Assembly (NCBI GenBank): GCA_011525625.1
Contig: WYAX01000004.1
Location: forward strand, 1 to 64,000
Direction: 5' to 3'
Source: Nitrospira defluvii
Lineage (GTDB): Bacteria > Nitrospirota > Nitrospiria > Nitrospirales > Nitrospiraceae
Length of the DNA stretch: 64,000 nucleotides
The notes beneath the pieces are model-generated. The model had not been told where the DNA came from. It did no database searches and worked only from the letters and a program-made list of their open reading frames with translations. The translations under genes were made by a program, and so were the position numbers. Shown piece by piece: positions 1-64,000 of this stretch. Position 1 is the stretch's first letter, and each line of letters opens with the position of its first letter.

Positions 1-676
1 AGGCCTGATTGGCGAGAATGTTGCGGTCGGCAAGAAACAGGATGCGCGGCTGCCTCGATGGCTCGCGGCTGAGATTCCATCGGCTGTGGAACAGTTTCCA
101 CGCAATCTGGAAGGCGATGAACGTCTTGCCCGTGCCGGTCGCCAGCGTCAGGAGGATACGCGGCTTGCCCGCGGCGATAGCCTCCAACACCCGCTCGACC
201 GCGATGTCCTGATAGTAGCGGCCCGGGTGCGAGCCGCCTTTGTCCTCGAACGGTACCGTAGCAAAACGATCGCGCCAGGTATCGCGCTTGGCGAAGGTCA
301 GTGTCCAGAGTTCGTCCGGGGTGGGATAGTTGGGCCACTCCCCTTCCTTCCCCGTCTCCCTATCGATGCCGTAGAGACCTTGGCCATTTGTGGCATAGGT
401 GAAGCGGACCGACAGTTTTTCCGCATACTGCTTCGCCTGCGCCACACCCTCGGTCAACGCCTCGTTCAAGGCCTTGGCCTCAATGACGGCGAGCTTGTGG
501 TTGCGATAGACCAGCACATAGTCGGCGATCAGCGGTTTCGACCGACGCCCCAAGCCTTCGATGCGGCCCGGCGTGATGGGATACTCCCGCAGCACGCGGC
601 TTCCTTCCACCACGCCCCAGCCCGCCGCCTTGAGGGCAGGATCGATATGCTCGGCTCTGGTCTCGGCTTCGTTCAT
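1..676 (-). CDS. hsdR: Type I restriction enzyme R subunit, 5' part (runs off left edge)
   Basis: This is the ATP-dependent translocase and nuclease subunit of a type I restriction-modification enzyme, acting with HsdM and HsdS in the cytoplasm. Only the first 225 codons are present. Residues 1-70 hold the N-terminal nuclease region: Asp52 followed by a Glu66-Ala-Lys68 triplet fits the PD-(D/E)xK motif. A Walker A loop (LATGTGKT) near residue 180 opens the helicase part. The ATG overlaps the TGA of the upstream doc gene by 4 bp, so the two are probably translationally coupled. A damaged second copy of this N-terminus lies at 2442-2657. Family assignment is secure; whether the rest is intact cannot be seen. 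Confidence 0.9.
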   Translation of the reverse strand, partial: MNEAETRAEHIDPALKAAGWGVVEGSRVLREYPITPGRIEGLGRRSKPLIADYVLVYRNHKLAVIEAKALNEALTEGVAQAKQYAEKLSVRFTYATNGQGLYGIDRETGKEGEWPNYPTPDELWTLTFAKRDTWRDRFATVPFEDKGGSHPGRYYQDIAVERVLEAIAAGKPRILLTLATGTGKTFIAFQIAWKLFHSRWNLSREPSRQPRILFLADRNILANQA

Positions 677-1125
677 GACACGTCTTCGTTGTTGCCGCAA
701 ATCGCAGTAAAGATTTTTAGCTTCAAAGCTTCGTCATCCTCATCGCCACGAAGAACAGCGTCAATCCATTCTCCGAGCAATTCCTTCGAAATGCTCCCAG
801 CAGCAACGTGGTAACTAATATTTTCCGATTCCTGAATAAAGCCATCGATGCTTCGTAGATAACCATTCAAGAGCAGCATCTGAGCACAAAGCGAGATGGC
901 GATGCGTTTATTGCCGTCTTCGAAGCAATGAAACTTACAGGCACAGAAAAACAAATGCGTCAGCTTGGCATCAAACGTTGGATAATAATCGTCATTCTGA
1001 ATATGTTCGAGCACTGCCTCTAGCTTGCCGATATCGAGCTGGCCTAATGTGCCGCCGCCGCTGACTTCCACAGTTTTGCTGTGAACCTGAATCGCTTGAT
1101 CCAGAGTTAGATACACCCAAGCCAT
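673..1125 (-). CDS. doc: Doc/Fic-type toxin (death-on-curing family)
   Basis: A 150-aa Fic-fold protein of the Doc size class. The Fic signature is complete: His66-Cys-Phe-Glu-Asp-Gly71-Asn72-Lys-Arg74. Fic proteins transfer a phosphate-containing group to target proteins, and Doc itself phosphorylates EF-Tu; which reaction this one performs is unknown. It has Gly-Asn in the motif where phage P1 Doc has Ala-Asn, so AMP transfer is also possible. It sits between a DNA-binding gene (1-bp overlap, TAATG) and hsdR (4-bp overlap), inside the restriction operon. No small Phd-like antitoxin is present; the 341-aa upstream protein is the only obvious candidate partner. Confidence 0.85.
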   Translation of the reverse strand: MAWVYLTLDQAIQVHSKTVEVSGGGTLGQLDIGKLEAVLEHIQNDDYYPTFDAKLTHLFFCACKFHCFEDGNKRIAISLCAQMLLLNGYLRSIDGFIQESENISYHVAAGSISKELLGEWIDAVLRGDEDDEALKLKIFTAICGNNEDVS

Positions 1126-2150
1126 TATTGTCGTTCTTTGAGACGCTTCATCACATCTTTGGCTTCTTCCAAACGCTCAGCTAATTCCTTGCTCTTCTCT
1201 CCGAGAAACCGCTCGAACTCATCACGCTGGAGCGGAGTGACATACTCCTGAAGCTGAAGATGCAAGGCGTCTCGAAACGCAAGATCACGGCTGGCCATTT
1301 TATTGCGCGCTTTCTCAACCAATGGCTTCCAATGCGCCTGTTTTTCAAAAGCCACAAACAAGGCGTCCACTTCCCAGGAAGTGAGCCTTCGTCCCTTGGA
1401 TCTGAATTCCTGTACCAGGGCATCCGCGAAACCGGCTTCGTACGCAGCAATCAAATCCAGCACTTCCGAATAAAACGTGTCCCGAACACTGGCGCGCTTG
1501 TCCAACCGCAGCACACGTCGATACACCTGAGCCTTCTCGCGAAAAATGCTCACATAGATTTTGTCTGTATAGAGGGAGTATTTGAAATTGCCCATATCGA
1601 CGCAATCCTTCAGTGCGTCCGTAAACTGCTTGCGGTAGTTCTCTTCGATGAAGGCCGAGTGGATAAAATCTTCGTCGCGCTGGTTGATATACTTCGTGCC
1701 ACCTCCGGTACGCCGGTTGATCGTGTCAATGACGATGTCTAGAATGGCCTTGCGCAACAGGCCGGCACGCTCGGACTCCGTCATCAACATGGCCAGATTA
1801 AGAAAGGCACGAAAATCAAGCACGCCCAGCCGAACTGTCTTTGCGGTGATCCCGAAATTGGTTTCGGGATCACCCGCATCCTGAACTGCTAACTTCAATG
1901 ATTTCAGCCGGTTACCGGTTACCACCTCATACCCGTTTCGGGCCAGTTCTTCGGCATTCTGCTCCAAATAGTTCTCCACCGTGCGAAGCGTGACCTCAAA
2001 AAACACCGCCACCTGCTCCTTGAGGACAACGGTCTTGCCTTCAAACGGAATGCCCCGAATACCCGCCGCCTTTTCAATTTCAGCAAGGGCATACGGGTTG
2101 TTCAGAATGTTCTGCCGATCAATCGCCGAATTGGTGAGGTCTTTGGCCAT
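1125..2150 (-). CDS. DNA-binding protein of the Doc/RM module
   Basis: A 341-aa protein of the kind annotated simply as DNA-binding protein next to Fic/Doc genes in type I RM loci. Residues about 40-80 look like a helix-turn-helix region (VAVFFEVTLRTVENYLEQ). A central part (LDIVIDTINRRTGGGTKYINQRD) is strongly conserved in my recollection of this family. The C-terminal third is helical and charged. The ATG is preceded by AGGA at good spacing. A 21-bp perfect inverted repeat lies 56 bp upstream and could be its operator. Plausible roles are regulator of the locus or antitoxin to Doc; neither is shown by the sequence. Confidence 0.65.
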   Translation of the reverse strand: MAKDLTNSAIDRQNILNNPYALAEIEKAAGIRGIPFEGKTVVLKEQVAVFFEVTLRTVENYLEQNAEELARNGYEVVTGNRLKSLKLAVQDAGDPETNFGITAKTVRLGVLDFRAFLNLAMLMTESERAGLLRKAILDIVIDTINRRTGGGTKYINQRDEDFIHSAFIEENYRKQFTDALKDCVDMGNFKYSLYTDKIYVSIFREKAQVYRRVLRLDKRASVRDTFYSEVLDLIAAYEAGFADALVQEFRSKGRRLTSWEVDALFVAFEKQAHWKPLVEKARNKMASRDLAFRDALHLQLQEYVTPLQRDEFERFLGEKSKELAERLEEAKDVMKRLKERQ

Positions 2151-2205
2151 AGTCTGATTCCTGCAGTGCTTTAGATAAAATCCGACGCAGCAGTGACTTC
2201 TTCCG

Positions 2206-2226
2206 ACTGTGCAAATTTTGCACAGT
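2206..2226. promoter_or_regulatory. 21-bp perfect inverted repeat (candidate operator)
   Basis: Arms ACTGTGCAAA and TTTGCACAGT flank a single central T. All ten arm pairs match. It lies 56 bp upstream of the ATG at 2150, where a repressor would overlap a promoter. The symmetry and AT-rich centre look like a dimeric regulator site rather than a terminator. The binding protein is unknown; the product of the adjacent DNA-binding gene is the first candidate. Confidence 0.5.
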
Positions 2227-2374
2227 GCCCATCATCAACGCGCCTCGGAGAAACACATTGTCGGCATGTTAGGCGAAAATCAAACGTTCCCATCCAACAG
2301 TTGGACTATCTGCTCCTGTGATAACTTGATCCTCTCGTTCCAACCGCACTTCGGATGCGATGGCCATCGTTTTG

Positions 2375-2399
2375 AACTGCTAAGCAATCCTTAGCAGTT
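2375..2399. other. Perfect 10-bp stem-loop between RM gene fragments
   Basis: AACTGCTAAG and CTTAGCAGTT flank the loop CAATC. On the minus strand it follows the end of the hsdR'/hsdS' fragment (stop at 2442) and precedes the next gene (ATG at 2150). It has no T-run, so it is a weak intrinsic terminator; it might instead be a protein site or part of a remnant of another gene. The 290 bases from 2151 to 2441 hold no intact reading frame. Confidence 0.4.
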
Positions 2400-2441
2400 G
2401 CCTGTTTTCGAAAGTCCATCACATCTCCCGTAGGTTCGTCA

Positions 2442-2657
2442 TCAGAGATTCCCGCTGAAGCCTGGTGCAGCAGCGATTTCTTCAACTCGTTCAGCGCGGT
2501 GAGCTTGTGGCTCCGATACACGAGCCCACCCGCAGCCTTCGATGCGACCGAGCGTGATGGGATACTCGCGCAGCACGCAGCTCCCCTCCACCACACCCCA
2601 GCCCGCCGCCTTAAGGGCAGGATCGATATCCTCGACGTTAGTGTCGGCTTCGTTCAT
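2442..2657 (-). pseudogene. Chimeric remnant: hsdR N-terminus joined to hsdS C-terminus
   Basis: A 71-codon open frame that starts like the intact hsdR at 676 (MNEAD... IDPALKAAGWGVVEG) and ends in FSGNL-stop, like the hsdS terminus FSGKL-stop at 3745. Within the hsdR part about 29 bases are missing after codon 41, shifting the frame. The hsdR-like DNA then passes into hsdS-like DNA at the shared string AAGCTC, which both intact genes contain (CACAAGCTCGCCG in hsdR, CAGAAGCTCGCCG in hsdS). One further base is missing near the end, restoring the final frame. The ATG overlaps the rhuM stop by 4 bp, exactly as the intact hsdR overlaps doc. It is a deletion scar, probably not a functional product. 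Confidence 0.8.
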
Positions 2658-3736
2658 GGCTGCTTCTTCTTCGACGCCTTCGGCTTCTTTGGTTTCCGCT
2701 CGACACGAACTCCGGGCCTCGGCATCTTTTGAAGATGTTTCGCGGCCTGCTCAAAATCACGATCGACACGACGTGGCTGCGCATCCACAATCGCCCGGTA
2801 CTGATCATACTCCTGCTCGGCTTTTGCCTTGGCCGACTCAGCAGAGATCGTCCCTGCATGACCCAATAGCTCGCGCCCGGACAGCCTCAAAAATTCGTCC
2901 AGCTTCGCAATCCAGTCCCGCATTGTCATCGGCCTGCGATTGAGCGCCTGCAGCTCGGCAAACTCCAAATAGGCATTCACAATCAGGTTCAGTGCACGCA
3001 GCTCATGTTCGGTCAGATAGTTTTTCGCGACCGAGACATCGTCCTTCCGGATAATCCCGCCAGGGCGCGTGGTGGTCAGACCCATGAGCGGCTTGGTCGC
3101 GTCCGCCCGCTGATGGATCACCTCCGCCGCCGTGTGCCCATGTGTGGCCCAATGCATCTTGTTCTGCACAGTGGCAAAGAATTGTTGAGAGATCTCGACG
3201 TTCGCCTGGTAGTCCACGCTCGTCGCATAGATATCGAGCACTTTCTGATAAAACCGCCGCTCCGACGAGCGGATATCCCGTATGCGCTCCAGCAGCTCAT
3301 CGAAGTAGTCCGTCTGTCCCTCGCCCGGCGGATTCTTCAGCCGCTCGTCGTCCATCGTGAAACCCTTGACGAGATACTCGTTCAACCGTGCCGTTGCCCA
3401 CTGGCGGAACTGCGTCCCCCGATGACTGCGGACTCGATAACCGACGGCGAGAATGGCGGGAAGATTGTAGTGCTCGATATCGCGGGTCACCTGCCGCGTC
3501 CCCTCAGATCGAACTATTCGGAATTTCCGAATAGTTGCCGTGGCAGCTAATTCGCCCTCGGTGTAGATGCCTTTGAGGTGTTCGTTAACAGTCGGCACGG
3601 TGATTTGAAATAGCTCCGCGATCTGCGCCTGGGGCAGCCAGATCGTGTCATCCTCAAAGCGGCACTGAATACGTGTGCGGCCATCTTCTGTTTGATAGAG
3701 AATGATCGAAGATTGGGGTGATGTCTCGTCAGGCAT
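2654..3736 (-). CDS. rhuM: RhuM-family protein
   Basis: A 360-aa member of the RhuM (virulence protein) family, common as a passenger inside type I RM operons; its biochemical role is not established. The N-terminal 60 residues (DDTIWLPQAQIAELFQITVPTV) look like a DNA-binding helix-turn-helix. The family core ATIRKFRIV...EHYNLPAILAVGYRVRSHRGTQFRQWA is intact. The C-terminus is Lys-rich (KPKKPKASKKKQP). AGGA precedes the ATG, 8 bp after hsdS. The gene contains a 25-bp perfect palindrome at 3512-3536. Its stop overlaps the ATG of the hsdR-like fragment, suggesting the original order hsdM-hsdS-rhuM-hsdR. Confidence 0.85.
   Translation of the reverse strand: MPDETSPQSSIILYQTEDGRTRIQCRFEDDTIWLPQAQIAELFQITVPTVNEHLKGIYTEGELAATATIRKFRIVRSEGTRQVTRDIEHYNLPAILAVGYRVRSHRGTQFRQWATARLNEYLVKGFTMDDERLKNPPGEGQTDYFDELLERIRDIRSSERRFYQKVLDIYATSVDYQANVEISQQFFATVQNKMHWATHGHTAAEVIHQRADATKPLMGLTTTRPGGIIRKDDVSVAKNYLTEHELRALNLIVNAYLEFAELQALNRRPMTMRDWIAKLDEFLRLSGRELLGHAGTISAESAKAKAEQEYDQYRAIVDAQPRRVDRDFEQAAKHLQKMPRPGVRVERKPKKPKASKKKQP
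3512..3536. promoter_or_regulatory. 25-bp perfect palindrome inside rhuM
   Basis: Arms AACTATTCGGAA and TTCCGAATAGTT flank one T; all 12 pairs match. On the coding strand it specifies the conserved residues TIRKFRIV. It could be an internal operator or an RNA hairpin. It might also be partly a by-product of codon choice for a conserved peptide, though nothing forces synonymous positions to be symmetric. Confidence 0.5.
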
Positions 3737-3744
3737 TGTGAGTC

Positions 3745-4953
3745 CTAGAGTTTTCCGCTGAAGGCCTGATGCAGCAGCGACTTCTTCAACTCATCCAGCG
3801 CGGCGAGCTTTTGCCGGCAGATGAATTCGAGGCGTTGGGTCTCCGCATCGAGGTCGTTGAGCTTGGAAACAACGGCTTGTTGTTCGGAAGTCGATGTTGA
3901 AAATGAGACTACAACTTCGCCGATCTTCGTCGGCGAGGTGTGGCGAACCTTCACGCCTGAGGCACTGTCGTGAATCGCTTTTCGGACCTCCTGCGTATTG
4001 AAAACGTAAAAGAAAAACTCGTTCACCCAAGGAACGGAAGGCTTCTGCGTGACTAAGCCAAGCCGCTGATTATGCAAAAACTTGTCGGACTCCGGCACGA
4101 TGATTGGGCTACCGAGGAGTCCGGCGGCTTGCTCGGTCATTGCAACCAGTAGGTCGCCTTTGCTGAGAACGTAATCTCTCGGAATTGGGCCAGTGTAGTA
4201 CTTTTGCTTTTCGCCACGGTCACGGTAACCTCCATTTTCGTAGAAGTTGCCGGGTGTGAGTACGACGTAATCTCCTTCGCTAGAGAAGAACTCGCCTTCG
4301 AACGCGTAGCCGTGCTTGATATCGCAAAGCTCAGAAAGCTGCCTCTCCTCCCACCCCTTCCCCCGCTGAGTGAAGATGGATTGCAGGTGGCTTTCGAAGA
4401 GGGCGCGGGCATTGCGGAGGTTCTGTTCGGCGTTGGCGGTGGCGCGAGCGAGGCCGTCAAATGCTTCGTCTAGGATGCCGACGATGCGTTGTTGTTCAGA
4501 GAGAGGTGGAATGGGAATCGATAACGCACCAAGTTTGGTCGCATTGAAACCACCCTGTGCACTACCAGCAGAACCTTCCTTGATGGACTTCCAATACCCG
4601 TTGGTCTGAAAAAACAACGATACAAACTGGGGTAGCAGCTGCTTATCGAGCAATCGGAGCCGAATGAGATAGGATGCACACACCGCTACTGGAGCATCAT
4701 TCACGAGAAAGCTTTTTCCGGTGGTTGCTCCGGTTCGCGCGAAGACAATATCTCCGTTCGTTAATCGATATTTTGGCAGGTCAGGAGCTCCAATTTTGCA
4801 GTAGGGCACGCTGCCCCAATCAACACGGTCACCTTGAATATCCGTAATACGAAGGAAGCGAGGCCCAATTGATTCGTTTGATGCGCTTTCGGTGTAGCCG
4901 TAGCTGATGGCTGACACTTCGCCAAGCGTTTTGGTCTGCCACCCATTCTTCAT
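3745..4953 (-). CDS. hsdS: Type I restriction enzyme specificity subunit
   Basis: A 402-aa HsdS of full length with two target-recognition domains, each reading half of a bipartite DNA site. TRD1 spans about residues 1-150 and TRD2 about 200-355. The two conserved helical spacers are visible: IPPLSEQQRIVGILDEAFDGL in the middle and TSEQQAVVSKLNDLD...KLAALDELKKSLLHQ at the end. The ATG overlaps the hsdM stop by 4 bp. A diverged copy of its last about 60 bases lies at 2442-2500, in the chimeric remnant. Confidence 0.93.
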   Translation of the reverse strand: MKNGWQTKTLGEVSAISYGYTESASNESIGPRFLRITDIQGDRVDWGSVPYCKIGAPDLPKYRLTNGDIVFARTGATTGKSFLVNDAPVAVCASYLIRLRLLDKQLLPQFVSLFFQTNGYWKSIKEGSAGSAQGGFNATKLGALSIPIPPLSEQQRIVGILDEAFDGLARATANAEQNLRNARALFESHLQSIFTQRGKGWEERQLSELCDIKHGYAFEGEFFSSEGDYVVLTPGNFYENGGYRDRGEKQKYYTGPIPRDYVLSKGDLLVAMTEQAAGLLGSPIIVPESDKFLHNQRLGLVTQKPSVPWVNEFFFYVFNTQEVRKAIHDSASGVKVRHTSPTKIGEVVVSFSTSTSEQQAVVSKLNDLDAETQRLEFICRQKLAALDELKKSLLHQAFSGKL

Positions 4954-6431
4954 TTCAGCAACGCCCTGATATTCCCCAGCACCTCCGTGCTCTCGGCATC
5001 CAGTGCGGCGATCTCGTCCATGATTTCCTTTGGGCTACGGTGCGTCACGACCTCGCCGCCGTTGGGGTTCTTCACCGAGAGATCGAACGTGGTCTGGTCG
5101 ATGTCCTTCGCGTTGATACTCCAACTCTTTAGCGAATCGGCTGAAGTCTTTTGGAACTTCACAAACTCCTTGAGATCGTCGTCATTCAGCGGGTTGGTTT
5201 TGCCGAGGCTGCGGCCTGGGTCGAGCTGGTAGTACCAAATCTTTCCGGCCTGCCCTGAGCCCGGTCGAAGGGTTGGCGCGCCCTTCTCAAAGAACAGCAC
5301 CACGGTCTTCACCCCCGCGCCCTGGAACGTACCGCCGGGACAATCGAGCACCGTGTGGAGGTTGCAGCTTTCCAGCAGCAGCTTCCTCAGACTCACCGAT
5401 GCGTTGTCGGTATTGGAGAGAAAGGTATTCTTGATGACCACACCACCACGCCCACCCGCCTTCAGGCTCTTGATGAAATGTTGCAGGAATAGAAAGGCCG
5501 TCTCGCCGGTGCGGATCGGAAAGTTCTGCTGCACTTCCTTCCGTTCCTTGCCGCCGAAGGGCGGGTTGGCGAGCACCACGTCGTAGCGGTCTTTCTCCTG
5601 AATGTCGGCCAGATTTTCCGTAAGCGTGTTGGTGTGGATGATGTTCGGCGCTTCGATGCCATGCAGGATCATGTTCATGATCGCGATGACATAGGCGAGC
5701 GACTTCTTCTCTTTTCCGTAGAAAGTCTTTTCCTGAAGTGTCTTAAGATCTTTCGTGGAGAGGTCGCCCTTGGAGGTCAGGTAGTCGTACCCCTCGCACA
5801 AAAAGCCCGCCGACCCGCAGGCCCCGTCGTAGATGCGCTCACCAAGCTTCGGCTTGACCACCTGTACCATGGCGCGAATGAGCGGGCGCGGCGTGTAGTA
5901 CTCGCCGCCATTACGCCCGGCGTTGCCCATGTTCTTGATCTTGGCTTCGTAGAGGTGGGAGAGTTCGTGTTTCTCTTTCTGTGAGCGGAACCGCAGCTCG
6001 TCGATGTGGTCGATGATCTCGCGCAGGTTGTAGCCGCTCTGGATCTTGTTTTTGATCTCGCCGAAGATTTCGCCGATCTTGTACTCGATGGTGTTCGGCC
6101 CGCTGGCCTTCTGTTTGAAACTGTGCAGGTAGGGAAAGAGCTTCAGGTTGACGAACTCGGTCAAGTCGCTGCCGGTGAGAGAGACATCGTGATCGAGCTT
6201 GCCGTCTTTGCCCTTCGGCGCAGCCCAGCTTTCCCAGCGAAAGGGCTTCTCCAGGATGAAACTGTAGCGCTTGCCTTCGAGCTTGGCCTCGTCGGCCTTA
6301 TCCTGCTCCAGCGCGTCGAGGTACTTCAGAAACAGCAGCCACGACGTCTGTTCGGTATAGTCCAGCTCCGTCGTGCAGCCCGCTTCCTTCCAGAGCACGT
6401 CGTCGATATTTTTAAATGCTTGTTCGAACAT
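4950..6431 (-). CDS. hsdM: Type I restriction enzyme methylase subunit
   Basis: A 493-aa N6-adenine methyltransferase subunit that methylates the site read by HsdS. Residues 1-130 are the HsdM N-terminal helical domain (MFEQAFKNIDDVLWKEAG). SAM motif I is DGACGSAGF and the catalytic motif is NPPFGG. The ATG at 6431 is chosen because GGAGAG sits 7 bases before it and because homologues start MFEQAF. Eight extra residues (LRPGSGQA) interrupt FFEKGAPT/GKIWYYQLDPG near residue 392; they are encoded by a short dispersed repeat and keep the frame. First gene of the RM operon. Confidence 0.93.
   Translation of the reverse strand: MFEQAFKNIDDVLWKEAGCTTELDYTEQTSWLLFLKYLDALEQDKADEAKLEGKRYSFILEKPFRWESWAAPKGKDGKLDHDVSLTGSDLTEFVNLKLFPYLHSFKQKASGPNTIEYKIGEIFGEIKNKIQSGYNLREIIDHIDELRFRSQKEKHELSHLYEAKIKNMGNAGRNGGEYYTPRPLIRAMVQVVKPKLGERIYDGACGSAGFLCEGYDYLTSKGDLSTKDLKTLQEKTFYGKEKKSLAYVIAIMNMILHGIEAPNIIHTNTLTENLADIQEKDRYDVVLANPPFGGKERKEVQQNFPIRTGETAFLFLQHFIKSLKAGGRGGVVIKNTFLSNTDNASVSLRKLLLESCNLHTVLDCPGGTFQGAGVKTVVLFFEKGAPTLRPGSGQAGKIWYYQLDPGRSLGKTNPLNDDDLKEFVKFQKTSADSLKSWSINAKDIDQTTFDLSVKNPNGGEVVTHRSPKEIMDEIAALDAESTEVLGNIRALLK
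5247..5275. repeat. Short dispersed repeat inserted in frame in hsdM
   Basis: The plus strand reads GCCTGCCCTGAGCCC followed by GGTCGAAGGG. This matches the CCTTCGACnGGCTCAGG-type repeat I recall in many environmental genomes, where it appears inside genes as LRPSTGSGQA-like peptides. Here it adds about 24 bases to hsdM without shifting the frame. No second copy was noticed in this window. Confidence 0.6.
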
Positions 6432-6610
6432 GAAGACTCTCTCCACCAGACACAATTACGCCATTGTGCGCCGCAGGATACCCGTTTCTTCTCCTTTATT
6501 CACTCGCGTTTTTACCGGCCAATGCGGCTGGTGGGTGCCTAGGGATTGAGGATCGTCGCTCCTCGTTCGTGACGCGTCGTTCGCTGGAATCGGGGACGGC
6601 ATGGGCTGCT

Positions 6611-6988
6611 TCAGCGCTTGCTTCCGACTCCTCCCCCCAACGGCGCAAACGGCACGGTCGGATTGAACTCATTGATCGGGTTCAGCGGATTCTCCGGCCG
6701 GTACCGATTGATGGGGTTGAAGGGATTGTTCGGGTTGAACTGATTGATCGGATTGGCGGGGTTGCCGGGGTCGAATTGGTTGATCGGATTAAACGGGTTT
6801 GCCGGGTCGTAGGCGTTGATGGGATTGAGCGGGTTGGTGGACTGGTACTGGTTGATGGGATTGAAGATGTTGAAGTCGCGCTGGTACTTTTCGTCGAACC
6901 CCGGCTCCGCCCGACCCGTCCCAATCATCGACGCGAGCCAGAGCATTCCGCCAATGATCGCTGTCGTCCGCACCTGAGCCTGTCGCAT
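6611..6988 (-). CDS. Secreted NPxNPIN-repeat protein
   Basis: A 125-aa predicted exported protein of unknown function. The start at 6988 follows AGGGAGGC and gives a signal peptide (MRQAQVRTTAIIGGMLWLASMIGTGRAEP) with cleavage likely after GRA. The mature part is almost entirely an 11-residue repeat with consensus NPxNPINQFxP, about eight copies, ending NPTVPFAPLGGGVGSKR. The asparagine/proline-rich repeats suggest an extended surface or periplasmic structure. A mutated copy of its C-terminal 30 codons lies at 8560-8656, so this family has been duplicated locally. Confidence 0.6.
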   Translation of the reverse strand: MRQAQVRTTAIIGGMLWLASMIGTGRAEPGFDEKYQRDFNIFNPINQYQSTNPLNPINAYDPANPFNPINQFDPGNPANPINQFNPNNPFNPINRYRPENPLNPINEFNPTVPFAPLGGGVGSKR

Positions 6989-7160
6989 GGCCGCCTCCCT
7001 TGTCCCGGTTTCCATCCTATCGGGCAGCCTACACCACGACCGTGACATCCGGGGTCACAACTAGACGCGAAAGGCCACAGACACTATTTGGAGCGGTGGG
7101 GGACTACTAGAAGTTTGCGGTTGAAACGGTGAGTCTGGAGTGTCAGAGGGAAAGGAGGGC

Positions 7161-7497
7161 TCACTTTTTTGGTGACTTTGGCTTGAGCATCTGTCGGATT
7201 TGCTTTTTGAGCTCTGGAAGATCTCGCTCCACTACCGCCCAGACTTCTGCCAGATCGACCCCCAGATAGTCATGCACCAAAACATGACGCATCGTAATGA
7301 TCTGGGGCCAGGGAACTTGCGAGTGAGTTTTACGAAAGGCAGGGGTGAGCTTACTGGCGGCTTCGCCGATAATTTGAATGTGGTGAATCATCCAGGTGTG
7401 GACCAATTCATCTTCCTCGAAGAGGCGGCGTCGCATACCGATCTATCTTTTTGATTGCGTCGAGAATGTCCTGCAGGCGGTCTCGGTCATCCCTCAT
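7161..7497 (-). pseudogene. hepT: HepT-like HEPN toxin, frameshifted
   Basis: HepT is the HEPN RNase toxin of the MntA/HepT system. The N-terminus begins at 7497 (MRDDRDRLQDILDAIKKIDRYAT), overlapping the mntA stop by 4 bp. The rest (FEEDELVHTWMIHHIQIIGEAA...) is in another frame, with the switch near 7436. The full span is 337 bases, one more than a multiple of three, so a single-base change would restore it. The HEPN catalytic motif RHVLVHDY (Rx4HxY) is intact in the downstream frame, and an internal ATG at 7436 could give a 91-aa product lacking the first helix. A base-calling error is the alternative. Confidence 0.7.
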
Positions 7498-7784
7498 AAA
7501 GCGATCGCGTCTTTCAGCACCTCTTTTCGAACCACACGTCGAAGTCCGCGTTCGGAGGCCACATCGACCGGCCGTTTCAGTAATCGTTCCAGGTCGAGAA
7601 CTAATGCCGCATGGTCCAAGAGGCTTCGCCCCTCCTCCATTTCGACGAGGAAATCAACATCGCTGTTCCTGCGAGCGGTGCCTCGTGCGACCGATCCAAA
7701 TACCCGGACCTTTCGCGCGCCATGACGCGCGGCGATGTCGAGGATCTCGGCCCGTTTTGAGCGGAGCAATTCACGGATAGTCAT
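7494..7784 (-). CDS. mntA: MntA-type nucleotidyltransferase antitoxin
   Basis: A 96-aa minimal nucleotidyltransferase. The active-site signature GSVARGTARRNSDVDF (GSx9DxD) is complete. In characterised pairs MntA inactivates HepT by adding AMP to a tyrosine next to the HEPN motif. The start at 7784 is preceded by AGGAGAG at good spacing and matches the family start MTIRELLRSKR. It is followed directly by the frameshifted hepT, so the antitoxin is intact while the toxin appears damaged. Confidence 0.85.
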   Translation of the reverse strand: MTIRELLRSKRAEILDIAARHGARKVRVFGSVARGTARRNSDVDFLVEMEEGRSLLDHAALVLDLERLLKRPVDVASERGLRRVVRKEVLKDAIAL

Positions 7785-7934
7785 CAAGTCTCTCCTGCCG
7801 GTAGTGTAGCCAAAACCCGCTGGGAACACCAGCCATCCTTCACCGGCAGACTCAGCAACTCATGCCCCCGATCGTCGATCACCTTGCCAGTCTTCGCGCC
7901 TAGCGCCACCCTGCCGGGATGCTGTAGGAAGGTG
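7784..7934 (-). other. Unidentified open frame ending at the mntA start
   Basis: The bases between brnA and mntA are open in one minus-strand frame; from a GTG at 7909 it reads VALGAKTGKVIDDRGHELLSLP and continues to a TGA that overlaps the mntA ATG as TGATG. There is no convincing ribosome site for the GTG, and the frame continues back into brnA. It could be the tail of a lost upstream gene or chance. I do not recognise it. Confidence 0.2.
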
Positions 7935-8228
7935 TTATGCCGCCCTGGACGCGGCCTTCTCCAGCAATTCGTGAATGAGAGTCTGATAGGGCTTTCCCTG
8001 CTTATCGGCCATTTTTCGGAGTTGGTTCAGCAACTTGGGAGAAAGACGAATCGCGATGAGTTGCTTCGCCATGCCGCTAGAAGGCCGTCCGACACGCCGC
8101 ATCCGCTTTAACTCCTGGTCGGTCGCTTCCGGGATATCGGAAAAATCAATCTTCGAATCCGGCATATGCCGCACGTTCTTTCTTACTCGCCTGCCTTGCG
8201 CTGATGATGCGGATGGTTTCTTTTTCAT
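7935..8228 (-). CDS. brnA: BrnA-type antitoxin
   Basis: A 97-aa ribbon-helix-helix antitoxin. The DNA-binding strand and helices are at residues about 55-97 (KQLIAIRLSPKLLNQLRKMADKQGKPYQTLIHELLEKAA). BrnA normally binds and silences the BrnT RNase and represses the operon. The chosen ATG lies inside the end of brnT (83-bp overlap), the usual arrangement for this subtype; an alternative ATG at 8165 (MPDSKIDF) would overlap less. The gene is intact although brnT carries a stop codon. Confidence 0.75.
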   Translation of the reverse strand: MKKKPSASSAQGRRVRKNVRHMPDSKIDFSDIPEATDQELKRMRRVGRPSSGMAKQLIAIRLSPKLLNQLRKMADKQGKPYQTLIHELLEKAASRAA

Positions 8229-8436
8229 GTGCCACCTTCCGTGCTGTATAGACCACGGAGAGAATCCTGCCTATTACAGATTGCCCCATACGTTGACGTC
8301 AGACTTCCCGTGTTGAGTGCTTGGGGTCTTCACCATCTAGCCCATCGGAATCCGCAAACACTGTCGTGGCTTCCTCAAAGGACACACCGTGCTTTTCGAA
8401 ATTGGTAATCGCCTTCGTGATATCCCAAGAAAACAC
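8146..8436 (-). pseudogene. brnT: BrnT-type RNase toxin with in-frame stop
   Basis: BrnT is a small ribosome-independent RNase toxin. From a GTG at 8436 the frame reads MFSWDITKAITNFEKHGVSFEEATTVFADSDGLDGEDPKHSTREV, then TGA at 8299-8301, then continues in the same frame RQRMGQSVIGRILSVVYTARK...IRIISARQASKKERAAYAGFED to a stop at 8146. Both halves match the family and total about 96 codons, the normal length, so a single nonsense change separates them. An ATG at 8289 could start the second half alone. Confidence 0.75.
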
Positions 8437-8559
8437 GTTCCTGTATATACATGCATTACGACAGCCGCACAAGAACCGCACTGCCGCGGTAGATCACAGG
8501 GAGCAGAAAGCTGAGAGAAACCTAAGTGGAACGATCGGAAGCCTGTAATTCCTGCCTCA

Positions 8560-8656
8560 CCTCCCCTTCCCCATCCCTCTCCCCCAGAGGAGCAAACGGA
8601 ACGGTGGGATTGAATACATTGATCGAGTTCAACGAATTTCCGGGGTTGTAGCGATT
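8560..8656 (-). pseudogene. Degraded copy of the NPxNPIN-repeat protein C-terminus
   Basis: The minus strand reads IVNRYNPGNSLNSINVFNPTVPFAPLG, matching the end of the secreted repeat protein at 6611 (NRYRPENPLNPINEFNPTVPFAPLG) at protein and DNA level. It has no start and begins exactly where the histidine-kinase gene ends, in a different frame from it. It is the 3' remnant of a paralogue fused to the kinase's stop region by a deletion. Confidence 0.7.
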
Positions 8657-10728
8657 CACGATGGCGAAGGTGGGTTGGGGCCATCCACGAGCAGCGTGAT
8701 GTGGAACGCCGTCCCTTTTCCTTCCTCGCTTTCCACGCTGATGGTGCCGCCATGCGCATCCACCACGTCTTTGACGATCTTTGTCCCGAGTCCGGTTCCG
8801 CCGGCCTTGGTGCTGATCGCCCGATAGGTGAACAGACTGTCGCGGACTTCCGGCGATATGCCTTTGCCGGTATCGACAACGGAGAGCACAATCCTGGTTC
8901 CCCTTGGCTCGGTGCGGCCTCGCACCGTGACCGAGCCGCCCGGCGGGACTTCGGGAATGGCGTTGTTGACGAGGTTGTAGAGTGCGTTGAACAGCCGGCG
9001 TTCGTCGGCCCGAATGACCGGGAGATCGTCGAGCCCGTCGGTCCGGAGCGCCACCTGCCGTTCATCGGCAAGGACGCGCAGCGTGTCGATGACGCCGGCG
9101 ACGACATCGGCCACACGGCAAGGAGCAAACTGCAGCGGGCGGGTCAGGCCCTTCACGGAATCGGCGATCTCTTTGACCCGTTCGTGAATGCGTTCGGACG
9201 ATCGCCGGATCATCTCGATGAGTTCCTGCGCGATGTCATGGCTCGGCTTCATCGACTGCAAGGCCGGCTCCGGAAGTTTTGCGAAACAGTCCCGCACTTC
9301 GCTCTCCAGCAGCTGTGCCCCGCTCATGATGGGCATGAGCAGGTTCTTCAGATCATGGCCGATGTCGCCCAGCACCCGTGCCACTTCGGCCAAACGCTGC
9401 TCCTCCGCTAATCGTGCTTCGGTCCGGCGGAGGTCTTCTTCGGTGCGCATGCGATCGATGTACAGGCCGAGCCGGATGCCGAGATTTCCCACCATGTCGA
9501 GGACGTCCTGATCCGGCTCGCGGATCGCGCGAAAGAAAAATTCCATCACGCCATAGATTTCCTGGCCCTTCTGCACCGGAAAGGCGAACGCGCCATGCAG
9601 GCCGGCCTTGTCGGCTAATGTGGTCCGCCGGAACATCGGATCGACCACCACGTCGGGAATCCACATCGGCTTGCCGGCCGCCCAGGTGCGCCCGACGAGT
9701 CCTTCGCCGCGAGCGAAAGTACGGCCGCGGCTATCCTGCACAAACTCCTCCGCGTCCAGCTGCGGGATATGCCACAGATCGACGAACCGGAGTGCCTGGC
9801 TCTGTTGATCCAGCTCCCAAAACATGCCCAACTCCCATTCGAGCGTTTCGCCGATCGCCTGCAGCACGGCATGCCCGACGTTTTGGAGCGTCACCGTCTC
9901 GGTCATGACTCTGGTCACGGCATATTCCGCCCCCAAACGCCGCGCCGACCGGTTGGCCTCGGCGAGTGCCTCTCTGGTGTCGTCCACCATCCCTACGTAA
10001 CCGCGGCTGACATACGTGAGCGCCATGAGGTATCCCGCGAATCGCACGCCATGCCAGATCCACCAGTCGCTTTGCCAGGGGGCCGAGAAGAGAAACATCG
10101 TTTCGGCCAATCCAAAGAGAATCGCCAGCGTCCCCAGGAGCTGGTGTTCTGGTCTGCCGGTCCGTGTGGATTCGATCCAAAACCCCGCCGCCCCTGCGAA
10201 GAACAGGCAGGCGGCGAGCCCGTTTACCGCGAGCGCCGTCGGTGCAAACTGAGCCTGCTCGGTGAAGCGGGGCACGCGTTGGGACATGGTGACAACAAGT
10301 ATGCCGACGGCGATCGTTCCACCGCCGACGAGGTAGGGCATCAACGCCTTGGTCCGCTTCCCGATCAAGCGCGGCGGATGCCACACGAACGAGAAGGCCA
10401 CGCCGCCAAGCAGGCTGGCCGCGCTGCGCAACAAGACGAAGCCGTGATCCGGAGAAGAGAGGGCGTGGAATCCTTCGAGAATGCCCATGCCCAGCAAGCC
10501 GCTCGCAATGCCTTGAAGCCGCTCATCGTCCCATTCCACTTTTCGCGCGAGCAACACCAGGCCCGTGAGGATGGCCGCCAGGCCACCCAAGGCTTCCACC
10601 GTGGAATGGAGCGGCAGGTTCACCCAGACAACATGCGGGCGGAAAATATGGATCAGCAGGCCGGAGGGTAGCGCGATCGCCACAAGCACGACCAGCACCA
10701 GCGGATGCATCAACGGTGGGAGGCGCAT
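8656..10728 (-). CDS. Membrane-bound GAF histidine kinase
   Basis: A 690-aa sensor kinase. Residues 1-245 form about seven to eight membrane helices, MASE-like. A linker leads to a GAF domain at about 275-425 (LGMFWELDQQSQALRFVDLWHIP). The dimerisation/phospho-acceptor segment is IGHDLKNLLMPIM near residue 460, a variant of H-box HDLKN. The ATPase has an N box (NALYNLVNNAIPEVP), G1 (DTGKG) and G2 (GGTGLGTKIV). It carries no receiver domain and no response-regulator gene is adjacent. The last bases abut a repeat-protein remnant, so the original C-terminus may have been slightly changed. Signal unknown. Confidence 0.85.
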   Translation of the reverse strand: MRLPPLMHPLVLVVLVAIALPSGLLIHIFRPHVVWVNLPLHSTVEALGGLAAILTGLVLLARKVEWDDERLQGIASGLLGMGILEGFHALSSPDHGFVLLRSAASLLGGVAFSFVWHPPRLIGKRTKALMPYLVGGGTIAVGILVVTMSQRVPRFTEQAQFAPTALAVNGLAACLFFAGAAGFWIESTRTGRPEHQLLGTLAILFGLAETMFLFSAPWQSDWWIWHGVRFAGYLMALTYVSRGYVGMVDDTREALAEANRSARRLGAEYAVTRVMTETVTLQNVGHAVLQAIGETLEWELGMFWELDQQSQALRFVDLWHIPQLDAEEFVQDSRGRTFARGEGLVGRTWAAGKPMWIPDVVVDPMFRRTTLADKAGLHGAFAFPVQKGQEIYGVMEFFFRAIREPDQDVLDMVGNLGIRLGLYIDRMRTEEDLRRTEARLAEEQRLAEVARVLGDIGHDLKNLLMPIMSGAQLLESEVRDCFAKLPEPALQSMKPSHDIAQELIEMIRRSSERIHERVKEIADSVKGLTRPLQFAPCRVADVVAGVIDTLRVLADERQVALRTDGLDDLPVIRADERRLFNALYNLVNNAIPEVPPGGSVTVRGRTEPRGTRIVLSVVDTGKGISPEVRDSLFTYRAISTKAGGTGLGTKIVKDVVDAHGGTISVESEEGKGTAFHITLLVDGPNPPSPS

Positions 10729-10815
10729 CTCAGGTTATCGGGTCTCGACGAGTCGACGGATGCGCCCTAGCATGGGCCGGACGATGAAGAAGGTCAAGCG
10801 ACGGCAAGCAAGGCC

Positions 10816-11355
10816 TTATCGGCTGCTCTGACAGCGCGCCCCCCATTCCTCGCCCATTCCGCTTCCGATGATGATCACTTCCTGCCCTGCCCCGACCGTG
10901 CAGGTGATACGTAGCGTCGAGGGAGAGGTCCAGAGCACGTGCTCCTGTCGGGCCTCAGCCGGAAAGGGAGGGGGAGGCGCCCCGAGGACGGCTCCCGAGC
11001 GCAGCGTCCCGGTCTGCAAGGCGGGAGCCAGTCGCTTGGCCCCCACTTCGAGTTGGTGTTCGCCCGGCAGCAAGGCGAAATCGGCACAGGGGTCGGACAC
11101 GTCCTTGCCGTCGATCTGCATCACCCTGATCGAGAGCCCGCTGTCCATACCGCATCCGCTACGCACGATCCCCACCTGCTCCTTGGGAAGCGGCGGCCCT
11201 TCATACATCTGTTTCTGGCCCGTACCAAGCGCGCAGCCCATGGCGATGAGTCCCGTCAGGATAAGGCATGCGCTGCCGGACCGGCGTGACGATATGCCGA
11301 CACAACGTGGATCGAGGTTGGGGCTGTCGAAGAAACCAACCCGGTCGTGATTCAT
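10816..11355 (-). CDS. Putative lipoprotein of unknown function
   Basis: A 179-aa protein starting at 11355, where GAGGAG precedes the ATG by 8-9 bases. After a charged N-terminus of about 25 residues comes a hydrophobic stretch ending LIAMGC, a lipobox, so it is probably acylated on that cysteine. Further cysteines (SGCGMDSG, DPCADF, ITCTV, ARCQ) may form disulphides in the periplasm. The segment DFALLPGEHQLEVGAKRL resembles PEGA-like beta domains. It lies between the histidine kinase and the nuclease-helicase gene, all on one strand, but no functional link is evident. Confidence 0.55.
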   Translation of the reverse strand: MNHDRVGFFDSPNLDPRCVGISSRRSGSACLILTGLIAMGCALGTGQKQMYEGPPLPKEQVGIVRSGCGMDSGLSIRVMQIDGKDVSDPCADFALLPGEHQLEVGAKRLAPALQTGTLRSGAVLGAPPPPFPAEARQEHVLWTSPSTLRITCTVGAGQEVIIIGSGMGEEWGARCQSSR

Positions 11356-11517
11356 GCTGGCACTCCTCTTATGGCGCCGGACCTCCCGGCGAGGCTCAGG
11401 ATATAGGTGTTTTAACAGGCGTCGTTGCACCTTCGCGCAGCGGTTTTTTGCGATCCGATCCGACATCTTGTGCGGTGGTGCATGTTCGGGGGCTCAACAT
11501 GCCTTTTCAACTGCCTG

Positions 11518-14500
11518 CTAGGCCTGCACCAACTTGCAGAAGAGGTTGAGGAGCATCATGTCGTCCAGGGAGCCTGGAACCGATCCGGCTATCCTCGGAT
11601 CGGCCACGACGACGGCCAGGCATTGAGCGCGCGACATGGCCACGTTGAACCGGTTGCGATCCAAGATAAACCCCAGCCCGCGAGAGCCGTATTCGCCGTA
11701 ACTGGAACAGAGGGACAAGATACAGACCGGAGCCTCTTGCCCTTGAAACCGATCGACGCTGCCGACGCGCGCGCCGTCGGGAAGCGCTTCTTGCAACCTG
11801 CGGACCTGCGCATTGTACGGCGCGATGAACAGAAAATGCTCCAGAGTGAGCGGCTTGGTGCTGCCGTCCTTCGCGGTATACGAACGCCCTTTCAACTCCT
11901 GATAGATCGCCAGGACGCGCGCCACCTCTTCGTCGCTCTGCTGAATGTTGCCGTCGTGTTCGACGCCGCTGAAGACGATGCCGCTCTCCGAGGTGACGAA
12001 GTCCGATGGGTTCGCCGGTAGGGCAATCCTCTGCCGGGCGCAATCGGCATGCGACCCGAGGCGGCCACCGTAGATACTCTCGGAGATGAAGCGGCAGACC
12101 GAGGGATGCATGCGGCGGGATTCACCGAGAAAGAGCCCGGCCTCCGGCGGGACGACCGCATGGAAGATCGGCGCATCGGGCCGGCTCATGTCTATGTCCT
12201 TCAACGCATATTGCAGTGCGGACAATCCGGCATCGCCAGGGTGGGAACCTTGTACCGGCTGTTCGAGCTGCATCTGGTCGCCGAGCAACACCAGATTCTG
12301 AGCGCAGCGCGCCATGGCGATGGCATTGGCCAAGGCCACCTGCCCCGCTTCATCGATAAAGAGAAAGTCGAGCGCGCCGTCCCATTCGGGCCTGGTGAAG
12401 AGCCAGGCGGTTCCACCGATCACCCCTCCCCGATAGGAAGCCTGCGCCGCGCCGCTGTCCGGAGCATGGTGAACATCCGGATTGTCGGTGAACAGGGGAC
12501 CGTCCGCCTCGCCCCCGACCTTCACGCCCTGCAGACGACCGCCGTTGCCTCTCACGGCGTCCCCGCACGCGAGCAAGAGATTCACCACTGCCTTATGGCT
12601 GTTCGAAGCCACCCCGATTTTTCTACCGGCGGCCAGTAGCGACGCGATCACGCGCGAGGCGGTGTACGTCTTGCCCGTGCCGGGCGGCCCTTGGATGACC
12701 AGACAGTCTCCCGACATGGCACCGGCCACACGAATGGCGATGTCGGTGGATGATTCACCAGATTGCCCGATCAGACCGGGAGGAGGCCGGCGATTCAGCA
12801 GCGCCGCGACCGGGGAAGGTAGTTCATCGGACAGATGCCGTGCTGCCACCTCCGCCAGCGCCGCCTGAATGACTGCCGAGGAGATATGTTCATGGGGCAA
12901 GAGCGACCCTTCTTGGGGAAAGGCCCCGCCGAATTTTTCGTTGAGGCTTTTCTTGCCGAGTTTGAGTTCCAGTCTGCCCCGCGCCGCATCGAGCGACGAG
13001 AGCGTGAGCTTTGCGTCTAAATTATGTGTGAACATCACTTTACTATTGTCACCGGCGGCCAATTTGCATTCCTGCGCCGGGTCGAAGCGATAGGTCTGCA
13101 CGAGCGATTGTTTGTCCGGCACCGCGTCCCCCACGGCCTCCACCCCTTCGATACAGGCCGGATCGTCCCGCAGCGCGTCCGGCGTGGCCTCCGCCCGATC
13201 GAACATGCGCCACCACATGGGTTTCTCTTCCCGGCGGTGAAAGTCGATTACGCCGGCCAGGACAGCCGAAGCCGCATCTCCTCGGAGGCGGAGCTTTCCA
13301 GCCGTCTCCAGCCTTGCCACGACGTCAGGCGGCAACTCGCGCGGCGTCGATGAAGCTGCGACGGAGGACGGAGTTTCGGGAACGATCTTCCGTTCGCTCG
13401 CGGCCAGCCGTAACCACCGGAGCAGTTGCGCGGTGGACCGGCAATCGTCCTCGTTATAATCGCGGATGCCTTTCAGGATGGAACTCGTGCGCCAGTCACC
13501 CGCCTCCCCGCTCTCGATCCAGCGGGCATACTGCACAATGGAGTCACCGGCCGTCGCGACGTCGGTGGTGCGTTTGGGCCGATAGAGACGCTCTACCGAC
13601 TTGATAGAATAACTGTCCTCGCCGATACGGAGGCCGTGGCGAACGATCCGGTAGAGATCCACGAACACGCCGTGGCGCAGCAGTTCATCCACCTCATCCT
13701 GGCGGCTGTCATGCCGCGTACTCAACCGCCGCACCGCACTGACCTCATACGCAGCATAGTGAAAGAGATGCATCCCGGGGTTCTGCCTCCACCGCGCGGA
13801 AACCCAATCCACGAATCCCTCGAAAGCCTGCTTTTCTTCCGCACGGTCATGGGCCCACCAATCCCTGAACTCCCACGTGTCCGGTTGAGCCGTTCGCGTA
13901 CAGACGCCGAACAGGTATTCCAGTCCGCCTGGTGCCAGCGGATACCCTTCCATATCGAAGAACACATCGGCCGGATGGTCAGGCGGCAGCGTGGCCAAAC
14001 CCACCGCTTCACCATTCGCGCCGGTTGGCGGCAGTGCTTCATACCGGGGCGGGGCTTCCGGTTGTTCGATGCGATCGGCGCGGGTCTGGCATTGCAGGCG
14101 GGCTTGCGCGGCAAGTTTTCCGAAAGAGGCCTGATCGAGTTTCGGGACCGAGCGATCTGCCGCAGCGGCCAGGCCCGTCACTGTCGTAATGCCGGCTCGC
14201 GTGAGCTTCTTGATCTGGCCGACCGTGATGCCGGCCACCTGCACAAGATGATCCCGCTCCTGAAAAAACTGCTTCGCGTGAGACGTCCAGCGGCCATGCT
14301 CCCCTCGCGGCAAGGGTTCTGGGCGATCCGCCAGGTTCCCGGTGAAGTCTTGCTGTAAGGCGAGGAAACTCTTTTTGATGTGACGATAGTAGTGAATGAA
14401 ATCCTCGACGCGAAACTCCACCCGCTCCTGCGTGCCAAGGATGACACCGAATCTATCCGGCATCGTCCCGCCGGTGAGAGAGGCGAGCATCTCCGAATAG

Positions 14501-14934
14501 GCGCAGAGTTGAACGGCATAGTAGGGCTGGGGCGAGCGGGCGAGCTTGCTGTCCCACACTTGATAGCGGCCGGCGTCGTCGAGGAGGAGAAAGTCGGCAG
14601 AACCGGCGAACGGTGCCTGCTCAAGCGCGGCCTGATAGAGGATGGGCGTCCTTGCCCGGATCGCCGCGAGCGTTTCCTCCAGGGCAACGGCCTGGTCTCG
14701 TGCGTGAATCTCAACCATTGCCACGCCGGACTGCCGGAATTCGTCCAGCACGGCCTGTTCATGCCGCTCACCGGCCTGGGCGATCAGGGCGGAGTCGTCG
14801 GTAGCTTCATCCGGTGTGATGGCGGCGGGAAATTCGAGATGATACCGATCCATCCAGGAGGCGAACGGCGACGCGAGGTACCGAACGAGATCGCTCGGCG
14901 AGTACAGCAACCGGTGAACAGCAGTTCTTTTCAC
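11518..14934 (-). CDS. TM0106-type RecB-like nuclease fused to SF1 helicase
   Basis: A 1138-aa fusion. The N-terminal about 470 residues are a TM0106/RecB-like nuclease: GSADFLLLDDAGRYQVWDSKLA near residue 115 carries the Asp and the Asp-x-Lys of a PD-(D/E)xK site. A second RNase H-like part with the acidic FFDMEGYP lies near 330. The C-terminal part is a Dna2/UPF1-like SF1 helicase: Walker A QGPPGTGKT near 750, Walker B FIDEAGQ near 858, then LGDQMQLEQP, VDRFQGQEA and NRFNVAMSRAQ. The start is taken as GTG at 14934 (MKRTAVHRLLYSPSDL) because the protein-like sequence begins there; upstream residues are antisense-like and Arg-rich. DNA repair or defence are both possible roles. Confidence 0.8.
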   Translation of the reverse strand: MKRTAVHRLLYSPSDLVRYLASPFASWMDRYHLEFPAAITPDEATDDSALIAQAGERHEQAVLDEFRQSGVAMVEIHARDQAVALEETLAAIRARTPILYQAALEQAPFAGSADFLLLDDAGRYQVWDSKLARSPQPYYAVQLCAYSEMLASLTGGTMPDRFGVILGTQERVEFRVEDFIHYYRHIKKSFLALQQDFTGNLADRPEPLPRGEHGRWTSHAKQFFQERDHLVQVAGITVGQIKKLTRAGITTVTGLAAAADRSVPKLDQASFGKLAAQARLQCQTRADRIEQPEAPPRYEALPPTGANGEAVGLATLPPDHPADVFFDMEGYPLAPGGLEYLFGVCTRTAQPDTWEFRDWWAHDRAEEKQAFEGFVDWVSARWRQNPGMHLFHYAAYEVSAVRRLSTRHDSRQDEVDELLRHGVFVDLYRIVRHGLRIGEDSYSIKSVERLYRPKRTTDVATAGDSIVQYARWIESGEAGDWRTSSILKGIRDYNEDDCRSTAQLLRWLRLAASERKIVPETPSSVAASSTPRELPPDVVARLETAGKLRLRGDAASAVLAGVIDFHRREEKPMWWRMFDRAEATPDALRDDPACIEGVEAVGDAVPDKQSLVQTYRFDPAQECKLAAGDNSKVMFTHNLDAKLTLSSLDAARGRLELKLGKKSLNEKFGGAFPQEGSLLPHEHISSAVIQAALAEVAARHLSDELPSPVAALLNRRPPPGLIGQSGESSTDIAIRVAGAMSGDCLVIQGPPGTGKTYTASRVIASLLAAGRKIGVASNSHKAVVNLLLACGDAVRGNGGRLQGVKVGGEADGPLFTDNPDVHHAPDSGAAQASYRGGVIGGTAWLFTRPEWDGALDFLFIDEAGQVALANAIAMARCAQNLVLLGDQMQLEQPVQGSHPGDAGLSALQYALKDIDMSRPDAPIFHAVVPPEAGLFLGESRRMHPSVCRFISESIYGGRLGSHADCARQRIALPANPSDFVTSESGIVFSGVEHDGNIQQSDEEVARVLAIYQELKGRSYTAKDGSTKPLTLEHFLFIAPYNAQVRRLQEALPDGARVGSVDRFQGQEAPVCILSLCSSYGEYGSRGLGFILDRNRFNVAMSRAQCLAVVVADPRIAGSVPGSLDDMMLLNLFCKLVQA

Positions 14935-15001
14935 CGACGTCCCTCGAAGGTCCTCTTCTGGCTGCGTTGATGACTCGGCGAGCCTGAATCGAATGCTGTG
15001 T

Positions 15002-16126
15002 TCATGACGTGACGTTCTCGGACACTTCTCTTTGCCTCGTGCCCGCGACCTGCCGATCCCGTAGCGCCATCTTGAGAACCGTGAACATGCGCTCATCGTT
15101 CGATTGCGACACATTGAAGCGCAGGAACCCGTTCGCTGTGTGCGAGAGGCTGAACGCGTTGCCCGGCGCCAGGACGACGTTGCTCGCCAACGCCTTGTGG
15201 GCCGCGCCCCTCGCATCTCTTCCTTCAGGCAGGCTGCACCAGAGGAACATCCCGGTTGGCTGATCGATCCATGGCCTGATCCCGAGAGGCTTCAGCCGCG
15301 CCACGGTGTCACTCATCGCGCGGGCCAGTCTTGTTCTCACTGACTCTATGTGCTTGCGATCGCTCCCGGCCTTCAGGACGGTCAGCACCAATTGGGAGGA
15401 CAGCCGCCCGCTCCCGAACGACGTGGCGATCTTGGGTCGATGAGCCCTTCGACCCAATGGCGCAGAGCCGCGATAAAGCCGCAACGCACGGCCGCCGAGA
15501 GCGACTTGGAAAAGCTGCCGATATGCACGACGCGATGAAGCCCATCGAAGGCCGCCAGCCGTGGAATCGGCGCGCTCGTGTAATCGGCGAAGATGTCGTC
15601 CTCAATAATCGTGACGTCCGATTGCTCGGCACGTTTGAGCACTCGATGGGCGACGACGGGCGAGAGCATCGCTCCGGTAGGATTGTGCAGCGCGGAATTC
15701 GTGCTGTAGAGGCGCGGCCGATGGGTAGACAACGCCCGCGCGAACGCCTCGACATCCGGCCCGGACGGCGTATAGGGAACGCTGATGACCTCGGCCCGGT
15801 GCGCGCGCAACAGCGCATGGAAATTGAAGTAGCAGGGATCATCGACCAGCACCGTGTCGCCGGGTTGCGGTAACAATCGGCAGAGGAGATCGATCGCCTG
15901 GGTGCCGGATTCCATGAGGATGATGTGTTCGGGCGCGGCCTCTATGCCCTGTTCACCCATGCGCCGCGCGAGAAGCCGGCGGAGCGGCTGCAGCCCGAGC
16001 GGCGTATCGTAATCGGTCAGCGTGGCATCATCCGCGCGCGACAAGGTGCGCAGGGCGCGGCGCAATCCTGCTCCCGATCGTCGCAATGACGCTGCCGATG
16101 CGCGTGCCGCCCTCCTCCTCTTTCAT
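15002..16126 (-). pseudogene. MocR/PdxR-like regulator, broken (aminotransferase domain)
   Basis: MocR regulators join a GntR winged helix to a PLP aminotransferase-like domain. Here an ATG at 16126 begins MKEEEGGTRIGSVIATIGSRIA, possibly the first part of the winged helix. It runs straight into the aminotransferase domain in another frame (GLRRALRTLSRADDATLTDYDTPLGLQPLRRLL), so most of the DNA-binding domain is missing. The PLP lysine region GSFSKSLSAAVRCGFI is present. A second shift near 15434-15438 (ID/KIATSFGSGRLSSQLV) looks like a one-base loss, and the C-terminus then continues to the stop at 15002. It is divergent from the EamA gene, the normal place for its regulator. Confidence 0.75.
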
Positions 16127-16246
16127 GGCGCCCTCTCCATCTGTACCGCTCAATCGGGCATGTCAGTTTGGCCGGATTGTACCTGACTGTCCCTGGAACT
16201 GTCATGCGCCTGCCCTCATCGTGGGTCCTCACGAACGGAGCGTCTC

Positions 16247-17110
16247 ATGAACAAGACGGCACGCGCGTGGATCAACGGGTTGTTCGAGGTGGTGATATTC
16301 AGCGGTTCATTGCCTGCGACACGCCTTGCGGTAGTGGAGCTCGACCCATTCTTCCTAACGGTCGCACGCGCCGCCATCGCCGGGCTGTTGGGATGTGGGC
16401 TGCTGATGGTGTTTCGACAGCAGCGTCCCGAACGCTTCGACCTGGTCTCGCTGTGTATCGTGGCGCTCGGTGTGGTGGTCGGGTTCCCGCTGCTGTCAGC
16501 CTTGGCGCTTACCCGCATCACGTCGGCGCACGCCATCATCTTCATCGGCCTCGTGCCGCTGGCCACCGCCCTGTTCGGAGTACTGCGCGGCGGCGAACGC
16601 CCGCGGGCCGCCTTTTGGCTCTGCTCAGGCGTGGGCGGCGCATGCGTGGCCGGCTTTGCGATGACTCACGGCTTGTCAGCCTCTCCTGTCGGAGACCTCC
16701 CGATGCTGGCCGCCATCCTGGTGTGCGGACTGGGGTATGCCGAAGGGACCACGCTGTCTCGCCGGCTCGGGAGCCGGCAGGTCATTTCCTGGGCGCTGGT
16801 CTTGTCGCTGTCGATCATGCTGCTGCTGGCCATCCTCACCCTGCCCCATTCGTTCGACGGCAGAGCCGACTCGACCTGGATGAGTCTCGCCTATGTCTCG
16901 CTGTTCAGCATGCTGATCGGCTTCATCTTCTGGTATCGCGGGTTGGCACAGGGCGGCATTGCCGCCGTCGGCCAGCTACAACTCCTCCCACCATTGTTCG
17001 GTTTGGGATTGGCGGCGAGGCTGCTTCATGAACAGGTCAGCGCAGGCATGGTAGCCGTAACCCTCCTCGTGCTGTTGTGCGTTGTCGGGGCGAAGCGTGT
17101 CGCGACGTAA
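16247..17110 (+). CDS. EamA-family (DMT) exporter
   Basis: A 287-aa ten-helix inner-membrane transporter of the drug/metabolite superfamily, two EamA repeats of five helices. ALTRITSAHAIIFIGLVPLATALFG closes the first repeat and LAYVSLFSMLIGFIFWYRGLAQGGIAAVGQLQLLPPLFGL lies in the second. Substrate unknown; relatives export amino acids or small metabolites. The gene diverges from the broken MocR-like regulator, with 120 bp between them, and probably lost its specific control with it. Confidence 0.88.
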   Translation: MNKTARAWINGLFEVVIFSGSLPATRLAVVELDPFFLTVARAAIAGLLGCGLLMVFRQQRPERFDLVSLCIVALGVVVGFPLLSALALTRITSAHAIIFIGLVPLATALFGVLRGGERPRAAFWLCSGVGGACVAGFAMTHGLSASPVGDLPMLAAILVCGLGYAEGTTLSRRLGSRQVISWALVLSLSIMLLLAILTLPHSFDGRADSTWMSLAYVSLFSMLIGFIFWYRGLAQGGIAAVGQLQLLPPLFGLGLAARLLHEQVSAGMVAVTLLVLLCVVGAKRVAT

Positions 17111-17437
17111 CACCCCGGCGCGGCCTGTTCCTACGGCAACCTTCCAGCAGAGATGGAACTGCTCTCGACTTTTGCAGGTGTTTCCCACCAGCGAGTCCGG
17201 CAACACACTCTTTCCGTCAACAGCGTGGGATGCCATTGAGTCCTCCCGACCTCTCTCCTATTTCGCTTCCCGTAAGAATCGTCCGACACGTATCGCGTGC
17301 AGGACGACTCTCTCTCATTTGCGCATTGACGCTTCTACGTATTTGTGACACAACCACCTCCGCACACACCTTTCTACTTGTGCGTATCGATACGTATCAA
17401 ATTGCGACACTCTACACGCCCTTCCAAAGGAGACCCC
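17111..17437 (+). other. Intergenic region with overlapping palindromes
   Basis: No gene recognised in 327 bases. Two overlapping palindromes, CGTATCGATACG and GATACGTATC (17383-17398), sit about 40 bp upstream of the next ATG and may be a regulator site. No clear -35/-10 pair was found. Confidence 0.35.
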
Positions 17438-19399
17438 ATGGCTCAAGACATAGAACGCGTGAGACGGATTAAAGCAGCCGCTGAAGATGACCTCCTGAGC
17501 AGACCCGGCGTCACCGCTGTGGATGTCGGGTACAAGTTCGTGAATGGCCGGAAGACCGATGAGATCGTCATTCGTATTCATGTGGCGGAAAAAAAAGATG
17601 TCCCGGCTGATCAACAACTTCCGTCCCAGATACAGGGCGTGAAGACGGATATCATTCAGAATCGGTTTCGGCCGGCGGGAGATCGTGGCTACTACAATCC
17701 GATACTCGGGGGGATCGATGTAGGCCCATTACGTGCCGTGGACTTGCAGTCCATTGCCGGCACCCTCGGCGCCATTGTCATCGACAATAGTACCCAGCAC
17801 AGGATGCTGCTGAGCAATTACCATGTCCTTTGTGTGAACGAGGGATGGAACCAATGGGGCGATGTGGGACGGCGCATCACACAGCCGTCCTTCGGTGGCA
17901 TATTGGTCGCAACCATCGAACGAGGGATTCTCAACAAGGATGTCGATGCCGCCGTCGCCCGTCTCGACAACATCACGAGGTATGCCTGCGGGGTACAGGA
18001 CGTTGGCGCCATCACAGGAACCGCAGCTCCTGAACTAGGCATGGCAGTTCGCAAACGAGGACGCACCACTGGATTGACCTACGGCACCATTAATGGGTTG
18101 CATGCGACGGCAACAATCACCTTTGACCACGGCGTGGGCACGATCGTCTTCAGGGAGCAGATGCAAATCGATCCTGACACCACGCGGAACGCGCTGTTTG
18201 CCGATCAAGGAGACTCGGGATCCACTATCGTCAATGATGCGGGCCAAGTTGTGGGATTGTTGTTTTCAATCGACGCGGAATCCAAGGGCACAGGCATCGC
18301 CACTCCCATTCAGCGGGTGCTGGAGACCATGAACGTCAGCATGGCCATTGAAGGGATCGGTGGCTATGATCTGTCCTCCTCGGCCGACCGGGCCTTCGCG
18401 TTGGACTACACCGGCACAGGCAGGTTGAACCACCTGGTCTTTTACCGGCCGGGCAAGGGCATCATGTTCATTTTGAAGAAGGACGGCGCCAATGGTTTCT
18501 CCCCCGTCTATGAGGGCCATTCCGGCATTGGCACCTATGATCTTTCTGTCGCGGACGACCAGGCCTTTGCGTACGATTATGATGGTGTTGGCACAGCGAA
18601 TCACCTCGTCCTGTACCGCCCTGGAACAGGCACGGTGTTCATCCTCAAGAAGGATGGTGTGGGAACGTACTTCCCCATTTTTAAGGAAACGCCCGGTGGC
18701 AGCGGCATTGGCGGTTATGATCTGTCGTCGCCGGACGACCGGGCCTTTGCGTTCGACTACGCCGGCACAGGTAAGCTGGACCACCTGGTGTTCTACCGGC
18801 CGGGGAAGGGCATCGTATTCATTCTGAAAAAGGACGGCCCCGGCAAGTTCTCGCCCGCCTATAAGAGCCATTCCGGCATCGGCGGCTACGACCTCTCCGA
18901 CTCAGCCGACCGGGCCTTCGCGTTGGACTATACCGGCACCGGCAAATCGGATCATCTGGTCTTCTATCGGCCGGGCAAGGGCATCGTGTTCATTCTGAAA
19001 AAGGACGGCCCCGGTGGCTTCACCCCCGTGTATCAAAGCCATGCCGGCATTGGCGGCTTTGACCTGTCTGACTCGAACGACCACGTGTTTGCCTTCGACT
19101 ATGATGGCATTGGCACAGCGAATCACCTCGTTTTGTATCGGCCCGGGACCGGCGCCGTCTTTATCATCAAGCAAGACGGTACGGGCAATTATCACCCCAT
19201 CTATCAAGCGACGCCGGGTGGGAGCGGCATCGGTGGCTACGATCTCTCTGACCCGGCCGACCGAGCCTTCCCGTTTGACTATGCCGGCACGGGCAAGTCG
19301 GATCACCTGGTCTTCTATCGACCGGGCAAGGGCATCGTGTTCATTCTGAAAAAGGACGGCCCCGGTACGTTCTCGCCCGTCTACCGGGCAACGAAGTAA
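17438..19399 (+). CDS. Trypsin-like protein with six C-terminal repeats
   Basis: A 653-aa protein. Residues about 1-75 (LLSRPGVTAVDVGYKFVNGRKTDEIVIRIHVAEKK) resemble the N-terminal domain of Nal1-like bacterial peptidases. A trypsin-fold domain follows with a full triad: His129 (SNYHVL), Asp170 (KDVDAAVARL) and Ser260 (GDSGS). From Gly306 to the end there are six repeats of about 57 residues, GIGGYDLSxxxDRAFAFDYxGTGKxDHLVFYRPGKG and so on. Repeats 2 and 5 share a variant (TANHLVLYRPGTG), giving the order A-B-A-A-B-A. There is no signal peptide, odd for a protease with binding repeats. AAGGAGA lies just before the ATG. Confidence 0.75.
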   Translation: MAQDIERVRRIKAAAEDDLLSRPGVTAVDVGYKFVNGRKTDEIVIRIHVAEKKDVPADQQLPSQIQGVKTDIIQNRFRPAGDRGYYNPILGGIDVGPLRAVDLQSIAGTLGAIVIDNSTQHRMLLSNYHVLCVNEGWNQWGDVGRRITQPSFGGILVATIERGILNKDVDAAVARLDNITRYACGVQDVGAITGTAAPELGMAVRKRGRTTGLTYGTINGLHATATITFDHGVGTIVFREQMQIDPDTTRNALFADQGDSGSTIVNDAGQVVGLLFSIDAESKGTGIATPIQRVLETMNVSMAIEGIGGYDLSSSADRAFALDYTGTGRLNHLVFYRPGKGIMFILKKDGANGFSPVYEGHSGIGTYDLSVADDQAFAYDYDGVGTANHLVLYRPGTGTVFILKKDGVGTYFPIFKETPGGSGIGGYDLSSPDDRAFAFDYAGTGKLDHLVFYRPGKGIVFILKKDGPGKFSPAYKSHSGIGGYDLSDSADRAFALDYTGTGKSDHLVFYRPGKGIVFILKKDGPGGFTPVYQSHAGIGGFDLSDSNDHVFAFDYDGIGTANHLVLYRPGTGAVFIIKQDGTGNYHPIYQATPGGSGIGGYDLSDPADRAFPFDYAGTGKSDHLVFYRPGKGIVFILKKDGPGTFSPVYRATK

Positions 19400-19730
19400 C
19401 CCGGGTGAGCGAGACACGATTGTCTCTGCTGTCATCTGCCGCCGCGGAGCCGTGCATGAGACGGCCCGGGCGGCTCCGTGCCTGATCCCCGAAAAATCCT
19501 GATCGGTGGGAATCGTGAAGCTTCCGTTCGGCCGCGAGAAGTCAGTCTTCAGGTAGATCCCCGCTGGAAGGACGTCGAGAGCTTCGCTGCCTGACGGCTT
19601 GTCGGAACATTCCTCTCCACCTTCCCCAAATGCTTCCATTTCCAAGACGCGCTCTTGCGTAGGTCCCATTACAGGAGTACCCTTTTGACGATTCATCCCA
19701 TCCGCCCGACTTTCTCCAAGGAGGCCTGCC
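19400..19730 (+). other. Intergenic region, possible weak terminator and remnant
   Basis: Just after the repeat-protein gene, CGGAGCCG and CGGCTCCG (about 19445-19479) could form an 8-bp stem with an 18-base loop, without a T-run. On the minus strand 19700-19480 is open and protein-like (RPNGSFTIPTDQDFSGIRHG) but has no clear start signal and runs antisense into the neighbouring gene; it may be a gene remnant. AAGGAGG directly precedes the next ATG. Confidence 0.3.
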
Positions 19731-20912
19731 ATGAGACGCTTCCGACTTCTTTCATTCACTGTGCTGTTCCTCGTTGTCTGCACCTCGATGGCCTCGGCTG
19801 AGCTGCTGGCGCTGCTCAATTATGAGAGCAAGCCGAATCAGCCGGTGCGCCGCGAAGGGATCGCGATCATGGAGATCGATCCCGAGTCCGCCGATTTCGG
19901 GAAGATCCTGATGGAAGTGCCGCTGCCGCCGGACCTCGTCGCCCACCACATTTTCTTCAACCGCGACCGGACCAAGGCCTACCTTACCGCGCTGAACAAG
20001 AGCGTGTTGCATGTCGTCGATCTGACGCGCTTCCCCTATCGCCTGCGAGCGATCGATGTGCCGGACTGTCAGGTGCTCGAAGACCTGGTGGTGTCGGAAG
20101 ACAACCGCACATGGTACCTGACCTGCATGGGCTCCAGCGCCGTGATCATGGGTGATGCGGTCACGGACCGGCCGACCAAGGTCGTGCGCACGGGCGACGG
20201 CGCCCCGGTGACCGTGCGGTACCCGCACGGCATTGCGATTCACAATGGCATCGACCGCGTGCTGGTCACCAGCACGGTCAAGCCCGACATGTCCGAGGCG
20301 GGCGATTCGATCACGGTGATCGAGGCGAGCACCGGATCGGTGCTTTCGACGCACCGCGTGTCGTCCACACCGGCTCCTTCGAAATCCGCGCCGGTCGAGG
20401 TGATGTTTTCGCCGAACGCGGTGCCGCCCGTGGTCCACATCACCAACATGATGGAGGCTACGCTCTGGGCCGGGGTCTGGGACCCCACGACCGCGTCCTT
20501 CTCCTTTCACGAGATCGACGACTTCGGGCCGCGTCAACAGGGCATGCCGCTGGAGATGCTCTATAACGCCAAGGGCGATCGCCTGTTCGTCACGACAGCG
20601 AAGCCGGGCTTCGTGAACGTGTACGACAACAGCGACCCGCGCCACCCGAAATTTCTGCAGGCTATTCCTGCCGCCGCCGGCGCGCACCATTCGCTCCTGT
20701 CACCCGACGAGCGGTACCTGTTCGTGCAGAACAGCCTGCTCAACCTGGAAGGCATGAGCGACGGCTCCGTCACGGTCATCGACCTGCGCAAAGGCGGCAC
20801 CGTCGTGGGCAGTATCGACACGCTGAAATCGCAGGGGTTCAACCCCAATTGCATTATGCTGCTGCCGAATCATTTTCGCGGAGAATCGTTACGCGCTGCG
20901 CTACAACCCTGA
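19731..20912 (+). CDS. Exported YncE-like beta-propeller protein
   Basis: A 393-aa secreted protein. The signal peptide is MRRFRLLSFTVLFLVVCTSMASA. The mature part has repeated beta-blade motifs typical of seven-bladed YVTN/YncE propellers: DRTKAYLTALNKSVLHVVDL, YPHGIAIHNGIDRVLVTSTV, GDRLFVTTAKPGFVNVYDN, SPDERYLFVQNSLLNLEG. Such proteins act in the periplasm as binding scaffolds or, in some relatives, metal-dependent oxidases; no metal ligand set is evident here. AAGGAGG precedes the ATG by 7 bases. It appears monocistronic. Confidence 0.8.
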   Translation: MRRFRLLSFTVLFLVVCTSMASAELLALLNYESKPNQPVRREGIAIMEIDPESADFGKILMEVPLPPDLVAHHIFFNRDRTKAYLTALNKSVLHVVDLTRFPYRLRAIDVPDCQVLEDLVVSEDNRTWYLTCMGSSAVIMGDAVTDRPTKVVRTGDGAPVTVRYPHGIAIHNGIDRVLVTSTVKPDMSEAGDSITVIEASTGSVLSTHRVSSTPAPSKSAPVEVMFSPNAVPPVVHITNMMEATLWAGVWDPTTASFSFHEIDDFGPRQQGMPLEMLYNAKGDRLFVTTAKPGFVNVYDNSDPRHPKFLQAIPAAAGAHHSLLSPDERYLFVQNSLLNLEGMSDGSVTVIDLRKGGTVVGSIDTLKSQGFNPNCIMLLPNHFRGESLRAALQP

Positions 20913-20958
20913 GGGGACAATGGCGTGAGCGCCCGGCGAGTCGTGGCCGGATGGATCG

Positions 20959-22314
20959 TTAGGAGAGCTGAGACTCGGACCGCGGGACGACGGTCTCTGG
21001 CCGATACCCTGCCGTGTTGGGTTCGGCGCTCGATTGCTTCAGCCCTGCGTCCAGGAGAATCGCCACCAGCATGTCGCTCATGACGTTCACGCCGGAGCGG
21101 GCGCGGGCGATGATCCAATCCACCGTCATGATGAGGGGAATAGCCGCGGCGATCACGGTATCGGGCAGGCCTGCAGCCGACAGGACCAGCGGCAAAACGA
21201 TCATGCCCGCCTCGGGAATACCGGCCACTCCTGCCCCTGCAATGATGGACGCTGCGACGATGAGGAACTGACTCGTCAAGGACAGGTCGTACCCCAGGGC
21301 CTGGGCGAGGAACAACGCCGCCATCGCCTCGTAGAGGGTGATGCCGTCGTTGTTCAGATTGGTCCCGACACAGGCCGCGAGGCGCGACGATTGTGCCGAC
21401 ACGTGCATGCGATTCAGACAATGCAATGTGACCGGCACGGTCGCCAGGCTGCTGTTGCAGGACATGGCCGTCATGATCGCATCGGCCCCTTGTCCCAGAT
21501 AGACCTTCGGCGACTTCTTGCCCACGAACCACGCGACCAGCGGGTAATAGATCAGCGCGTGGATCGTGAGTCCCGCGAGCATGGCCACGAGAAAAATCCA
21601 GAGAATGGAGAAGACGCCTACGCCCGACTTGCCCACCACCTGCGCCACGACCCCGAAGACGGCGAGCGGCACGGCATGAATGATCCAGCCGAGGATGCGC
21701 ACCAGCCATTCATAAACCCACTCGACGAACCGCACGATGGCCAGGTCGTCTTCACCCTTCCGGGCCGCTCGCATGTGCAGCCTCCTCAGCAGCGCGCCGA
21801 TCACCAGAGCCAAGAGCACCACGCCGATAATGTTGTTCGTGGAAAAGGGCGCCAGAATGGTGCGGGGAATATAGGCGGCGAGGTCTTCGATCGGCGTTTG
21901 CGACGTGGCCACCTTGGCCGGAGCTTTAGACCCTGGCACCAGCTGCAGCAACTGATCGACATGGCCCTGCCACGATACGCCAGGCTGCCAGCTGTTCATG
22001 ATGACCAAGCCGATCGTCATGGCGACGGTCACATTGACCAGACAGATGACCAGCAGCCTGGTCCCCTGGCTGAGCGGCAGACTGGTGCGGATGAGCGCAT
22101 CGAGGATGGCGAAGAAGATCAGCGGAATGGCCAACGTCTTCAGCAACTGCACGACCATCATGCCGAGCTTGCCCAACTGCGCGTTCGTGATGCCGCCCAG
22201 ATAGGGGTCCTGCCCGAAGATCACCCCGAGCAGACCGCCGAAGATCACGGCGATGAGCACCTGGGTATACAGGGGCATCGGGAGACGGTTGGTTGTGGCG
22301 TTGGTCGTGGTCAT
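20959..22314 (-). CDS. Dicarboxylate/amino acid:cation symporter (DAACS family)
   Basis: A 451-aa inner-membrane carrier of the GltP/DctA family that takes up dicarboxylates or acidic amino acids with Na+ or H+. The hallmark hairpin and binding segments are present: a serine-rich SCNSSLATVPVTL, NLNNDGITLYEAMAALFLAQ (the usual NMDGT is NNDGI) and GIPEAGMIVLPLVLSAAGLP. About eight hydrophobic helices. The start at 22314 (MTTTNATTNRLPMPLYTQ) has only a weak ribosome site, and an internal ATG at 22278 is an alternative. It is convergent with the propeller gene. Confidence 0.88.
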   Translation of the reverse strand: MTTTNATTNRLPMPLYTQVLIAVIFGGLLGVIFGQDPYLGGITNAQLGKLGMMVVQLLKTLAIPLIFFAILDALIRTSLPLSQGTRLLVICLVNVTVAMTIGLVIMNSWQPGVSWQGHVDQLLQLVPGSKAPAKVATSQTPIEDLAAYIPRTILAPFSTNNIIGVVLLALVIGALLRRLHMRAARKGEDDLAIVRFVEWVYEWLVRILGWIIHAVPLAVFGVVAQVVGKSGVGVFSILWIFLVAMLAGLTIHALIYYPLVAWFVGKKSPKVYLGQGADAIMTAMSCNSSLATVPVTLHCLNRMHVSAQSSRLAACVGTNLNNDGITLYEAMAALFLAQALGYDLSLTSQFLIVAASIIAGAGVAGIPEAGMIVLPLVLSAAGLPDTVIAAAIPLIMTVDWIIARARSGVNVMSDMLVAILLDAGLKQSSAEPNTAGYRPETVVPRSESQLS

Positions 22315-22443
22315 ACAGAATGGAACTGTCGAGAATACCCGTTTCGCGGCGGGAAAGCACCATCGGAGGCGTGTGCACGGTGAAAGGTGATTGGCGAGAC
22401 GTCGAGGGCTGGACACTCTAGAATAGTCGGCGGGAGCACTCGG

Positions 22444-23427
22444 TTATGCCTTGCTGATTCGCAGGGCCTCCTCCACCACCGCCTGATGCAGACTCTCCGG
22501 CTTGAGCACCTTCACGCCGCTGCCGAAGCTCAGGATCCAGCCGAGCAACTCGCGGGTATCGGCGACCGACAGGGTCATGCGCAGGCCGCCGCCCCGCACG
22601 CGTTTCGTTCCTTGCGTGGCATGCCAGACGCGATCCTTGACCCAGGCCGCCGTGGCCTTGTTGAATTCCAGCTCCACCTCGATGCGCGGGCCACGCATGA
22701 CCGTGAGTGCGTCCTGTACGAAGGCATCGAGGTCGAAATGCAGCGGCATCTGATAGGGATGGTCGGTCGGCGTAACGGACTTGATTCGCTCCACGGCAAA
22801 CATGCGGGGCTCGCGCCGCAGGTGACAATAGGCAATGAGATACAAACCGCCCGTGGCGTACCAGAGCCGATAGGGATCGACCTCGCGCCTGGTCGTCCGG
22901 CCACGTGAGGCGGAGTCGTACCGGATCTGGACGGTGGTGGCGTCGGCAATGGCGCGGGTCAGCCGGTCGATGGTTTCGCGATGTTGCCGGTAGCGTTTGT
23001 GCGGGCCGAGTCCGACGCTGAACGTGCCGTCGAGCTGTTGCACCAGCGCCACCCCCTGCGGAGGCAACGCAGCCGCCGCCTTGCCCAGCGCCGATTGGAG
23101 CGAGGTATGGAGCTCCGTGCCTTCGAGTGGAGAGATGAGTCGGCGACTGAATGTCAGTGCCATTAGCTCCGAGGGCGAAAACCGCAGGCCGGGAACATTG
23201 CGGAATCCTTCCAGCAACCGCCAACACGTGTGCCCATTGATCCGCTCGGTCACCAGCGGATACCCGGCTTCTTCCAACGCGGCGAGGTCGCGCCTGAGCG
23301 TGCGAGGGTGCCGTGTGGAACCGGGCGCCAGCGACTCCGCCAACTGTTCCAGCGTGAGGCCCTGTCGCGCCCCTTCCAGCTGCTTCAACACGACTAACAG
23401 ACGCACGGCCTGATCGTTACGCGCCAT
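22444..23427 (-). CDS. WYL-domain transcriptional regulator
   Basis: A 327-aa regulator. Residues 1-70 are a DeoR-type winged helix (RLLVVLKQLEGARQGLTLEQLAESLAPGSTRHPRTLRRDLAALEEAGYPL). The WYL ligand-binding domain spans about 140-225 (VDPYRLWYATGGLYLIAYCHLRREPRMFAVERIKSV), followed by the WCX C-terminal extension. WYL proteins sense nucleic-acid or nucleotide ligands in known cases and often control DNA-damage or defence genes; the target here is unknown. It is on the same strand as the DAACS gene, 129 bp upstream of it. Confidence 0.85.
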   Translation of the reverse strand: MARNDQAVRLLVVLKQLEGARQGLTLEQLAESLAPGSTRHPRTLRRDLAALEEAGYPLVTERINGHTCWRLLEGFRNVPGLRFSPSELMALTFSRRLISPLEGTELHTSLQSALGKAAAALPPQGVALVQQLDGTFSVGLGPHKRYRQHRETIDRLTRAIADATTVQIRYDSASRGRTTRREVDPYRLWYATGGLYLIAYCHLRREPRMFAVERIKSVTPTDHPYQMPLHFDLDAFVQDALTVMRGPRIEVELEFNKATAAWVKDRVWHATQGTKRVRGGGLRMTLSVADTRELLGWILSFGSGVKVLKPESLHQAVVEEALRISKA

Positions 23428-23518
23428 ACGTAGTCCTTAACCCGGCCCAGCCGATTTTTCGGCGCCAGTCTACCAGGATGATGCGAGGGAGAGAAGAGCC
23501 GTGGAAAGGAGGATCGTA

Positions 23519-23600
23519 TCTCGTGAAACGTGAAGCGTCTCTCGCTTGGCCCGGAAAGCATTTCCGAGCGAGAGACGTTTCACGAACGACGCTTCACGGA
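23519..23600. repeat. Long GTGAAACG-type hairpin repeat, copy 1
   Basis: Imperfect inverted repeat of about 80 bases: CGTGAAACGTGAAGCGTCTC...GCTTGG opposite CCGAGCGAGAGACGTTTCACG...CGCTTCACG. It fills most of the gap between the WYL gene and the MoaD-like gene. Related copies lie at 23934-24027 and 62164-62241. Confidence 0.65.
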
Positions 23601-23614
23601 CTTTGCTCCCCCGC

Positions 23615-23893
23615 TCAGGTGGGAATGTCGGTCGTGCCGTCGTAGGAGGCACGGGACTGATGCGCGATTTTCAGCACGTCACCGTCTTTCACCACCGAGT
23701 CGAGCGAGCCGACTTTGCGATTGACGGTCACGAGCAGTTCGCCGCGCACGATGAACGGCGCCAGCGCATCCATCAATTCCGCATTGCCTTCGATCAACAT
23801 CTTAATGGCGGTCGGCCCATCCACCTCCACATCCAATTCCGGCTCGTTCACACGCTGGAGTAGCGTTGGCCCGAGAATCAGCACTTTCACCAT
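23615..23893 (-). CDS. MoaD/ThiS-like beta-grasp protein without terminal GG
   Basis: A 92-aa protein with the ubiquitin-like layout of MoaD/ThiS: a hydrophobic first strand (MVKVLILGPTLLQRV), a helix (GPTAIKMLIEGNAELMDALAPF), and VRGELLVTVNRKVGSLDSVVKDGDVLKI, the usual loop before the last strand. Sulphur-carrier members end in Gly-Gly; this one continues ...YDGTTDIPT and has no C-terminal GG. It is therefore unlikely to form a thiocarboxylate as written and may be structural or regulatory. It follows the cytochrome gene by 6 bp, so it may belong to the oxidase operon. Confidence 0.65.
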   Translation of the reverse strand: MVKVLILGPTLLQRVNEPELDVEVDGPTAIKMLIEGNAELMDALAPFIVRGELLVTVNRKVGSLDSVVKDGDVLKIAHQSRASYDGTTDIPT

Positions 23894-23899
23894 GATCGA

Positions 23900-24268
23900 T
23901 CAATCCTCCCGTTCAGTCGGTGCGTATACATTCCGTGAAACGTAAAACGTGAAAGGTGAAACGATTTTGGATTCCGGACTTCCGACTTCGTTTAACGTTT
24001 GACCTTTCACGTTTGACGTCTCACGTTTCCCGGCCTCCCGCGCGTGGCAATGCAGGCAGTCCTGCCGCTTGGGATGTTGCGCCGGCAAGGGACGAACACC
24101 TTGAGGGGCATGACAGGTCGCACACTGACTCTCCACCGTAATGGATTGGTGCGCACTGTTGGCCGGCACTTTCGGATTACGGTCACGCGGCGACGGCAAC
24201 AATGCCACGCCCCCGACGACGAGCAGCGCCAGCACGACAAAAATCAGATCTACTTTGCGAAAAGTCAT
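23900..24268 (-). CDS. Small membrane-anchored dihaem c-type cytochrome
   Basis: A 122-aa protein starting at 24268 (MTFRKVDLIFVVLALLVVGGVALLP), where the ATG overlaps the oxidase stop by 4 bp. One N-terminal membrane helix is followed by two CxxCH haem sites, CATCH and CLHCH, within 30 residues, so the haems lie in the periplasm. Its coupling to the FAD/Fe-S oxidase suggests it accepts electrons from that enzyme. The last about 40 residues (KRETSNVKGQTLNEVG...SPFTFYVSRNVYAPTERED) are encoded by a dispersed hairpin repeat and probably replaced the original end. Confidence 0.75.
   Translation of the reverse strand: MTFRKVDLIFVVLALLVVGGVALLPSPRDRNPKVPANSAHQSITVESQCATCHAPQGVRPLPAQHPKRQDCLHCHAREAGKRETSNVKGQTLNEVGSPESKIVSPFTFYVSRNVYAPTERED
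23934..24027. repeat. GTGAAACG-type hairpin repeat, copy 2 (inside cytochrome gene)
   Basis: Arms CGTGAAACGTAAAACGTGAA... and ...CCTTTCACGTTTGACGTC are largely complementary. The element lies within the coding sequence of the dihaem cytochrome and supplies its C-terminal residues. Confidence 0.6.
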
Positions 24269-27126
24269 GAGCCGGCTCCTGGTCGTGTCTCTGCCTCGTT
24301 CGCGCCCGATTCCTGCTCCGCGCCAGCCTGGTAGGCCTCGTTCAACACCTGGGCGACATGTTTCACCGCCGCGCGGCCGCGCAACCCATTGTTGAGTTGA
24401 ATCATGCAGGCCGGGCAACTGGTGGCCACCGTATCTGCCCCGCTCTGCTCGATGTTCCGGCGCTTCCTATCGAATACCTTCTGGGAGGTGTCGTAGTCTT
24501 TCACAAGGTAGGTGCCCGCCCCGCCGGCACAGCGGTCGGCATCCGTCATCTCGACATAGTCGGCACCCGGGACCTGCTTGAGCAGTTGGCGCGGTTCCTT
24601 CGTGACGCCCGCCGCCCGCAGGTGACAAGACGAATGGTAGGTCACCCGCCGGCCCGCACCGTCCGCCGCGCCCATAGGCGGATGCTCGGACGAGCGCGCC
24701 ACGAACTCCGTGATGTGCACCACCTTGTGTGCCAGTGCGTCCGCCGCCTGCTGTTCCGGCCCGGCCTCGAAAAACTTCCTGTATTCCTTGAGCATGAGCG
24801 TACAGGAGGCGCAGCCCGTCACGACTTGATCGTACCCCGCGAGCGACTGCAGATTGAACCGTGCGTTGTCTCTTACGAGGTCCACGTGGCCATAGGTTTC
24901 GATGGGCGTCCCGGAGCAGCGCTGCGGAGGTAGCTCAACATTCACTTTATGTTTGTGCAACACGCCGATCACCGCATCCCCCACCCCGTCGTCAAAATAG
25001 TTCGCCGCGCAACCATGGAAATACGCCACGCGCGGACCGGTTGCAGGTGGGTTCGATTGCGTGAGCTCGGGATAGCGATCGCGCAGATGATGCGGAGCCA
25101 GCTTGGGCAACACCATGTCCGCCGGCAATTTGGCCGTGGGGGCGATACGCTTCAGCACGGGAGCCGCCAGACGTTCCAGCACTGCGCGCGGACCGGGACG
25201 ATCCCAGAGACGTTGCGTCTTCGCCAGAATCTTCAGCAACACTTCAAATATCGGCAGCTTCGCGTGAAGGACAAACAGCCACCGGCTCCCTTGATTCGGC
25301 TGCTCGGCGCGCCGCTGGAGAATGAGTTCCGATACATCGACCCCTGCCGGGCAAATCGTGCGGCAGGATTTGCAGTTGAGACAGGCCTCCACCACCCGCT
25401 TCGAGGTGAGATAGGAGTAATCCTTGGCCGTGACGATTTCGTACCAGCCGCGCGAGCTCATGTCTTCCGACTGAAACACATCGTAGACCGGGCAGACGGA
25501 ATTACACTTCGCGCACGTGGCGCAGGACTTGGACAACCGCTGGTAGTCGATATGGTCGGTGAACGGCGCGTCGCTGATCTTGATGCCGGGGTTCATCACG
25601 TTCGCGGGATCGATGACGCGTTTGACCTCGACAAACAATTGATAGAGCTCGTCGCCGAACATCTTGCGGACATATTCCGCGCGCACCCGCCCATCACCAT
25701 GTTCGCCGCAGATGGATCCGTCGAATCGCGACAAGACGGCCTGATGGATTTCATGGTAGGCCTGCACCATCTTGTCGAAGTCTTGCCGGTCGTTCACGTC
25801 GAGTAGCGGCGTGATGTGGGCGTTCCCGTTGCCGATATGGCCGAAGATCGCCACCGGGACATGCTGGCCTTCAAAGAACGTCTCGAGGTAGCGAATCAGC
25901 TCGCTGATACGCTCGGCGCGCACGACCACATCGTCGACGAAGTTGACCGGCTTTTTGCGCGGATCGAACCGGTAGAGGGTGGGATACAGCGCTTTTCTGG
26001 CTTTCCACAATTGCTCCCGCTGCTCCTTGTCGTACGCGATGGTCGGGTCGCCGCACAACTCATAGCGGCGGCAGATCGCGGCCATCCGGTCGGCACGGTC
26101 GCGCAAGTCGGCCTCGCCCTCGCTGCTGTCGAGTTCGGCGAGTAGGGTCGCGGCGGCATCGGCGGGAATGCCGTGCGCAGCGCGGCCGATCAGGTTCAAC
26201 GTGTTGGCGTCCATCACCTCCAGTGCGCTCGGACGGAGGCTCAAGAGATGCGGCACCGCCTCCCCGACTTCTTCCAGGCGGCGGAAGTGAATCAACGCGG
26301 TGAGGGTGCCTTGCGGCTTGGGCACGAGCCGGAGCGTGGCCTCGCTGACGATACCCAACGTGCCTTCGCTGCCCACGAACAATTTAGGAAGATCGAACAG
26401 GCCCTGGCCCAGCCCGTCGGCCAAGCCGAAGAGATTGTAGCCGCAACTGTTTTTGCTGACGGTCGGTTTCTTGCTGTCGATCAAGGCGCGCTGCCGTTGG
26501 ACGAGGTCGAAGATCGGCTTCAGCGTGGGATGAGCGGTCAACAAACGGGCGAGCGCCGGATCGTCCAACCCCATCGACGAGGCAGAGAGCCAGGCTCCGG
26601 ACGGGAGACAGACCCGCAAAGCCTGCACGTTGTCTTTTACGGAACCGTAGATCAGCGTGTGGGGACCGGATGAATTGTTGGCGATCATGCCGCCGAGTTT
26701 GCACATGTCGCCGCTGGACGGATCGGGACCGAACAGGAGATTGCCTCGCCCGAGTTGTTTGTTCAACTCCGCCAGGACGATGCCCGGCTGCACCCGCGCC
26801 CACCGTTCTTCCTCATTGAGTTCGAGGATGCGGTTCATCTTGGACACATCGAGAATAATGCCCGAGCCGACCGCGGAGCCGGTGAGATTGGTCCCGGCGG
26901 CGCGCGGCGTGAGGGGGATGCCCCGCTCCACGGCAAACCGGACGACGGCGTCGATATCCGCCTCGTGCTCCGCCAGCACCACGGCCTTCGGCGTCATGCG
27001 ATAAATGCTGGCATCGACCGCATAGGCCGTGAGCGTGGGCACATCGTCCTGGACCTTCGCATGTCCAAGGAGGTGCCGAAGATCGCTGGCGACGGCAGAT
27101 GAGGTGTTGGGTAGGATGAGGGTCAT
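24265..27126 (-). CDS. FAD-linked and Fe-S 2-hydroxyacid oxidase (GlcD/GlpC-like fusion)
   Basis: A 953-aa single-chain enzyme of the type that oxidises D-lactate, glycolate or a related 2-hydroxyacid and passes electrons on. The N-terminal half is a PCMH FAD domain (VVLAEHEADIDAVVRFAVERGIPLTPRAAGTNLTGSAVG) with its FAD-oxidase C-terminal cap. Two 4Fe-4S motifs follow near residues 533 (CATCAKCNSVCP) and 588 (CLNCKSCRTICP). Two CCG domains close it (HGCAANYF...RCSGTP; SSCHLRAAG...RCAGGAG...TSCPACMIQL). The ATG at 27126 is preferred over an upstream one because the residues in between are encoded by an intergenic repeat. The cytochrome gene follows with a 4-bp overlap. Confidence 0.88.
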   Translation of the reverse strand: MTLILPNTSSAVASDLRHLLGHAKVQDDVPTLTAYAVDASIYRMTPKAVVLAEHEADIDAVVRFAVERGIPLTPRAAGTNLTGSAVGSGIILDVSKMNRILELNEEERWARVQPGIVLAELNKQLGRGNLLFGPDPSSGDMCKLGGMIANNSSGPHTLIYGSVKDNVQALRVCLPSGAWLSASSMGLDDPALARLLTAHPTLKPIFDLVQRQRALIDSKKPTVSKNSCGYNLFGLADGLGQGLFDLPKLFVGSEGTLGIVSEATLRLVPKPQGTLTALIHFRRLEEVGEAVPHLLSLRPSALEVMDANTLNLIGRAAHGIPADAAATLLAELDSSEGEADLRDRADRMAAICRRYELCGDPTIAYDKEQREQLWKARKALYPTLYRFDPRKKPVNFVDDVVVRAERISELIRYLETFFEGQHVPVAIFGHIGNGNAHITPLLDVNDRQDFDKMVQAYHEIHQAVLSRFDGSICGEHGDGRVRAEYVRKMFGDELYQLFVEVKRVIDPANVMNPGIKISDAPFTDHIDYQRLSKSCATCAKCNSVCPVYDVFQSEDMSSRGWYEIVTAKDYSYLTSKRVVEACLNCKSCRTICPAGVDVSELILQRRAEQPNQGSRWLFVLHAKLPIFEVLLKILAKTQRLWDRPGPRAVLERLAAPVLKRIAPTAKLPADMVLPKLAPHHLRDRYPELTQSNPPATGPRVAYFHGCAANYFDDGVGDAVIGVLHKHKVNVELPPQRCSGTPIETYGHVDLVRDNARFNLQSLAGYDQVVTGCASCTLMLKEYRKFFEAGPEQQAADALAHKVVHITEFVARSSEHPPMGAADGAGRRVTYHSSCHLRAAGVTKEPRQLLKQVPGADYVEMTDADRCAGGAGTYLVKDYDTSQKVFDRKRRNIEQSGADTVATSCPACMIQLNNGLRGRAAVKHVAQVLNEAYQAGAEQESGANEAETRPGAGS

Positions 27127-27146
27127 GCTTGTGTGTACGCTGCCGC

Positions 27147-27307
27147 ATTCTAGCAGGATGCGGAAAAGGTCCGCCAGCGGCGTTCTCGCATCCCTCAGTG
27201 GCTCACCGTCCGGCGTGAGTACGATTCGCCACGTCGCTCGCGTGACGGCAGGACAAGCCGGTTGTTGACTGGCGCACGATTCGTTAAGATGCTCTGCAGT
27301 CCTGCGA
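27147..27307. repeat. TAGCAGGATGC element, degenerate copy
   Basis: It begins CTAGCAGGATGCGG and runs through GTCCGCCAGCGGCGTTCTCG, almost identical to 33148-33195, then diverges; the right end (GTCCTGCGAGG) keeps part of the terminal repeat. It occupies the divergent gap between the FAD oxidase and the dehydrogenase, so promoters for both must lie in or beside it. Confidence 0.6.
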
Positions 27308-27314
27308 GGCCTCC

Positions 27315-28313
27315 ATGGCAACTCCACTCCTCTATATCTCCCGCCTGCTCCCCGATCCGGTCATGGTTGCCGCACGGCAGCATTATCGGCTGCTCAACGA
27401 ACCCCGCGATGCGGCACCGACGAATGACAGCCTGGCCGCTGGGTTACGCGAAGCCGACGCCGCCATCTGCACCCTCACCGACCGTATCGATGCCTCCATG
27501 CTGGCCGCGGCATCTCGACTCGCCATCCTCGCCAACTATGCCGTGGGGTATAACAACATCGACCTTGCCGCCGCGTCGGCTCGCGGGATCGTGGTGACCA
27601 ACACCCCGGACGTCTTGACGGACTCCACCGCCGATCTGACCTGGGCGTTGCTCCTGGCGGTGGCGCGGCGCGTGGCGGAGGGCGATGCCTACGTACGATC
27701 CGGCGACTGGTCCGGGTGGGCGCCGACACAGATGCTTGGAACCGACGTGTCGGGTAAAACGCTCGGTCTCGTCGGCATGGGTCGAATTGGACAGGCGGTC
27801 GCACAACGGGCCACCGGCTTCAACATGCGCGTCTATTACACCTCGCGCACGCCCCACGCGTCCGGCCGGCTGCCGTCACAGTGGGAAGGGAGGTCCCTTC
27901 CGGACCTGTTGAAGGATGCCGACTTCGTGAGTCTGCATGTGCCGCTCACGCCTGACACCCATCATCTGATCGGCGCACGTCAGCTGGCCCTCATGAAACC
28001 GACCGCGTTTCTGATCAATACGTCGCGCGGCCCGGTGGTGGAAGAATCCGCCTTGGTCGACGCGTTGCTCCAACGACGCCTGGCCGGCGCGGGATTGGAC
28101 GTGTTCGAGCAGGAACCCCTGTTCCATCCTAGCCTGCGGGAACTGCGGCAGGTCGTGCTGCTGCCGCACCTCGGAAGCGCCACACTGGCGACCAGGGTCC
28201 GGATGGGGATGATCTGCCTGGACAATATTGCGGCGGTCTGTGCGGGGAGAGCGGCACCGAATCAAGTGAATCGGATTGACGGGCGCCAGGGCTCGTCGGC
28301 CCCCACCCGCTGA
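27315..28313 (+). CDS. D-2-hydroxyacid dehydrogenase (glyoxylate/hydroxypyruvate reductase type)
   Basis: A 332-aa NAD(P)-dependent enzyme that reduces a 2-oxoacid such as glyoxylate or hydroxypyruvate to the D-hydroxyacid, or the reverse. The nucleotide fold carries GLVGMGRIGQAVAQRA. Catalytic residues are visible: Arg in NTSRGPVV, Glu in FEQEP and His in LLPHLGSA. The substrate loop NYAVGYNNID is typical of GyaR. It diverges from the FAD/Fe-S oxidase; together they could interconvert a 2-hydroxyacid/2-oxoacid pair such as glycolate and glyoxylate, which is inference. Confidence 0.87.
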   Translation: MATPLLYISRLLPDPVMVAARQHYRLLNEPRDAAPTNDSLAAGLREADAAICTLTDRIDASMLAAASRLAILANYAVGYNNIDLAAASARGIVVTNTPDVLTDSTADLTWALLLAVARRVAEGDAYVRSGDWSGWAPTQMLGTDVSGKTLGLVGMGRIGQAVAQRATGFNMRVYYTSRTPHASGRLPSQWEGRSLPDLLKDADFVSLHVPLTPDTHHLIGARQLALMKPTAFLINTSRGPVVEESALVDALLQRRLAGAGLDVFEQEPLFHPSLRELRQVVLLPHLGSATLATRVRMGMICLDNIAAVCAGRAAPNQVNRIDGRQGSSAPTR

Positions 28314-28342
28314 CATGGACGATGCGCTTCGGGTGCGCCGGG

Positions 28343-30253
28343 TTAACGGCCGGCAAGCGGGAAGGAACTCGATTGGGCGGCGGCAGAGACGCCGGGCTGA
28401 GCAGCCCCGTTCACCAGCCGGAGACGCAAGCTTTCGACCCGTCGGGGAACGTCGTGGAACGTGGGAATCGATTGGTACATGCTCAGGGCCCGATCGCCCG
28501 CACCGGTCTTTTCGTACAACAGCCCCAACTCGTAGCGCACAAGCTGGGCATTGCCGCCGCGGCAACGCGAGTCGGCAATCAGCCGTTCCAACAGTTGCAC
28601 GGCTTGCTCCGGATGACCTTGCTCCTTGCAGCAGAGTGCCATCATCATGCAGGAATCGACGAAGAAGCCTGAGTCCTTCATCGACAGCAGAAACTCTTCT
28701 TTCGCCTCTTCCCACAACCCCATGTCCTTATACGCCATGCCAAGGGCGTATCGGGTTTCTGCATCCACGATTTCGGCAGGAGGTTCGACAACAGGAGGGA
28801 CCGCCGGAGGAGCCGCCGGAGACACGGTCTCCAGCACGGGCCCGGCAGGCTGGACGGTTGGCGCTGCAACTTGTGCCACGACCGGATTCGTTATGGAAGA
28901 CGGCGACACGGGGGCAGGTTCGACAGGAGGCGCGGAGGCATCCAGTATTCTGAACGGCGCCTCCGCCGCGGCTTCCGCGGTCAGAACCACCGTCGCCGGT
29001 TCCGGCTCAGGCGTCGGTGTCGGGACCGCCTCCACCATGGGCGCGAAAGGTTCCGGTTCGGGAATCGATCCGGCGTTGGGATCGAACGCCGGCGCAAGTT
29101 TACGCGCGATGGCACTGCCCGGCGCCAGCGCCTGCACCTTCTCAAACAGCTCGGCCGGCAATGTGGGCATGCCTGGCTCCGGATGCTCCAGCAGGATTTC
29201 GACCGCTCGTCCGAAATGCTGCGCCGCCGTCGCAGGATCGCCTTTTTCCTGGTACAGCTCGCCCAGCAGTTCCAACATGGGGACGGACGCCGGCTCTACC
29301 TTGAGATAGTCCGAGATGAGAGACTCCGCCATCACGTAATCCTGCGCACGGAGGGCACCTCCGGCCAGGAACCGATACTCCCCAAGCGCCACCACCAGGT
29401 TCCCCTGCAGAAGGTGCATGCGCGCCAGGAGTTGACAGATTTCAGGATTGCCCGGCTCGCGGCTCAATAGTTGGGTCAACATCGCCTCGGCGCCTGCATA
29501 CTGACCTTCCTCGATCCGGCGGGTGGCTTCGGCCATCAAATCGCCGGCATCTCCCGGTTTGGTCGCGGTCGCGGCCGGTTTGACTCCCCGCGCAGAGGCG
29601 GCCGACGGGCCACCGCTGGTCTCCATCATCGTCGTGATTTCTTTGGCCTCGGCGTTCTCCGGATCCAGCCGCAGCACCACGGTATACATAGCTTTGGCCT
29701 GCTCATACTGTTGCGCGGCAGACTGTTCCCGTCCGAGCTGGAGGTACATTCGTATGGCTTCGTCGACCAGCCCTTCCTGCACACAGAGTTCCGCGACGCG
29801 GAGCTGTGCGTCCATGTTCGAGGGGTCTTGCGCGACGATTTTTCGGTAGATCTCCAGCGCTTCTTTGTTCCGTCCATCCTTCGCGTAGTGTTTGCCTGCC
29901 GTCAGGTAGTCCTGGACGGCACTGCTCAAGAGGCCGCGTTCCGCGTTGAGATCGCCGAGATGCCGATAGATGTCGATGCGGGTCGGATCGACTTTGAGGA
30001 TTTTCTTGTAGGCGGCAATGGCCTTGAGGACCGATCCTTCAGAACGGAACGCGCCGGCCGCCTGGAGAAACGCGGCGACGGCGTCGGGGGTGGCATTGCG
30101 TTTGAGTTGGAGGTCGCCGATGGAGTTGAAGACGGTGCCGTCGGCGGGCGTGTCCGTGGTCAGCTTCCGCCATTCGGCGATGGCTGCCTCGTACTGCCCT
30201 TTGGACGCGAAGAGCTGCGCGTTCTGAAGCACTGTTCGGCGGTCGACAGCCAA
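28343..30253 (-). CDS. TPR-repeat protein
   Basis: A 636-aa protein with tetratricopeptide repeats in three blocks. Residues about 10-215 hold five to six repeats (YEAAIAEWRKLTTDTPADGTVFNSIGDLQLKRN). About 235-355 hold more, then a Pro/Ala/Glu-rich linker of roughly 130 residues with no fold signal, then a last block at about 510-615 (ETRYALGMAYKDMGLWEEAKEEFLLSM). There is no signal peptide or membrane segment, so it is cytoplasmic. TPRs scaffold protein complexes; the partner cannot be read from the context. It is convergent with the dehydrogenase gene, 29 bp apart. Confidence 0.8.
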   Translation of the reverse strand: MAVDRRTVLQNAQLFASKGQYEAAIAEWRKLTTDTPADGTVFNSIGDLQLKRNATPDAVAAFLQAAGAFRSEGSVLKAIAAYKKILKVDPTRIDIYRHLGDLNAERGLLSSAVQDYLTAGKHYAKDGRNKEALEIYRKIVAQDPSNMDAQLRVAELCVQEGLVDEAIRMYLQLGREQSAAQQYEQAKAMYTVVLRLDPENAEAKEITTMMETSGGPSAASARGVKPAATATKPGDAGDLMAEATRRIEEGQYAGAEAMLTQLLSREPGNPEICQLLARMHLLQGNLVVALGEYRFLAGGALRAQDYVMAESLISDYLKVEPASVPMLELLGELYQEKGDPATAAQHFGRAVEILLEHPEPGMPTLPAELFEKVQALAPGSAIARKLAPAFDPNAGSIPEPEPFAPMVEAVPTPTPEPEPATVVLTAEAAAEAPFRILDASAPPVEPAPVSPSSITNPVVAQVAAPTVQPAGPVLETVSPAAPPAVPPVVEPPAEIVDAETRYALGMAYKDMGLWEEAKEEFLLSMKDSGFFVDSCMMMALCCKEQGHPEQAVQLLERLIADSRCRGGNAQLVRYELGLLYEKTGAGDRALSMYQSIPTFHDVPRRVESLRLRLVNGAAQPGVSAAAQSSSFPLAGR

Positions 30254-30388
30254 GAAGACTCCTCACCCGACGTTGAGAGTCCACGCTAACAGTCAACGAA
30301 TTCTTTGTCAAACAAATGGATAAAAGCGCGACAGCGTAAACGCGGCGTCTGGAGCGGGTGTTCGAGCTGGTGTCTGCCGGGGAAACCT

Positions 30389-30417
30389 GCGGCCCCTCGA
30401 TACGGCGGAGGGGCCGC
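30389..30417 (-). terminator. GC-rich stem-loop after the cold-shock gene
   Basis: A perfect 10-bp stem, GCGGCCCCTC with GAGGGGCCGC, around a 9-base loop, 25 bases downstream of the cold-shock gene stop. The T-run after it is poor, so termination may be partial or the hairpin may stabilise the mRNA end. Confidence 0.5.
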
Positions 30418-30441
30418 TGGACTACGTAGAGGCCCAGCCGT

Positions 30442-30660
30442 CTAAGGAGCCGGCGCGAGGTCCTTCAACACGTTGGCCGCCTGGGGGCCTTTGGCACCTT
30501 GGACGATGTCGAACTCGACGTTCTCACCCTCTTTCAAGGTTTTGAATCCATCGCCCTGCAACGCAGAGTAATGCACAAAGACATCGTCTCCGCCATCGAG
30601 CCGGATAAATCCGAACCCCTTGCGATCATTGAACCACTTCACCGTGCCCTTCGTCTTCAT
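30442..30660 (-). CDS. Cold-shock domain protein
   Basis: A 72-aa CspA-like OB-fold RNA chaperone that melts RNA structure. Both RNA-binding motifs are present: RNP1 as KGFGFI and RNP2 as VFVHYS. The length is typical. AAAGGAGG precedes the ATG. A short hairpin (GGCGC-TGAA-GCGCC, 30695-30708) lies in the probable leader, and the gene is followed by a strong GC stem-loop. It diverges from lptF with 308 bp between the starts; that gap holds the lptF promoter and the csp leader. Confidence 0.92.
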
Positions 30661-30899
30661 ACGGTCCTCCTTTTCTCAACGCACGAACATAATGGGCGCT
30701 TCAGCGCCGCTGACCTGCTTGGCATGGAATAATGACGATAAAAAGAGAGAGAGAACAGCGGCGGGCGCGGTGGCACTTCCGGGGGCGTTGAGACTATGAT
30801 CAACCCGAACCATCTTGACCTACAGAAAAGTGCGCAGCGATGTACCATGGGGTGCACTGCTTGTCAAGCGTATCTTTTGGCCCTGGCCTATCTGATCTG

Positions 30900-30928
30900 T
30901 TTACAACCCAAGCAGACTCTTCTATAGT
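30900..30928 (+). promoter_or_regulatory. Sigma-70-type promoter for lptFG
   Basis: TTTACA, a 17-base spacer, then TATAGT. Transcription would start near 30935, about 35 bases before the lptF GTG at 30969. This excludes the more upstream in-frame ATG at 30840. Confidence 0.65.
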
Positions 30929-30968
30929 GCAGCAACCAATCTTCCGATGTAGGACCCCGACCGCCCCC

Positions 30969-32054
30969 GTGCTGCACACCATCCTCGATCGTTACATTTT
31001 TCGCGAACTCCTCTCCCCGTTTTGCATCAGTCTGGGCGCGCTCTGCTTCGTGATGCTCACGAAGGAATTGCTTCGCCTGGTAGAGCTGCTGGTCACGAAG
31101 GGCATCGGCTTCCTGTCGGTGCTCAAGGTGTTTGCCCATCTGCTGCCCTCGTTCCTCGTGCTGACGCTGCCCATTGCCGGCATCATCGCCTCCATTACGG
31201 CCTTCGGTCGACTGTCGCTCGATAAAGAACTGGTGGCCATGCGCGCCGCCGGGTTCAGCCTGCTGCGGCTGTCGCAAGCGGTGTTTCTGTTTGCGGCATT
31301 GGTCTGCGGGTTGACGCTCATCATGGCGCAGTACGGTCAGCCCTGGAGCAACGTCAATATGAAGAAGGTGGCGCTGAATCTGCTGCGCGACGAACTCGTA
31401 CTGGAACTCGATCGCGGCGTCTTTAATGAAGCCATCCCTAAGATGGTGATCTATGTACCGGACGCGCAGGAGGGACGGGACAATCGCGGGATTTTTGTAG
31501 CCGACGAACGAAACCCGGCCGACCCGCGCATCATCGTGGCACAGCAGTACCAGGTCATGACCGACCCGGTCAGCAGCCAGGTGGCACTCCGGCTGATGAA
31601 CGGTGTGATTCACAGCCGCCCCCAAAACCCCGAGGAGTATCAGAAAATTTCGTTCGCGGCGTACGACCTCAAGTTGAGCATCAGCGCCAGCCTGTACGGC
31701 GCCGAAGAGCGCACGCCGATGGAGGTCATCCGTGCGAAGTTGGAGAGCTCCAACTGGACCGATACCAACGCCCTCCGGCGCATGATGGAATACTACAAGG
31801 ACTTGGCATTCCCGGCGGCGTCGCTGGTGTTTTGTATTCTGGGCGTGCCGGTCGGGATTGTATCCAAACGCTCCGGCAGCATCGGTGGATTTGCGGTCGG
31901 CGTGCTCGTCGTGATCGCGTACTATGTCATCAATGTCGCCTGTGAATTTCTGGTCACCACACTCTGGATCTCCCCGTTTGCCGGTGCCTGGTTACCCAAT
32001 GTGATCTTCACGATCGTGACAATTCTGTGGTTCTACCGCGTGAGCCGGCAATAA
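30969..32054 (+). CDS. lptF: LPS export permease LptF
   Basis: A 361-aa inner-membrane permease of the LptB2FG transporter that extracts lipopolysaccharide and drives it along the Lpt bridge. It begins LHTILDRYIFRELLSPF after the start residue, the family hallmark. Membrane helices sit at both ends, with a periplasmic beta-jellyroll between about residues 130 and 265. The GTG start is chosen because a good promoter lies just upstream and homologues begin here. lptG follows after 4 bases. Confidence 0.88.
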   Translation: MLHTILDRYIFRELLSPFCISLGALCFVMLTKELLRLVELLVTKGIGFLSVLKVFAHLLPSFLVLTLPIAGIIASITAFGRLSLDKELVAMRAAGFSLLRLSQAVFLFAALVCGLTLIMAQYGQPWSNVNMKKVALNLLRDELVLELDRGVFNEAIPKMVIYVPDAQEGRDNRGIFVADERNPADPRIIVAQQYQVMTDPVSSQVALRLMNGVIHSRPQNPEEYQKISFAAYDLKLSISASLYGAEERTPMEVIRAKLESSNWTDTNALRRMMEYYKDLAFPAASLVFCILGVPVGIVSKRSGSIGGFAVGVLVVIAYYVINVACEFLVTTLWISPFAGAWLPNVIFTIVTILWFYRVSRQ

Positions 32055-32058
32055 CACC

Positions 32059-33150
32059 ATGAACATTCTCTTCCGCTACATGCTGCGTGAGTACGTGAAG
32101 ATTTTCGGCATGTGCTTCTCCGGGCTCATGACGATCTACCTCGTCATCGACTTCTTTGAAAAAGTCCGCCGGTTCCTGCGGTATGACGCGCATGCGTTGG
32201 ATGTGCTGGCCTACTTTGTCTTGAAGATGCCGGCGATCTCGTATCAGATCGCCCCGCTGGCGGTATTGATGGCGACCCTGTTGACCATCGGCCTGCTGTC
32301 GCGCAGCCATGAAATCACGGCCATGCGCAGCTGCGGGATCAGTCTCTATTGGATTACCTCCCCGTTTATCTTTCTGGGTACGGTGCTGGCGATGGTGCTG
32401 TTCCTGTTCAGTTCCACCGTCATTCCCCTGGCCCTGGCCAAAGCCGAGCAGATCAAGACGACGCAGATCGAAAAACGCACGACACCGGTGTCGCTGAAGG
32501 CGGCACAGCCGTGGGTGAGCCTCGGCGGCCAGACCTTGATGAACATCGACACGATCGATCCTGGCGGCGCGGTACTGCGCAACATCCGTCTCTATCGCTT
32601 AAGCCCGACATTCCAACTCCAGGAAATCGCCGAGGCCAAACGCGCAGCCTATTCCCCGCAAGGTTGGGCCCTACAGGACGGCATCAACCGGACCTTCCGC
32701 GAGGACGGCACGGTCTTGGTCAGCAGTTTTCAGACACAGGCGCTCGCACTTCCCCACATTCCCGACGATTTCACCACCTGGGCGGAGCTGGACCCTGAAA
32801 CCATGACCTTGCGCGAGATTCGCGCATACGTCGATCGGCTGCAATTGGGCGGCACACTCCTCCCGCGCCTGCTGACGGATTACTACGGGCGCATCGCCTT
32901 TCCCTGCGTGACGCTCATCATGGTAATCGTCGGCATCGCCTTGAGTCTTCGTCGCACGGGTGTCCGCGGGAGCGGGATGGCCATGGGCATCGGCCAGGCG
33001 ATGGCCGTAGGGTTTTTCTATTGGTCCACGCACTCCGTAGCAATTGCGCTCGGGCGCGGAGGGGCACTCGCACCGATGCTGGCCGGATGGATGGCCAATG
33101 TGGTGTTTCTGACGTTCGGATTGTACTTGCTGTTGAAGGTGCGCTACTAG
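32059..33150 (+). CDS. lptG: LPS export permease LptG
   Basis: A 363-aa partner of LptF in the LPS exporter. MNILFRYMLREYVKIFGMCFSGLMTIYLVIDFFEKVRRF is the typical N-terminus; four further helices, a periplasmic domain at about 120-265, and C-terminal helices (RLLTDYYGRIAFPCVTLIMVIVGIALSLRR) follow. It starts 4 bases after lptF. The stop codon TAG merges with the first base of an inserted 126-bp repeat. Confidence 0.9.
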   Translation: MNILFRYMLREYVKIFGMCFSGLMTIYLVIDFFEKVRRFLRYDAHALDVLAYFVLKMPAISYQIAPLAVLMATLLTIGLLSRSHEITAMRSCGISLYWITSPFIFLGTVLAMVLFLFSSTVIPLALAKAEQIKTTQIEKRTTPVSLKAAQPWVSLGGQTLMNIDTIDPGGAVLRNIRLYRLSPTFQLQEIAEAKRAAYSPQGWALQDGINRTFREDGTVLVSSFQTQALALPHIPDDFTTWAELDPETMTLREIRAYVDRLQLGGTLLPRLLTDYYGRIAFPCVTLIMVIVGIALSLRRTGVRGSGMAMGIGQAMAVGFFYWSTHSVAIALGRGGALAPMLAGWMANVVFLTFGLYLLLKVRY

Positions 33151-33275
33151 CAGGATGCTGAAAAAGTCCGCCAGCGGCGTTCTCGCATCGTTCAGGTCCT
33201 CAACGTACCCTGAGGGTACGCCTCCGGACCTCCACTCGCTGCGGCCTTGCTGGACGGTCTCTTTGAGCATCCTGC
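33150..33275. repeat. 126-bp element with 10-bp terminal inverted repeats
   Basis: The ends are GCAGGATGCT and AGCATCCTGC, perfect complements. Inner parts (AAAAAGTCCGCCAGC against GCTGGACGGTCTCTTT) are also largely complementary, and the centre holds a hairpin CGTACCCTGAGGGTACG. It starts at the last base of the lptG stop codon. A degenerate copy is at 27147. It looks like a small non-autonomous mobile or REP-like element. Translation gives DARTPLADFF in one frame. Confidence 0.7.
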
Positions 33276-33458
33276 GAGAAAACCTCCCCCTACGCGCTTT
33301 CGCGATCACCATATTTTTTCGCAGGATCCTGAATGCCTGACGTTGCATAGCGGGCCGCGATCGACTAGTGGGCAGGCCTTCAGCATTGACTGTGGCGCCC
33401 CCGTGCGGTAAGTAGACAGGCCGCACACACCATTCTCACGCGGCAGTGAAAGGGTTCT

Positions 33459-34715
33459 ATGTCGACGCGGGTTGTCATCACGGGGCTGGGAGTCGTCTCC
33501 CCCATCGGCATCGGCGTCCCGCAGTTCTGGAAAGCGGCGCTGGAAGGCCGATCCGGCATTTCCGCCATTCCCTCGTTTGATCCGTTTCCGCTGGAAGGCT
33601 ATCGGTCGCGGGTCGCCGGGCGCATCGTCGACTTTTCACCCGATCAGTACCTCCCCTCAGGCCAGGGCGATCGCGTGGATCGGTATGCCCAGTTTGCCCT
33701 GGTGGCCGCCAAGGAAGCGCTGGCCGATGCCGATTTCAAGATGGAGCGTGAAGACCCGCACCGGGTGGGCGTGATCGTCGGCGCCGGTATGGGCGGGATG
33801 GTGATGGGCGAGCGCGAAATCACGCAACTCTATGAACAGAAACGTCCCCACCGGGTGCATCCGAATTTTATCCCGGTGATCACCCTGAATTCCGCCTCCG
33901 GAATCGTGGCCATGGTCTATGGAGCGAAAGGTCCCAATCTCACGATTTCCACCGCCTGTTCTTCGAGCGCCCATGCGCTGGGACAGGCCATGCACGCCAT
34001 TCGCGCCGGCACAGCCGACGCCGTGATCGTGGTCGGCGCCGACGCCAGCATCACGCCCCTGGTCTTTGCAGGATTTTGCTCGCTTCGGGCCCTCTCCACG
34101 AAGTATAACGATGCCCCGGAGAAAGCCTCACGTCCCTTCGATCGTGGACGAGACGGGTTCGTGATGGGGGAAGGCGCCGGCGCCCTGATCCTTGAATCGC
34201 TCGCCCACGCGAAGAAACGCAAGGCCCGGATGTATGCCGAAGTGGCCGGGTATGCTGCCACGAGTGAAGCCCATCACATGGTCATCCCCCGGGAGGACGG
34301 CGAGGAAGTCGCCACGACCATGCGGCTGGCCCTCAAGGATGCGGACGTGACGCCGGCACAGGTGGATTACATTAACGCCCACGCGACGTCGACTACGGTC
34401 GGCGATGCGGTGGAGGTGAAGGCCATTCGCCTGGTGTTTAAATCACGAGCTGACAAACTTGCCGTGAATGCCACGAAGTCGCTGGTGGGCCATACGTTGG
34501 GCGCGGCTGGATCGCTGGCCGGGGTGGTGTCGGCCCTCACGCTCACGAGCGGACAGGTGCATCCCACGCTTAACCTGGACGATCCCGATCCGGCTTGTCT
34601 CCTGGCGGGCCTGTCCAAGGACCAGCAAACGCGCAAGGCAAAAGTGGCCCTGATCAATGCATTTGGGTTCGGCAGCAACAACGCGGCCGTCGTGTTAAAG
34701 ACTGTCTCCTCCTGA
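33459..34715 (+). CDS. fabF: 3-oxoacyl-ACP synthase II (FabF)
   Basis: A 418-aa thiolase-fold condensing enzyme that extends acyl-ACP with malonyl-ACP. The Cys-His-His triad is visible in TACSSSAH, NAHATSTTVGD and KSLVGHTLGAAG. The length is normal for FabF. It is followed by an acyl carrier protein gene (64 bp) and lpxD, so it may build the hydroxyacyl chains used for lipid A or serve a dedicated carrier. Whether it is the housekeeping FabF or a specialised paralogue cannot be told here. Confidence 0.9.
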   Translation: MSTRVVITGLGVVSPIGIGVPQFWKAALEGRSGISAIPSFDPFPLEGYRSRVAGRIVDFSPDQYLPSGQGDRVDRYAQFALVAAKEALADADFKMEREDPHRVGVIVGAGMGGMVMGEREITQLYEQKRPHRVHPNFIPVITLNSASGIVAMVYGAKGPNLTISTACSSSAHALGQAMHAIRAGTADAVIVVGADASITPLVFAGFCSLRALSTKYNDAPEKASRPFDRGRDGFVMGEGAGALILESLAHAKKRKARMYAEVAGYAATSEAHHMVIPREDGEEVATTMRLALKDADVTPAQVDYINAHATSTTVGDAVEVKAIRLVFKSRADKLAVNATKSLVGHTLGAAGSLAGVVSALTLTSGQVHPTLNLDDPDPACLLAGLSKDQQTRKAKVALINAFGFGSNNAAVVLKTVSS

Positions 34716-34779
34716 TCCCTGTCCGGCGCGACAGCGGTCGACGAGCGACTCACCAGGTAAGGAACGAAGGAACTTGGGC

Positions 34780-35151
34780 ATGGCCAACACAACAGACGTT
34801 TCCAACAAGATCGTTCAGGCACTGGCGGATTATCTGAAGCGGGATGCGGCTACGATCTCGCCGACGCATCACTTGCGGGAGGATCTTGGATTGGACTCGA
34901 TGGCGGTCATTGAAATGTTGTATCGCATCGAAGAGGTCTTCAATCTGCAGATCCCCGACCAGGATCTGGTCGGCCTCACCACCGTCGGCCATGTCATCAC
35001 CTACGTGCAGGGGCGGGTCGCACCGGCTTCAACCAAAACCGCTGCCAAGAGCACCGCAAAGGCCCCGGCAAAGACGGCAGCAAAGACGGCAGCAAAGACC
35101 GGAACCAAGAAGCCGGCCGCAAAACCCTCGACCAAGAGCAAGAAGGCCTAA
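34780..35151 (+). CDS. Acyl carrier protein with Lys/Ala-rich tail
   Basis: A 123-aa protein. Residues 1-80 form a standard acyl carrier domain with the phosphopantetheine serine in [11 protein letters not shown]. Residues about 83-123 are a tail of Lys, Ala, Thr and Pro ([19 protein letters not shown]...), like histone H1 or bacterial HU/H1 tails. ACPs are normally acidic and about 80 residues, so the basic extension is unusual. It starts at the ATG at 34780, with GAAGGA 9-10 bases before; a TTG two codons earlier is less likely. The stop is 4 bases before the lpxD start. Confidence 0.82.
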
Positions 35152-35155
35152 GAGG

Positions 35156-36238
35156 ATGAGCACGGCGCGCACGCGAACCCCGCTGACCGTCCGGGAATTG
35201 CACGAGTATGTCGGAGGCGAACTGATCGGTTCCCCGGAGGCCACCGTGAACGGCGTGGCCGGCCTCGACCAGGCCGGACCGGAGGATCTGGCATTCGTCA
35301 CGTCCGAGCGGCACCTGAAATCACCCCAGACAGCTACCATCGGCGCATTACTGGTCGGACGGCGCCTCGTGGACTGCCCCTGCCCGCAAATCGTGGTGGA
35401 CAACCCCGCCTATGCCTTCGCCCGAGCCGCCCAGCATTTTTTCGCGCGACCGACCCGTGTGCGCGGTGTCGCGGAGGGCATCACGCGAGGGGACGGCGTC
35501 ATGATCGGAGCCGATGCGTCCATTTGGCCTGGCGTGACCTTAGGCGACCGTGTGACCATCGGCACACGAGTGACCCTCTATCCCGGGGTATTCATCGGCG
35601 ACGACAGCGTCATCGGTGACGACTGCCTCCTGTACCCGAATGTGGTCGTACGGGAAGGATGCCGGATTGGTGCTCGCGTCATCATCCACAGCGGAACAGT
35701 GATCGGCAGCGACGGCTTCGGATATGTGCAATACCAGGGCCGGCACCAGAAAATTCCACAACTGGGCGGCGTCGTCATCGAAGACGACGTGGAGTTGGGC
35801 GCCAACGTCACCATCGATCGCGCGACCTTCGGCGATACCGTCATCAAGCGGGGCAGCAAAATCGACAACCTCGTGCAGGTCGCCCACAACGTGGTCGTCG
35901 GAGAACACAACATTCTGGTGGCCCAGGTCGGCATCGCAGGCAGTACCACCCTGGGACGTTATGTGATGGTGGGAGGCCAGGCAGGCTTGGCCGATCACTT
36001 ACAGATCGGCGATCAGGTGATGATTGCCGCGAAATCCGGCGTCACCCGAAGCTTGGAGCCGAATCAAATCGTCTCCGGCGCGCCGGTGATGCCGCACACC
36101 ACGTTTCTGAAAGCGCAGGCGGTGATTCCTCAGCTACCCGAAATCCGCCAAAGGGTCCGCGAACTCGAGGAACGACTGGCGGCCCTGGAGCACACGACGA
36201 AACCTGCTACGAAGCCCCGCAAGCCCCGCCGTAAGTGA
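35156..36238 (+). CDS. lpxD: UDP-3-O-acylglucosamine N-acyltransferase LpxD
   Basis: A 360-aa enzyme that adds the second 3-hydroxyacyl chain from ACP to UDP-3-O-acyl-glucosamine in lipid A synthesis. The N-terminal uridine-binding domain ([17 protein letters not shown]) is followed by a left-handed beta-helix of hexapeptide repeats ([34 protein letters not shown]). The catalytic His is in the [17 protein letters not shown] segment. The C-terminus is a Lys/Arg-rich helix ([11 protein letters not shown]). The ATG is 4 bases after the ACP stop, so the carrier that donates the acyl chain may be the neighbouring ACP. Confidence 0.92.
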
Positions 36239-36248
36239 CGCCGGATCA

Positions 36249-36773
36249 TCAGGCCTTCATCAGCGACTTCCAGAAGAACAGTTTGGCCCAGAAGAAGCCG
36301 GCCCAGGGCAGGAAATACGACGCGAGCGGATGGACCGCACCATACACCACCGCGACGGTTGAGCCGAACAGCAACAAGGCCAGGCCGGCCATGTAGGCAA
36401 CAGGCGCCCAGGGAGATCCGCTCGGAGAATCCTGAATTTTTCCGGTCTCCCGTTTTGGTTTCCCGCTCTTGGTAAGGGCGGGCTGCCGCATGCGCGCGGC
36501 AAAGACTTCAGGCCGATGAGCCAGGATCCACTGGTGGTACGTCGTCTGGAGCCACCCCAACGTCCCGCCCAGCAGCAGCAAGCCGGAGCTTTCCAAAAAG
36601 GTCGCCCAACTGTAAGTGTCGGTAGCCACGAGTTGATAGCCTAAGCCACCGACTCCGCCGAGCATGGAAATCAGGCCAAAGATCCCGGCCGGAAACAACA
36701 TGTAGGCTTTGATATAGGCCGTCGCGCGAGCGTCGTGCCCTTCCTGCTGCTTCAGAGAAACAAGTTTTGGCAT
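36249..36773 (-). CDS. Small polytopic membrane protein, unknown function
   Basis: A 174-aa protein with about four hydrophobic helices: AYMLFPAGIFGLISMLGGVGGLGYQLV, SSGLLLLGGTLGWLQTTY, VAYMAGLALLLFGSTVAVVYGAV and YFLPWAGFFWAKLFFW. A hydrophilic loop in the middle contains EVFAARMRQP. I do not recognise the family. The start at 36773 (MPKLVSLKQQEGHDARATAYIK) is chosen because upstream residues are not protein-like; no strong ribosome site is visible. It lies downstream of the chemosensory operon on the same strand, 299 bp away, and is convergent with lpxD. Confidence 0.6.
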   Translation of the reverse strand: MPKLVSLKQQEGHDARATAYIKAYMLFPAGIFGLISMLGGVGGLGYQLVATDTYSWATFLESSGLLLLGGTLGWLQTTYHQWILAHRPEVFAARMRQPALTKSGKPKRETGKIQDSPSGSPWAPVAYMAGLALLLFGSTVAVVYGAVHPLASYFLPWAGFFWAKLFFWKSLMKA

Positions 36774-37072
36774 GGTCGTGATGGTCGTACAATCCCCTCC
36801 CGAACCGCAAGAGAAAATGTATCGATCGAGGACAAATTCTCCGGACCGAAGCAAAGTCGATTCCTGAATGCTACCCTCGAACGTTGATTCGGTGAGCGGC
36901 GAGCGTTCGCGGCTGTCCACAAGAACTGTGGAGGGGCTGTGCGCAACCATGTGGATAGGCCTTCCGCAGCACGGCCTGCGTATGCGGATCGCTGACTGCT
37001 TAAGGATTGGGCGATGACGGGCGAAGATCGAGGCATGGAGAAAGGCGTCGACGGAGAGGGAATCGCGATCGA
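36774..37072. other. Intergenic region, no gene seen
   Basis: About 300 bases between the chemosensory operon and the small membrane protein. The only structure noticed is TCCACA-AGAAC-TGTGGA (36916-36932) with a nearby TGTGGATAG. These resemble single DnaA-type boxes, but there are too few for an origin. Confidence 0.3.
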
Positions 37073-39148
37073 TTAGTCTATCGGAAGGATGTCGAAAATG
37101 GCCGCTCGCTCCACCCGTCCGACATCCACCCATTGCTGAGCGAGGGGAATCAGCGTGGCCAATCGTTCCTCCAGTGCCGCCAGGCGTTCCCGGATCGCAG
37201 CCGGCTTGTGTTGAGCCGTGACGCGCAGAAAGGTCCGCAGTCCCTGCAGGAAGAGGTGGATATTCTCCGCCGACACCTGGACTGCCGAACCGGATAAGAT
37301 ATCAATCTCGTCAAAAATCGGCTCCAACGCTTGGGGAGGCAGGCGACGTTCCTCACTGTCGCGCGCGATACGACGAAGCGTTTCGAGCACCATCGGGACA
37401 CGGGCCTGCATGTGTGCGAGAAACCGTTCGTCCAACTGCTCCAATTCGTCCAACATGCGTCCGATGGCCCGTGCATCCACCATCTTTGCTCCACCGGCAC
37501 TCTCTCCCTCCGCCCGACGGATCACCGTCTCCAGGACATCCCGTACCGGCTCCCTCGAACGCCCACGCACCACATGCAATTGTCGCAACGCATCGAGAAT
37601 CGGCATCGCGACCGTCCGCTGAGGATCCGGCCGCGTTCCCTGGATCGGTTCGCTCGCCGCTTCGACTTCAGGGGACGGAGTCTGCCTGCGCGGTTCATCA
37701 CTCGACGACTCCTGCGCCTCTCTATCGACCGGTGGTTCGACCGTCTCTGAGACCGGCTCCAATTCCTGCACAGTCTTGCCGATTTCCAACAGCCCCTCTC
37801 GCAGCGACGCAACATGATGTGCCGCTACGGCCCGCTCATGCCTGGCCGCCGCCTGCAGGAGCGGAAACAGCCTGGTCGCCATCTCTTCCAGACCGGTCAG
37901 TCCGACGGTCGCAGCAGAACGCGCCAGATTGCCGACACTTTGCCAGAGAATCGTCGACAGCTGCGCACGACGCGCCTGTTCACTCGTATTATCCAGTCGC
38001 TCCAGCGCCGTCTGAATTTGATGGAGCCACTCCCTGGCTTCCAGCACAAACAGGCCGAGAATCTCTTTTCGAACCGGAATCGTTGCATCCGCCGTGTCTG
38101 CGCCTGACGAGGCCCGCGGCGCAGTCGGTCGACTCGCAGGTTGATCCACAGCAGCCTGAATGACCCCCGCAATGGCATCAAGACTTTCCAGCAGGGCGGC
38201 GAATTGGTCGGACGCGTTGGTCGGCGCGGCAGGCGCTGTCGTGGCTGGTGACACCGATGCGAATGTGACGCGCTCCAGGGCCGGCGGCTCGACGGTATCA
38301 ACCACCGACACATGGGGCTGGAGGCTTAAATCAATCAGGCGCGGCGATTCGGCGCTCGAGGGGTTGTCCGAGACGGTGACACGTACCACCGGGCGCGAAG
38401 GGTAGCAGGCGGTAATACGCACCACCACCCCTTCCTCCCCGCTACTGAGCCGCACCCTGGTACCGAGAGGATACACCGACAACTGTTCGACCAAGGCCTT
38501 CATGATTTCCCTGGGAAAGGCGGTACGTTCCGTCGTGAGCAACTCACGCACGGCCTCGTGCGGCAGCAAGCGTCGACGATACGGACGCGGGCTGACCAGC
38601 GCATCGAAGATGTCCACCACGCCGATAATTTGGGCCAATTCGTTGATCTCGCGTCCCTTCAAGCGATGAGGGTATCCCTGCCCCTTCCCCCGCTCATGGG
38701 CCTGCAACACGACTTCGGCCAGCCACGCATAGTCCGCACCGAGCCGTTGAATGACGTCATGTCCCATGCGGGGATGCTGCTCGACAAGACCTCGCTCTTC
38801 GGCCGTCAACCGCCCGGTTTTCGTCAGCACCTGCCGCGGAACCGCAAAAATTCCGATGTCGTGTACCAGACCGGCCAACGCCAGTCGCTCCAGTTCGGTT
38901 CCATAGTATCCCAGCCCCATGCCGACTTTCGTGGCCAGGATGCCGACGTTGATAAGGTTGGTGATGAGCGGAGAACCAGGCGGGCTGGACAACGCCTCAA
39001 CGACTAATTGGTCACTTGCGTGGAGTGCATCGATGATGGCGGAAGCGAGCGGGGCCAGCTCGGAGAGGTCGACGTCTTCATCCTGCTGGACTGCGGCGGC
39101 CGCTTTGGCAAGCGCTGCCTCTGCTTGCCGGTAGTGATGCTGTTCCAT
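37073..39148 (-). CDS. HD-GYP phosphodiesterase fused to degenerate HPt-like domain
   Basis: A 691-aa protein. The HD-GYP domain (about 35-230) would hydrolyse c-di-GMP. It keeps HD (near residue 98), EQHPRMG, AHE...GQGYP and VVDIFDAL, although the usual Lys after HDIG is Ile. A small beta domain follows (about 235-290, GTRVRLSSGEEGVVVRI). From about 360 a helical HPt-like domain appears (ILGLFVLEAREWLHQIQTALERL...NLARSAATVGL). At the HPt position HxLKGSA it reads GNLARSA, so the phospho-accepting His is absent. The C-terminal about 200 residues match the neighbouring 324-aa protein. Last gene of the chemosensory operon and its likely c-di-GMP output. Confidence 0.75.
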   Translation of the reverse strand: MEQHHYRQAEAALAKAAAAVQQDEDVDLSELAPLASAIIDALHASDQLVVEALSSPPGSPLITNLINVGILATKVGMGLGYYGTELERLALAGLVHDIGIFAVPRQVLTKTGRLTAEERGLVEQHPRMGHDVIQRLGADYAWLAEVVLQAHERGKGQGYPHRLKGREINELAQIIGVVDIFDALVSPRPYRRRLLPHEAVRELLTTERTAFPREIMKALVEQLSVYPLGTRVRLSSGEEGVVVRITACYPSRPVVRVTVSDNPSSAESPRLIDLSLQPHVSVVDTVEPPALERVTFASVSPATTAPAAPTNASDQFAALLESLDAIAGVIQAAVDQPASRPTAPRASSGADTADATIPVRKEILGLFVLEAREWLHQIQTALERLDNTSEQARRAQLSTILWQSVGNLARSAATVGLTGLEEMATRLFPLLQAAARHERAVAAHHVASLREGLLEIGKTVQELEPVSETVEPPVDREAQESSSDEPRRQTPSPEVEAASEPIQGTRPDPQRTVAMPILDALRQLHVVRGRSREPVRDVLETVIRRAEGESAGGAKMVDARAIGRMLDELEQLDERFLAHMQARVPMVLETLRRIARDSEERRLPPQALEPIFDEIDILSGSAVQVSAENIHLFLQGLRTFLRVTAQHKPAAIRERLAALEERLATLIPLAQQWVDVGRVERAAIFDILPID

Positions 39149-39312
39149 TGCCCTCGTGCCTCACCCAAATGTACGTGTCAGCAGGGTCATCGTTGCTGAT
39201 CAAGCGCGATAGGCTGGATCGGTACTCGGCAGGACGCCGACTGCCGCACAACGCCGGTAACGCGGCTCCCTGCAAGCAGGAGATCCTTGTGCCGGACAGA
39301 TGCTGAATCGGC

Positions 39313-40287
39313 TCAGGCGGCAGGAACGAGTCGACTGATCGCCTCGAACTCTTTCTGTCCGGTCGCCATCCACTCTTCGACCATGCTCGCCATAACAAGA
39401 ATACGTCCCTCCACCGATTGCAGGCGATGCTCCGCCACAGGAATCCGACGATGGACGAGAAGAGAGAGGAAGTTCTGAAGGCCGGCGAGAAACGTGACGA
39501 GGATCGTCGCGTTCGTCTGCTTCGCCACGCTCTGAAGCTGTTCGATTCGTTCCAGCGAAGGCCCAAGGGGCTGTTCCGGTTCGGCGACACCCGTTCCCTC
39601 GACTCTCAGCCGACCCACATACCGGGCGAGACCGGGCAACTCCTGCATGAGCGAATCCAAACAGTGCGCGTCCGTTCTATGAAGTTCGTGAAGGATGTGT
39701 TGGAATGTCGTGGCCTGAATGACCTCACCCCCCTGACGTGCCTCATGCTCGAACCGCTGAAGCGCCAGCGGAATGAGACTGCGAGGCGCGTTGGCAGCGT
39801 TTCCAAGCTGTTGGTCCTGTAAGGCACGCAGCGCATTCAAGAGGGTGAGGAAGTCGATGACGGGCTCTGGGGCCGGCACGGCCTCTGCGGGCGGTTCGAT
39901 CTCGATGGTGATGCCTGTGGCATCTTTCACGTAAGCGACGACGATCCGGAACTGCTCACGGACCGTACCGAAATCCTGCGCGGTGACCGTCGTACGATCT
40001 TTGATCGTTTCAATATAGGGCAGGAGTGCGAATGTGGCTCGTTCCACCTCGGGGAGATCGATCGTGGCGGCAGAACCGCCCAAACTGGTAATGCCTCGTA
40101 TGATTACATCGATCAATTGGGCGTGTCGCTCGGAATCCGGCTGGCCTTCGAGCTCGGTCAGTGCTGAATAAATCTGCACGAGCCATTCCTGCGCTTCCTG
40201 TCCGAATAACTCGATCAGTTCCTTCTGAAACTCGTCCTGGTTGTGTTCTGAGTCCATAGAGACGACCGTATCCTGGCTTTGATTCAT
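39313..40287 (-). CDS. Degenerate HPt-like protein of the chemosensory operon
   Basis: A 324-aa helical protein without membrane segments. Residues about 18-120 resemble an HPt domain (KELIELFGQEAQEWLVQIYSALTELEG...SLGGSAATIDLPEVERA). At the HxLKGSA signature it reads TSLGGSA, so the phospho-His is replaced by Thr. The whole length aligns with the C-terminal part of the HD-GYP protein next door, indicating duplication. It could bind CheA or a receiver without phosphotransfer. The start could instead be the internal ATG at 40257; neither ribosome site is strong. Confidence 0.65.
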   Translation of the reverse strand: MNQSQDTVVSMDSEHNQDEFQKELIELFGQEAQEWLVQIYSALTELEGQPDSERHAQLIDVIIRGITSLGGSAATIDLPEVERATFALLPYIETIKDRTTVTAQDFGTVREQFRIVVAYVKDATGITIEIEPPAEAVPAPEPVIDFLTLLNALRALQDQQLGNAANAPRSLIPLALQRFEHEARQGGEVIQATTFQHILHELHRTDAHCLDSLMQELPGLARYVGRLRVEGTGVAEPEQPLGPSLERIEQLQSVAKQTNATILVTFLAGLQNFLSLLVHRRIPVAEHRLQSVEGRILVMASMVEEWMATGQKEFEAISRLVPAA

Positions 40288-40321
40288 TCACTCGTCGCGA
40301 CGTACGGCACGCGACGATGCT

Positions 40322-41797
40322 TTATCGCTTTCCGGCGCCAAGCTGGGATGCGAGACCGGCGATTTCCCCCAACTTCCTCGCCAAGTCTTCGAAGCGACGA
40401 GTCGATTGATCGGCCAGTTGCTCGGCATCTGCCGTGCGTTGTGCCAGCTGCTGAGATCGCTCCTGTTCGTCGGCCAATGCTTGTTCCAACTCCTGGATGC
40501 GCACGGTTCCCGCTTCCAACTGTTTGACTTGTGCCAGCAGGAGGGCACTCGCTTCCCGTTCCGCCGACAACGCGCCTTCCAGTTCCACCACATGAGCACG
40601 GGCTTTTTCCCCGCCTTCTTCCAGAACGGGCACCATCGCGGCCACCTTTTCCAATTGCGCATGCGCGCTTCGGTACGTCTCGAACTCTTCGCGCTCTGCC
40701 GAAAGCGTCCGTTCCAGCTCGCGCATGCGATCCTCGAGATGTTCAAGATTGGTGATCTGCTGGACCAATTGGTTTGCGGCCTCCCGCTCTGCCTCCAGGT
40801 GCGCCTCCAACTCTGCGATTCTCGCCGCCTGGTGTGTCGCATCGGATAGCTGCTGTGACAAGTGCTCCGTACGGGTCCGCTCTTCACCCAGCGCGGCTTC
40901 CAACTCCTCGACTCGATGCGCGTGCCTCGACATGTCTTCCAACTCTTGAGTCATGGCAGCCTGCAGAGCTCGTTCATCCGCCAAGCTCTGCTCCAGCAGT
41001 TGCACACGGGAGGTCATCGCCTCGGCTTGTTCCCGGTGCTCGTCTACTGCCTGCTGAACCTGCCGCACTTGCTCAAGCCTCGATTGCCGTTCCTCCCCGA
41101 GCTGTGATTCGAGCTCAGCAATTCTGGCATCGCGCTGAGCCAACAACACCTGAGTCCGTTCATCGGCCTTGGCGGACACAGCTGGGTCAGCATCATCATG
41201 GATTGAGGGTTCGTCGACAGAAAGTTCGTGGCTCAGGGACAGCACCACCGGCTCCGGCACATTCATGATGATCGGTTCATACGGCTGAAGTGCTTCCACT
41301 CGCTCCTGAAGAATCGGAACAGTGTCTTGCTGAAGAGAAAGCACCGGCGCAGCAGCGGCCGGCTCGCGTACCGGCGCGGCGGAAATGCCTTCCGCGTGAG
41401 GAGCCTCGGACACCGCACCAGACTTGTGCGGCCGCCTGGTCAGTAGATCCAGCACACGATCCTTCAACGACGAGCCCTGAAACGGCTTCTTCAACACTCC
41501 ATCGGCTTTGCAGCTCTCAGCTTGCCGTGACACCTCATCGTTCACGATCCCGCTGATGAGCAGCACCGGAAGGTCCGCCAGATTGGCCTGCCCGCGGACG
41601 TAGGCGCACACCTCATATCCGCTCTTGTCAGGCATAATGACATCGGAGACCACCAAGTCGGGGCGGTCCTTCGCGAGCAGCGCCAGCGCTTCGGACCCGT
41701 TTGCGGCCAACGTCACTCCCATTCCGGCCTCAGTCAAAAGGCGTTCGGCTACCTTACGAACTGCAATGCTGTCGTCGGCGATCAAGATCTTAGGCAT
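40322..41797 (-). CDS. Receiver domain with long coiled coil
   Basis: A 491-aa protein. Residues 1-120 are a CheY-like receiver (MPKILIADDSIAVRKVAERLL) with the phospho-Asp in LVVSDVIMP and the Lys in VLKKPF. A Pro/Ala-rich linker follows, then about 280 residues of heptad-rich coiled coil (RIAELEAHLEAEREAANQLVQQI and similar). Such receivers may position partners or oligomerise on phosphorylation. It sits between the CheW-like genes and the HPt-like genes, so it is probably phosphorylated by the operon's CheA. Confidence 0.8.
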   Translation of the reverse strand: MPKILIADDSIAVRKVAERLLTEAGMGVTLAANGSEALALLAKDRPDLVVSDVIMPDKSGYEVCAYVRGQANLADLPVLLISGIVNDEVSRQAESCKADGVLKKPFQGSSLKDRVLDLLTRRPHKSGAVSEAPHAEGISAAPVREPAAAAPVLSLQQDTVPILQERVEALQPYEPIIMNVPEPVVLSLSHELSVDEPSIHDDADPAVSAKADERTQVLLAQRDARIAELESQLGEERQSRLEQVRQVQQAVDEHREQAEAMTSRVQLLEQSLADERALQAAMTQELEDMSRHAHRVEELEAALGEERTRTEHLSQQLSDATHQAARIAELEAHLEAEREAANQLVQQITNLEHLEDRMRELERTLSAEREEFETYRSAHAQLEKVAAMVPVLEEGGEKARAHVVELEGALSAEREASALLLAQVKQLEAGTVRIQELEQALADEQERSQQLAQRTADAEQLADQSTRRFEDLARKLGEIAGLASQLGAGKR

Positions 41798-41822
41798 GTC
41801 AATCCTCTACGCGTTGTCAGGC

Positions 41823-42302
41823 TCATCCAGCCTGACGGCTCGATGAAACCCCCAGGGTTGCCAGGTTGATGATAGGAAGCTGTTCACCGCCGGCGACATA
41901 CACTCCGGCACAGTCCGGATCGTCGCCGATGTGACACTGTAAGGACGATCGCGGCACCGTCTGCAGCGAGGGCACCTCCGCATCGATACGGATGGCCAGC
42001 GGGCCGTCCACGTGTTTCACGACCAGGCACAAGGACTCGCCTTCTCGGATCGGTTGTTTGAACTTCGCCGCAAGGTCAAACACCGGCAGACACCCCTCTT
42101 GCTGGCGGACCAGCGAGGTAACGAACGGTGTCTCACTCGGGACCGGAATGGCACCTGTCCATGACACGACACCGGCGATCTCTTCGGTCCTGGCGGCCAT
42201 TCGTTTCCCGGCTACCGCAAACACGACCATATGCTGAGGGCGCCCCTCTCCCGTGCTCCTTCTCGCCGTCGTTCCCTGCTTGCGAAGCTGACCGCGTAGC
42301 AT
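41823..42302 (-). CDS. CheW-like adaptor
   Basis: A 159-aa CheW-fold protein; after a basic 25-residue N-terminus comes HMVVFAVAGKRMAARTEEIAGVVSWTGAIPVPSETPFVTSLVRQQEGCLPVFDL, the typical SH3-like core. It would link receptor and CheA. The ATG at 42302 follows GAGGAGCG; longer versions are Arg-rich and not protein-like. It lies downstream of another CheW-like gene, 22 bp apart. Confidence 0.75.
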   Translation of the reverse strand: MLRGQLRKQGTTARRSTGEGRPQHMVVFAVAGKRMAARTEEIAGVVSWTGAIPVPSETPFVTSLVRQQEGCLPVFDLAAKFKQPIREGESLCLVVKHVDGPLAIRIDAEVPSLQTVPRSSLQCHIGDDPDCAGVYVAGGEQLPIINLATLGVSSSRQAG

Positions 42303-42324
42303 CCTCGCTCCTCGACCGCGACGT

Positions 42325-42888
42325 TTACCCGACCTGACCCACCGCCACCGCATCAAGCCTGGCCACAGGTAATTGGAGCCTGACATCCGTCTCCCCTGGC
42401 CCATGCGCCGACAGCCGCAACGCAAACAGATCGAGTGCCTGTTTCCGATTCGGGAGATCGAGCACCCAAAACGGGTTGGCAATCAGGGCGACAGAGTCCT
42501 TATCGGCAAAAAATCCCAGCACTCGATCACGCTCTCCGCCGCGGAAGTGCGGCGGTAACGGATGGATCAGAGTTCGTTCCACATCAACTAATCCCAACAC
42601 CTTGTCTACCTCGAAGGATTTGCCCTGGTCATCGTGCCCGTACAAGACCACCCTCGTCTCCGCGCTCCGACCGTGGGACGCCAGCTTCAAGCGTTCTGCG
42701 AGATCGCTGTGCTCATAGGACACATTGGCCCAGGTCACCAGCCCGTCCCCTCCTACAGCCGTGGGCATCACGATGCCCCGGACCCACTGCGCTGGAAATG
42801 CGATGGAAGAACGCCCGATCAGCGTCACCAGAAATCTGATTGCCTCCCCGCTGATCAAGGTGACTGCCTGACTTCGCCTGAGTCCCAT
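42325..42888 (-). CDS. CheW-like protein
   Basis: A 187-aa divergent CheW-fold protein (FLVTLIGRSSIAFPAQWVRGIVMPTAVGGDGLVTWANVSYEHSDLAERL). It lies 47 bp after the CheA gene and before a second CheW-like gene. In other multi-CheW clusters such paralogues load different receptors or modify the array; the role here is inferred from position only. Confidence 0.65.
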   Translation of the reverse strand: MGLRRSQAVTLISGEAIRFLVTLIGRSSIAFPAQWVRGIVMPTAVGGDGLVTWANVSYEHSDLAERLKLASHGRSAETRVVLYGHDDQGKSFEVDKVLGLVDVERTLIHPLPPHFRGGERDRVLGFFADKDSVALIANPFWVLDLPNRKQALDLFALRLSAHGPGETDVRLQLPVARLDAVAVGQVG

Positions 42889-42935
42889 CTGCGACCTTCA
42901 TTCTGCCAGCAACGGCATCAATCGCCAAAACGTTC

Positions 42936-45900
42936 CTATTTTTCGACCCCGGCCTCACGCCCCGTCCACCTGCGAACTTCTTGGATCAAGGCCCGCTCTT
43001 CGACCGGTTTGGCGATATAGCCTGACGCACCGACACTGACGGCCATCTGACGATGCTTTTCTCCTGCGCGAGTGGTCATAACCACAATCGGCGTGCTGTG
43101 GGTCTGAGGCCTTGCGCGAAGAGCCTGAATCACTTCATAGCCGTTCAGTTTCGGCATCTCGAGATCGGTAATGATGAGCTGATACGGCTGCACCATGGCT
43201 TTGCGGCACCCCTCTTCGCCGTCGATCGCTGTGTCCACCCTGTACCCTGCGGACTCCAACATCCGACCGACAAACTTTCTGATGCTGAGCGAGTCGTCGA
43301 TCAACAGGATCGGCAATTGGGTGACCACAGGCTGTGCCGACTCGGGCGAAACCGGAGCCTCCCGGTTCGCTGCCAGGTCCAAGGCGTAGGGGTGCGACAA
43401 CACGTCATGATACTCGCGCGTCGTCAGACGGCTGACATCCAACACCAGAATCACCCGGCCTTCCGGGTCAATCGTGGCACCGCCGAACACCGATCGTTCA
43501 TACGGCTTCAGTCCGCCCAGAGATTTAATGACGATTTCCTGTCGCCCCAGCAGCTCGTCCACCGCGCAACCGAGCACCCCGGTGGAGGTGCGCACGACGA
43601 CCACGGGTGACACTCCCTGAATGGTACCTGCCTCGCGGCGGATGAGACGTGCCAGCGGATACACCTCGATCGCTTCGTCACCGATCTGCAGCACGGAGCG
43701 ATCCCCCATCTGCTGCACCGTCGACGAGGCAGACATCGTGACTTCTCGCACACTCGGGAGTGGAATCGCGTATCGCTCCCCCCCGGCCCGCACCAGCAGC
43801 GCCGTGGCAATCAACAGAGTGAGCGGGAGATGCATCGTAAATTTCGTGCCCTCCCCGTACACCGACTCGACTTCGATGTGGCCGTTCATCGTCTCGATGA
43901 CGCGCTTCACCACATCCATCCCGACGCCGCGTCCCGCCTGTCCGCCGACGGCATCGGCGGTAGAGAAACCCGGCAAGAAGATGAATTTGATCACTTCGCT
44001 TTCGGGAAGTGTTTCGGCGACATCCTGCCGCACCAACCCCAATTTCACCGCTTTGGCTCGGATCTTGGCGAGGTCGAGGCCGGCCCCATCGTCCTCGACT
44101 TCAATGAGCACCGAGTTGCCTCGATGGGCGGCGTGAAGATAGATCGTGCCTGCCGAAGGTTTTCCCTGCGCGACACGGACAGCCGCCGGTTCGATGCCGT
44201 GATACACCGCATTTCTCACCAGATGCACCAACGGATCGACCAACCGTTCCACGACACCGGTATCGATTTCGGTATGTTCACCGGAGGTCACTAAGTTAAC
44301 CTCCTTCCCCGTGGCTCGGGCCATCTCCCGAGCAGCACGACGAAACCGGGTGAACGGTGTCCCGATCGGCACCATACGCGCGCGGGCGATTTCATCGCGC
44401 ATGCTCAGGGTCAGTTGCTGTAAGGACCCCATGTCGTCTTGCGCGCGGTGGATCGATCCGGAAAGCTGGGCCATAGATTCGGAGATATCGGCGGTCACTT
44501 CGCTGATTCGACGGGCGAGAATGTTGAAGTCGTCGTATCGATCGAACTCCAGGCTGCCGAAATCGCTGATGCCCGTCACCTCAGGAGGCATTGCCCCCTC
44601 GGCAGGCGCCGGAGACGGCTGGAATGAAAAGGTATGTTTATCCTCAAAGGTGCGCACCGCATCGGTCAAACGGTTCTTGTTGGCCAAGACTTGCATGGCC
44701 AATTGATTCAACGTCCGGAGACGTTGTTCGAGACGGCCTCGATCGATGACCAATTCGCCGACCAGATTCAACAGGCGTTCCAGGCGATCGCGACTGACGC
44801 GGATTACCTCCCGCTCTTCTCCCGGTTTTCCTTCCCCTGATGCGGCCGATTCCGCGCCGTCGCGTTCAGAAGCCTCGGCCTGAGACATCCCCTCGGCAAG
44901 TTTCTGCGCACATTCCGGCACGGAACCCACGATCGGGGACGCCCCGCCCAGGTTTGTGAGTTCCAGTACCGAGGCCGCGAACCGCTGCCTGGTCCGACTC
45001 AAGAGGGACGGATCACGCCGCATGAGGCTCCGGATCACATCGATGGCACGGAGCAACACATCCGTATGACCGGGACGAAACCGGAGACGCCCCTCACGAA
45101 CCGCCCCCATGAAATCTTCGATGTGATGCGTCAGGTCTCCGATCGAGTGGAACCCGACGGTATAGGCGGATCCCTTCAACGTGTGAGCCGTGCGAAACAA
45201 CTGATGAATCGTGTCCGGGTTGGTTGCATCCTGCTCCACTCGCAACAGATCGGTCTCAAGACTGTCCAGATACTCCTGAGCTTCCGGAGCGAAGTACGAA
45301 ATGACCTCCGCATCGAGCGACGGCACCAGATAGGCTTCGGACAGCGCTTCGTTGTGATGCGCCGCGGCAGAGTGGACGGGCAAGATCGACTCAGCCGCCG
45401 GTGTCGGTGCCGCTTTCGCAGAAACCGGCTTCTCCGATGTTTCGGCTTTCTCGGTCCCGTTGGACTGAATGTCACCCTGCTGCAACTCGCGGAGCATGCT
45501 CAGGATACAGGGGACGTCCTGCCGTAGCTTCGGCAAGTGCTTCGGGTCTCTCGCCATCAATGTTCGCATCACATCCACGGCATGCCGGATGGTCGCAATC
45601 CAATGCGGCGCCATAACGGCGCGTCCTTCTCGGACTGCGGTCATGCAGGTTTCGAGTGGAAAGGCCACATCTCCCACCACCTGAGATCCGACCGTATAGG
45701 CAGACCCCTTGAGGGTGTGCGCGACTCGATACAACTGATGAATCGTATCGGCATCGGTCCCGTCCTGTTCCACGCGTCGGAGCAGCGTCTGGATCGTGTT
45801 GAGATATTCTTCCGCTTCGGGAGAGAAGTAGGACAAGACCTCGTCATCGATCACGGGGATGAGATAGTCGTCGGCAGGCGCGGTCACGGCTTGGACCGAA

Positions 45901-46316
45901 TCTGCTGCGGTCTCAGCTGCCGCCGGAGGCAGCAGCTCGGCACAGCGTCGGACAAACCCCTCGACCACGGAATCGTCTTCCCCTCCTCCACACCCGATGT
46001 GGGCGACTTGCGTCCGGAAGGAGTCGACGATCTCGCGCATGACCTCAATAGCGCGCGGCCAGGTGTCTGGCGCAATCTCTCCGACTCGTTCCAGGGTCTC
46101 CTCCAGCAACGCGCCGAGTCGACCGAGGCCAGGAAACCCGTACAGCAGCGCTGCTCCCTTCAGTTTATGTCCGACCGTGTGCAAATGCGCGACATCGGCA
46201 GGGGCAGGAACCGCCTTGGCTTCCGGGTGCAAGGCCTTCCAAAACTGGGCCATATCGTCACCGGCTTCGGCGACGAAGATGTCCAACAGCTGGTCGCGAT
46301 CAAACTCAGCGCTCAT
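42936..46316 (-). CDS. ChpA-like hybrid CheA kinase (three HPt domains, C-terminal receiver)
   Basis: A 1126-aa chemosensory histidine kinase. Three HPt domains carry intact histidines: VGHKLKGAALLYG near residue 49, AHTLKGSAYTVG near 199 and AHTLKGSAYTVG near 377. Dimerisation segment VSRDRLERLLNLVGELVIDR, N box LVRNAVYHG near 700, G1 VEDDGAGLD and G2 GGQAGRGVGMDVVKRV follow, then the CheW-like regulatory domain and a receiver (LLIDDSLSIRKFVGRML; phospho-Asp in IITDLEMP near 1050). This architecture matches ChpA of Pseudomonas Pil-Chp systems, which controls type IV pili through cAMP or c-di-GMP. The output here may be the HD-GYP protein. Confidence 0.9.
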   Translation of the reverse strand: MSAEFDRDQLLDIFVAEAGDDMAQFWKALHPEAKAVPAPADVAHLHTVGHKLKGAALLYGFPGLGRLGALLEETLERVGEIAPDTWPRAIEVMREIVDSFRTQVAHIGCGGGEDDSVVEGFVRRCAELLPPAAAETAADSVQAVTAPADDYLIPVIDDEVLSYFSPEAEEYLNTIQTLLRRVEQDGTDADTIHQLYRVAHTLKGSAYTVGSQVVGDVAFPLETCMTAVREGRAVMAPHWIATIRHAVDVMRTLMARDPKHLPKLRQDVPCILSMLRELQQGDIQSNGTEKAETSEKPVSAKAAPTPAAESILPVHSAAAHHNEALSEAYLVPSLDAEVISYFAPEAQEYLDSLETDLLRVEQDATNPDTIHQLFRTAHTLKGSAYTVGFHSIGDLTHHIEDFMGAVREGRLRFRPGHTDVLLRAIDVIRSLMRRDPSLLSRTRQRFAASVLELTNLGGASPIVGSVPECAQKLAEGMSQAEASERDGAESAASGEGKPGEEREVIRVSRDRLERLLNLVGELVIDRGRLEQRLRTLNQLAMQVLANKNRLTDAVRTFEDKHTFSFQPSPAPAEGAMPPEVTGISDFGSLEFDRYDDFNILARRISEVTADISESMAQLSGSIHRAQDDMGSLQQLTLSMRDEIARARMVPIGTPFTRFRRAAREMARATGKEVNLVTSGEHTEIDTGVVERLVDPLVHLVRNAVYHGIEPAAVRVAQGKPSAGTIYLHAAHRGNSVLIEVEDDGAGLDLAKIRAKAVKLGLVRQDVAETLPESEVIKFIFLPGFSTADAVGGQAGRGVGMDVVKRVIETMNGHIEVESVYGEGTKFTMHLPLTLLIATALLVRAGGERYAIPLPSVREVTMSASSTVQQMGDRSVLQIGDEAIEVYPLARLIRREAGTIQGVSPVVVVRTSTGVLGCAVDELLGRQEIVIKSLGGLKPYERSVFGGATIDPEGRVILVLDVSRLTTREYHDVLSHPYALDLAANREAPVSPESAQPVVTQLPILLIDDSLSIRKFVGRMLESAGYRVDTAIDGEEGCRKAMVQPYQLIITDLEMPKLNGYEVIQALRARPQTHSTPIVVMTTRAGEKHRQMAVSVGASGYIAKPVEERALIQEVRRWTGREAGVEK

Positions 46317-46363
46317 CGAGTCACGTCACATCCGAGCGGCCGTACCGCTCTGTGAGAATTTAC

Positions 46364-48238
46364 TTACACCAGCTTGAACTGGGCGACCGACGAGTTAAGA
46401 CCTTCGGCCAGTTTGGCCATGTCTTCAATGGTCAACCGGGTCGAGTCCGTTTGTTTCTGCGTCGCCACGGCACCGCCGGTAAACTCCTTAATCGCTCGAC
46501 CGACTTTTTCCGTCGAAGCCGTCTGGTCGGATGCCGCACCGGCGATGTTTTGTGCCAATTCGGATGAGCGTTTCGCGATGTCGGAAATTTCCGCGAACAC
46601 GTCGCCGGTTCGAAGAGCGGAGGCCGATCCGGCTTCCACCGCTTGAGTTTCGTGCTCCATCGCCACCACCGCATCCTGCGTTTCGCTCTGAATGACTTTC
46701 ACCAGGTCGGCGATTTCGCGGGTCGCCTGCGTGGAACTTTCCGCCAATTTCCGCACTTGGTCGGCGACGACGGCGAACCGGGCACCGGCCTCACCTGCAC
46801 CCGCCGCCTCGATGGCGGCATTGAGCGCGAGGAGGTTGGTTTGATTGGCGATATCTCGAATCGTCGAGACGATCTGCGAAATTTCGAGTGATCGGTCACC
46901 GAGGCCCTTCACCTGCTTCGACATGCGTTGCACCGCGGAGCGAATACTCTGCATGTCGCGCACCGTTTCTTGCACCGCGACGTTTCCGCGCTCGGTCGCC
47001 GACAACACCTGCTTCGCGGACTCCGATGACGCACCGGCTGTGCTAGCGACCTGGCGCATACCGGCAGCCAACTGTTCGACGGCGCCCAAGGTCCGCACCG
47101 ACTCCTCCGCCTGTGCCCTGGCCGTGCCGGACATCTGTCCGGCAGACTCTCGCAAGGTTCCGGCCGACTTGTTCACCCGATCCGCCGCTTCCCGTACTTG
47201 CTTCAACAACTGTCCGAACCGCGCGATCATGAGGTTGAACCCGTCGGCCAGGTTTCCGAACATGTCGGCCGTCACCTCGCCTCGCTTGGTCAGGTCTCCT
47301 TTACCGACCTCGGACACGAGCACAAGGAATTGCATCAGGCGCTTCTGCATGAGGTCGCGTTCTTCTTCGGTCGACACCAGCGCGGTAATACGGTCGAGCA
47401 TCGAGTTGAAGGCGACGGCCATTTGTCCTAACTCATCGTGCGATTCAATCTTCGCGCGCGCCTGCAGATTCCCGCCGGCGGCCTGGGTCGCCACGTTGGC
47501 GATGTGCGTGATGTTGCGGGACAAGAACGTCGCCAGGAGGTATCCGACGAATAACCCGAGTCCCACCGCCACCACACCGCCGACCACGAGAATAAAGGTC
47601 CCGTTGGTCGCAAGCGCCTGCGCATCTTCGTTGAGGTCTTTGGCGATCGCCTCAATGGTCGTCACCTGCTCATTGTGGCGCCTCACGACGTTTTCGAACG
47701 ACGGGGTCAGGTTGACCGTCAGTGCCAGGACCCCGAGCGCACGCATTTGCTCGGCTTGCGACGGGGTGAGGGTGTTGCGATCGAAACTGTCGGCCATCGC
47801 GCTCAACGCGCCGTCGGCATCTTGAAAGTATTTCTTCAGCGCCGGCTCGAACAGAGTCAGGTCCGCCTGTTCATCCCGCCCCGTCCGGGACACACGCAGG
47901 TTGGTGCTCTTGTAGTGGTTGACCGCCTTCTCGATCTCCGCCTTCAATGCGGGGAGTTTCGCCGCGTCCTGGGAAAAGTCCGCCTGTTTCGTCGCGGAGG
48001 CCACGTCCAGCAGGATCTGATGATGTTTGGTCAGCGCGGTGCCCATCTGTGCGAAATCGGCCAACGGGATCGTGTAGTCCGCATACACCGTTTGGGAGTG
48101 CGTGCTGAGCTGGCGCAGAGTGAACACACCGACACTGGCCATGATCATGATGATGAGACTGACCAGGCCGAAGCCGAGAAACAGCTTCGACCGTGTCTTC
48201 ATGTCCTGAAATCGATTCGTGACGCCTTGGCCGATCAT
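46364..48238 (-). CDS. Methyl-accepting chemoreceptor
   Basis: A 624-aa transmembrane receptor. Helix 1 is about residues 15-40 ([27 protein letters not shown]), a four-helix-bundle sensor occupies about 45-200, and helix 2 ([22 protein letters not shown]) leads to a HAMP domain. The signalling tip is canonical ([39 protein letters not shown]). Candidate methylation Glu/Gln residues exist in the long helices, but no CheR or CheB gene is nearby. AAGGAGGAG precedes the ATG at 48238. It corresponds in position to PilJ. Confidence 0.9.
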
Positions 48239-48334
48239 CGTGCGCTCCTCCTTGTGACTGCTATTCCAGCGATTCGCCGGCCGGTCGGTCTGTTCCCTGC
48301 TCGCGCGGCCGTCAAACCTGTATGGCGTAATCGG

Positions 48335-48880
48335 TTACATGACCGGGAATGCCGCACTACCTCCGTCCACCTGCGCAAAAACCTGTGGGACTTCCAACAC
48401 TCCCCCGAGACGCTGATCCACACGAAGCACCGCCGACACACAGGGGCGCGCACCGACAGGCCCGGCCTGCATGGCGGGCAGCAGTTGCTCACGCGCGACA
48501 GTGTGAATTTCCGGAACGTGGTCGACCAGCACACCGATCTGCCTCGGACCGTAACGGATCACGACCGCGAACGGCAGCGACGTCTGTCCGGCGGGAAGGC
48601 CTAGGCTTCCCCGCAAATCCACCAGGGTGATCACGGTTCCTCGCAGGTTGGTCACACCCGTGAGATAACTGGGCATGCTCGGCACGGCGGTGACGGACTC
48701 CACCTCGAATACTTCCCCGACATGGCGAAGATCGATCGCGAACAGTTCGCCGCCGAGCGTCAACACACACATCCGCAGGGGACCGTCGGCCGACGTGCCG
48801 GAGGGTCTCGATACACCGGGGGTTCCGGGAGCCTGGGGTGACGCGGCAGGTTGGGATGGGATGGTGGGAACGTCGCTCAT
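48335..48880 (-). CDS. CheW (PilI-like) coupling protein
   Basis: A 181-aa CheW: a Pro/Ser-rich N-terminus of about 35 residues, then MCVLTLGGELFAIDLRHVGEVFEVESVTAVPSMPSYLTGVTNLRGTVITLVDLRGSLGLP, the full SH3-like signature. It couples the receptor to CheA. It starts 3 bases after the stop of the response-regulator gene and matches PilI by position. Confidence 0.88.
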   Translation of the reverse strand: MSDVPTIPSQPAASPQAPGTPGVSRPSGTSADGPLRMCVLTLGGELFAIDLRHVGEVFEVESVTAVPSMPSYLTGVTNLRGTVITLVDLRGSLGLPAGQTSLPFAVVIRYGPRQIGVLVDHVPEIHTVAREQLLPAMQAGPVGARPCVSAVLRVDQRLGGVLEVPQVFAQVDGGSAAFPVM

Positions 48881-48883
48881 GAG

Positions 48884-49246
48884 TTAGTTCAATGCCCGCT
48901 TCACTGCGGCGACGAGGTCCTCGGCCTTGAACGGTTTCACCACGTAGCCGTTTGCGCCCTGCTGTTGTCCCCAAAACTTGTCGCTCTCCTGCCCCTTGGA
49001 CGTACAGAGGACGATCGGAATGCCCTTGAAGCGGTCGTCGCCCTTCAGGTCACGGCAGGCTTGAAATCCGTTGCGTCCCGGCATGACCACATCCAACACA
49101 ATCAGGTCCGGTTTATCCAATGCCAACTTGTCTTCCAATTTGTCCGCGTTGGGATAGGAGACCACCGTATGGTTGGCGGATTTCAGATACCCTTCGATCA
49201 ACTGCAACTCGGCGTACGAATCATCCACGACAACGATCTTACTCAT
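48884..49246 (-). CDS. PilH/CheY-like response regulator
   Basis: A 120-aa single-domain receiver. VVVDDSYAELQLIEGYL opens it; the phospho-Asp is in LIVLDVVMPGRNGFQACRDL, Thr/Ser in LCTSKGQESDKFWGQQQGANGY, and the Lys in VVKPF. The SKGQESDKFWG segment is characteristic of PilH/PilG. The start at 49246 follows GGAGGGGGG. Target of the CheA kinase. Confidence 0.87.
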   Translation of the reverse strand: MSKIVVVDDSYAELQLIEGYLKSANHTVVSYPNADKLEDKLALDKPDLIVLDVVMPGRNGFQACRDLKGDDRFKGIPIVLCTSKGQESDKFWGQQQGANGYVVKPFKAEDLVAAVKRALN

Positions 49247-49310
49247 GCGTGCCCCCCTCCAAACCGGCAAAATGTGTGCGACGATCACTGACCTGACACA
49301 GCACCCGGGT

Positions 49311-50045
49311 CTATTTCATCGGAATGACAATGCTGATGGCGCCGGCGAGGTCCCCTTCATGCCATCCCTCTTTCTTGGCGCCGGTCACATCACGGTCCCC
49401 CTTGGGATTGCCGTGACAGCTGAGGCACGTGGTCGCGGCATACTCCGGATCCATCATGCGCAACACCGGTCGACCGTCGAGCATCGTCGCCCGGCTGTAC
49501 GGCTGCCCCTTGGGATGGCGCGTGTCGGCAAAGAGCCTCAACACTTCGGCTTCAAAGTCATCGGGGCGATTTCCGGGATACCGATAGTCCGTGCTGGTCA
49601 ATTTCACACGAATCCCGGTCTTCCGGAAGAACCGCTCCCCGGATTTCCTGGCGAAGACGGCGGGGATCATCCCCTTAAACCCGACTCCCTGCTTGTTGAT
49701 CACAGGCTGCGCCTCATCGATCACTTCTTTCTCCGATTCCACCATGGCTAAGAATAACGGCCCTTGCGGGACCGTCGCGGGGCGGCTCAAATCGATCTTG
49801 GTCGCCTTGCGAAACCGTTCGATCACCTGATTGGCGACAAAGTCGCCGGTGAATCCCTTCTCGCCTTTGCTGGAGTCGTTGATAATCGCTTGATTATCGG
49901 AGAGGACGCCCCGTCCGACTTGCACCAGTTTGATGAGCAGTTCAGCCGTTTCCACTTCGGTATTGGCCGATGCGGGGACGGCCGTCCCGATACTTGTCGC
50001 CGTCAGTACCGCCACCAGGATTCTGCTGATGCAATGGTTCGCCAT
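49311..50045 (-). CDS. Periplasmic DUF3365 (Tll0287-like) haem protein
   Basis: A 244-aa exported protein. The signal peptide is MANHCISRILVAVLTATSIGTAVPASA. The remainder is a DUF3365/Tll0287-like sensor fold with a single haem c site CLSCHG near residue 210 (YAATTCLSCHGNPKGDRD) and the family's GRPVLRMMDPEYAAT. These domains occur as redox or gas sensors fused to kinases and cyclases. Here it is a free protein at the head of the chemosensory operon. AGAAGGAGGGG precedes the ATG. A role as periplasmic input to the MCP is inferred. Confidence 0.78.
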   Translation of the reverse strand: MANHCISRILVAVLTATSIGTAVPASANTEVETAELLIKLVQVGRGVLSDNQAIINDSSKGEKGFTGDFVANQVIERFRKATKIDLSRPATVPQGPLFLAMVESEKEVIDEAQPVINKQGVGFKGMIPAVFARKSGERFFRKTGIRVKLTSTDYRYPGNRPDDFEAEVLRLFADTRHPKGQPYSRATMLDGRPVLRMMDPEYAATTCLSCHGNPKGDRDVTGAKKEGWHEGDLAGAISIVIPMK

Positions 50046-50436
50046 GGCCCCTCCTTCTCTCCGCCTCCCGGTCGCCCGGAACAGGCCATCTCCTAAGTCC
50101 GCTGATCTATTCTCAAAGATAGCGCAAAACTATCGATTGACAATTTTCTGGACACGGGGAGCCCGCGCCGGCCCCTGTGACCCCGGCCAGGCTGGTGCAC
50201 AATCGGTGCCAATCAACACACATACGTAGGGCAAAGGAGGCAGGTAGAGGTCCATGCATGAAGTCGGCGATTTTGCGGATGATTCAGTGTGGAGGACGAA
50301 CAAGACCCCATACGGTCCACGCAACGAATCCACATCTGTCCCTGTTCAAGATTTCGAGGGGAGTGCCAAAGTTTGGTCGCTTTGGAAGAGAAGCGTCAAA
50401 ACGACCGGCAGGATGAGCTCGTACTGCGGTCAGCGC
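50046..50436. other. Intergenic region upstream of the chemosensory operon
   Basis: This 391-base gap separates the end of the B12 operon from the chemosensory operon. It contains the candidate operon promoter at 50116-50143. A 66-codon plus-strand frame (50254-50454, MHEVGDFADDSVWRTNK) with AAAGGAGG about 15 bases upstream is possible, but it would overlap the cobQ end and matches nothing I know. Confidence 0.3.
50116..50143 (-). promoter_or_regulatory. Candidate sigma-70 promoter of the chemosensory operon
   Basis: On the minus strand TTGTCA, a 16-base spacer, then TATCTT. The start site would be about 60 bases before the DUF3365 gene ATG at 50045. No other promoter-like pair was noticed between the operon's genes, which are mostly less than 100 bp apart. 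Confidence 0.45.
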
Positions 50437-52008
50437 CTACCCACCCGCCCGTGAACGGAGGATGGCCCAGATCGGGGTGAGATCGAGGTGCTGCTCGACA
50501 TGATCGGCCCAGCGATCCAAGGCATGCCGTTGTGTGTCGTTCACCTGTTGGGAGCGCGCAGGCTCGATCGGCGGGATTCCCTTTCTACGACGCAACCGAT
50601 TGAGCCAGGCACGCCGGAATTGCGGCTGATCGAACAACCCGTGAATGTAGGTGCCCCAGACCAGCCCATCATCCCGCACGGCTCCGTCCAATGCCTCCCC
50701 CTCCGGTGCACCTGCCTGGAGCTGATCGACCGACTGCGCGGGTCTTCCTTCGAGATGGAAACAGGGACGATGGGGACCGGGATCTGTTCGCCCCATATGA
50801 ATGAGGTATCCACGAACCGACATCGGTCCCGCCTCATCAATGTGCAACGCTGAGGCCTCCACCTGCTCGGTGACTTTTTCAGGCCTCATGATGGTGTGTG
50901 TCTGTAACAATCTCAAACCGTTTGCCTCGCCACCGGTCTCGACGCCATCGGGGTCGGTAATCCGATTTCCCAACATCTGGTAACCGCCGCAGATCCCGAC
51001 CAACTCCCGTCCGCTGCGGACATGGTCGTGGACGAGCGCGTCAAACCCCTTTCCACGCAGGTAGGCCAGGTCCGCCAGCGTGCTCTTCGACCCGGGAATG
51101 ATCACCGCATCAGCTCCTGCTGCCTCGGCCGGCGTCGCAACGTACCGGAGGGCCACATCAGCCTCGTGGGTCAGCAGGTTGAAATCGGTAAAGTTGCTCA
51201 TGTGCGGCAGCAGCAAGACCGCAATGTTGACGCGATCGTCCGCAAAGGCCACCTGACGCCGGACCTCGACATCCAGGCTGTCCTCCTGATCCAGCGTGAG
51301 GTCGCGGAGAAAGGGCAGCACACCCAGCACCGGAATCCCCGTCCGCTCGCGAAGAAAGCGAACCCCGTCGGCAAAGAGCGCACTGTCGCCGCGAAATTTG
51401 TTGATCACGAGCCCGCAGACCCGAGCGCGTTCCTCCGGCGCAATGAGATCCAGCGTGCCGATCAATTGGGCGAATACGCCGCCTCGATCGATATCGCCGA
51501 CCAGGACGACTCGGGCATCCGCCAATTCCACCGTAGCCCAGTTGACCAAGTCACGGTCGCGCAAATTCACTTCGGCGGCGCTTCCGGCCCCTTCAATCAC
51601 GATCACGTCATACTGCGCGGCCAGCCGCTCGTAGCTGCTCCGCACGGCCTGGAATAATTCGGCATTCCGGCCGCGCGTAAAGTACGCCCGCGCATCCAAC
51701 GTGGAGTAGACACGCCCCTGGACCACCACCTGCGCCCTGGCATCGGATTCCGGCTTCAGCAGAATGGGATTCATGTCCACATGGGGGGCCAGGCTGCAGG
51801 CCTCCGCCTGTAACGCTTGCGCTCGCCCGATTTCACCGCCGTCCGGAGTAACGAACGAGTTCAGCGACATGTTTTGCGCTTTGAACGGCGCCACCCTGAT
51901 GCCCGCCCGATGCAGCAATCGGCAGAGACCGGCGACCACCAGGCTTTTTCCGACATCGGAACCAGTTCCGAGGACGGCTATGGCTATGGCGCGTGTCACG
52001 TGAGGCAT
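50437..52008 (-). CDS. cobQ: Cobyric acid synthase
   Basis: A 523-aa glutamine-dependent enzyme that amidates the b, d, e and g side chains of adenosylcobyrinate diamide. The N-terminal P-loop-like dethiobiotin-synthase fold has GTGSDVGKSLVVAGLCRLL; IEGAGSAAEVNL and VGDIDRGGVFAQLIGT follow. The C-terminal class I glutamine amidotransferase has the nucleophile in ICGGYQMLG and a His in YIHGLFD. Full length for the family. It is the last gene of the cobamide operon. Confidence 0.93.
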   Translation of the reverse strand: MPHVTRAIAIAVLGTGSDVGKSLVVAGLCRLLHRAGIRVAPFKAQNMSLNSFVTPDGGEIGRAQALQAEACSLAPHVDMNPILLKPESDARAQVVVQGRVYSTLDARAYFTRGRNAELFQAVRSSYERLAAQYDVIVIEGAGSAAEVNLRDRDLVNWATVELADARVVLVGDIDRGGVFAQLIGTLDLIAPEERARVCGLVINKFRGDSALFADGVRFLRERTGIPVLGVLPFLRDLTLDQEDSLDVEVRRQVAFADDRVNIAVLLLPHMSNFTDFNLLTHEADVALRYVATPAEAAGADAVIIPGSKSTLADLAYLRGKGFDALVHDHVRSGRELVGICGGYQMLGNRITDPDGVETGGEANGLRLLQTHTIMRPEKVTEQVEASALHIDEAGPMSVRGYLIHMGRTDPGPHRPCFHLEGRPAQSVDQLQAGAPEGEALDGAVRDDGLVWGTYIHGLFDQPQFRRAWLNRLRRRKGIPPIEPARSQQVNDTQRHALDRWADHVEQHLDLTPIWAILRSRAGG

Positions 52009-52024
52009 CGAACTCTTCCGGACA

Positions 52025-52756
52025 TCAGCGGCGCTGCGTCGCCGTCCATTGCGCGGCGCGCATGAGCCCTTCGAGGACGCATTCGCTCACCACAAGGCCG
52101 ATCATGGAACCGAGGTCGGTATGCGTGCCCGCATACGCATGCCACGGCCCACGCCCGCGCAGGGCACAGGCGGCAACCACCGCATCCGTCCCCGTCCCTG
52201 TTGCGTCGGGCGAACCGGTCCAGCTGGGAACGGCGTGATCACGCAGGGTGCCGGTCTTGGCCTCCGTGGCAACCTGCACCACACCGACCAACGCCGGAAC
52301 CGCCAGGCAGGCGTTCGTCACCACAATGAGATTGATCGTCCCGGGCTTGCCATGAATTGAAGGCCGGTCACCATGACTCGGCCGTTCACCGGCCCGCACG
52401 GCATTGGTGACACCGACGGTGGCATAACATTCCACCCAGAGCCCACCTCGTTCCTCCCGACGACTCACCAGCTGCGTCATAGGCACCGCCGTCATCAGGC
52501 CGACGCAATCCGGCTCAACACCGAGTAGCCCGGCCAGACGCTTCAGATACCGGGAAGGATGCCCCCAGGATTTCCCTTCGAGGTTCGACGAGGGATTGGA
52601 CGCCACCTGGTGATTGAGAATGTAGCGAGTGGTTCGCAGACCGCCGCCCCGCGGCGCGGAGGACAGGACGCGCATACGACTGCCTAAGTCGACGATCAAC
52701 GTGTCGCGGGTGACACGCGATGTGGTTGCCACGCGATCCGGCGGACGCCAACTCAT
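52025..52756 (-). CDS. cbiZ: Adenosylcobinamide amidohydrolase CbiZ
   Basis: A 243-aa enzyme that cleaves the aminopropanol arm of adenosylcobinamide to give adenosylcobyrate, allowing scavenged corrinoids to be rebuilt. Family motifs are visible: GTINLIVVTNACL, ATGTGTDAVVAAC and YAGTHTDLGSMIG. The ATG overlaps the cobD stop by 4 bp. CbiZ between CobD/CbiB and CobQ implies that this cell remodels imported cobamides. Confidence 0.88.
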   Translation of the reverse strand: MSWRPPDRVATTSRVTRDTLIVDLGSRMRVLSSAPRGGGLRTTRYILNHQVASNPSSNLEGKSWGHPSRYLKRLAGLLGVEPDCVGLMTAVPMTQLVSRREERGGLWVECYATVGVTNAVRAGERPSHGDRPSIHGKPGTINLIVVTNACLAVPALVGVVQVATEAKTGTLRDHAVPSWTGSPDATGTGTDAVVAACALRGRGPWHAYAGTHTDLGSMIGLVVSECVLEGLMRAAQWTATQRR

Positions 52757-53859
52757 TCTGCAACTCGTCCGATGAACGACAAGGCCTTCAGGAGTCGATC
52801 GTTCTCACGTCTCGTCCGTACCGCCACCCGCAGCGAACGGTCATTTAACCCCGGGACCTGCGAGCAGTCACGGAGGAGCACCCCTCGCCGTCGCAGCACC
52901 GAGACCACCTGCGTCGCCATGTGCCCGACCGGCAGTTCCAACAGGATGAAATTCGCCTTGGCTGGAAACACCCGGACGCCGGACAGCCGTTCAAGTTCCC
53001 GCTGCAGCCTGCTCCGTTCCCGATCCATGAATTGCAGACTGCGCCGGCGATGTCGATCGTCCCGCAAGGCCACCATGGCAGCTCGCTGCGCCAACATGTT
53101 CACCGACCAGGGAGGTTGCTGCGCACTGAGTACCTTTGTCACAGCAGGATGCGCGACCGCGTACCCCACACGGAGGCCAGGTAGCGCATAGAATTTGGTG
53201 AAGCTCCGAAGCACCATGGTCTTGGGTGGAAGGGCCTTCCCAAGAATCGACACCGACTCACAATAGTCTGCGAACGTTTCATCGACCAGGCACCAGAGCC
53301 CAAGGTGCGCCGCCGCGCGAGCCAGCGTTCGTACGGTCGTGGCCTCCCAGGCGATGCCGGTCGGACTATTGGGATTACAGAGCAGGACGGCATCGAGGGA
53401 ACGCGATCGGGTACCCGTTCGTGAAGCCTGTCGCAAGGCCTCCAACACCGGTTCCAGCCTGGGCCGGTAGTTGTCTGCTTGCTCGGCCATCACCGTGCTG
53501 ATCCGCCCTCCGGATCGTGCCATCGCCGCCGCGTATTCGGAGAAGGTCGGGCCTATCACCAGCAGATGCCGAATCTGCAGGGCAGCAGGGAGAAGATGAA
53601 TCAACTCCGTCGAACCGTTTCCGATGAGAAACGCGTCGGGAGCACGGCGCCAGTGAGCCGCGAGCACCTGCCGGAGATCCCAGCAGAGCGGATCGGGATA
53701 ATGGCACAGCAGCGTTTTCGCGCGCGAGAGCATCCGGAGGACAGCCGGTGAAGGGCCTAACGGATTGATGCTGGCGCTGAAATCGAGCACCCGATCGGGC
53801 GCTCGCCCCAATTCACGAGCGGCCCCGTACACATCCCCGCCGTGAACCGTTCGCGTCAT
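52753..53859 (-). CDS. cobD: L-threonine-O-3-phosphate decarboxylase (CobD)
   Basis: A PLP enzyme of about 368 aa that makes (R)-1-aminopropan-2-ol phosphate, the linker of the nucleotide loop. FSASINPLGPSPAVL is the typical start; LLCNPNSPTG and the PLP lysine in SFTKFYALPGLRVGYAV are present. The start is set at the ATG at 53859, which overlaps the cbiB stop by 4 bp. The name follows Salmonella usage (HisC-like decarboxylase). Both ends overlap neighbours, indicating tight coupling. Confidence 0.88.
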   Translation of the reverse strand: MTRTVHGGDVYGAARELGRAPDRVLDFSASINPLGPSPAVLRMLSRAKTLLCHYPDPLCWDLRQVLAAHWRRAPDAFLIGNGSTELIHLLPAALQIRHLLVIGPTFSEYAAAMARSGGRISTVMAEQADNYRPRLEPVLEALRQASRTGTRSRSLDAVLLCNPNSPTGIAWEATTVRTLARAAAHLGLWCLVDETFADYCESVSILGKALPPKTMVLRSFTKFYALPGLRVGYAVAHPAVTKVLSAQQPPWSVNMLAQRAAMVALRDDRHRRRSLQFMDRERSRLQRELERLSGVRVFPAKANFILLELPVGHMATQVVSVLRRRGVLLRDCSQVPGLNDRSLRVAVRTRRENDRLLKALSFIGRVAE

Positions 53860-54812
53860 GATACCCACAAGGACAACAAAGCAAAGAACAGACCGAGCGC
53901 ATAGGTGACCAGCATGAGGCGGGTTGCAAGACCGATATGTTCGGGAGCCACCTCCGCCGCCCCATCACCCAGCCGTTCGGCATCGTGCGGTACGCCGTCG
54001 TAATAATTCCGTCCTCCGAGTTGCACGCCCAACGCCCCGGCCATGGCGGCCTCAGGCTGTCCGCTGTTCGGGCTGGGATGTTTGCCTCCGTCCCGATGCT
54101 GGATATACCAACTCTCATGAATGCGATGCCATTGCCCGGTGGACAAGCCGGCAGCCAGCGCAATGAAGCCCCCCGTCAGTCGAGCAGGGACCCAGTTCAG
54201 CACATCGTCCAAACGAGCGGACGCCCAGCCGAAATGTTCATACCGTTCATCGCGATGCCCGATCATGGAGTCGAGCGTGTTGACCGCCTTGTAGGCCAGC
54301 GCCAGCGGCGCGCCGCCGAGCGAGAGATAGACCAACGGGGCAATGATCCCGTCTGAGGCGCTTTCGGCGAGGGTCTCGACGGTCGCGCGCGCAATCTCCG
54401 GCTCCGTCAATGCAGCGCTGTCGCGTCCCACGATCATGGCGACGGCCTTTCGCGCGCCGGCCAGATCGCCGGCCGCCAAGGCGCCGGTCACCGCCTGAAC
54501 ATGGTCATAGAGGTCGCGCCCGGCCAACGTGGTAGAGGCCAGGCCGATGCCGACGGCCTGCCCCAGGATTGGGTGCACCGCAACAGCCTCGGCGATCACC
54601 CACGCGGCTGCGCCATAGACCGCCGCAGGCAGACCGAGCGCCAGGCAGGCGCCGGCAATCTGGAGCGCCTGCTCGCTCCGGCAGAGGGTGCGAATACGAT
54701 GATCGATCCAACCGATGACTGTGCCCATTCCTCGCACCGGATGGGGAAACCAGCGGGGATCTCCCAGCGCGATATCGAGCACCGCTGCGAGCCCTAAATC
54801 GACGCCGGTCAT
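53856..54812 (-). CDS. cbiB: Adenosylcobinamide-phosphate synthase CbiB
   Basis: A 318-aa inner-membrane enzyme that joins aminopropanol (phosphate) to adenosylcobyrate. The motif LDIALGDPRWFPHPVRGMG at the N-terminus, ESASDGIIAPLVYLSLGGAPLALAYKAVNTLDSMIGH and ATRLMLV are typical. About five membrane helices. It overlaps cobS (upstream) and cobD (downstream) by 4 bp each. Confidence 0.9.
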   Translation of the reverse strand: MTGVDLGLAAVLDIALGDPRWFPHPVRGMGTVIGWIDHRIRTLCRSEQALQIAGACLALGLPAAVYGAAAWVIAEAVAVHPILGQAVGIGLASTTLAGRDLYDHVQAVTGALAAGDLAGARKAVAMIVGRDSAALTEPEIARATVETLAESASDGIIAPLVYLSLGGAPLALAYKAVNTLDSMIGHRDERYEHFGWASARLDDVLNWVPARLTGGFIALAAGLSTGQWHRIHESWYIQHRDGGKHPSPNSGQPEAAMAGALGVQLGGRNYYDGVPHDAERLGDGAAEVAPEHIGLATRLMLVTYALGLFFALLSLWVS

Positions 54813-55570
54813 CGGGTCATCACCAAGATCGGCACCAACAGCAGAAACAGAATCTCGACCAGCTCATTGGTGGCACCGAGCAGATCACCGGTCACACCAC
54901 CGAACCATTTGCGGCATCCCTGTCGCACGAGCAGGACCAGCGCCACGCCCACTCCCATCGTGGCCAACGACGGACCTGCGCCCAGCCCTGCCGTTAAGGC
55001 CACGGCCAAGACCAGCGTCGAAAGCAGGACATGGTGCCATGACAGATTCGTCAGGAACGCCGACGCCAACCCTCCATCGCGTCGCGCATAGGAAGAGGAC
55101 CAGGCCACACACACCATCGCCCAACGACCCACCGCCGGCATGCAGAGCAGCACGGGAAGACGCCAGGGTTGCGGCAGGGCGAGCAAGCCGGTATACCGCA
55201 GCAACAGCGAGAGAAACAGCCCGGTCGCGCCGAGGGCACCGACATTCGGATCGCGCATGATGCGCAACCGGTCCTCCACCGTCCGTCCCCCGGCCAATCC
55301 ATCGACTGTGTCCGCAAGCCCGTCTTGATGCAACCCGCGCGTGAGCAGCACCAACAGGACGATCAGCACCACGTTCACCACCTCGGCCGTCAGCCACCAG
55401 CGCAAGACCTGATCCACAAACGCCAGGAGCCCGCCGATCATCAGCCCCACCGTCGAATACCAGGCCATCGACGCCGCCAGTTCATCCGCCGTCGGATCAT
55501 GGTGACGGCGGCTGATCGGAATCGCGGTGAGAAAATGCCAGGCAAACACGAAGGGTCTGGTCATGGACAT
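54809..55570 (-). CDS. cobS: Adenosylcobinamide-GDP ribazoletransferase CobS
   Basis: A 253-aa membrane enzyme that joins adenosylcobinamide-GDP to alpha-ribazole (phosphate), the final assembly step. The Mg-binding motif DGLADTVDGLAGG is intact; PFVFAWHFLTAIPIS is the normal N-terminus. The ATG at 55570 lies 4 bases after the cobT stop; another ATG at 55564 is nearly equivalent. Upstream in-frame residues are not protein-like. Confidence 0.9.
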   Translation of the reverse strand: MSMTRPFVFAWHFLTAIPISRRHHDPTADELAASMAWYSTVGLMIGGLLAFVDQVLRWWLTAEVVNVVLIVLLVLLTRGLHQDGLADTVDGLAGGRTVEDRLRIMRDPNVGALGATGLFLSLLLRYTGLLALPQPWRLPVLLCMPAVGRWAMVCVAWSSSYARRDGGLASAFLTNLSWHHVLLSTLVLAVALTAGLGAGPSLATMGVGVALVLLVRQGCRKWFGGVTGDLLGATNELVEILFLLLVPILVMTR

Positions 55571-55574
55571 GGTC

Positions 55575-56627
55575 TTAGTCGCGTTGCGAGACACCGGCTT
55601 CGCCAAAGGTCGCCATTTCGGTGAGGATCTTGATGGATGCCTGGACGAGCCCCATGCCGAGGCAGGCTCCCGTGCCCTCTCCCAGCCGCAGGTCGAGGTC
55701 AAAGAGCGCCTTGAGACCGAGGTGTTCCAGGATCGCCTGATGCCCCCGTTCAACCGATCGATGCGACGCGATCAAATAGTCGCGGCAGAGCGGCTGAATG
55801 CCCACCGCCACCAGGGCCGCCGCGCCTGCGATAAATCCATCCAACACCACCGGAACCCGCGCCGCTGCGGAACCCAGGATTAAGCCGGCCAGCCCGGCAA
55901 TTTCCAGCCCGCCCACCTTGGCCACTGCATCGAGTGCATCAGTCGGGTCTGGGCGATGGCGATCCAGCGCCTCCTCAATGACGTGAATCTTATGAACATG
56001 ACCGGCGTCGTCGATGCCGGTACCGCGCCCCGTGACCTCGGCCACGGCCCGACCGGTCATTACGGCCGTGACTGCGGCGCTCGGCGTCGTGTTGCCGATG
56101 CCCATCTCGCCGGTGCCGATCAGCCCGATGCCCTCGCGCGCCGCCTCGGTCGCCAGATCGATGCCGATGTGCACCGCCTGCGCCGCTTCTGCCCGGCTCA
56201 TCGCCGGCTCGCGCCGAAGATTCCTCGTTCCCCGCATGACTTTTTTCTGGATAAGGCCAGGAACCATACCGAAGTCATAGGCCACCCCGATATCCACCAC
56301 CCGAACCTCAACCCCGGCATGCCGCGCCAACACGTTCACCCCGGCGCCGCCCCGGAGAAAATTCAAGACCATCTGCGGCGTGACTTCACTGGGATAGGCG
56401 CTCACGCCCTCCGTTGCCACCCCGTGATCAGCGGCAAACGTGAACACCACGCCACGCGGCACGTTCGGTTTGACGTCGCCGGTGATGGCGGCGTACCGCA
56501 CCGCGGTCTCTTCCAGTCTCCCGAGACTGCCGAGGGGTTTAGTCAACCCGTCCAAGCGAGCCTGAGCCTTCGCGGCGATATGTCGATCAACCGGTTGAAT
56601 CTGCCGCACGGCCTCATCAAGCGTCAT
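55575..56627 (-). CDS. cobT: Nicotinate-nucleotide--dimethylbenzimidazole phosphoribosyltransferase CobT
   Basis: A 350-aa enzyme that activates the lower-ligand base to its alpha-riboside phosphate. [26 protein letters not shown] and [15 protein letters not shown], with the catalytic Glu in GEGTGA, are diagnostic. AGGAG sits 9 bases before the ATG at 56627; the preceding GTG codon is an alternative. It lies 17 bases after cobU. Its presence implies synthesis of a benzimidazole-type cobamide. Confidence 0.92.
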
Positions 56628-56643
56628 CACGTCGTGCTCCTGT

Positions 56644-57201
56644 TCATTTCAGCTTGAGCGATTGACCGGCAATGACGAAATACACTTCGTCGGCCGCGTC
56701 GGCGAACTGTTGATTCACACGGCCGGCAAGATCGCGGAAGGCGCGCGCATCCCGACTCGTCGGCACCAGCCCGTATCCCAGCTCGTTGCCCACCAGGACG
56801 ACCCGAGCCGGAGTCCGCCGAATCGCCTGTATCAATTCGTCCACGACGCTGGTCAGATCCTTCCCGGCAATGCGGCGGCCGCACACATTACTCATCCACA
56901 GCGTCAGGCAATCCACGACAATCGTGCGGTACTGCGAGCCGTCCGAACGAAACCAGTCGGTTAACGACCGGGGAACCTCCGCCGTACACCAATCGGCCTC
57001 ACGCGTCGCCCGGTGTCGATCGATACGGGCCTTCATTTCGCCATCGAGGGCCTGCCCCGTCGCCACGAACGCCTTCGGGCCCCGGCGACCGGCCTGCTCC
57101 AATGCCGCCTGGCTTTTCCCTGAAGCCGCGCCTCCTAAGACCAGAATGAGACGAGACCGGGAACGCCGGCGCGGTCTCCCTGACTTACTTGCCGGGGGCA
57201 T
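56644..57201 (-). CDS. cobU: Adenosylcobinamide kinase/guanylyltransferase CobU
   Basis: A 185-aa bifunctional enzyme that phosphorylates adenosylcobinamide and then transfers GMP to it. The P-loop is [28 protein letters not shown] contains the guanylylated His region; [10 protein letters not shown] follows. The start at 57201 ([10 protein letters not shown]) is chosen because upstream residues read like antisense; it overlaps the pduO end by 17 bp. Confidence 0.9.
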
Positions 57202-57781
57202 CGGTCTCACGCTGCCACAAGAACTCCGGTTCACCCTGCGTCTTCGCGACCCAGCGCGCCATGACAAAGAGGGCATCACTCAACCGGTTCAGATATTTGT
57301 TGAGTTCGGCTGCGACGTCCTCTTCCCGACTCAGCCGGATGCAGATTCGTTCGGCCCGTCGGCAGATCGTTCGCGCTTGGTGCAGGGTGGCGGAAACCTT
57401 CCCTCCACCGGGGAGAATGAACTCTTTGAGCGGGGCCAACTCCTCCTGGCAGCGATCGATCATCTGTTCAAGCCTGGTCACATCGCCCTCGGTGACTGTC
57501 GGCATGTTCGGAAAGCTCTGACCAGGAGCCGTGGCGAGCAAACTCCCGACGTCGAACAACTTATTCTGTATCCAGCGCAGGTCTGCCTCGAGCTGTGCGG
57601 AGGCCGGAGACGCGCTTCCCCCCTCGCTATTCATTGCCCGCACCAATCCCACGGACGCATTCAGCTCATCGACGGTGCCGTAGGCTTCGACTCGCAGGCA
57701 GTCCTTCCAGACCTGCTGCCCCCCGGCCAATCTCGTGTGGCCCGCATCGCCGGTTCGTGTATAGACCTTGGTGATTCGCAT
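57185..57781 (-). CDS. pduO: Cob(I)alamin adenosyltransferase, PduO type
   Basis: A 198-aa trimeric-type adenosyltransferase that attaches the 5'-deoxyadenosyl ligand to cobalt. TRTGDAGHTRLAGG is the ATP-binding signature, and EAYGTVDELNASVGL plus ICRRAERICIRLSREEDV are typical. The operon also encodes an unrelated CobO-type adenosyltransferase, so the step is covered twice. Confidence 0.88.
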   Translation of the reverse strand: MRITKVYTRTGDAGHTRLAGGQQVWKDCLRVEAYGTVDELNASVGLVRAMNSEGGSASPASAQLEADLRWIQNKLFDVGSLLATAPGQSFPNMPTVTEGDVTRLEQMIDRCQEELAPLKEFILPGGGKVSATLHQARTICRRAERICIRLSREEDVAAELNKYLNRLSDALFVMARWVAKTQGEPEFLWQRETDAPGK

Positions 57782-57848
57782 TCGTTATTCCTTTCACATC
57801 CGGCCGCTGCTTCTCGACTCGTGCGGCAGGAGGCGTCCTATCGACAGG

Positions 57849-58052
57849 CTAGTCTGGTTGATTCTCCCGTGGCATCATCGTTGGTCTAAGCTTCCCGTCC
57901 GCCACCTGCCGGAGGCAGGCGGGACAGAGACAATCCTGATACCGGGCCGCAATCCAATCCATCTGCTGTTCGGTAATACCGATCTTCCCACACCAGCATT
58001 GATACCCGACACATTCGAACGGCTGCCGGCAATGCTCACAGGTTTTCGTCAC
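57849..58052 (-). CDS. Cysteine-rich CWC-family protein
   Basis: A protein of about 67-71 aa with eight cysteines arranged CEHC...CVGYQCWC...CLCPAC, as in the Cys-rich CWC family; it probably binds a metal such as Zn or an Fe-S cluster. The start is uncertain: a GTG at 58052 or a TTG at 58064 that overlaps the cobO stop as TTGA. Its function is unknown, but its place inside the B12 operon, between cobO and pduO, suggests a role connected with cobalt or corrinoids. Confidence 0.65.
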   Translation of the reverse strand: MTKTCEHCRQPFECVGYQCWCGKIGITEQQMDWIAARYQDCLCPACLRQVADGKLRPTMMPRENQPD

Positions 58053-58060
58053 CGGCCCTC

Positions 58061-58660
58061 TCAAAACTCCACCCCCGCCTGCGCCTTGATGCCTTTTCGG
58101 AACGGATGTTTTACCTGCTTCATCTCCGTCACCAGATCCGCAGCCTCGATCAGCTCAGGAGGAGCCCCTCGGCCGGTGATGACCACATGTTGCATCGCCG
58201 GTCGCTGCTGCACACGCGGGAGGACTTCAGACACCGCCACAGAGCCGTGGTGCAGCACAATATTGAATTCATCCAGGATCACCATCGCATAGGACGGATC
58301 GCGCATGAACTCGCAGGCCTTGGCCCAGGCCGCCTGCGCATGGCTCGTATCGCGCTCCCGATCCTGCGTCTCCCAGGTATACCCTTCACCCATTCGGAGA
58401 AACGTCACGCGGTCGCCGAACGATTTCAGGATGCGTTCCTCTGCCGTGTCGATGGCGCCTTTGATGAACTGCACGACCGCCACCTTCATCCCATGGCCGA
58501 GCACACGCAGCGCCATGCCGAGCGCGGCGGTCGTTTTTCCCTTTCCCGCGCCGGTGTAGACGATCAGCAAGCCCTTCTCGTTCTGTGCCGCTTCGATACG
58601 GCGGTCCACCGAGGCCTTCAGCCGCTGCATCTTGGCCGTATAGTCGTCTTGCTCCGTCAT
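58061..58660 (-). CDS. cobO: Corrinoid adenosyltransferase, CobO/BtuR type
   Basis: A 199-aa P-loop adenosyltransferase acting on cob(I)yrinate diamide and other corrinoids. LLIVYTGAGKGKTTAALGMALR is the ATP-binding loop; VVQFIKGAIDTAEERIL, VILDEFNIVLHHG and ITGRGAPPELIEAADLVTEMKQVKHPFRKGIKAQAGVEF (normal C-terminus) follow. It starts at the ATG at 58660, one base after the cbiA stop. Confidence 0.92.
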   Translation of the reverse strand: MTEQDDYTAKMQRLKASVDRRIEAAQNEKGLLIVYTGAGKGKTTAALGMALRVLGHGMKVAVVQFIKGAIDTAEERILKSFGDRVTFLRMGEGYTWETQDRERDTSHAQAAWAKACEFMRDPSYAMVILDEFNIVLHHGSVAVSEVLPRVQQRPAMQHVVITGRGAPPELIEAADLVTEMKQVKHPFRKGIKAQAGVEF

Positions 58661-58661
58661 G

Positions 58662-60074
58662 TCATGCGCTTCTCGCTGAAGCCACGTCCCGTCGCGCTCG
58701 ACGCGCGGCCTCGAGCAGATGGCCGACCACCTCCGGGCAACTGGCAAAGTGCTGATGACTATACAACGCCAACGTGTTGCGTCTCATCACCCCATCCGAT
58801 CCCACCGGCTTGCCCTCTGCGTCCGAGAGCGCGCAGACATACTGAAGTTCGCCGGTCGGCTCCAGCTGCGAATAGTGAAACTCATGTCCTCGTAGCACCG
58901 TGCCCTCCGGACCGAGCAGACAGGGCTGTGTCAGCCGTAGGGTTCGATAGCCCAGCGTCATTCCCTGCTTGCGCATCACCGCCTCAGCAGACAGGACGCC
59001 GACCATCGCATGTCGGCGTCCGGCCAGATCACGGATGGCTTGCGCCAGATACATCAGCCCGCCACATTCGGCATAGATCGCTCCGCCCCGCTCGCTGAAT
59101 GCGCGGATCGCGGATCGCATGGCCACATTGGCCGCCAAGGCCTCGCCGTAGAGTTCAGGGTATCCCCCGCCCAAATACAGCAGATTCACATCGGGCGGAT
59201 TGGCATCGCGCAACGGCGAAAACATCACGAGCTCGGCCCCTGACGCCTTCAGCATCTCCAGGTTATCGTGATAGTAAAAACAGAATGCTGCGTCGTACGC
59301 CACGCCGACGCGAACCTCCTGCGGCGTTGCCGCCGGTTTCGTGACGGAGAGGTGTTCTCCCGGAAATGCACCGGCAGATCGTGCCAGAGTCGCGACCCGT
59401 TCCACATCGATGGTGTCTGTCGCGGAACGAGCCAATCGGTCATAGAGATCACACGCCCCCTGCTCGATGGCGGTTCTCAGGCCCAGGTGGCGATCTTGAA
59501 TGGTGAAGCAATCGTCCGGCCTCAAATACCCTACCACCATGAGATCCGTCTCAGCTTCCACCGCATCCCGCAACAATCGGAAATGCCCCTCGCTGCGCAC
59601 ACGATTGAAGAGAATACCCGCGACGCGCACAGTCGGATCGAATTTCGCGAAGCCGGAGGCCATGGCCGCAGCCGAACGGGCCATGGCGCTGCCGTCGATC
59701 ACCAGCAGCACCGGCGCGCTCAGCTGCTTCGCCAGCTCAGCCGTGCTGCCCTGCTCGTGGATCGGAGAACTGCCGTCGAACAGTCCCATCATGCCTTCGA
59801 TGATCGACACGTCCGCATCCTCCGAGGCGCGCGCAAAGATGGCGCGGTTGGCGCGCTCTCCCAACATCCAGCCATCCAGATTGCGCGATGGCCGTCCGGT
59901 CGCCATCTGATGGTGGCCAGGATCGATAAAGTCGGGCCCGGCCTTAAACGGCTGCACAACGAGACCGCTGCTCTTCAGCGCCGCCATCAGCGCCAGTGCC
60001 ACAGTGGTCTTGCCGACACCGCTATGGGTGCCGGCAATCACTAATCGAGGACGATGCATCGGTCGCGCAGTCAC
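58662..60074 (-). CDS. cbiA: Cobyrinate a,c-diamide synthase
   Basis: A 470-aa glutamine-dependent amidase (CbiA/CobB) that forms the a and c amides of cobyrinate. GTHSGVGKTTVALALMAAL is the nucleotide loop; VQPFKAGPDFIDPGHH, IEGMMGLFDG and the glutamine amidotransferase nucleophile in YAECGGLMYLAQ are present. The name CbiA (anaerobic) or CobB (aerobic) cannot be chosen from sequence alone. It starts 8 bases after the btuB stop; a second ATG at 60059 is possible. Confidence 0.9.
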   Translation of the reverse strand: MTARPMHRPRLVIAGTHSGVGKTTVALALMAALKSSGLVVQPFKAGPDFIDPGHHQMATGRPSRNLDGWMLGERANRAIFARASEDADVSIIEGMMGLFDGSSPIHEQGSTAELAKQLSAPVLLVIDGSAMARSAAAMASGFAKFDPTVRVAGILFNRVRSEGHFRLLRDAVEAETDLMVVGYLRPDDCFTIQDRHLGLRTAIEQGACDLYDRLARSATDTIDVERVATLARSAGAFPGEHLSVTKPAATPQEVRVGVAYDAAFCFYYHDNLEMLKASGAELVMFSPLRDANPPDVNLLYLGGGYPELYGEALAANVAMRSAIRAFSERGGAIYAECGGLMYLAQAIRDLAGRRHAMVGVLSAEAVMRKQGMTLGYRTLRLTQPCLLGPEGTVLRGHEFHYSQLEPTGELQYVCALSDAEGKPVGSDGVMRRNTLALYSHQHFASCPEVVGHLLEAARRARRDVASARSA

Positions 60075-60081
60075 GTTCGCC

Positions 60082-62064
60082 TCACGACTTCCCTCCGAAT
60101 GTGACGCGAACGCCGCCGAAAATCGACCGGATCGGCGTGCCGGCGCTGGCGATTTCTTCGTACTTCTCGTTAAACAGGTTTTCGGCCCGGAGGTAGGCCT
60201 GGAGTTGTTTCGTCACGTCGTACGTGACGGCCAACGACCACACATCGAATGCTGGAAGAGGTTGCCGATCTCCGGTGGTGTTGTAGCGCGAGCCCACATA
60301 TCGACCGATCAGCGTGATCCAGAGCGGGTCGATGGGCTGATAGCTGATCGTGGCGCTCCACTGATCGGTAGGCCAGCGCGGCAACCGACTCTGGCTATCC
60401 AGATCGCGCGTGATCGTATTCGTGTACTGAGCCTGCACCACCAGGCCTTTCAAAAACGGCCGATCGCTGGAATAGGTATAGGATAGCCCGGCTTCCCATC
60501 CCTTCGTGGATGCTTCCCCCAATTGTTGCGGGCAGAACCCGAAGGTACTGAACGACGCGCAGAAGATCGGATCGAATGTGGTGGTGATCAAATTCCGGTA
60601 CCGGTTCCAGAAAAACCCTCCCGTGAACTTGATCTGCTTGGAGAACAGATACTGATCGATCCCCACGTCCATACTTTGACTTTTTTCCGGCCCCAGATTG
60701 GGATTGCCAAAATTGGGGAAATACAGTTCGTTCATGCTGGGCGCGCGAAAGCCGGTCGAATACCCGGCGCGGAGCTTCGTGTCCGTTTCCTTCTGGTAAT
60801 ACCCCGCCGTAAGTCGATACGTGGTCGCATCGCCGAAGACGTTGTAGCTATCGTGGCGAATCCCGGCTGTTGCGAAGACCCGATCCCAGAGATTGAACTG
60901 GGCTTGCGCAAATCCGGCGTGGGAGCTGAGGATACGATTGGTGAGGCCGCTGTCGTTTTCTCCCTGCTGCTCTCGAAACTGATAGCCGGCGCTGAGCAAG
61001 AGCAGCTTCGTGATCTGAATGTTATGCTGCCACTCCAACCGGTTGGAGAGCACGCGCGTTTCGTTCGGATCTCCGAACGGGGTGCTGAAGGCACCGCTGA
61101 CCAAGCTCCGCTGCAACGTGCCGGGGAGAAACAGTGAGGCCTCCTGAGATCGGGCAAGGGTCAGCTTCTGCGTCCACCAGCTCGTCACCGGCTGCTCATA
61201 GCTCCCGCTGAACACATATTCCTGGCTCCGGATCTTCGAGCCGTATACGTCGCTCGGCGCGGTAGCCGACAGGTTGTCCAGCTGCACATCGGAGTTCATC
61301 CAGCGCATGCTGAAGTCCAGCCGCCCGTCATGCGGGAGATCGATGCCGATTCGGCCCGAGCCCTGCCAATTGCGATACGAATCCCGCTCCGTCGCCCCCC
61401 GCCGGTAGTTGACGGCGGAAAAGGAAGACATGTCCCATCGGGACAGGGAGAGACTATAATCGACGATCCCCTGTTTCCCTGAGACGGAGCCCCCCTCACG
61501 GATGGAAGCGAACGATCCATACTCCATGAAGCCGGTTGCAGAGAGCGGCCCCTGCCCCCTCTTCGTCACGATATTGATGACCCCGCCCATGGCGTCGGAG
61601 CCCCACAACATACTCTGCGCGCCGCGGAGGATCTCGACTCGTTCGATGTTGTCGGTCGTCAGATTCGCGAAATTGTAACTGCCGACGGTGCCGCTGTTGA
61701 CGATCGCGCCGTCGATCAGCACCAGGGTCTGATTGGCCCCGCCGCCTCGAATTTTGGCCGTGACCTCGGTACCGGGACCGCCGTTCGAAAACATCGCCAC
61801 ACCCTGGGCTAACCGAAGCGCGTCCACCACGCTCCTGATGTTCTGTCGTTTCATGTCCTGCGCCGTGATGACCTCGACCGCGCTGGTCACCTGGCTTACC
61901 GGCAATGGGGTTTTGGTGGCCGAGACCACGACTTCCTCGGCCTGCACGACAGGATCAGACTCCGGAGGCTCGTCGGCAACCGCCGCTGCCGTCCAAATAG
62001 GCGAGACACTTGTGACACACAGCAACACACACAAGACGGACCATGGCCCGAGACGTACCGACAT
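60082..62064 (-). CDS. btuB: TonB-dependent outer-membrane receptor, BtuB-like
   Basis: A 660-aa outer-membrane receptor for corrinoid uptake. It has a signal peptide (first about 30 residues), a TonB box-like EEVVVSATKT, a plug domain (VEVITAQDMKRQNIRSVVDALRLAQGVAMF...VLIDGAIVN) and a 22-strand barrel ending in RVTFGGKS. B12 as substrate is inferred from the riboswitch directly upstream and eleven cobamide genes downstream. The Shine-Dalgarno AAGGGAG is inside a 6-bp hairpin next to the riboswitch. Confidence 0.87.
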   Translation of the reverse strand: MSVRLGPWSVLCVLLCVTSVSPIWTAAAVADEPPESDPVVQAEEVVVSATKTPLPVSQVTSAVEVITAQDMKRQNIRSVVDALRLAQGVAMFSNGGPGTEVTAKIRGGGANQTLVLIDGAIVNSGTVGSYNFANLTTDNIERVEILRGAQSMLWGSDAMGGVINIVTKRGQGPLSATGFMEYGSFASIREGGSVSGKQGIVDYSLSLSRWDMSSFSAVNYRRGATERDSYRNWQGSGRIGIDLPHDGRLDFSMRWMNSDVQLDNLSATAPSDVYGSKIRSQEYVFSGSYEQPVTSWWTQKLTLARSQEASLFLPGTLQRSLVSGAFSTPFGDPNETRVLSNRLEWQHNIQITKLLLLSAGYQFREQQGENDSGLTNRILSSHAGFAQAQFNLWDRVFATAGIRHDSYNVFGDATTYRLTAGYYQKETDTKLRAGYSTGFRAPSMNELYFPNFGNPNLGPEKSQSMDVGIDQYLFSKQIKFTGGFFWNRYRNLITTTFDPIFCASFSTFGFCPQQLGEASTKGWEAGLSYTYSSDRPFLKGLVVQAQYTNTITRDLDSQSRLPRWPTDQWSATISYQPIDPLWITLIGRYVGSRYNTTGDRQPLPAFDVWSLAVTYDVTKQLQAYLRAENLFNEKYEEIASAGTPIRSIFGGVRVTFGGKS

Positions 62065-62072
62065 ACTGACAC

Positions 62073-62091
62073 TCCCTTTCGCTCGAAGGGA
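62073..62091 (-). promoter_or_regulatory. Shine-Dalgarno-sequestering hairpin of btuB
   Basis: On the mRNA UCCCUU pairs with AAGGGA around the loop CGAGCGA; AAGGGAG is the ribosome site of btuB. It lies 12 bases after the riboswitch closing stem. This is a typical translational expression platform: B12 binding would favour the hairpin and lower translation. Confidence 0.65.
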
Positions 62092-62103
62092 TCAGTCGTA
62101 ACA

Positions 62104-62330
62104 GCCGTCAGTTGGGTCTCCTGACTTGCGGATCGTCGTTTCCCTGCACCTTCCCAGCGAGCGTGAAGCGTGAAGCGTCGTTCGTGAAGCGTTCAGAGGG
62201 CGACCTCCTGCGCTTCACGAGATACGATTCACGAACCACACCGCTCGCCAGTGGCTTACTGCAGAGTCACTCCCCGCTTACAGTGGCGGCACCGTGATGG
62301 AGTTGCACCATCTTCCCCGACGCTGACGGC
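62104..62330 (-). ncRNA. Cobalamin riboswitch with hairpin insertion
   Basis: The closing stem P1 is perfect: GCCGUCAG (62330-62323) with CUGACGGC (62111-62104). In order between them are GGUGCAACUCC, GCCGCCACUGUAAGCGGGGAGUG, AGUAAGCCACUGG, UGGGAAGG and CCGCAAGUCAGGAGACC, which are the conserved core strings of cobalamin (AdoCbl-class) riboswitches. The peripheral stem GCGAGCG (62248-62242) with CGCUCGC (62163-62157) is extended by a 78-base insert related to the GTGAAACG repeats. It controls btuB and probably the following eleven genes. Confidence 0.88.
62164..62241. repeat. GTGAAACG-type hairpin repeat, copy 3 (inside riboswitch)
   Basis: CGTGAAGCG and CGCTTCACG form a perfect 9-bp stem around a 20-odd base centre, and outer CGTGAAt...CGCTTCACG segments pair imperfectly. 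The element sits exactly in the loop of the riboswitch stem GCGAGCG/CGCTCGC, leaving the core motifs untouched. Confidence 0.65.
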
Positions 62331-62417
62331 GTCTTCCTGACACTCCGCTCTCCAATAATGACGCGCCCCTGCTTCTCACACGGGTGGGCCGGCGCGAACC
62401 CCTCCCGCAACATCCGA

Positions 62418-63314
62418 TCACCCCCTGAACGGCATCCCTTGCCTCGGCAATGTAATCCGAGGCAAGCCAGACTGCGGATGCGCATCGATCAACACCTCGC
62501 AGCCGTACACTTCTTGTAACACCTCCACCGACATGACCTCGGCGGGAGCACCGATCGTACGTACCTGCCCCGCCCTTACCATGGCCACTCGATCGCAATA
62601 CTGGCTGGCGAGATTGAGGTCGTGCGACACGATCACCACCGTCAACCCGCGCTCGTCGCAGAGTCGGCGCAGGGTCGAACAAATGGCCAACTGGTGCTGC
62701 AGATCCAGAAATGCCGTCGGTTCATCGAGCAGCAGCACTCGAGGCGCTTGCGCCAAGGCCCGCGCAATCATGGTGCGCTGACGTTCTCCTCCGGACAGAT
62801 CGGTGACGGCGCGCCCGGCGAGATGCACGATGTCCATCGTGGCCATGGCCTGCGAGGCCGCCTGGCAATCCTCTCGATCCTCCCAGCCGAAGCCCAGACT
62901 CCATCCCGCTTGTCGACGGTGGGGGAATCGCCCCATCAAGACCGTCTCTGCGACCGTGAACGGAAACATCTGGGGGCTGTCCTGCGGCACCACCGCGACG
63001 GACTGCGCCACCAGCTCGTGAGAGAGGCTGCGCAACGGTCGTCCGAACAGGGCGATCTCCCCTTCCTGCGGCACAACCAATTTCGCCAACAGTTTCAGCA
63101 ACGAGGTTTTGCCGGACCCATTCGGCCCGACGATGCCCAGGATCTCGCCTTGCGCAACCTCCAGCGTCACATCTCGAAGCACCCAGGGCTCTCCCTGCGA
63201 TCGCGAGGCTCCGTAACGAAAATGCACCTCGCGAACCGCATAGGCATGGTGCACCACCGGACCTGACTCTCGATCTCCAGCCAGAGTCTGAGCGGCGTGG
63301 TCGATCCACGTCAT
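62418..63314 (-). CDS. btuD: ABC transporter ATP-binding protein (BtuD/FecE type)
   Basis: A 298-aa ATPase for a corrinoid or siderophore importer. Walker A is GPNGSGKTS, Q-loop PQD, signature LSGGERQRTMIARAL, Walker B VLLLDEPTAFLD and switch VSHD. The start at 63314 overlaps the permease stop by 4 bp. B12 as substrate is inferred from the neighbouring riboswitch and cobamide genes; sequence alone cannot exclude iron-siderophore transport. Confidence 0.85.
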   Translation of the reverse strand: MTWIDHAAQTLAGDRESGPVVHHAYAVREVHFRYGASRSQGEPWVLRDVTLEVAQGEILGIVGPNGSGKTSLLKLLAKLVVPQEGEIALFGRPLRSLSHELVAQSVAVVPQDSPQMFPFTVAETVLMGRFPHRRQAGWSLGFGWEDREDCQAASQAMATMDIVHLAGRAVTDLSGGERQRTMIARALAQAPRVLLLDEPTAFLDLQHQLAICSTLRRLCDERGLTVVIVSHDLNLASQYCDRVAMVRAGQVRTIGAPAEVMSVEVLQEVYGCEVLIDAHPQSGLPRITLPRQGMPFRG

Positions 63315-64000
63315 GCTAATCGATCCTTTCGCCATACCAGCAGATAGACGAAGAACGGGCCACCGGCTAACGCCGTGATCACCCCGACCGGCACTTCCGA
63401 CGGCACAAACAGCGTACGCGCCACCGTGTCCGCCGCCATCAAGAACATGCCGCCGACTAAGGCCGAGGCCGGCAACAACAATCGGTGGTCGGCTCCGAGC
63501 ACGAGACGGACGGCGTGGGGCACGATCATGCCGATGAAGCCGATCATGCCGCTGAACGACACCACGGCCCCGGTCATCAGGGCCGACACCAGAAAGATGA
63601 ACCGTTTGACACGTTCCGTGTCGATACCCAGCGAGCGCGCCGGCTCTTCGCCCAAGGCCAGAATATTGAGCACCCGGACCTGCTTGAAGAGCAGCAGCAG
63701 CCCGACCAGCAGATAGCCGGACAAGGCCGCCAGCACCGGGTAGGCCGGGGCGGTGAGCGACCCCATCAACCACGCCATCATGCCGAACGACCGATTCGGC
63801 TCCATAATGGAGGTGATGAACATGATGAGCGCAGAGAAAATCGCATTGAGGATGACCCCGGCCAGGAGCACCGAGTGAATCGGCAGACGCTCACGGGTCG
63901 CCGCCATCCGATAGATCACCGCGAGGGCCACCAGGCCGCCCATAAATCCGCACACCGGCAGGATCGACAGCGCCAGCACCGTCGTTCCGATGCCGAACAA
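63311..64000 (-). CDS. btuC: ABC transporter permease (BtuC/FecD type), 3' part
   Basis: The last about 230 residues of a FecCD-family permease; the start lies beyond the right edge. Typical segments are ILPVCGFMGGLVALAVIYRMA, LPIHSVLLAGVILNAIFSALI, the EEPARSLGI coupling loop contacted by the ATPase, and GFIGMIVPHAVRLVLGADHRLLLPASALVGG. It pairs with the ATPase gene by a 4-bp overlap. A periplasmic binding protein, if present, would lie outside the window. Confidence 0.87.
   Translation of the reverse strand: MFGIGTTVLALSILPVCGFMGGLVALAVIYRMAATRERLPIHSVLLAGVILNAIFSALIMFITSIMEPNRSFGMMAWLMGSLTAPAYPVLAALSGYLLVGLLLLFKQVRVLNILALGEEPARSLGIDTERVKRFIFLVSALMTGAVVSFSGMIGFIGMIVPHAVRLVLGADHRLLLPASALVGGMFLMAADTVARTLFVPSEVPVGVITALAGGPFFVYLLVWRKDRLA

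Follow-up and report, generated by a model that had tools for sequence, protein, structure and literature searches.

P11 hairpins of two Nitrospira cobalamin riboswitches as probable exchangeable cassettes of heptad palindromes

A cobalamin riboswitch in the leader of a btuB-like gene

The window analysed here, a stretch of 64,000 nt from a Nitrospira defluvii contig, contained a single Rfam match, a cobalamin riboswitch aptamer (RF00174) at 62093-62342 on the minus strand (62342 to 62093), which we denote R2. The match scored 81.2 bits (E 2e-18; gathering cut-off 31.5 bits) and spanned the full model (1-189), and the P1 pairing (GCCGUCAG/CUGACGGC) was present, bearing out the original prediction of a cobalamin riboswitch with intact core motifs and P1. 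The whole R2 leader also folded more strongly than shuffled sequence (z -3.1). R2 sits in the leader of a B12 gene set. Its end is followed after 29 nt by the start of a 660-aa ORF for a btuB-like TonB-dependent receptor (60082-62064, minus strand; PF00593, PF07715), with genes for CobB and CobA/BtuR downstream. Upstream are genes for a btuD-like ABC transporter ATPase (62418-63200; PF00005) and a btuC-like FecCD-type permease (63311-64000, extending past the window edge; PF01032), both on the minus strand. Judged by its covariance model score and gene setting, R2 is a cobalamin riboswitch whose core is intact.

The likely ribosome-binding site of btuB lies within a hairpin (CCCTTCGAGCGAAAGGG; 62074-62090, minus strand) that was kept in 27 of 27 congeneric leaders, and the spacing from the B12 box to btuB was constant, indicating that the tips described below vary while the expression platform is untouched. 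A search by eye for a complement of L5, as in an L5-L13 kissing loop, gave no clear candidate. At its 5' end, within the segment GACGCCGTCAGCGTC (window ~62319-62333, minus strand), R2 has a near-invariant GACGCCGUCAGCGUC that could form a hairpin in competition with P1 and may be part of the switch.

Following the numbering of the E. coli btuB switch (PMC5359240), the unusual feature of R2 lies in P11/L11, between J10/11 and J11/10. Exactly 78 bases (62164-62241) separate GCGAGCG (62157-62163) from CGCTCGC (62242-62248), so that both the predicted length of the extension and its predicted place in a permissive peripheral stem, namely P11, were correct. The unit that varies between species, however, is not just these 78 bases but the entire P11 hairpin (62156-62249, 94 nt, minus strand), which is predicted to fold as a single hairpin (MFE -54.9, z -5.7). 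Its borders, placed with the RF00174 alignment and relatives, are the conserved P10/J10-11 motif GCCACT on the 5' side (62250-62255) and the conserved J11-10/P10 motif GGGAAGG on the 3' side (62149-62155), again on the minus strand. The 78-base extension is a palindrome of 7-nt units (CGTGAAN, hereafter type A). It is imperfect, with arms at 62169-62191 and 62211-62233 that are 83% complementary.

The window's genome yielded seven cobalamin riboswitch matches. The second one with such a cassette, R1, lies at contig position 65572-65815, ~3.5 kb upstream of R2 on the same strand, and holds a palindrome unlike that of R2 in the same P11 stem; the remaining riboswitches have no long insert there. 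The cores of R1 and R2 are only ~63-64% identical (.63 within genome G017), suggesting that the two are old paralogues. Two further pairs of cobalamin riboswitches, ~15 kb apart, were seen in genome G000 on contigs C29 (L001, L004) and C4 (L002, L006); identity between the paired loci is 82-84% across 1.1-1.7 kb, pointing to duplication of a B12-related region.

Alternative P11 tips among Nitrospira genomes

The R1-R2 pair, ~3.4 kb apart, is conserved in 29 congeneric genomes, many of them MAGs, and the riboswitch lengths are bimodal; a btuB-based scan of named Nitrospira genomes widened the sample to ~60 loci. Across 25-27 congeneric Nitrospira genomes, P11 takes one of two forms, a short hairpin or a heptad hairpin of 71-95 nt belonging to one of several unrelated kinds, always positioned between GCCACT and GGGAAGG. 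Relatives therefore do not share one and the same insert, as they would if it were an ancestral part of the aptamer, but have short stems or unrelated cassettes. The long tips fall into mutually unrelated families (CGTGAAN, TCAGCNN, GTGATNN, CGTTANN, and CGTCANN). Within the arms of the cassettes, self match was.45,.46, and.38 at lags 7, 14, and 21, compared with.254, and peaked at these lags only; the z values of this periodicity overstate its significance since the cassette sequences are related. A few additional bases upstream were counted with some R2 tips here, but not in the family clustering or the tree counts. Cassette lengths also change by whole heptads, with exact gaps of 7 and 14 nt, which could have arisen through replication slippage.

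In R2, the short tip (GTGTGC..GCACAT) is retained across lineages I and II, and short tips also occur in the R1 outgroups L114, L115, and L131, suggesting that the short form of P11 is probably ancestral. In four genomes (G004, G007, G016, G026) both switches are short-tipped. The R1 tips of L154, L163, L159, and L160 are long P11 hairpins in which a heptad build is not obvious, implying that the site accepts other palindromes too. The R2 leader of L168 shows an additional GCGGGAAGCGGGG-like duplication upstream of P10, near position 3095.

It should be noted that repeats collapse in short-read assemblies and that many of our sources are MAGs, so we considered an assembly artefact or a mis-called RNA. 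The same kind of cassettes is present in single-contig genomes, N. defluvii FP929003 (G001/L107) among them, and five such genomes (G001, G004, G015, G020, G021) show five different R1/R2 combinations. The riboswitch scores are also far above the Rfam cut-off, and an artefact is extremely improbable.

Nearly all of the long tips (62 of 64) fold as a single unbranched hairpin, with a median z of -4, and helix pairs in the tips are 95-96% standard. Type B tips, another of the long forms, consist of 5-bp blocks with 2x2 loops between them, which means that a heptad corresponds to five paired and two unpaired bases. Compensatory changes were no more frequent than chance in the B tips, while paired cells and double changes in the R2 A tips were modestly above shuffles (2 of 500), so selection on an RNA helix is not proven by these data.

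These features bear on whether the cassette has a selected function of its own, with adaptive turnover; it might, for instance, bind a protein, be a site for an RNase, or aid folding so as to tune the B12 response. The low folding energy and single-rod shape of nearly all tips would agree with this, as would the excess over shuffles in the R2 A tips. In one scaffold, corrinoid selectivity is reported to change in some cases when the P6 accessory region is swapped (PMC9600662). Furthermore, the same genomes keep a constant length of RNase P RNA, at 424-427 nt, and of tmRNA, at 351-354 nt for full-length matches, both free of inserts, which led us to reject a general tolerance of all structured RNAs for inserts. 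However, the tip families have no sequence in common, the B tips lack covariation, and four genomes manage with short tips in both switches. We thus regard a selected function of the cassette as rather improbable. The tip would instead be neutral for ligand sensing, and we presume that it alters neither the sensing itself nor the RBS-sequestering control of btuB.

Turnover of the tips and the source of the cassettes

We mapped the tips onto a tree of btuCD coding DNA (the DNA between the two switches) for 25 genomes, which gave at least 11 class changes in R1 and 12 in R2, or 15 in R2 with finer families. On a tree of rnpB flanks, the class-change counts matched those of the btuCD tree, and finer families gave 11 changes in R1 and 16 in R2. 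Shuffled labels gave means of 11.2 (R1) and 10.9-14.0 (R2) on the btuCD tree and 11.0 (R1) and 15.0 (R2) on the rnpB-flank tree. State changes were no fewer than with shuffled labels, which means that the tips carry no detectable phylogenetic signal.

Between sister species the tips are swapped, yet core identity stays at ~87-100%. The sister pair G020/G021 has R2 cores.99/1.00 identical and tips of type A versus type B; in G022/G026, R2 cores are.99/.95 identical and the tips are type A versus short; in G000/G003, whose btuCD is 95% identical, R1 cores are.96/.98 identical and the tips are again A versus B. Conversely, tips may be closer than the flanking genes: those of R2 in G000 and G020 reach.95 identity, against.72 for btuCD. 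Sharing also extends across the paralogues, the tips of R1 in G017 and R2 in G019 being.87-.89 alike, and the B cassette is found in both switches within lineage I as well as in R2 of lineage II (L134, L145).

Such a distribution could in principle reflect an old polymorphism, with tip alleles older than the genus that have since been changed only by sorting and in-place heptad slippage, as the short R2 tips conserved between lineages I and II and the whole-heptad indels would allow. However, CGTGAAN cannot become TCAGCNN by slippage, a tip identity of up to 95% beside coding DNA of 72% identity requires transfer or strong constraint, and one cassette is common to R1 and R2. Pure in-place slippage was rejected since the tip families are unrelated, and we consider the old polymorphism very unlikely.

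The linkage between tip family and core is weak. Alleles of the same family were slightly more alike in the adjacent 5' core (p.001-.002), not significantly so in the 3' core, and the residual was under.02 and confined to the 5' side, implying that exchanged tracts must be very short. The excess of 5'-core sharing fits a short-tract transfer via the conserved core.

The insert of R2 had been predicted to be related to repeats elsewhere in the window, and this was confirmed: GTGAAGCGTGAAGCGT with up to 3 mismatches occurs four times, compared with 0.8 expected, and none of 100 shuffles reached four. A CGTGAAN palindrome related to the cassette lies at 23515-23600, and a second related heptad palindrome (arms of 30 nt, lag-7 self match 0.57) at 23934-24025; the two flank a short ORF (23615-23893, minus strand) without a Pfam match. 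Our repeat census took in the window together with 400 kb from a single contig (464 kb), as well as genome-wide heptad patterns; a strict lag-7 scan proved too insensitive. About nine heptad palindromes were recognised in these 464 kb of the window's genome. Dispersed CGTGAAN arrays were found in 28 of 29 genomes and TCAGCNN arrays in 27 of 29, with none for the reversed-pattern controls. Genome G004 has neither insert and neither repeat pattern; G016, however, has repeats without inserts, which indicates that the link between repeats and inserts is loose.

The presence of related palindromes in nearly all genomes raises the question of whether each tip change is a fresh, transposition-like insertion of a mobile heptad palindrome targeting hairpin loops, followed by loss. 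That the genome without both repeat patterns lacks both inserts would agree with this, as would the arrival of several unrelated families in the same stem and the GTCT...GGAT stub retained, as expected of loop insertion, by some lineage II R1 alleles. However, our searches outside riboswitches yielded no full-length copy that was nearly identical. For the window's cassette, matches in its own genome outside R2 were strong but partial (16-30 nt) or weak (one of 69 nt, 71%), none of them near-identical, and the B cassette likewise has only partial matches elsewhere, the full-length copies found being confined to riboswitches. MITE hallmarks were absent as well, with no near-identical dispersed copies and no target duplication at the junctions of the sister pairs. 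A Y1/RAYT transposase (PF01797) is missing from the repeat-carrying genomes G012, G015, G017, and G027, and since Y1 genes do not track with the repeats, we rejected RAYT as the mobiliser. A clean loop insertion into R2 was also rejected: filled R2 alleles have lost the GTGTGC/GCACAT stub of the empty allele, which indicates that the hairpin was replaced and not simply inserted into. In addition, the same cassette occurs in the same riboswitch with up to 95% identity across species only 72% identical in btuCD. Transposition-like insertion is therefore unlikely. Of the originally predicted insertion of a mobile hairpin, the relation to dispersed repeats stands, whereas a simple mobile insertion is not supported: whole P11 hairpins are replaced, and neither near-identical copies outside riboswitches nor a transposase tracking with the repeats were found.

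The reading that we find probable is that the P11 hairpin of the two Nitrospira btu riboswitches is an exchangeable cassette, seeded from repeats and spread by allele exchange. New families would have entered P11 as heptad palindromes out of the dispersed repeat pool, through donor events that we did not see. Later, recombination or copying would have carried them from one riboswitch allele to another, across species and between R1 and R2, via the near-invariant core. Any rod-forming tip might be tolerated because the distal part of P11 would point away from the ligand site. It should be noted that the exchange tracts are tighter than ordinary recombination suggests, since plain homologous recombination would usually bring more flank. 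We raise, as a doubtful possibility, that P11 is a true recombination hotspot, with breakpoints held within a few nucleotides by a structure-guided process, e.g., template switching between hairpins.

Implications and comparison with known systems

The modularity of riboswitches is usually tested with engineered chimeras, whereas Nitrospira offers natural alleles in dozens of species. These form a natural series in which one peripheral helix is either short or an unrelated rod of 71-95 nt on a near-constant aptamer and expression platform, and matched natural pairs allow direct measurement of ligand response, folding rate, and corrinoid selectivity. They also raise the question of by what mechanism hairpins are exchanged with breakpoints so near the hairpin base. 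If P11 were indeed a hotspot, it would have given rise to a naturally formed combinatorial library of peripheral domains in riboswitches. Our results further place heptad-repeat stems, known from introns and RNase P RNA of cyanobacteria, in a metabolite sensor of another phylum.

Dispersed non-coding palindromes are also typical of REP/RAYT elements and MITEs; in Nitrospira, however, we found no RAYT correlation, no near-identical copies, and no target duplications. Vioque is said to have described in 1997 STRR heptanucleotide repeats inside cyanobacterial RNase P RNA. These are likewise heptamers in a structural RNA gene, but in another RNA and phylum, the RNase P RNA of Nitrospira being insert-free. 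Beggiatoaceae have heptamer repeats scattered through intergenic DNA, e.g., TAACTGA (PMC4679880), which resemble the Nitrospira units in size and dispersal but are direct repeats, while those of Nitrospira are inverted arrays forming hairpins. Among cobalamin riboswitches, the P6 accessory region (P7-P12 in this RF00174 class) was already known to be variable (PMC9600662); P11 of Nitrospira differs in that unrelated heptad palindromes swap across species and two paralogues.

The closest precedent is P6b of the Nostoc trnL group I intron, a heptad-built stem of two classes (TDNGATT and NNTGAGT) with indels of 7 or 14 nt (PMC4476775). Both are peripheral stems with 7-nt units on both arms, repeated class shifts out of step with phylogeny, and whole-heptad length changes. 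However, P6b belongs to a cyanobacterial group I intron with two classes, whereas P11 belongs to a riboswitch in Nitrospirota that occurs at two paralogous loci, has at least five heptad families, and also exists in a short, empty form. The open-access literature surveyed here contained no report of Nitrospira heptad palindromes or riboswitch cassettes. As far as this literature shows, the novelty lies in the setting of a riboswitch, in how many families there are, and in their exchange between two paralogues.
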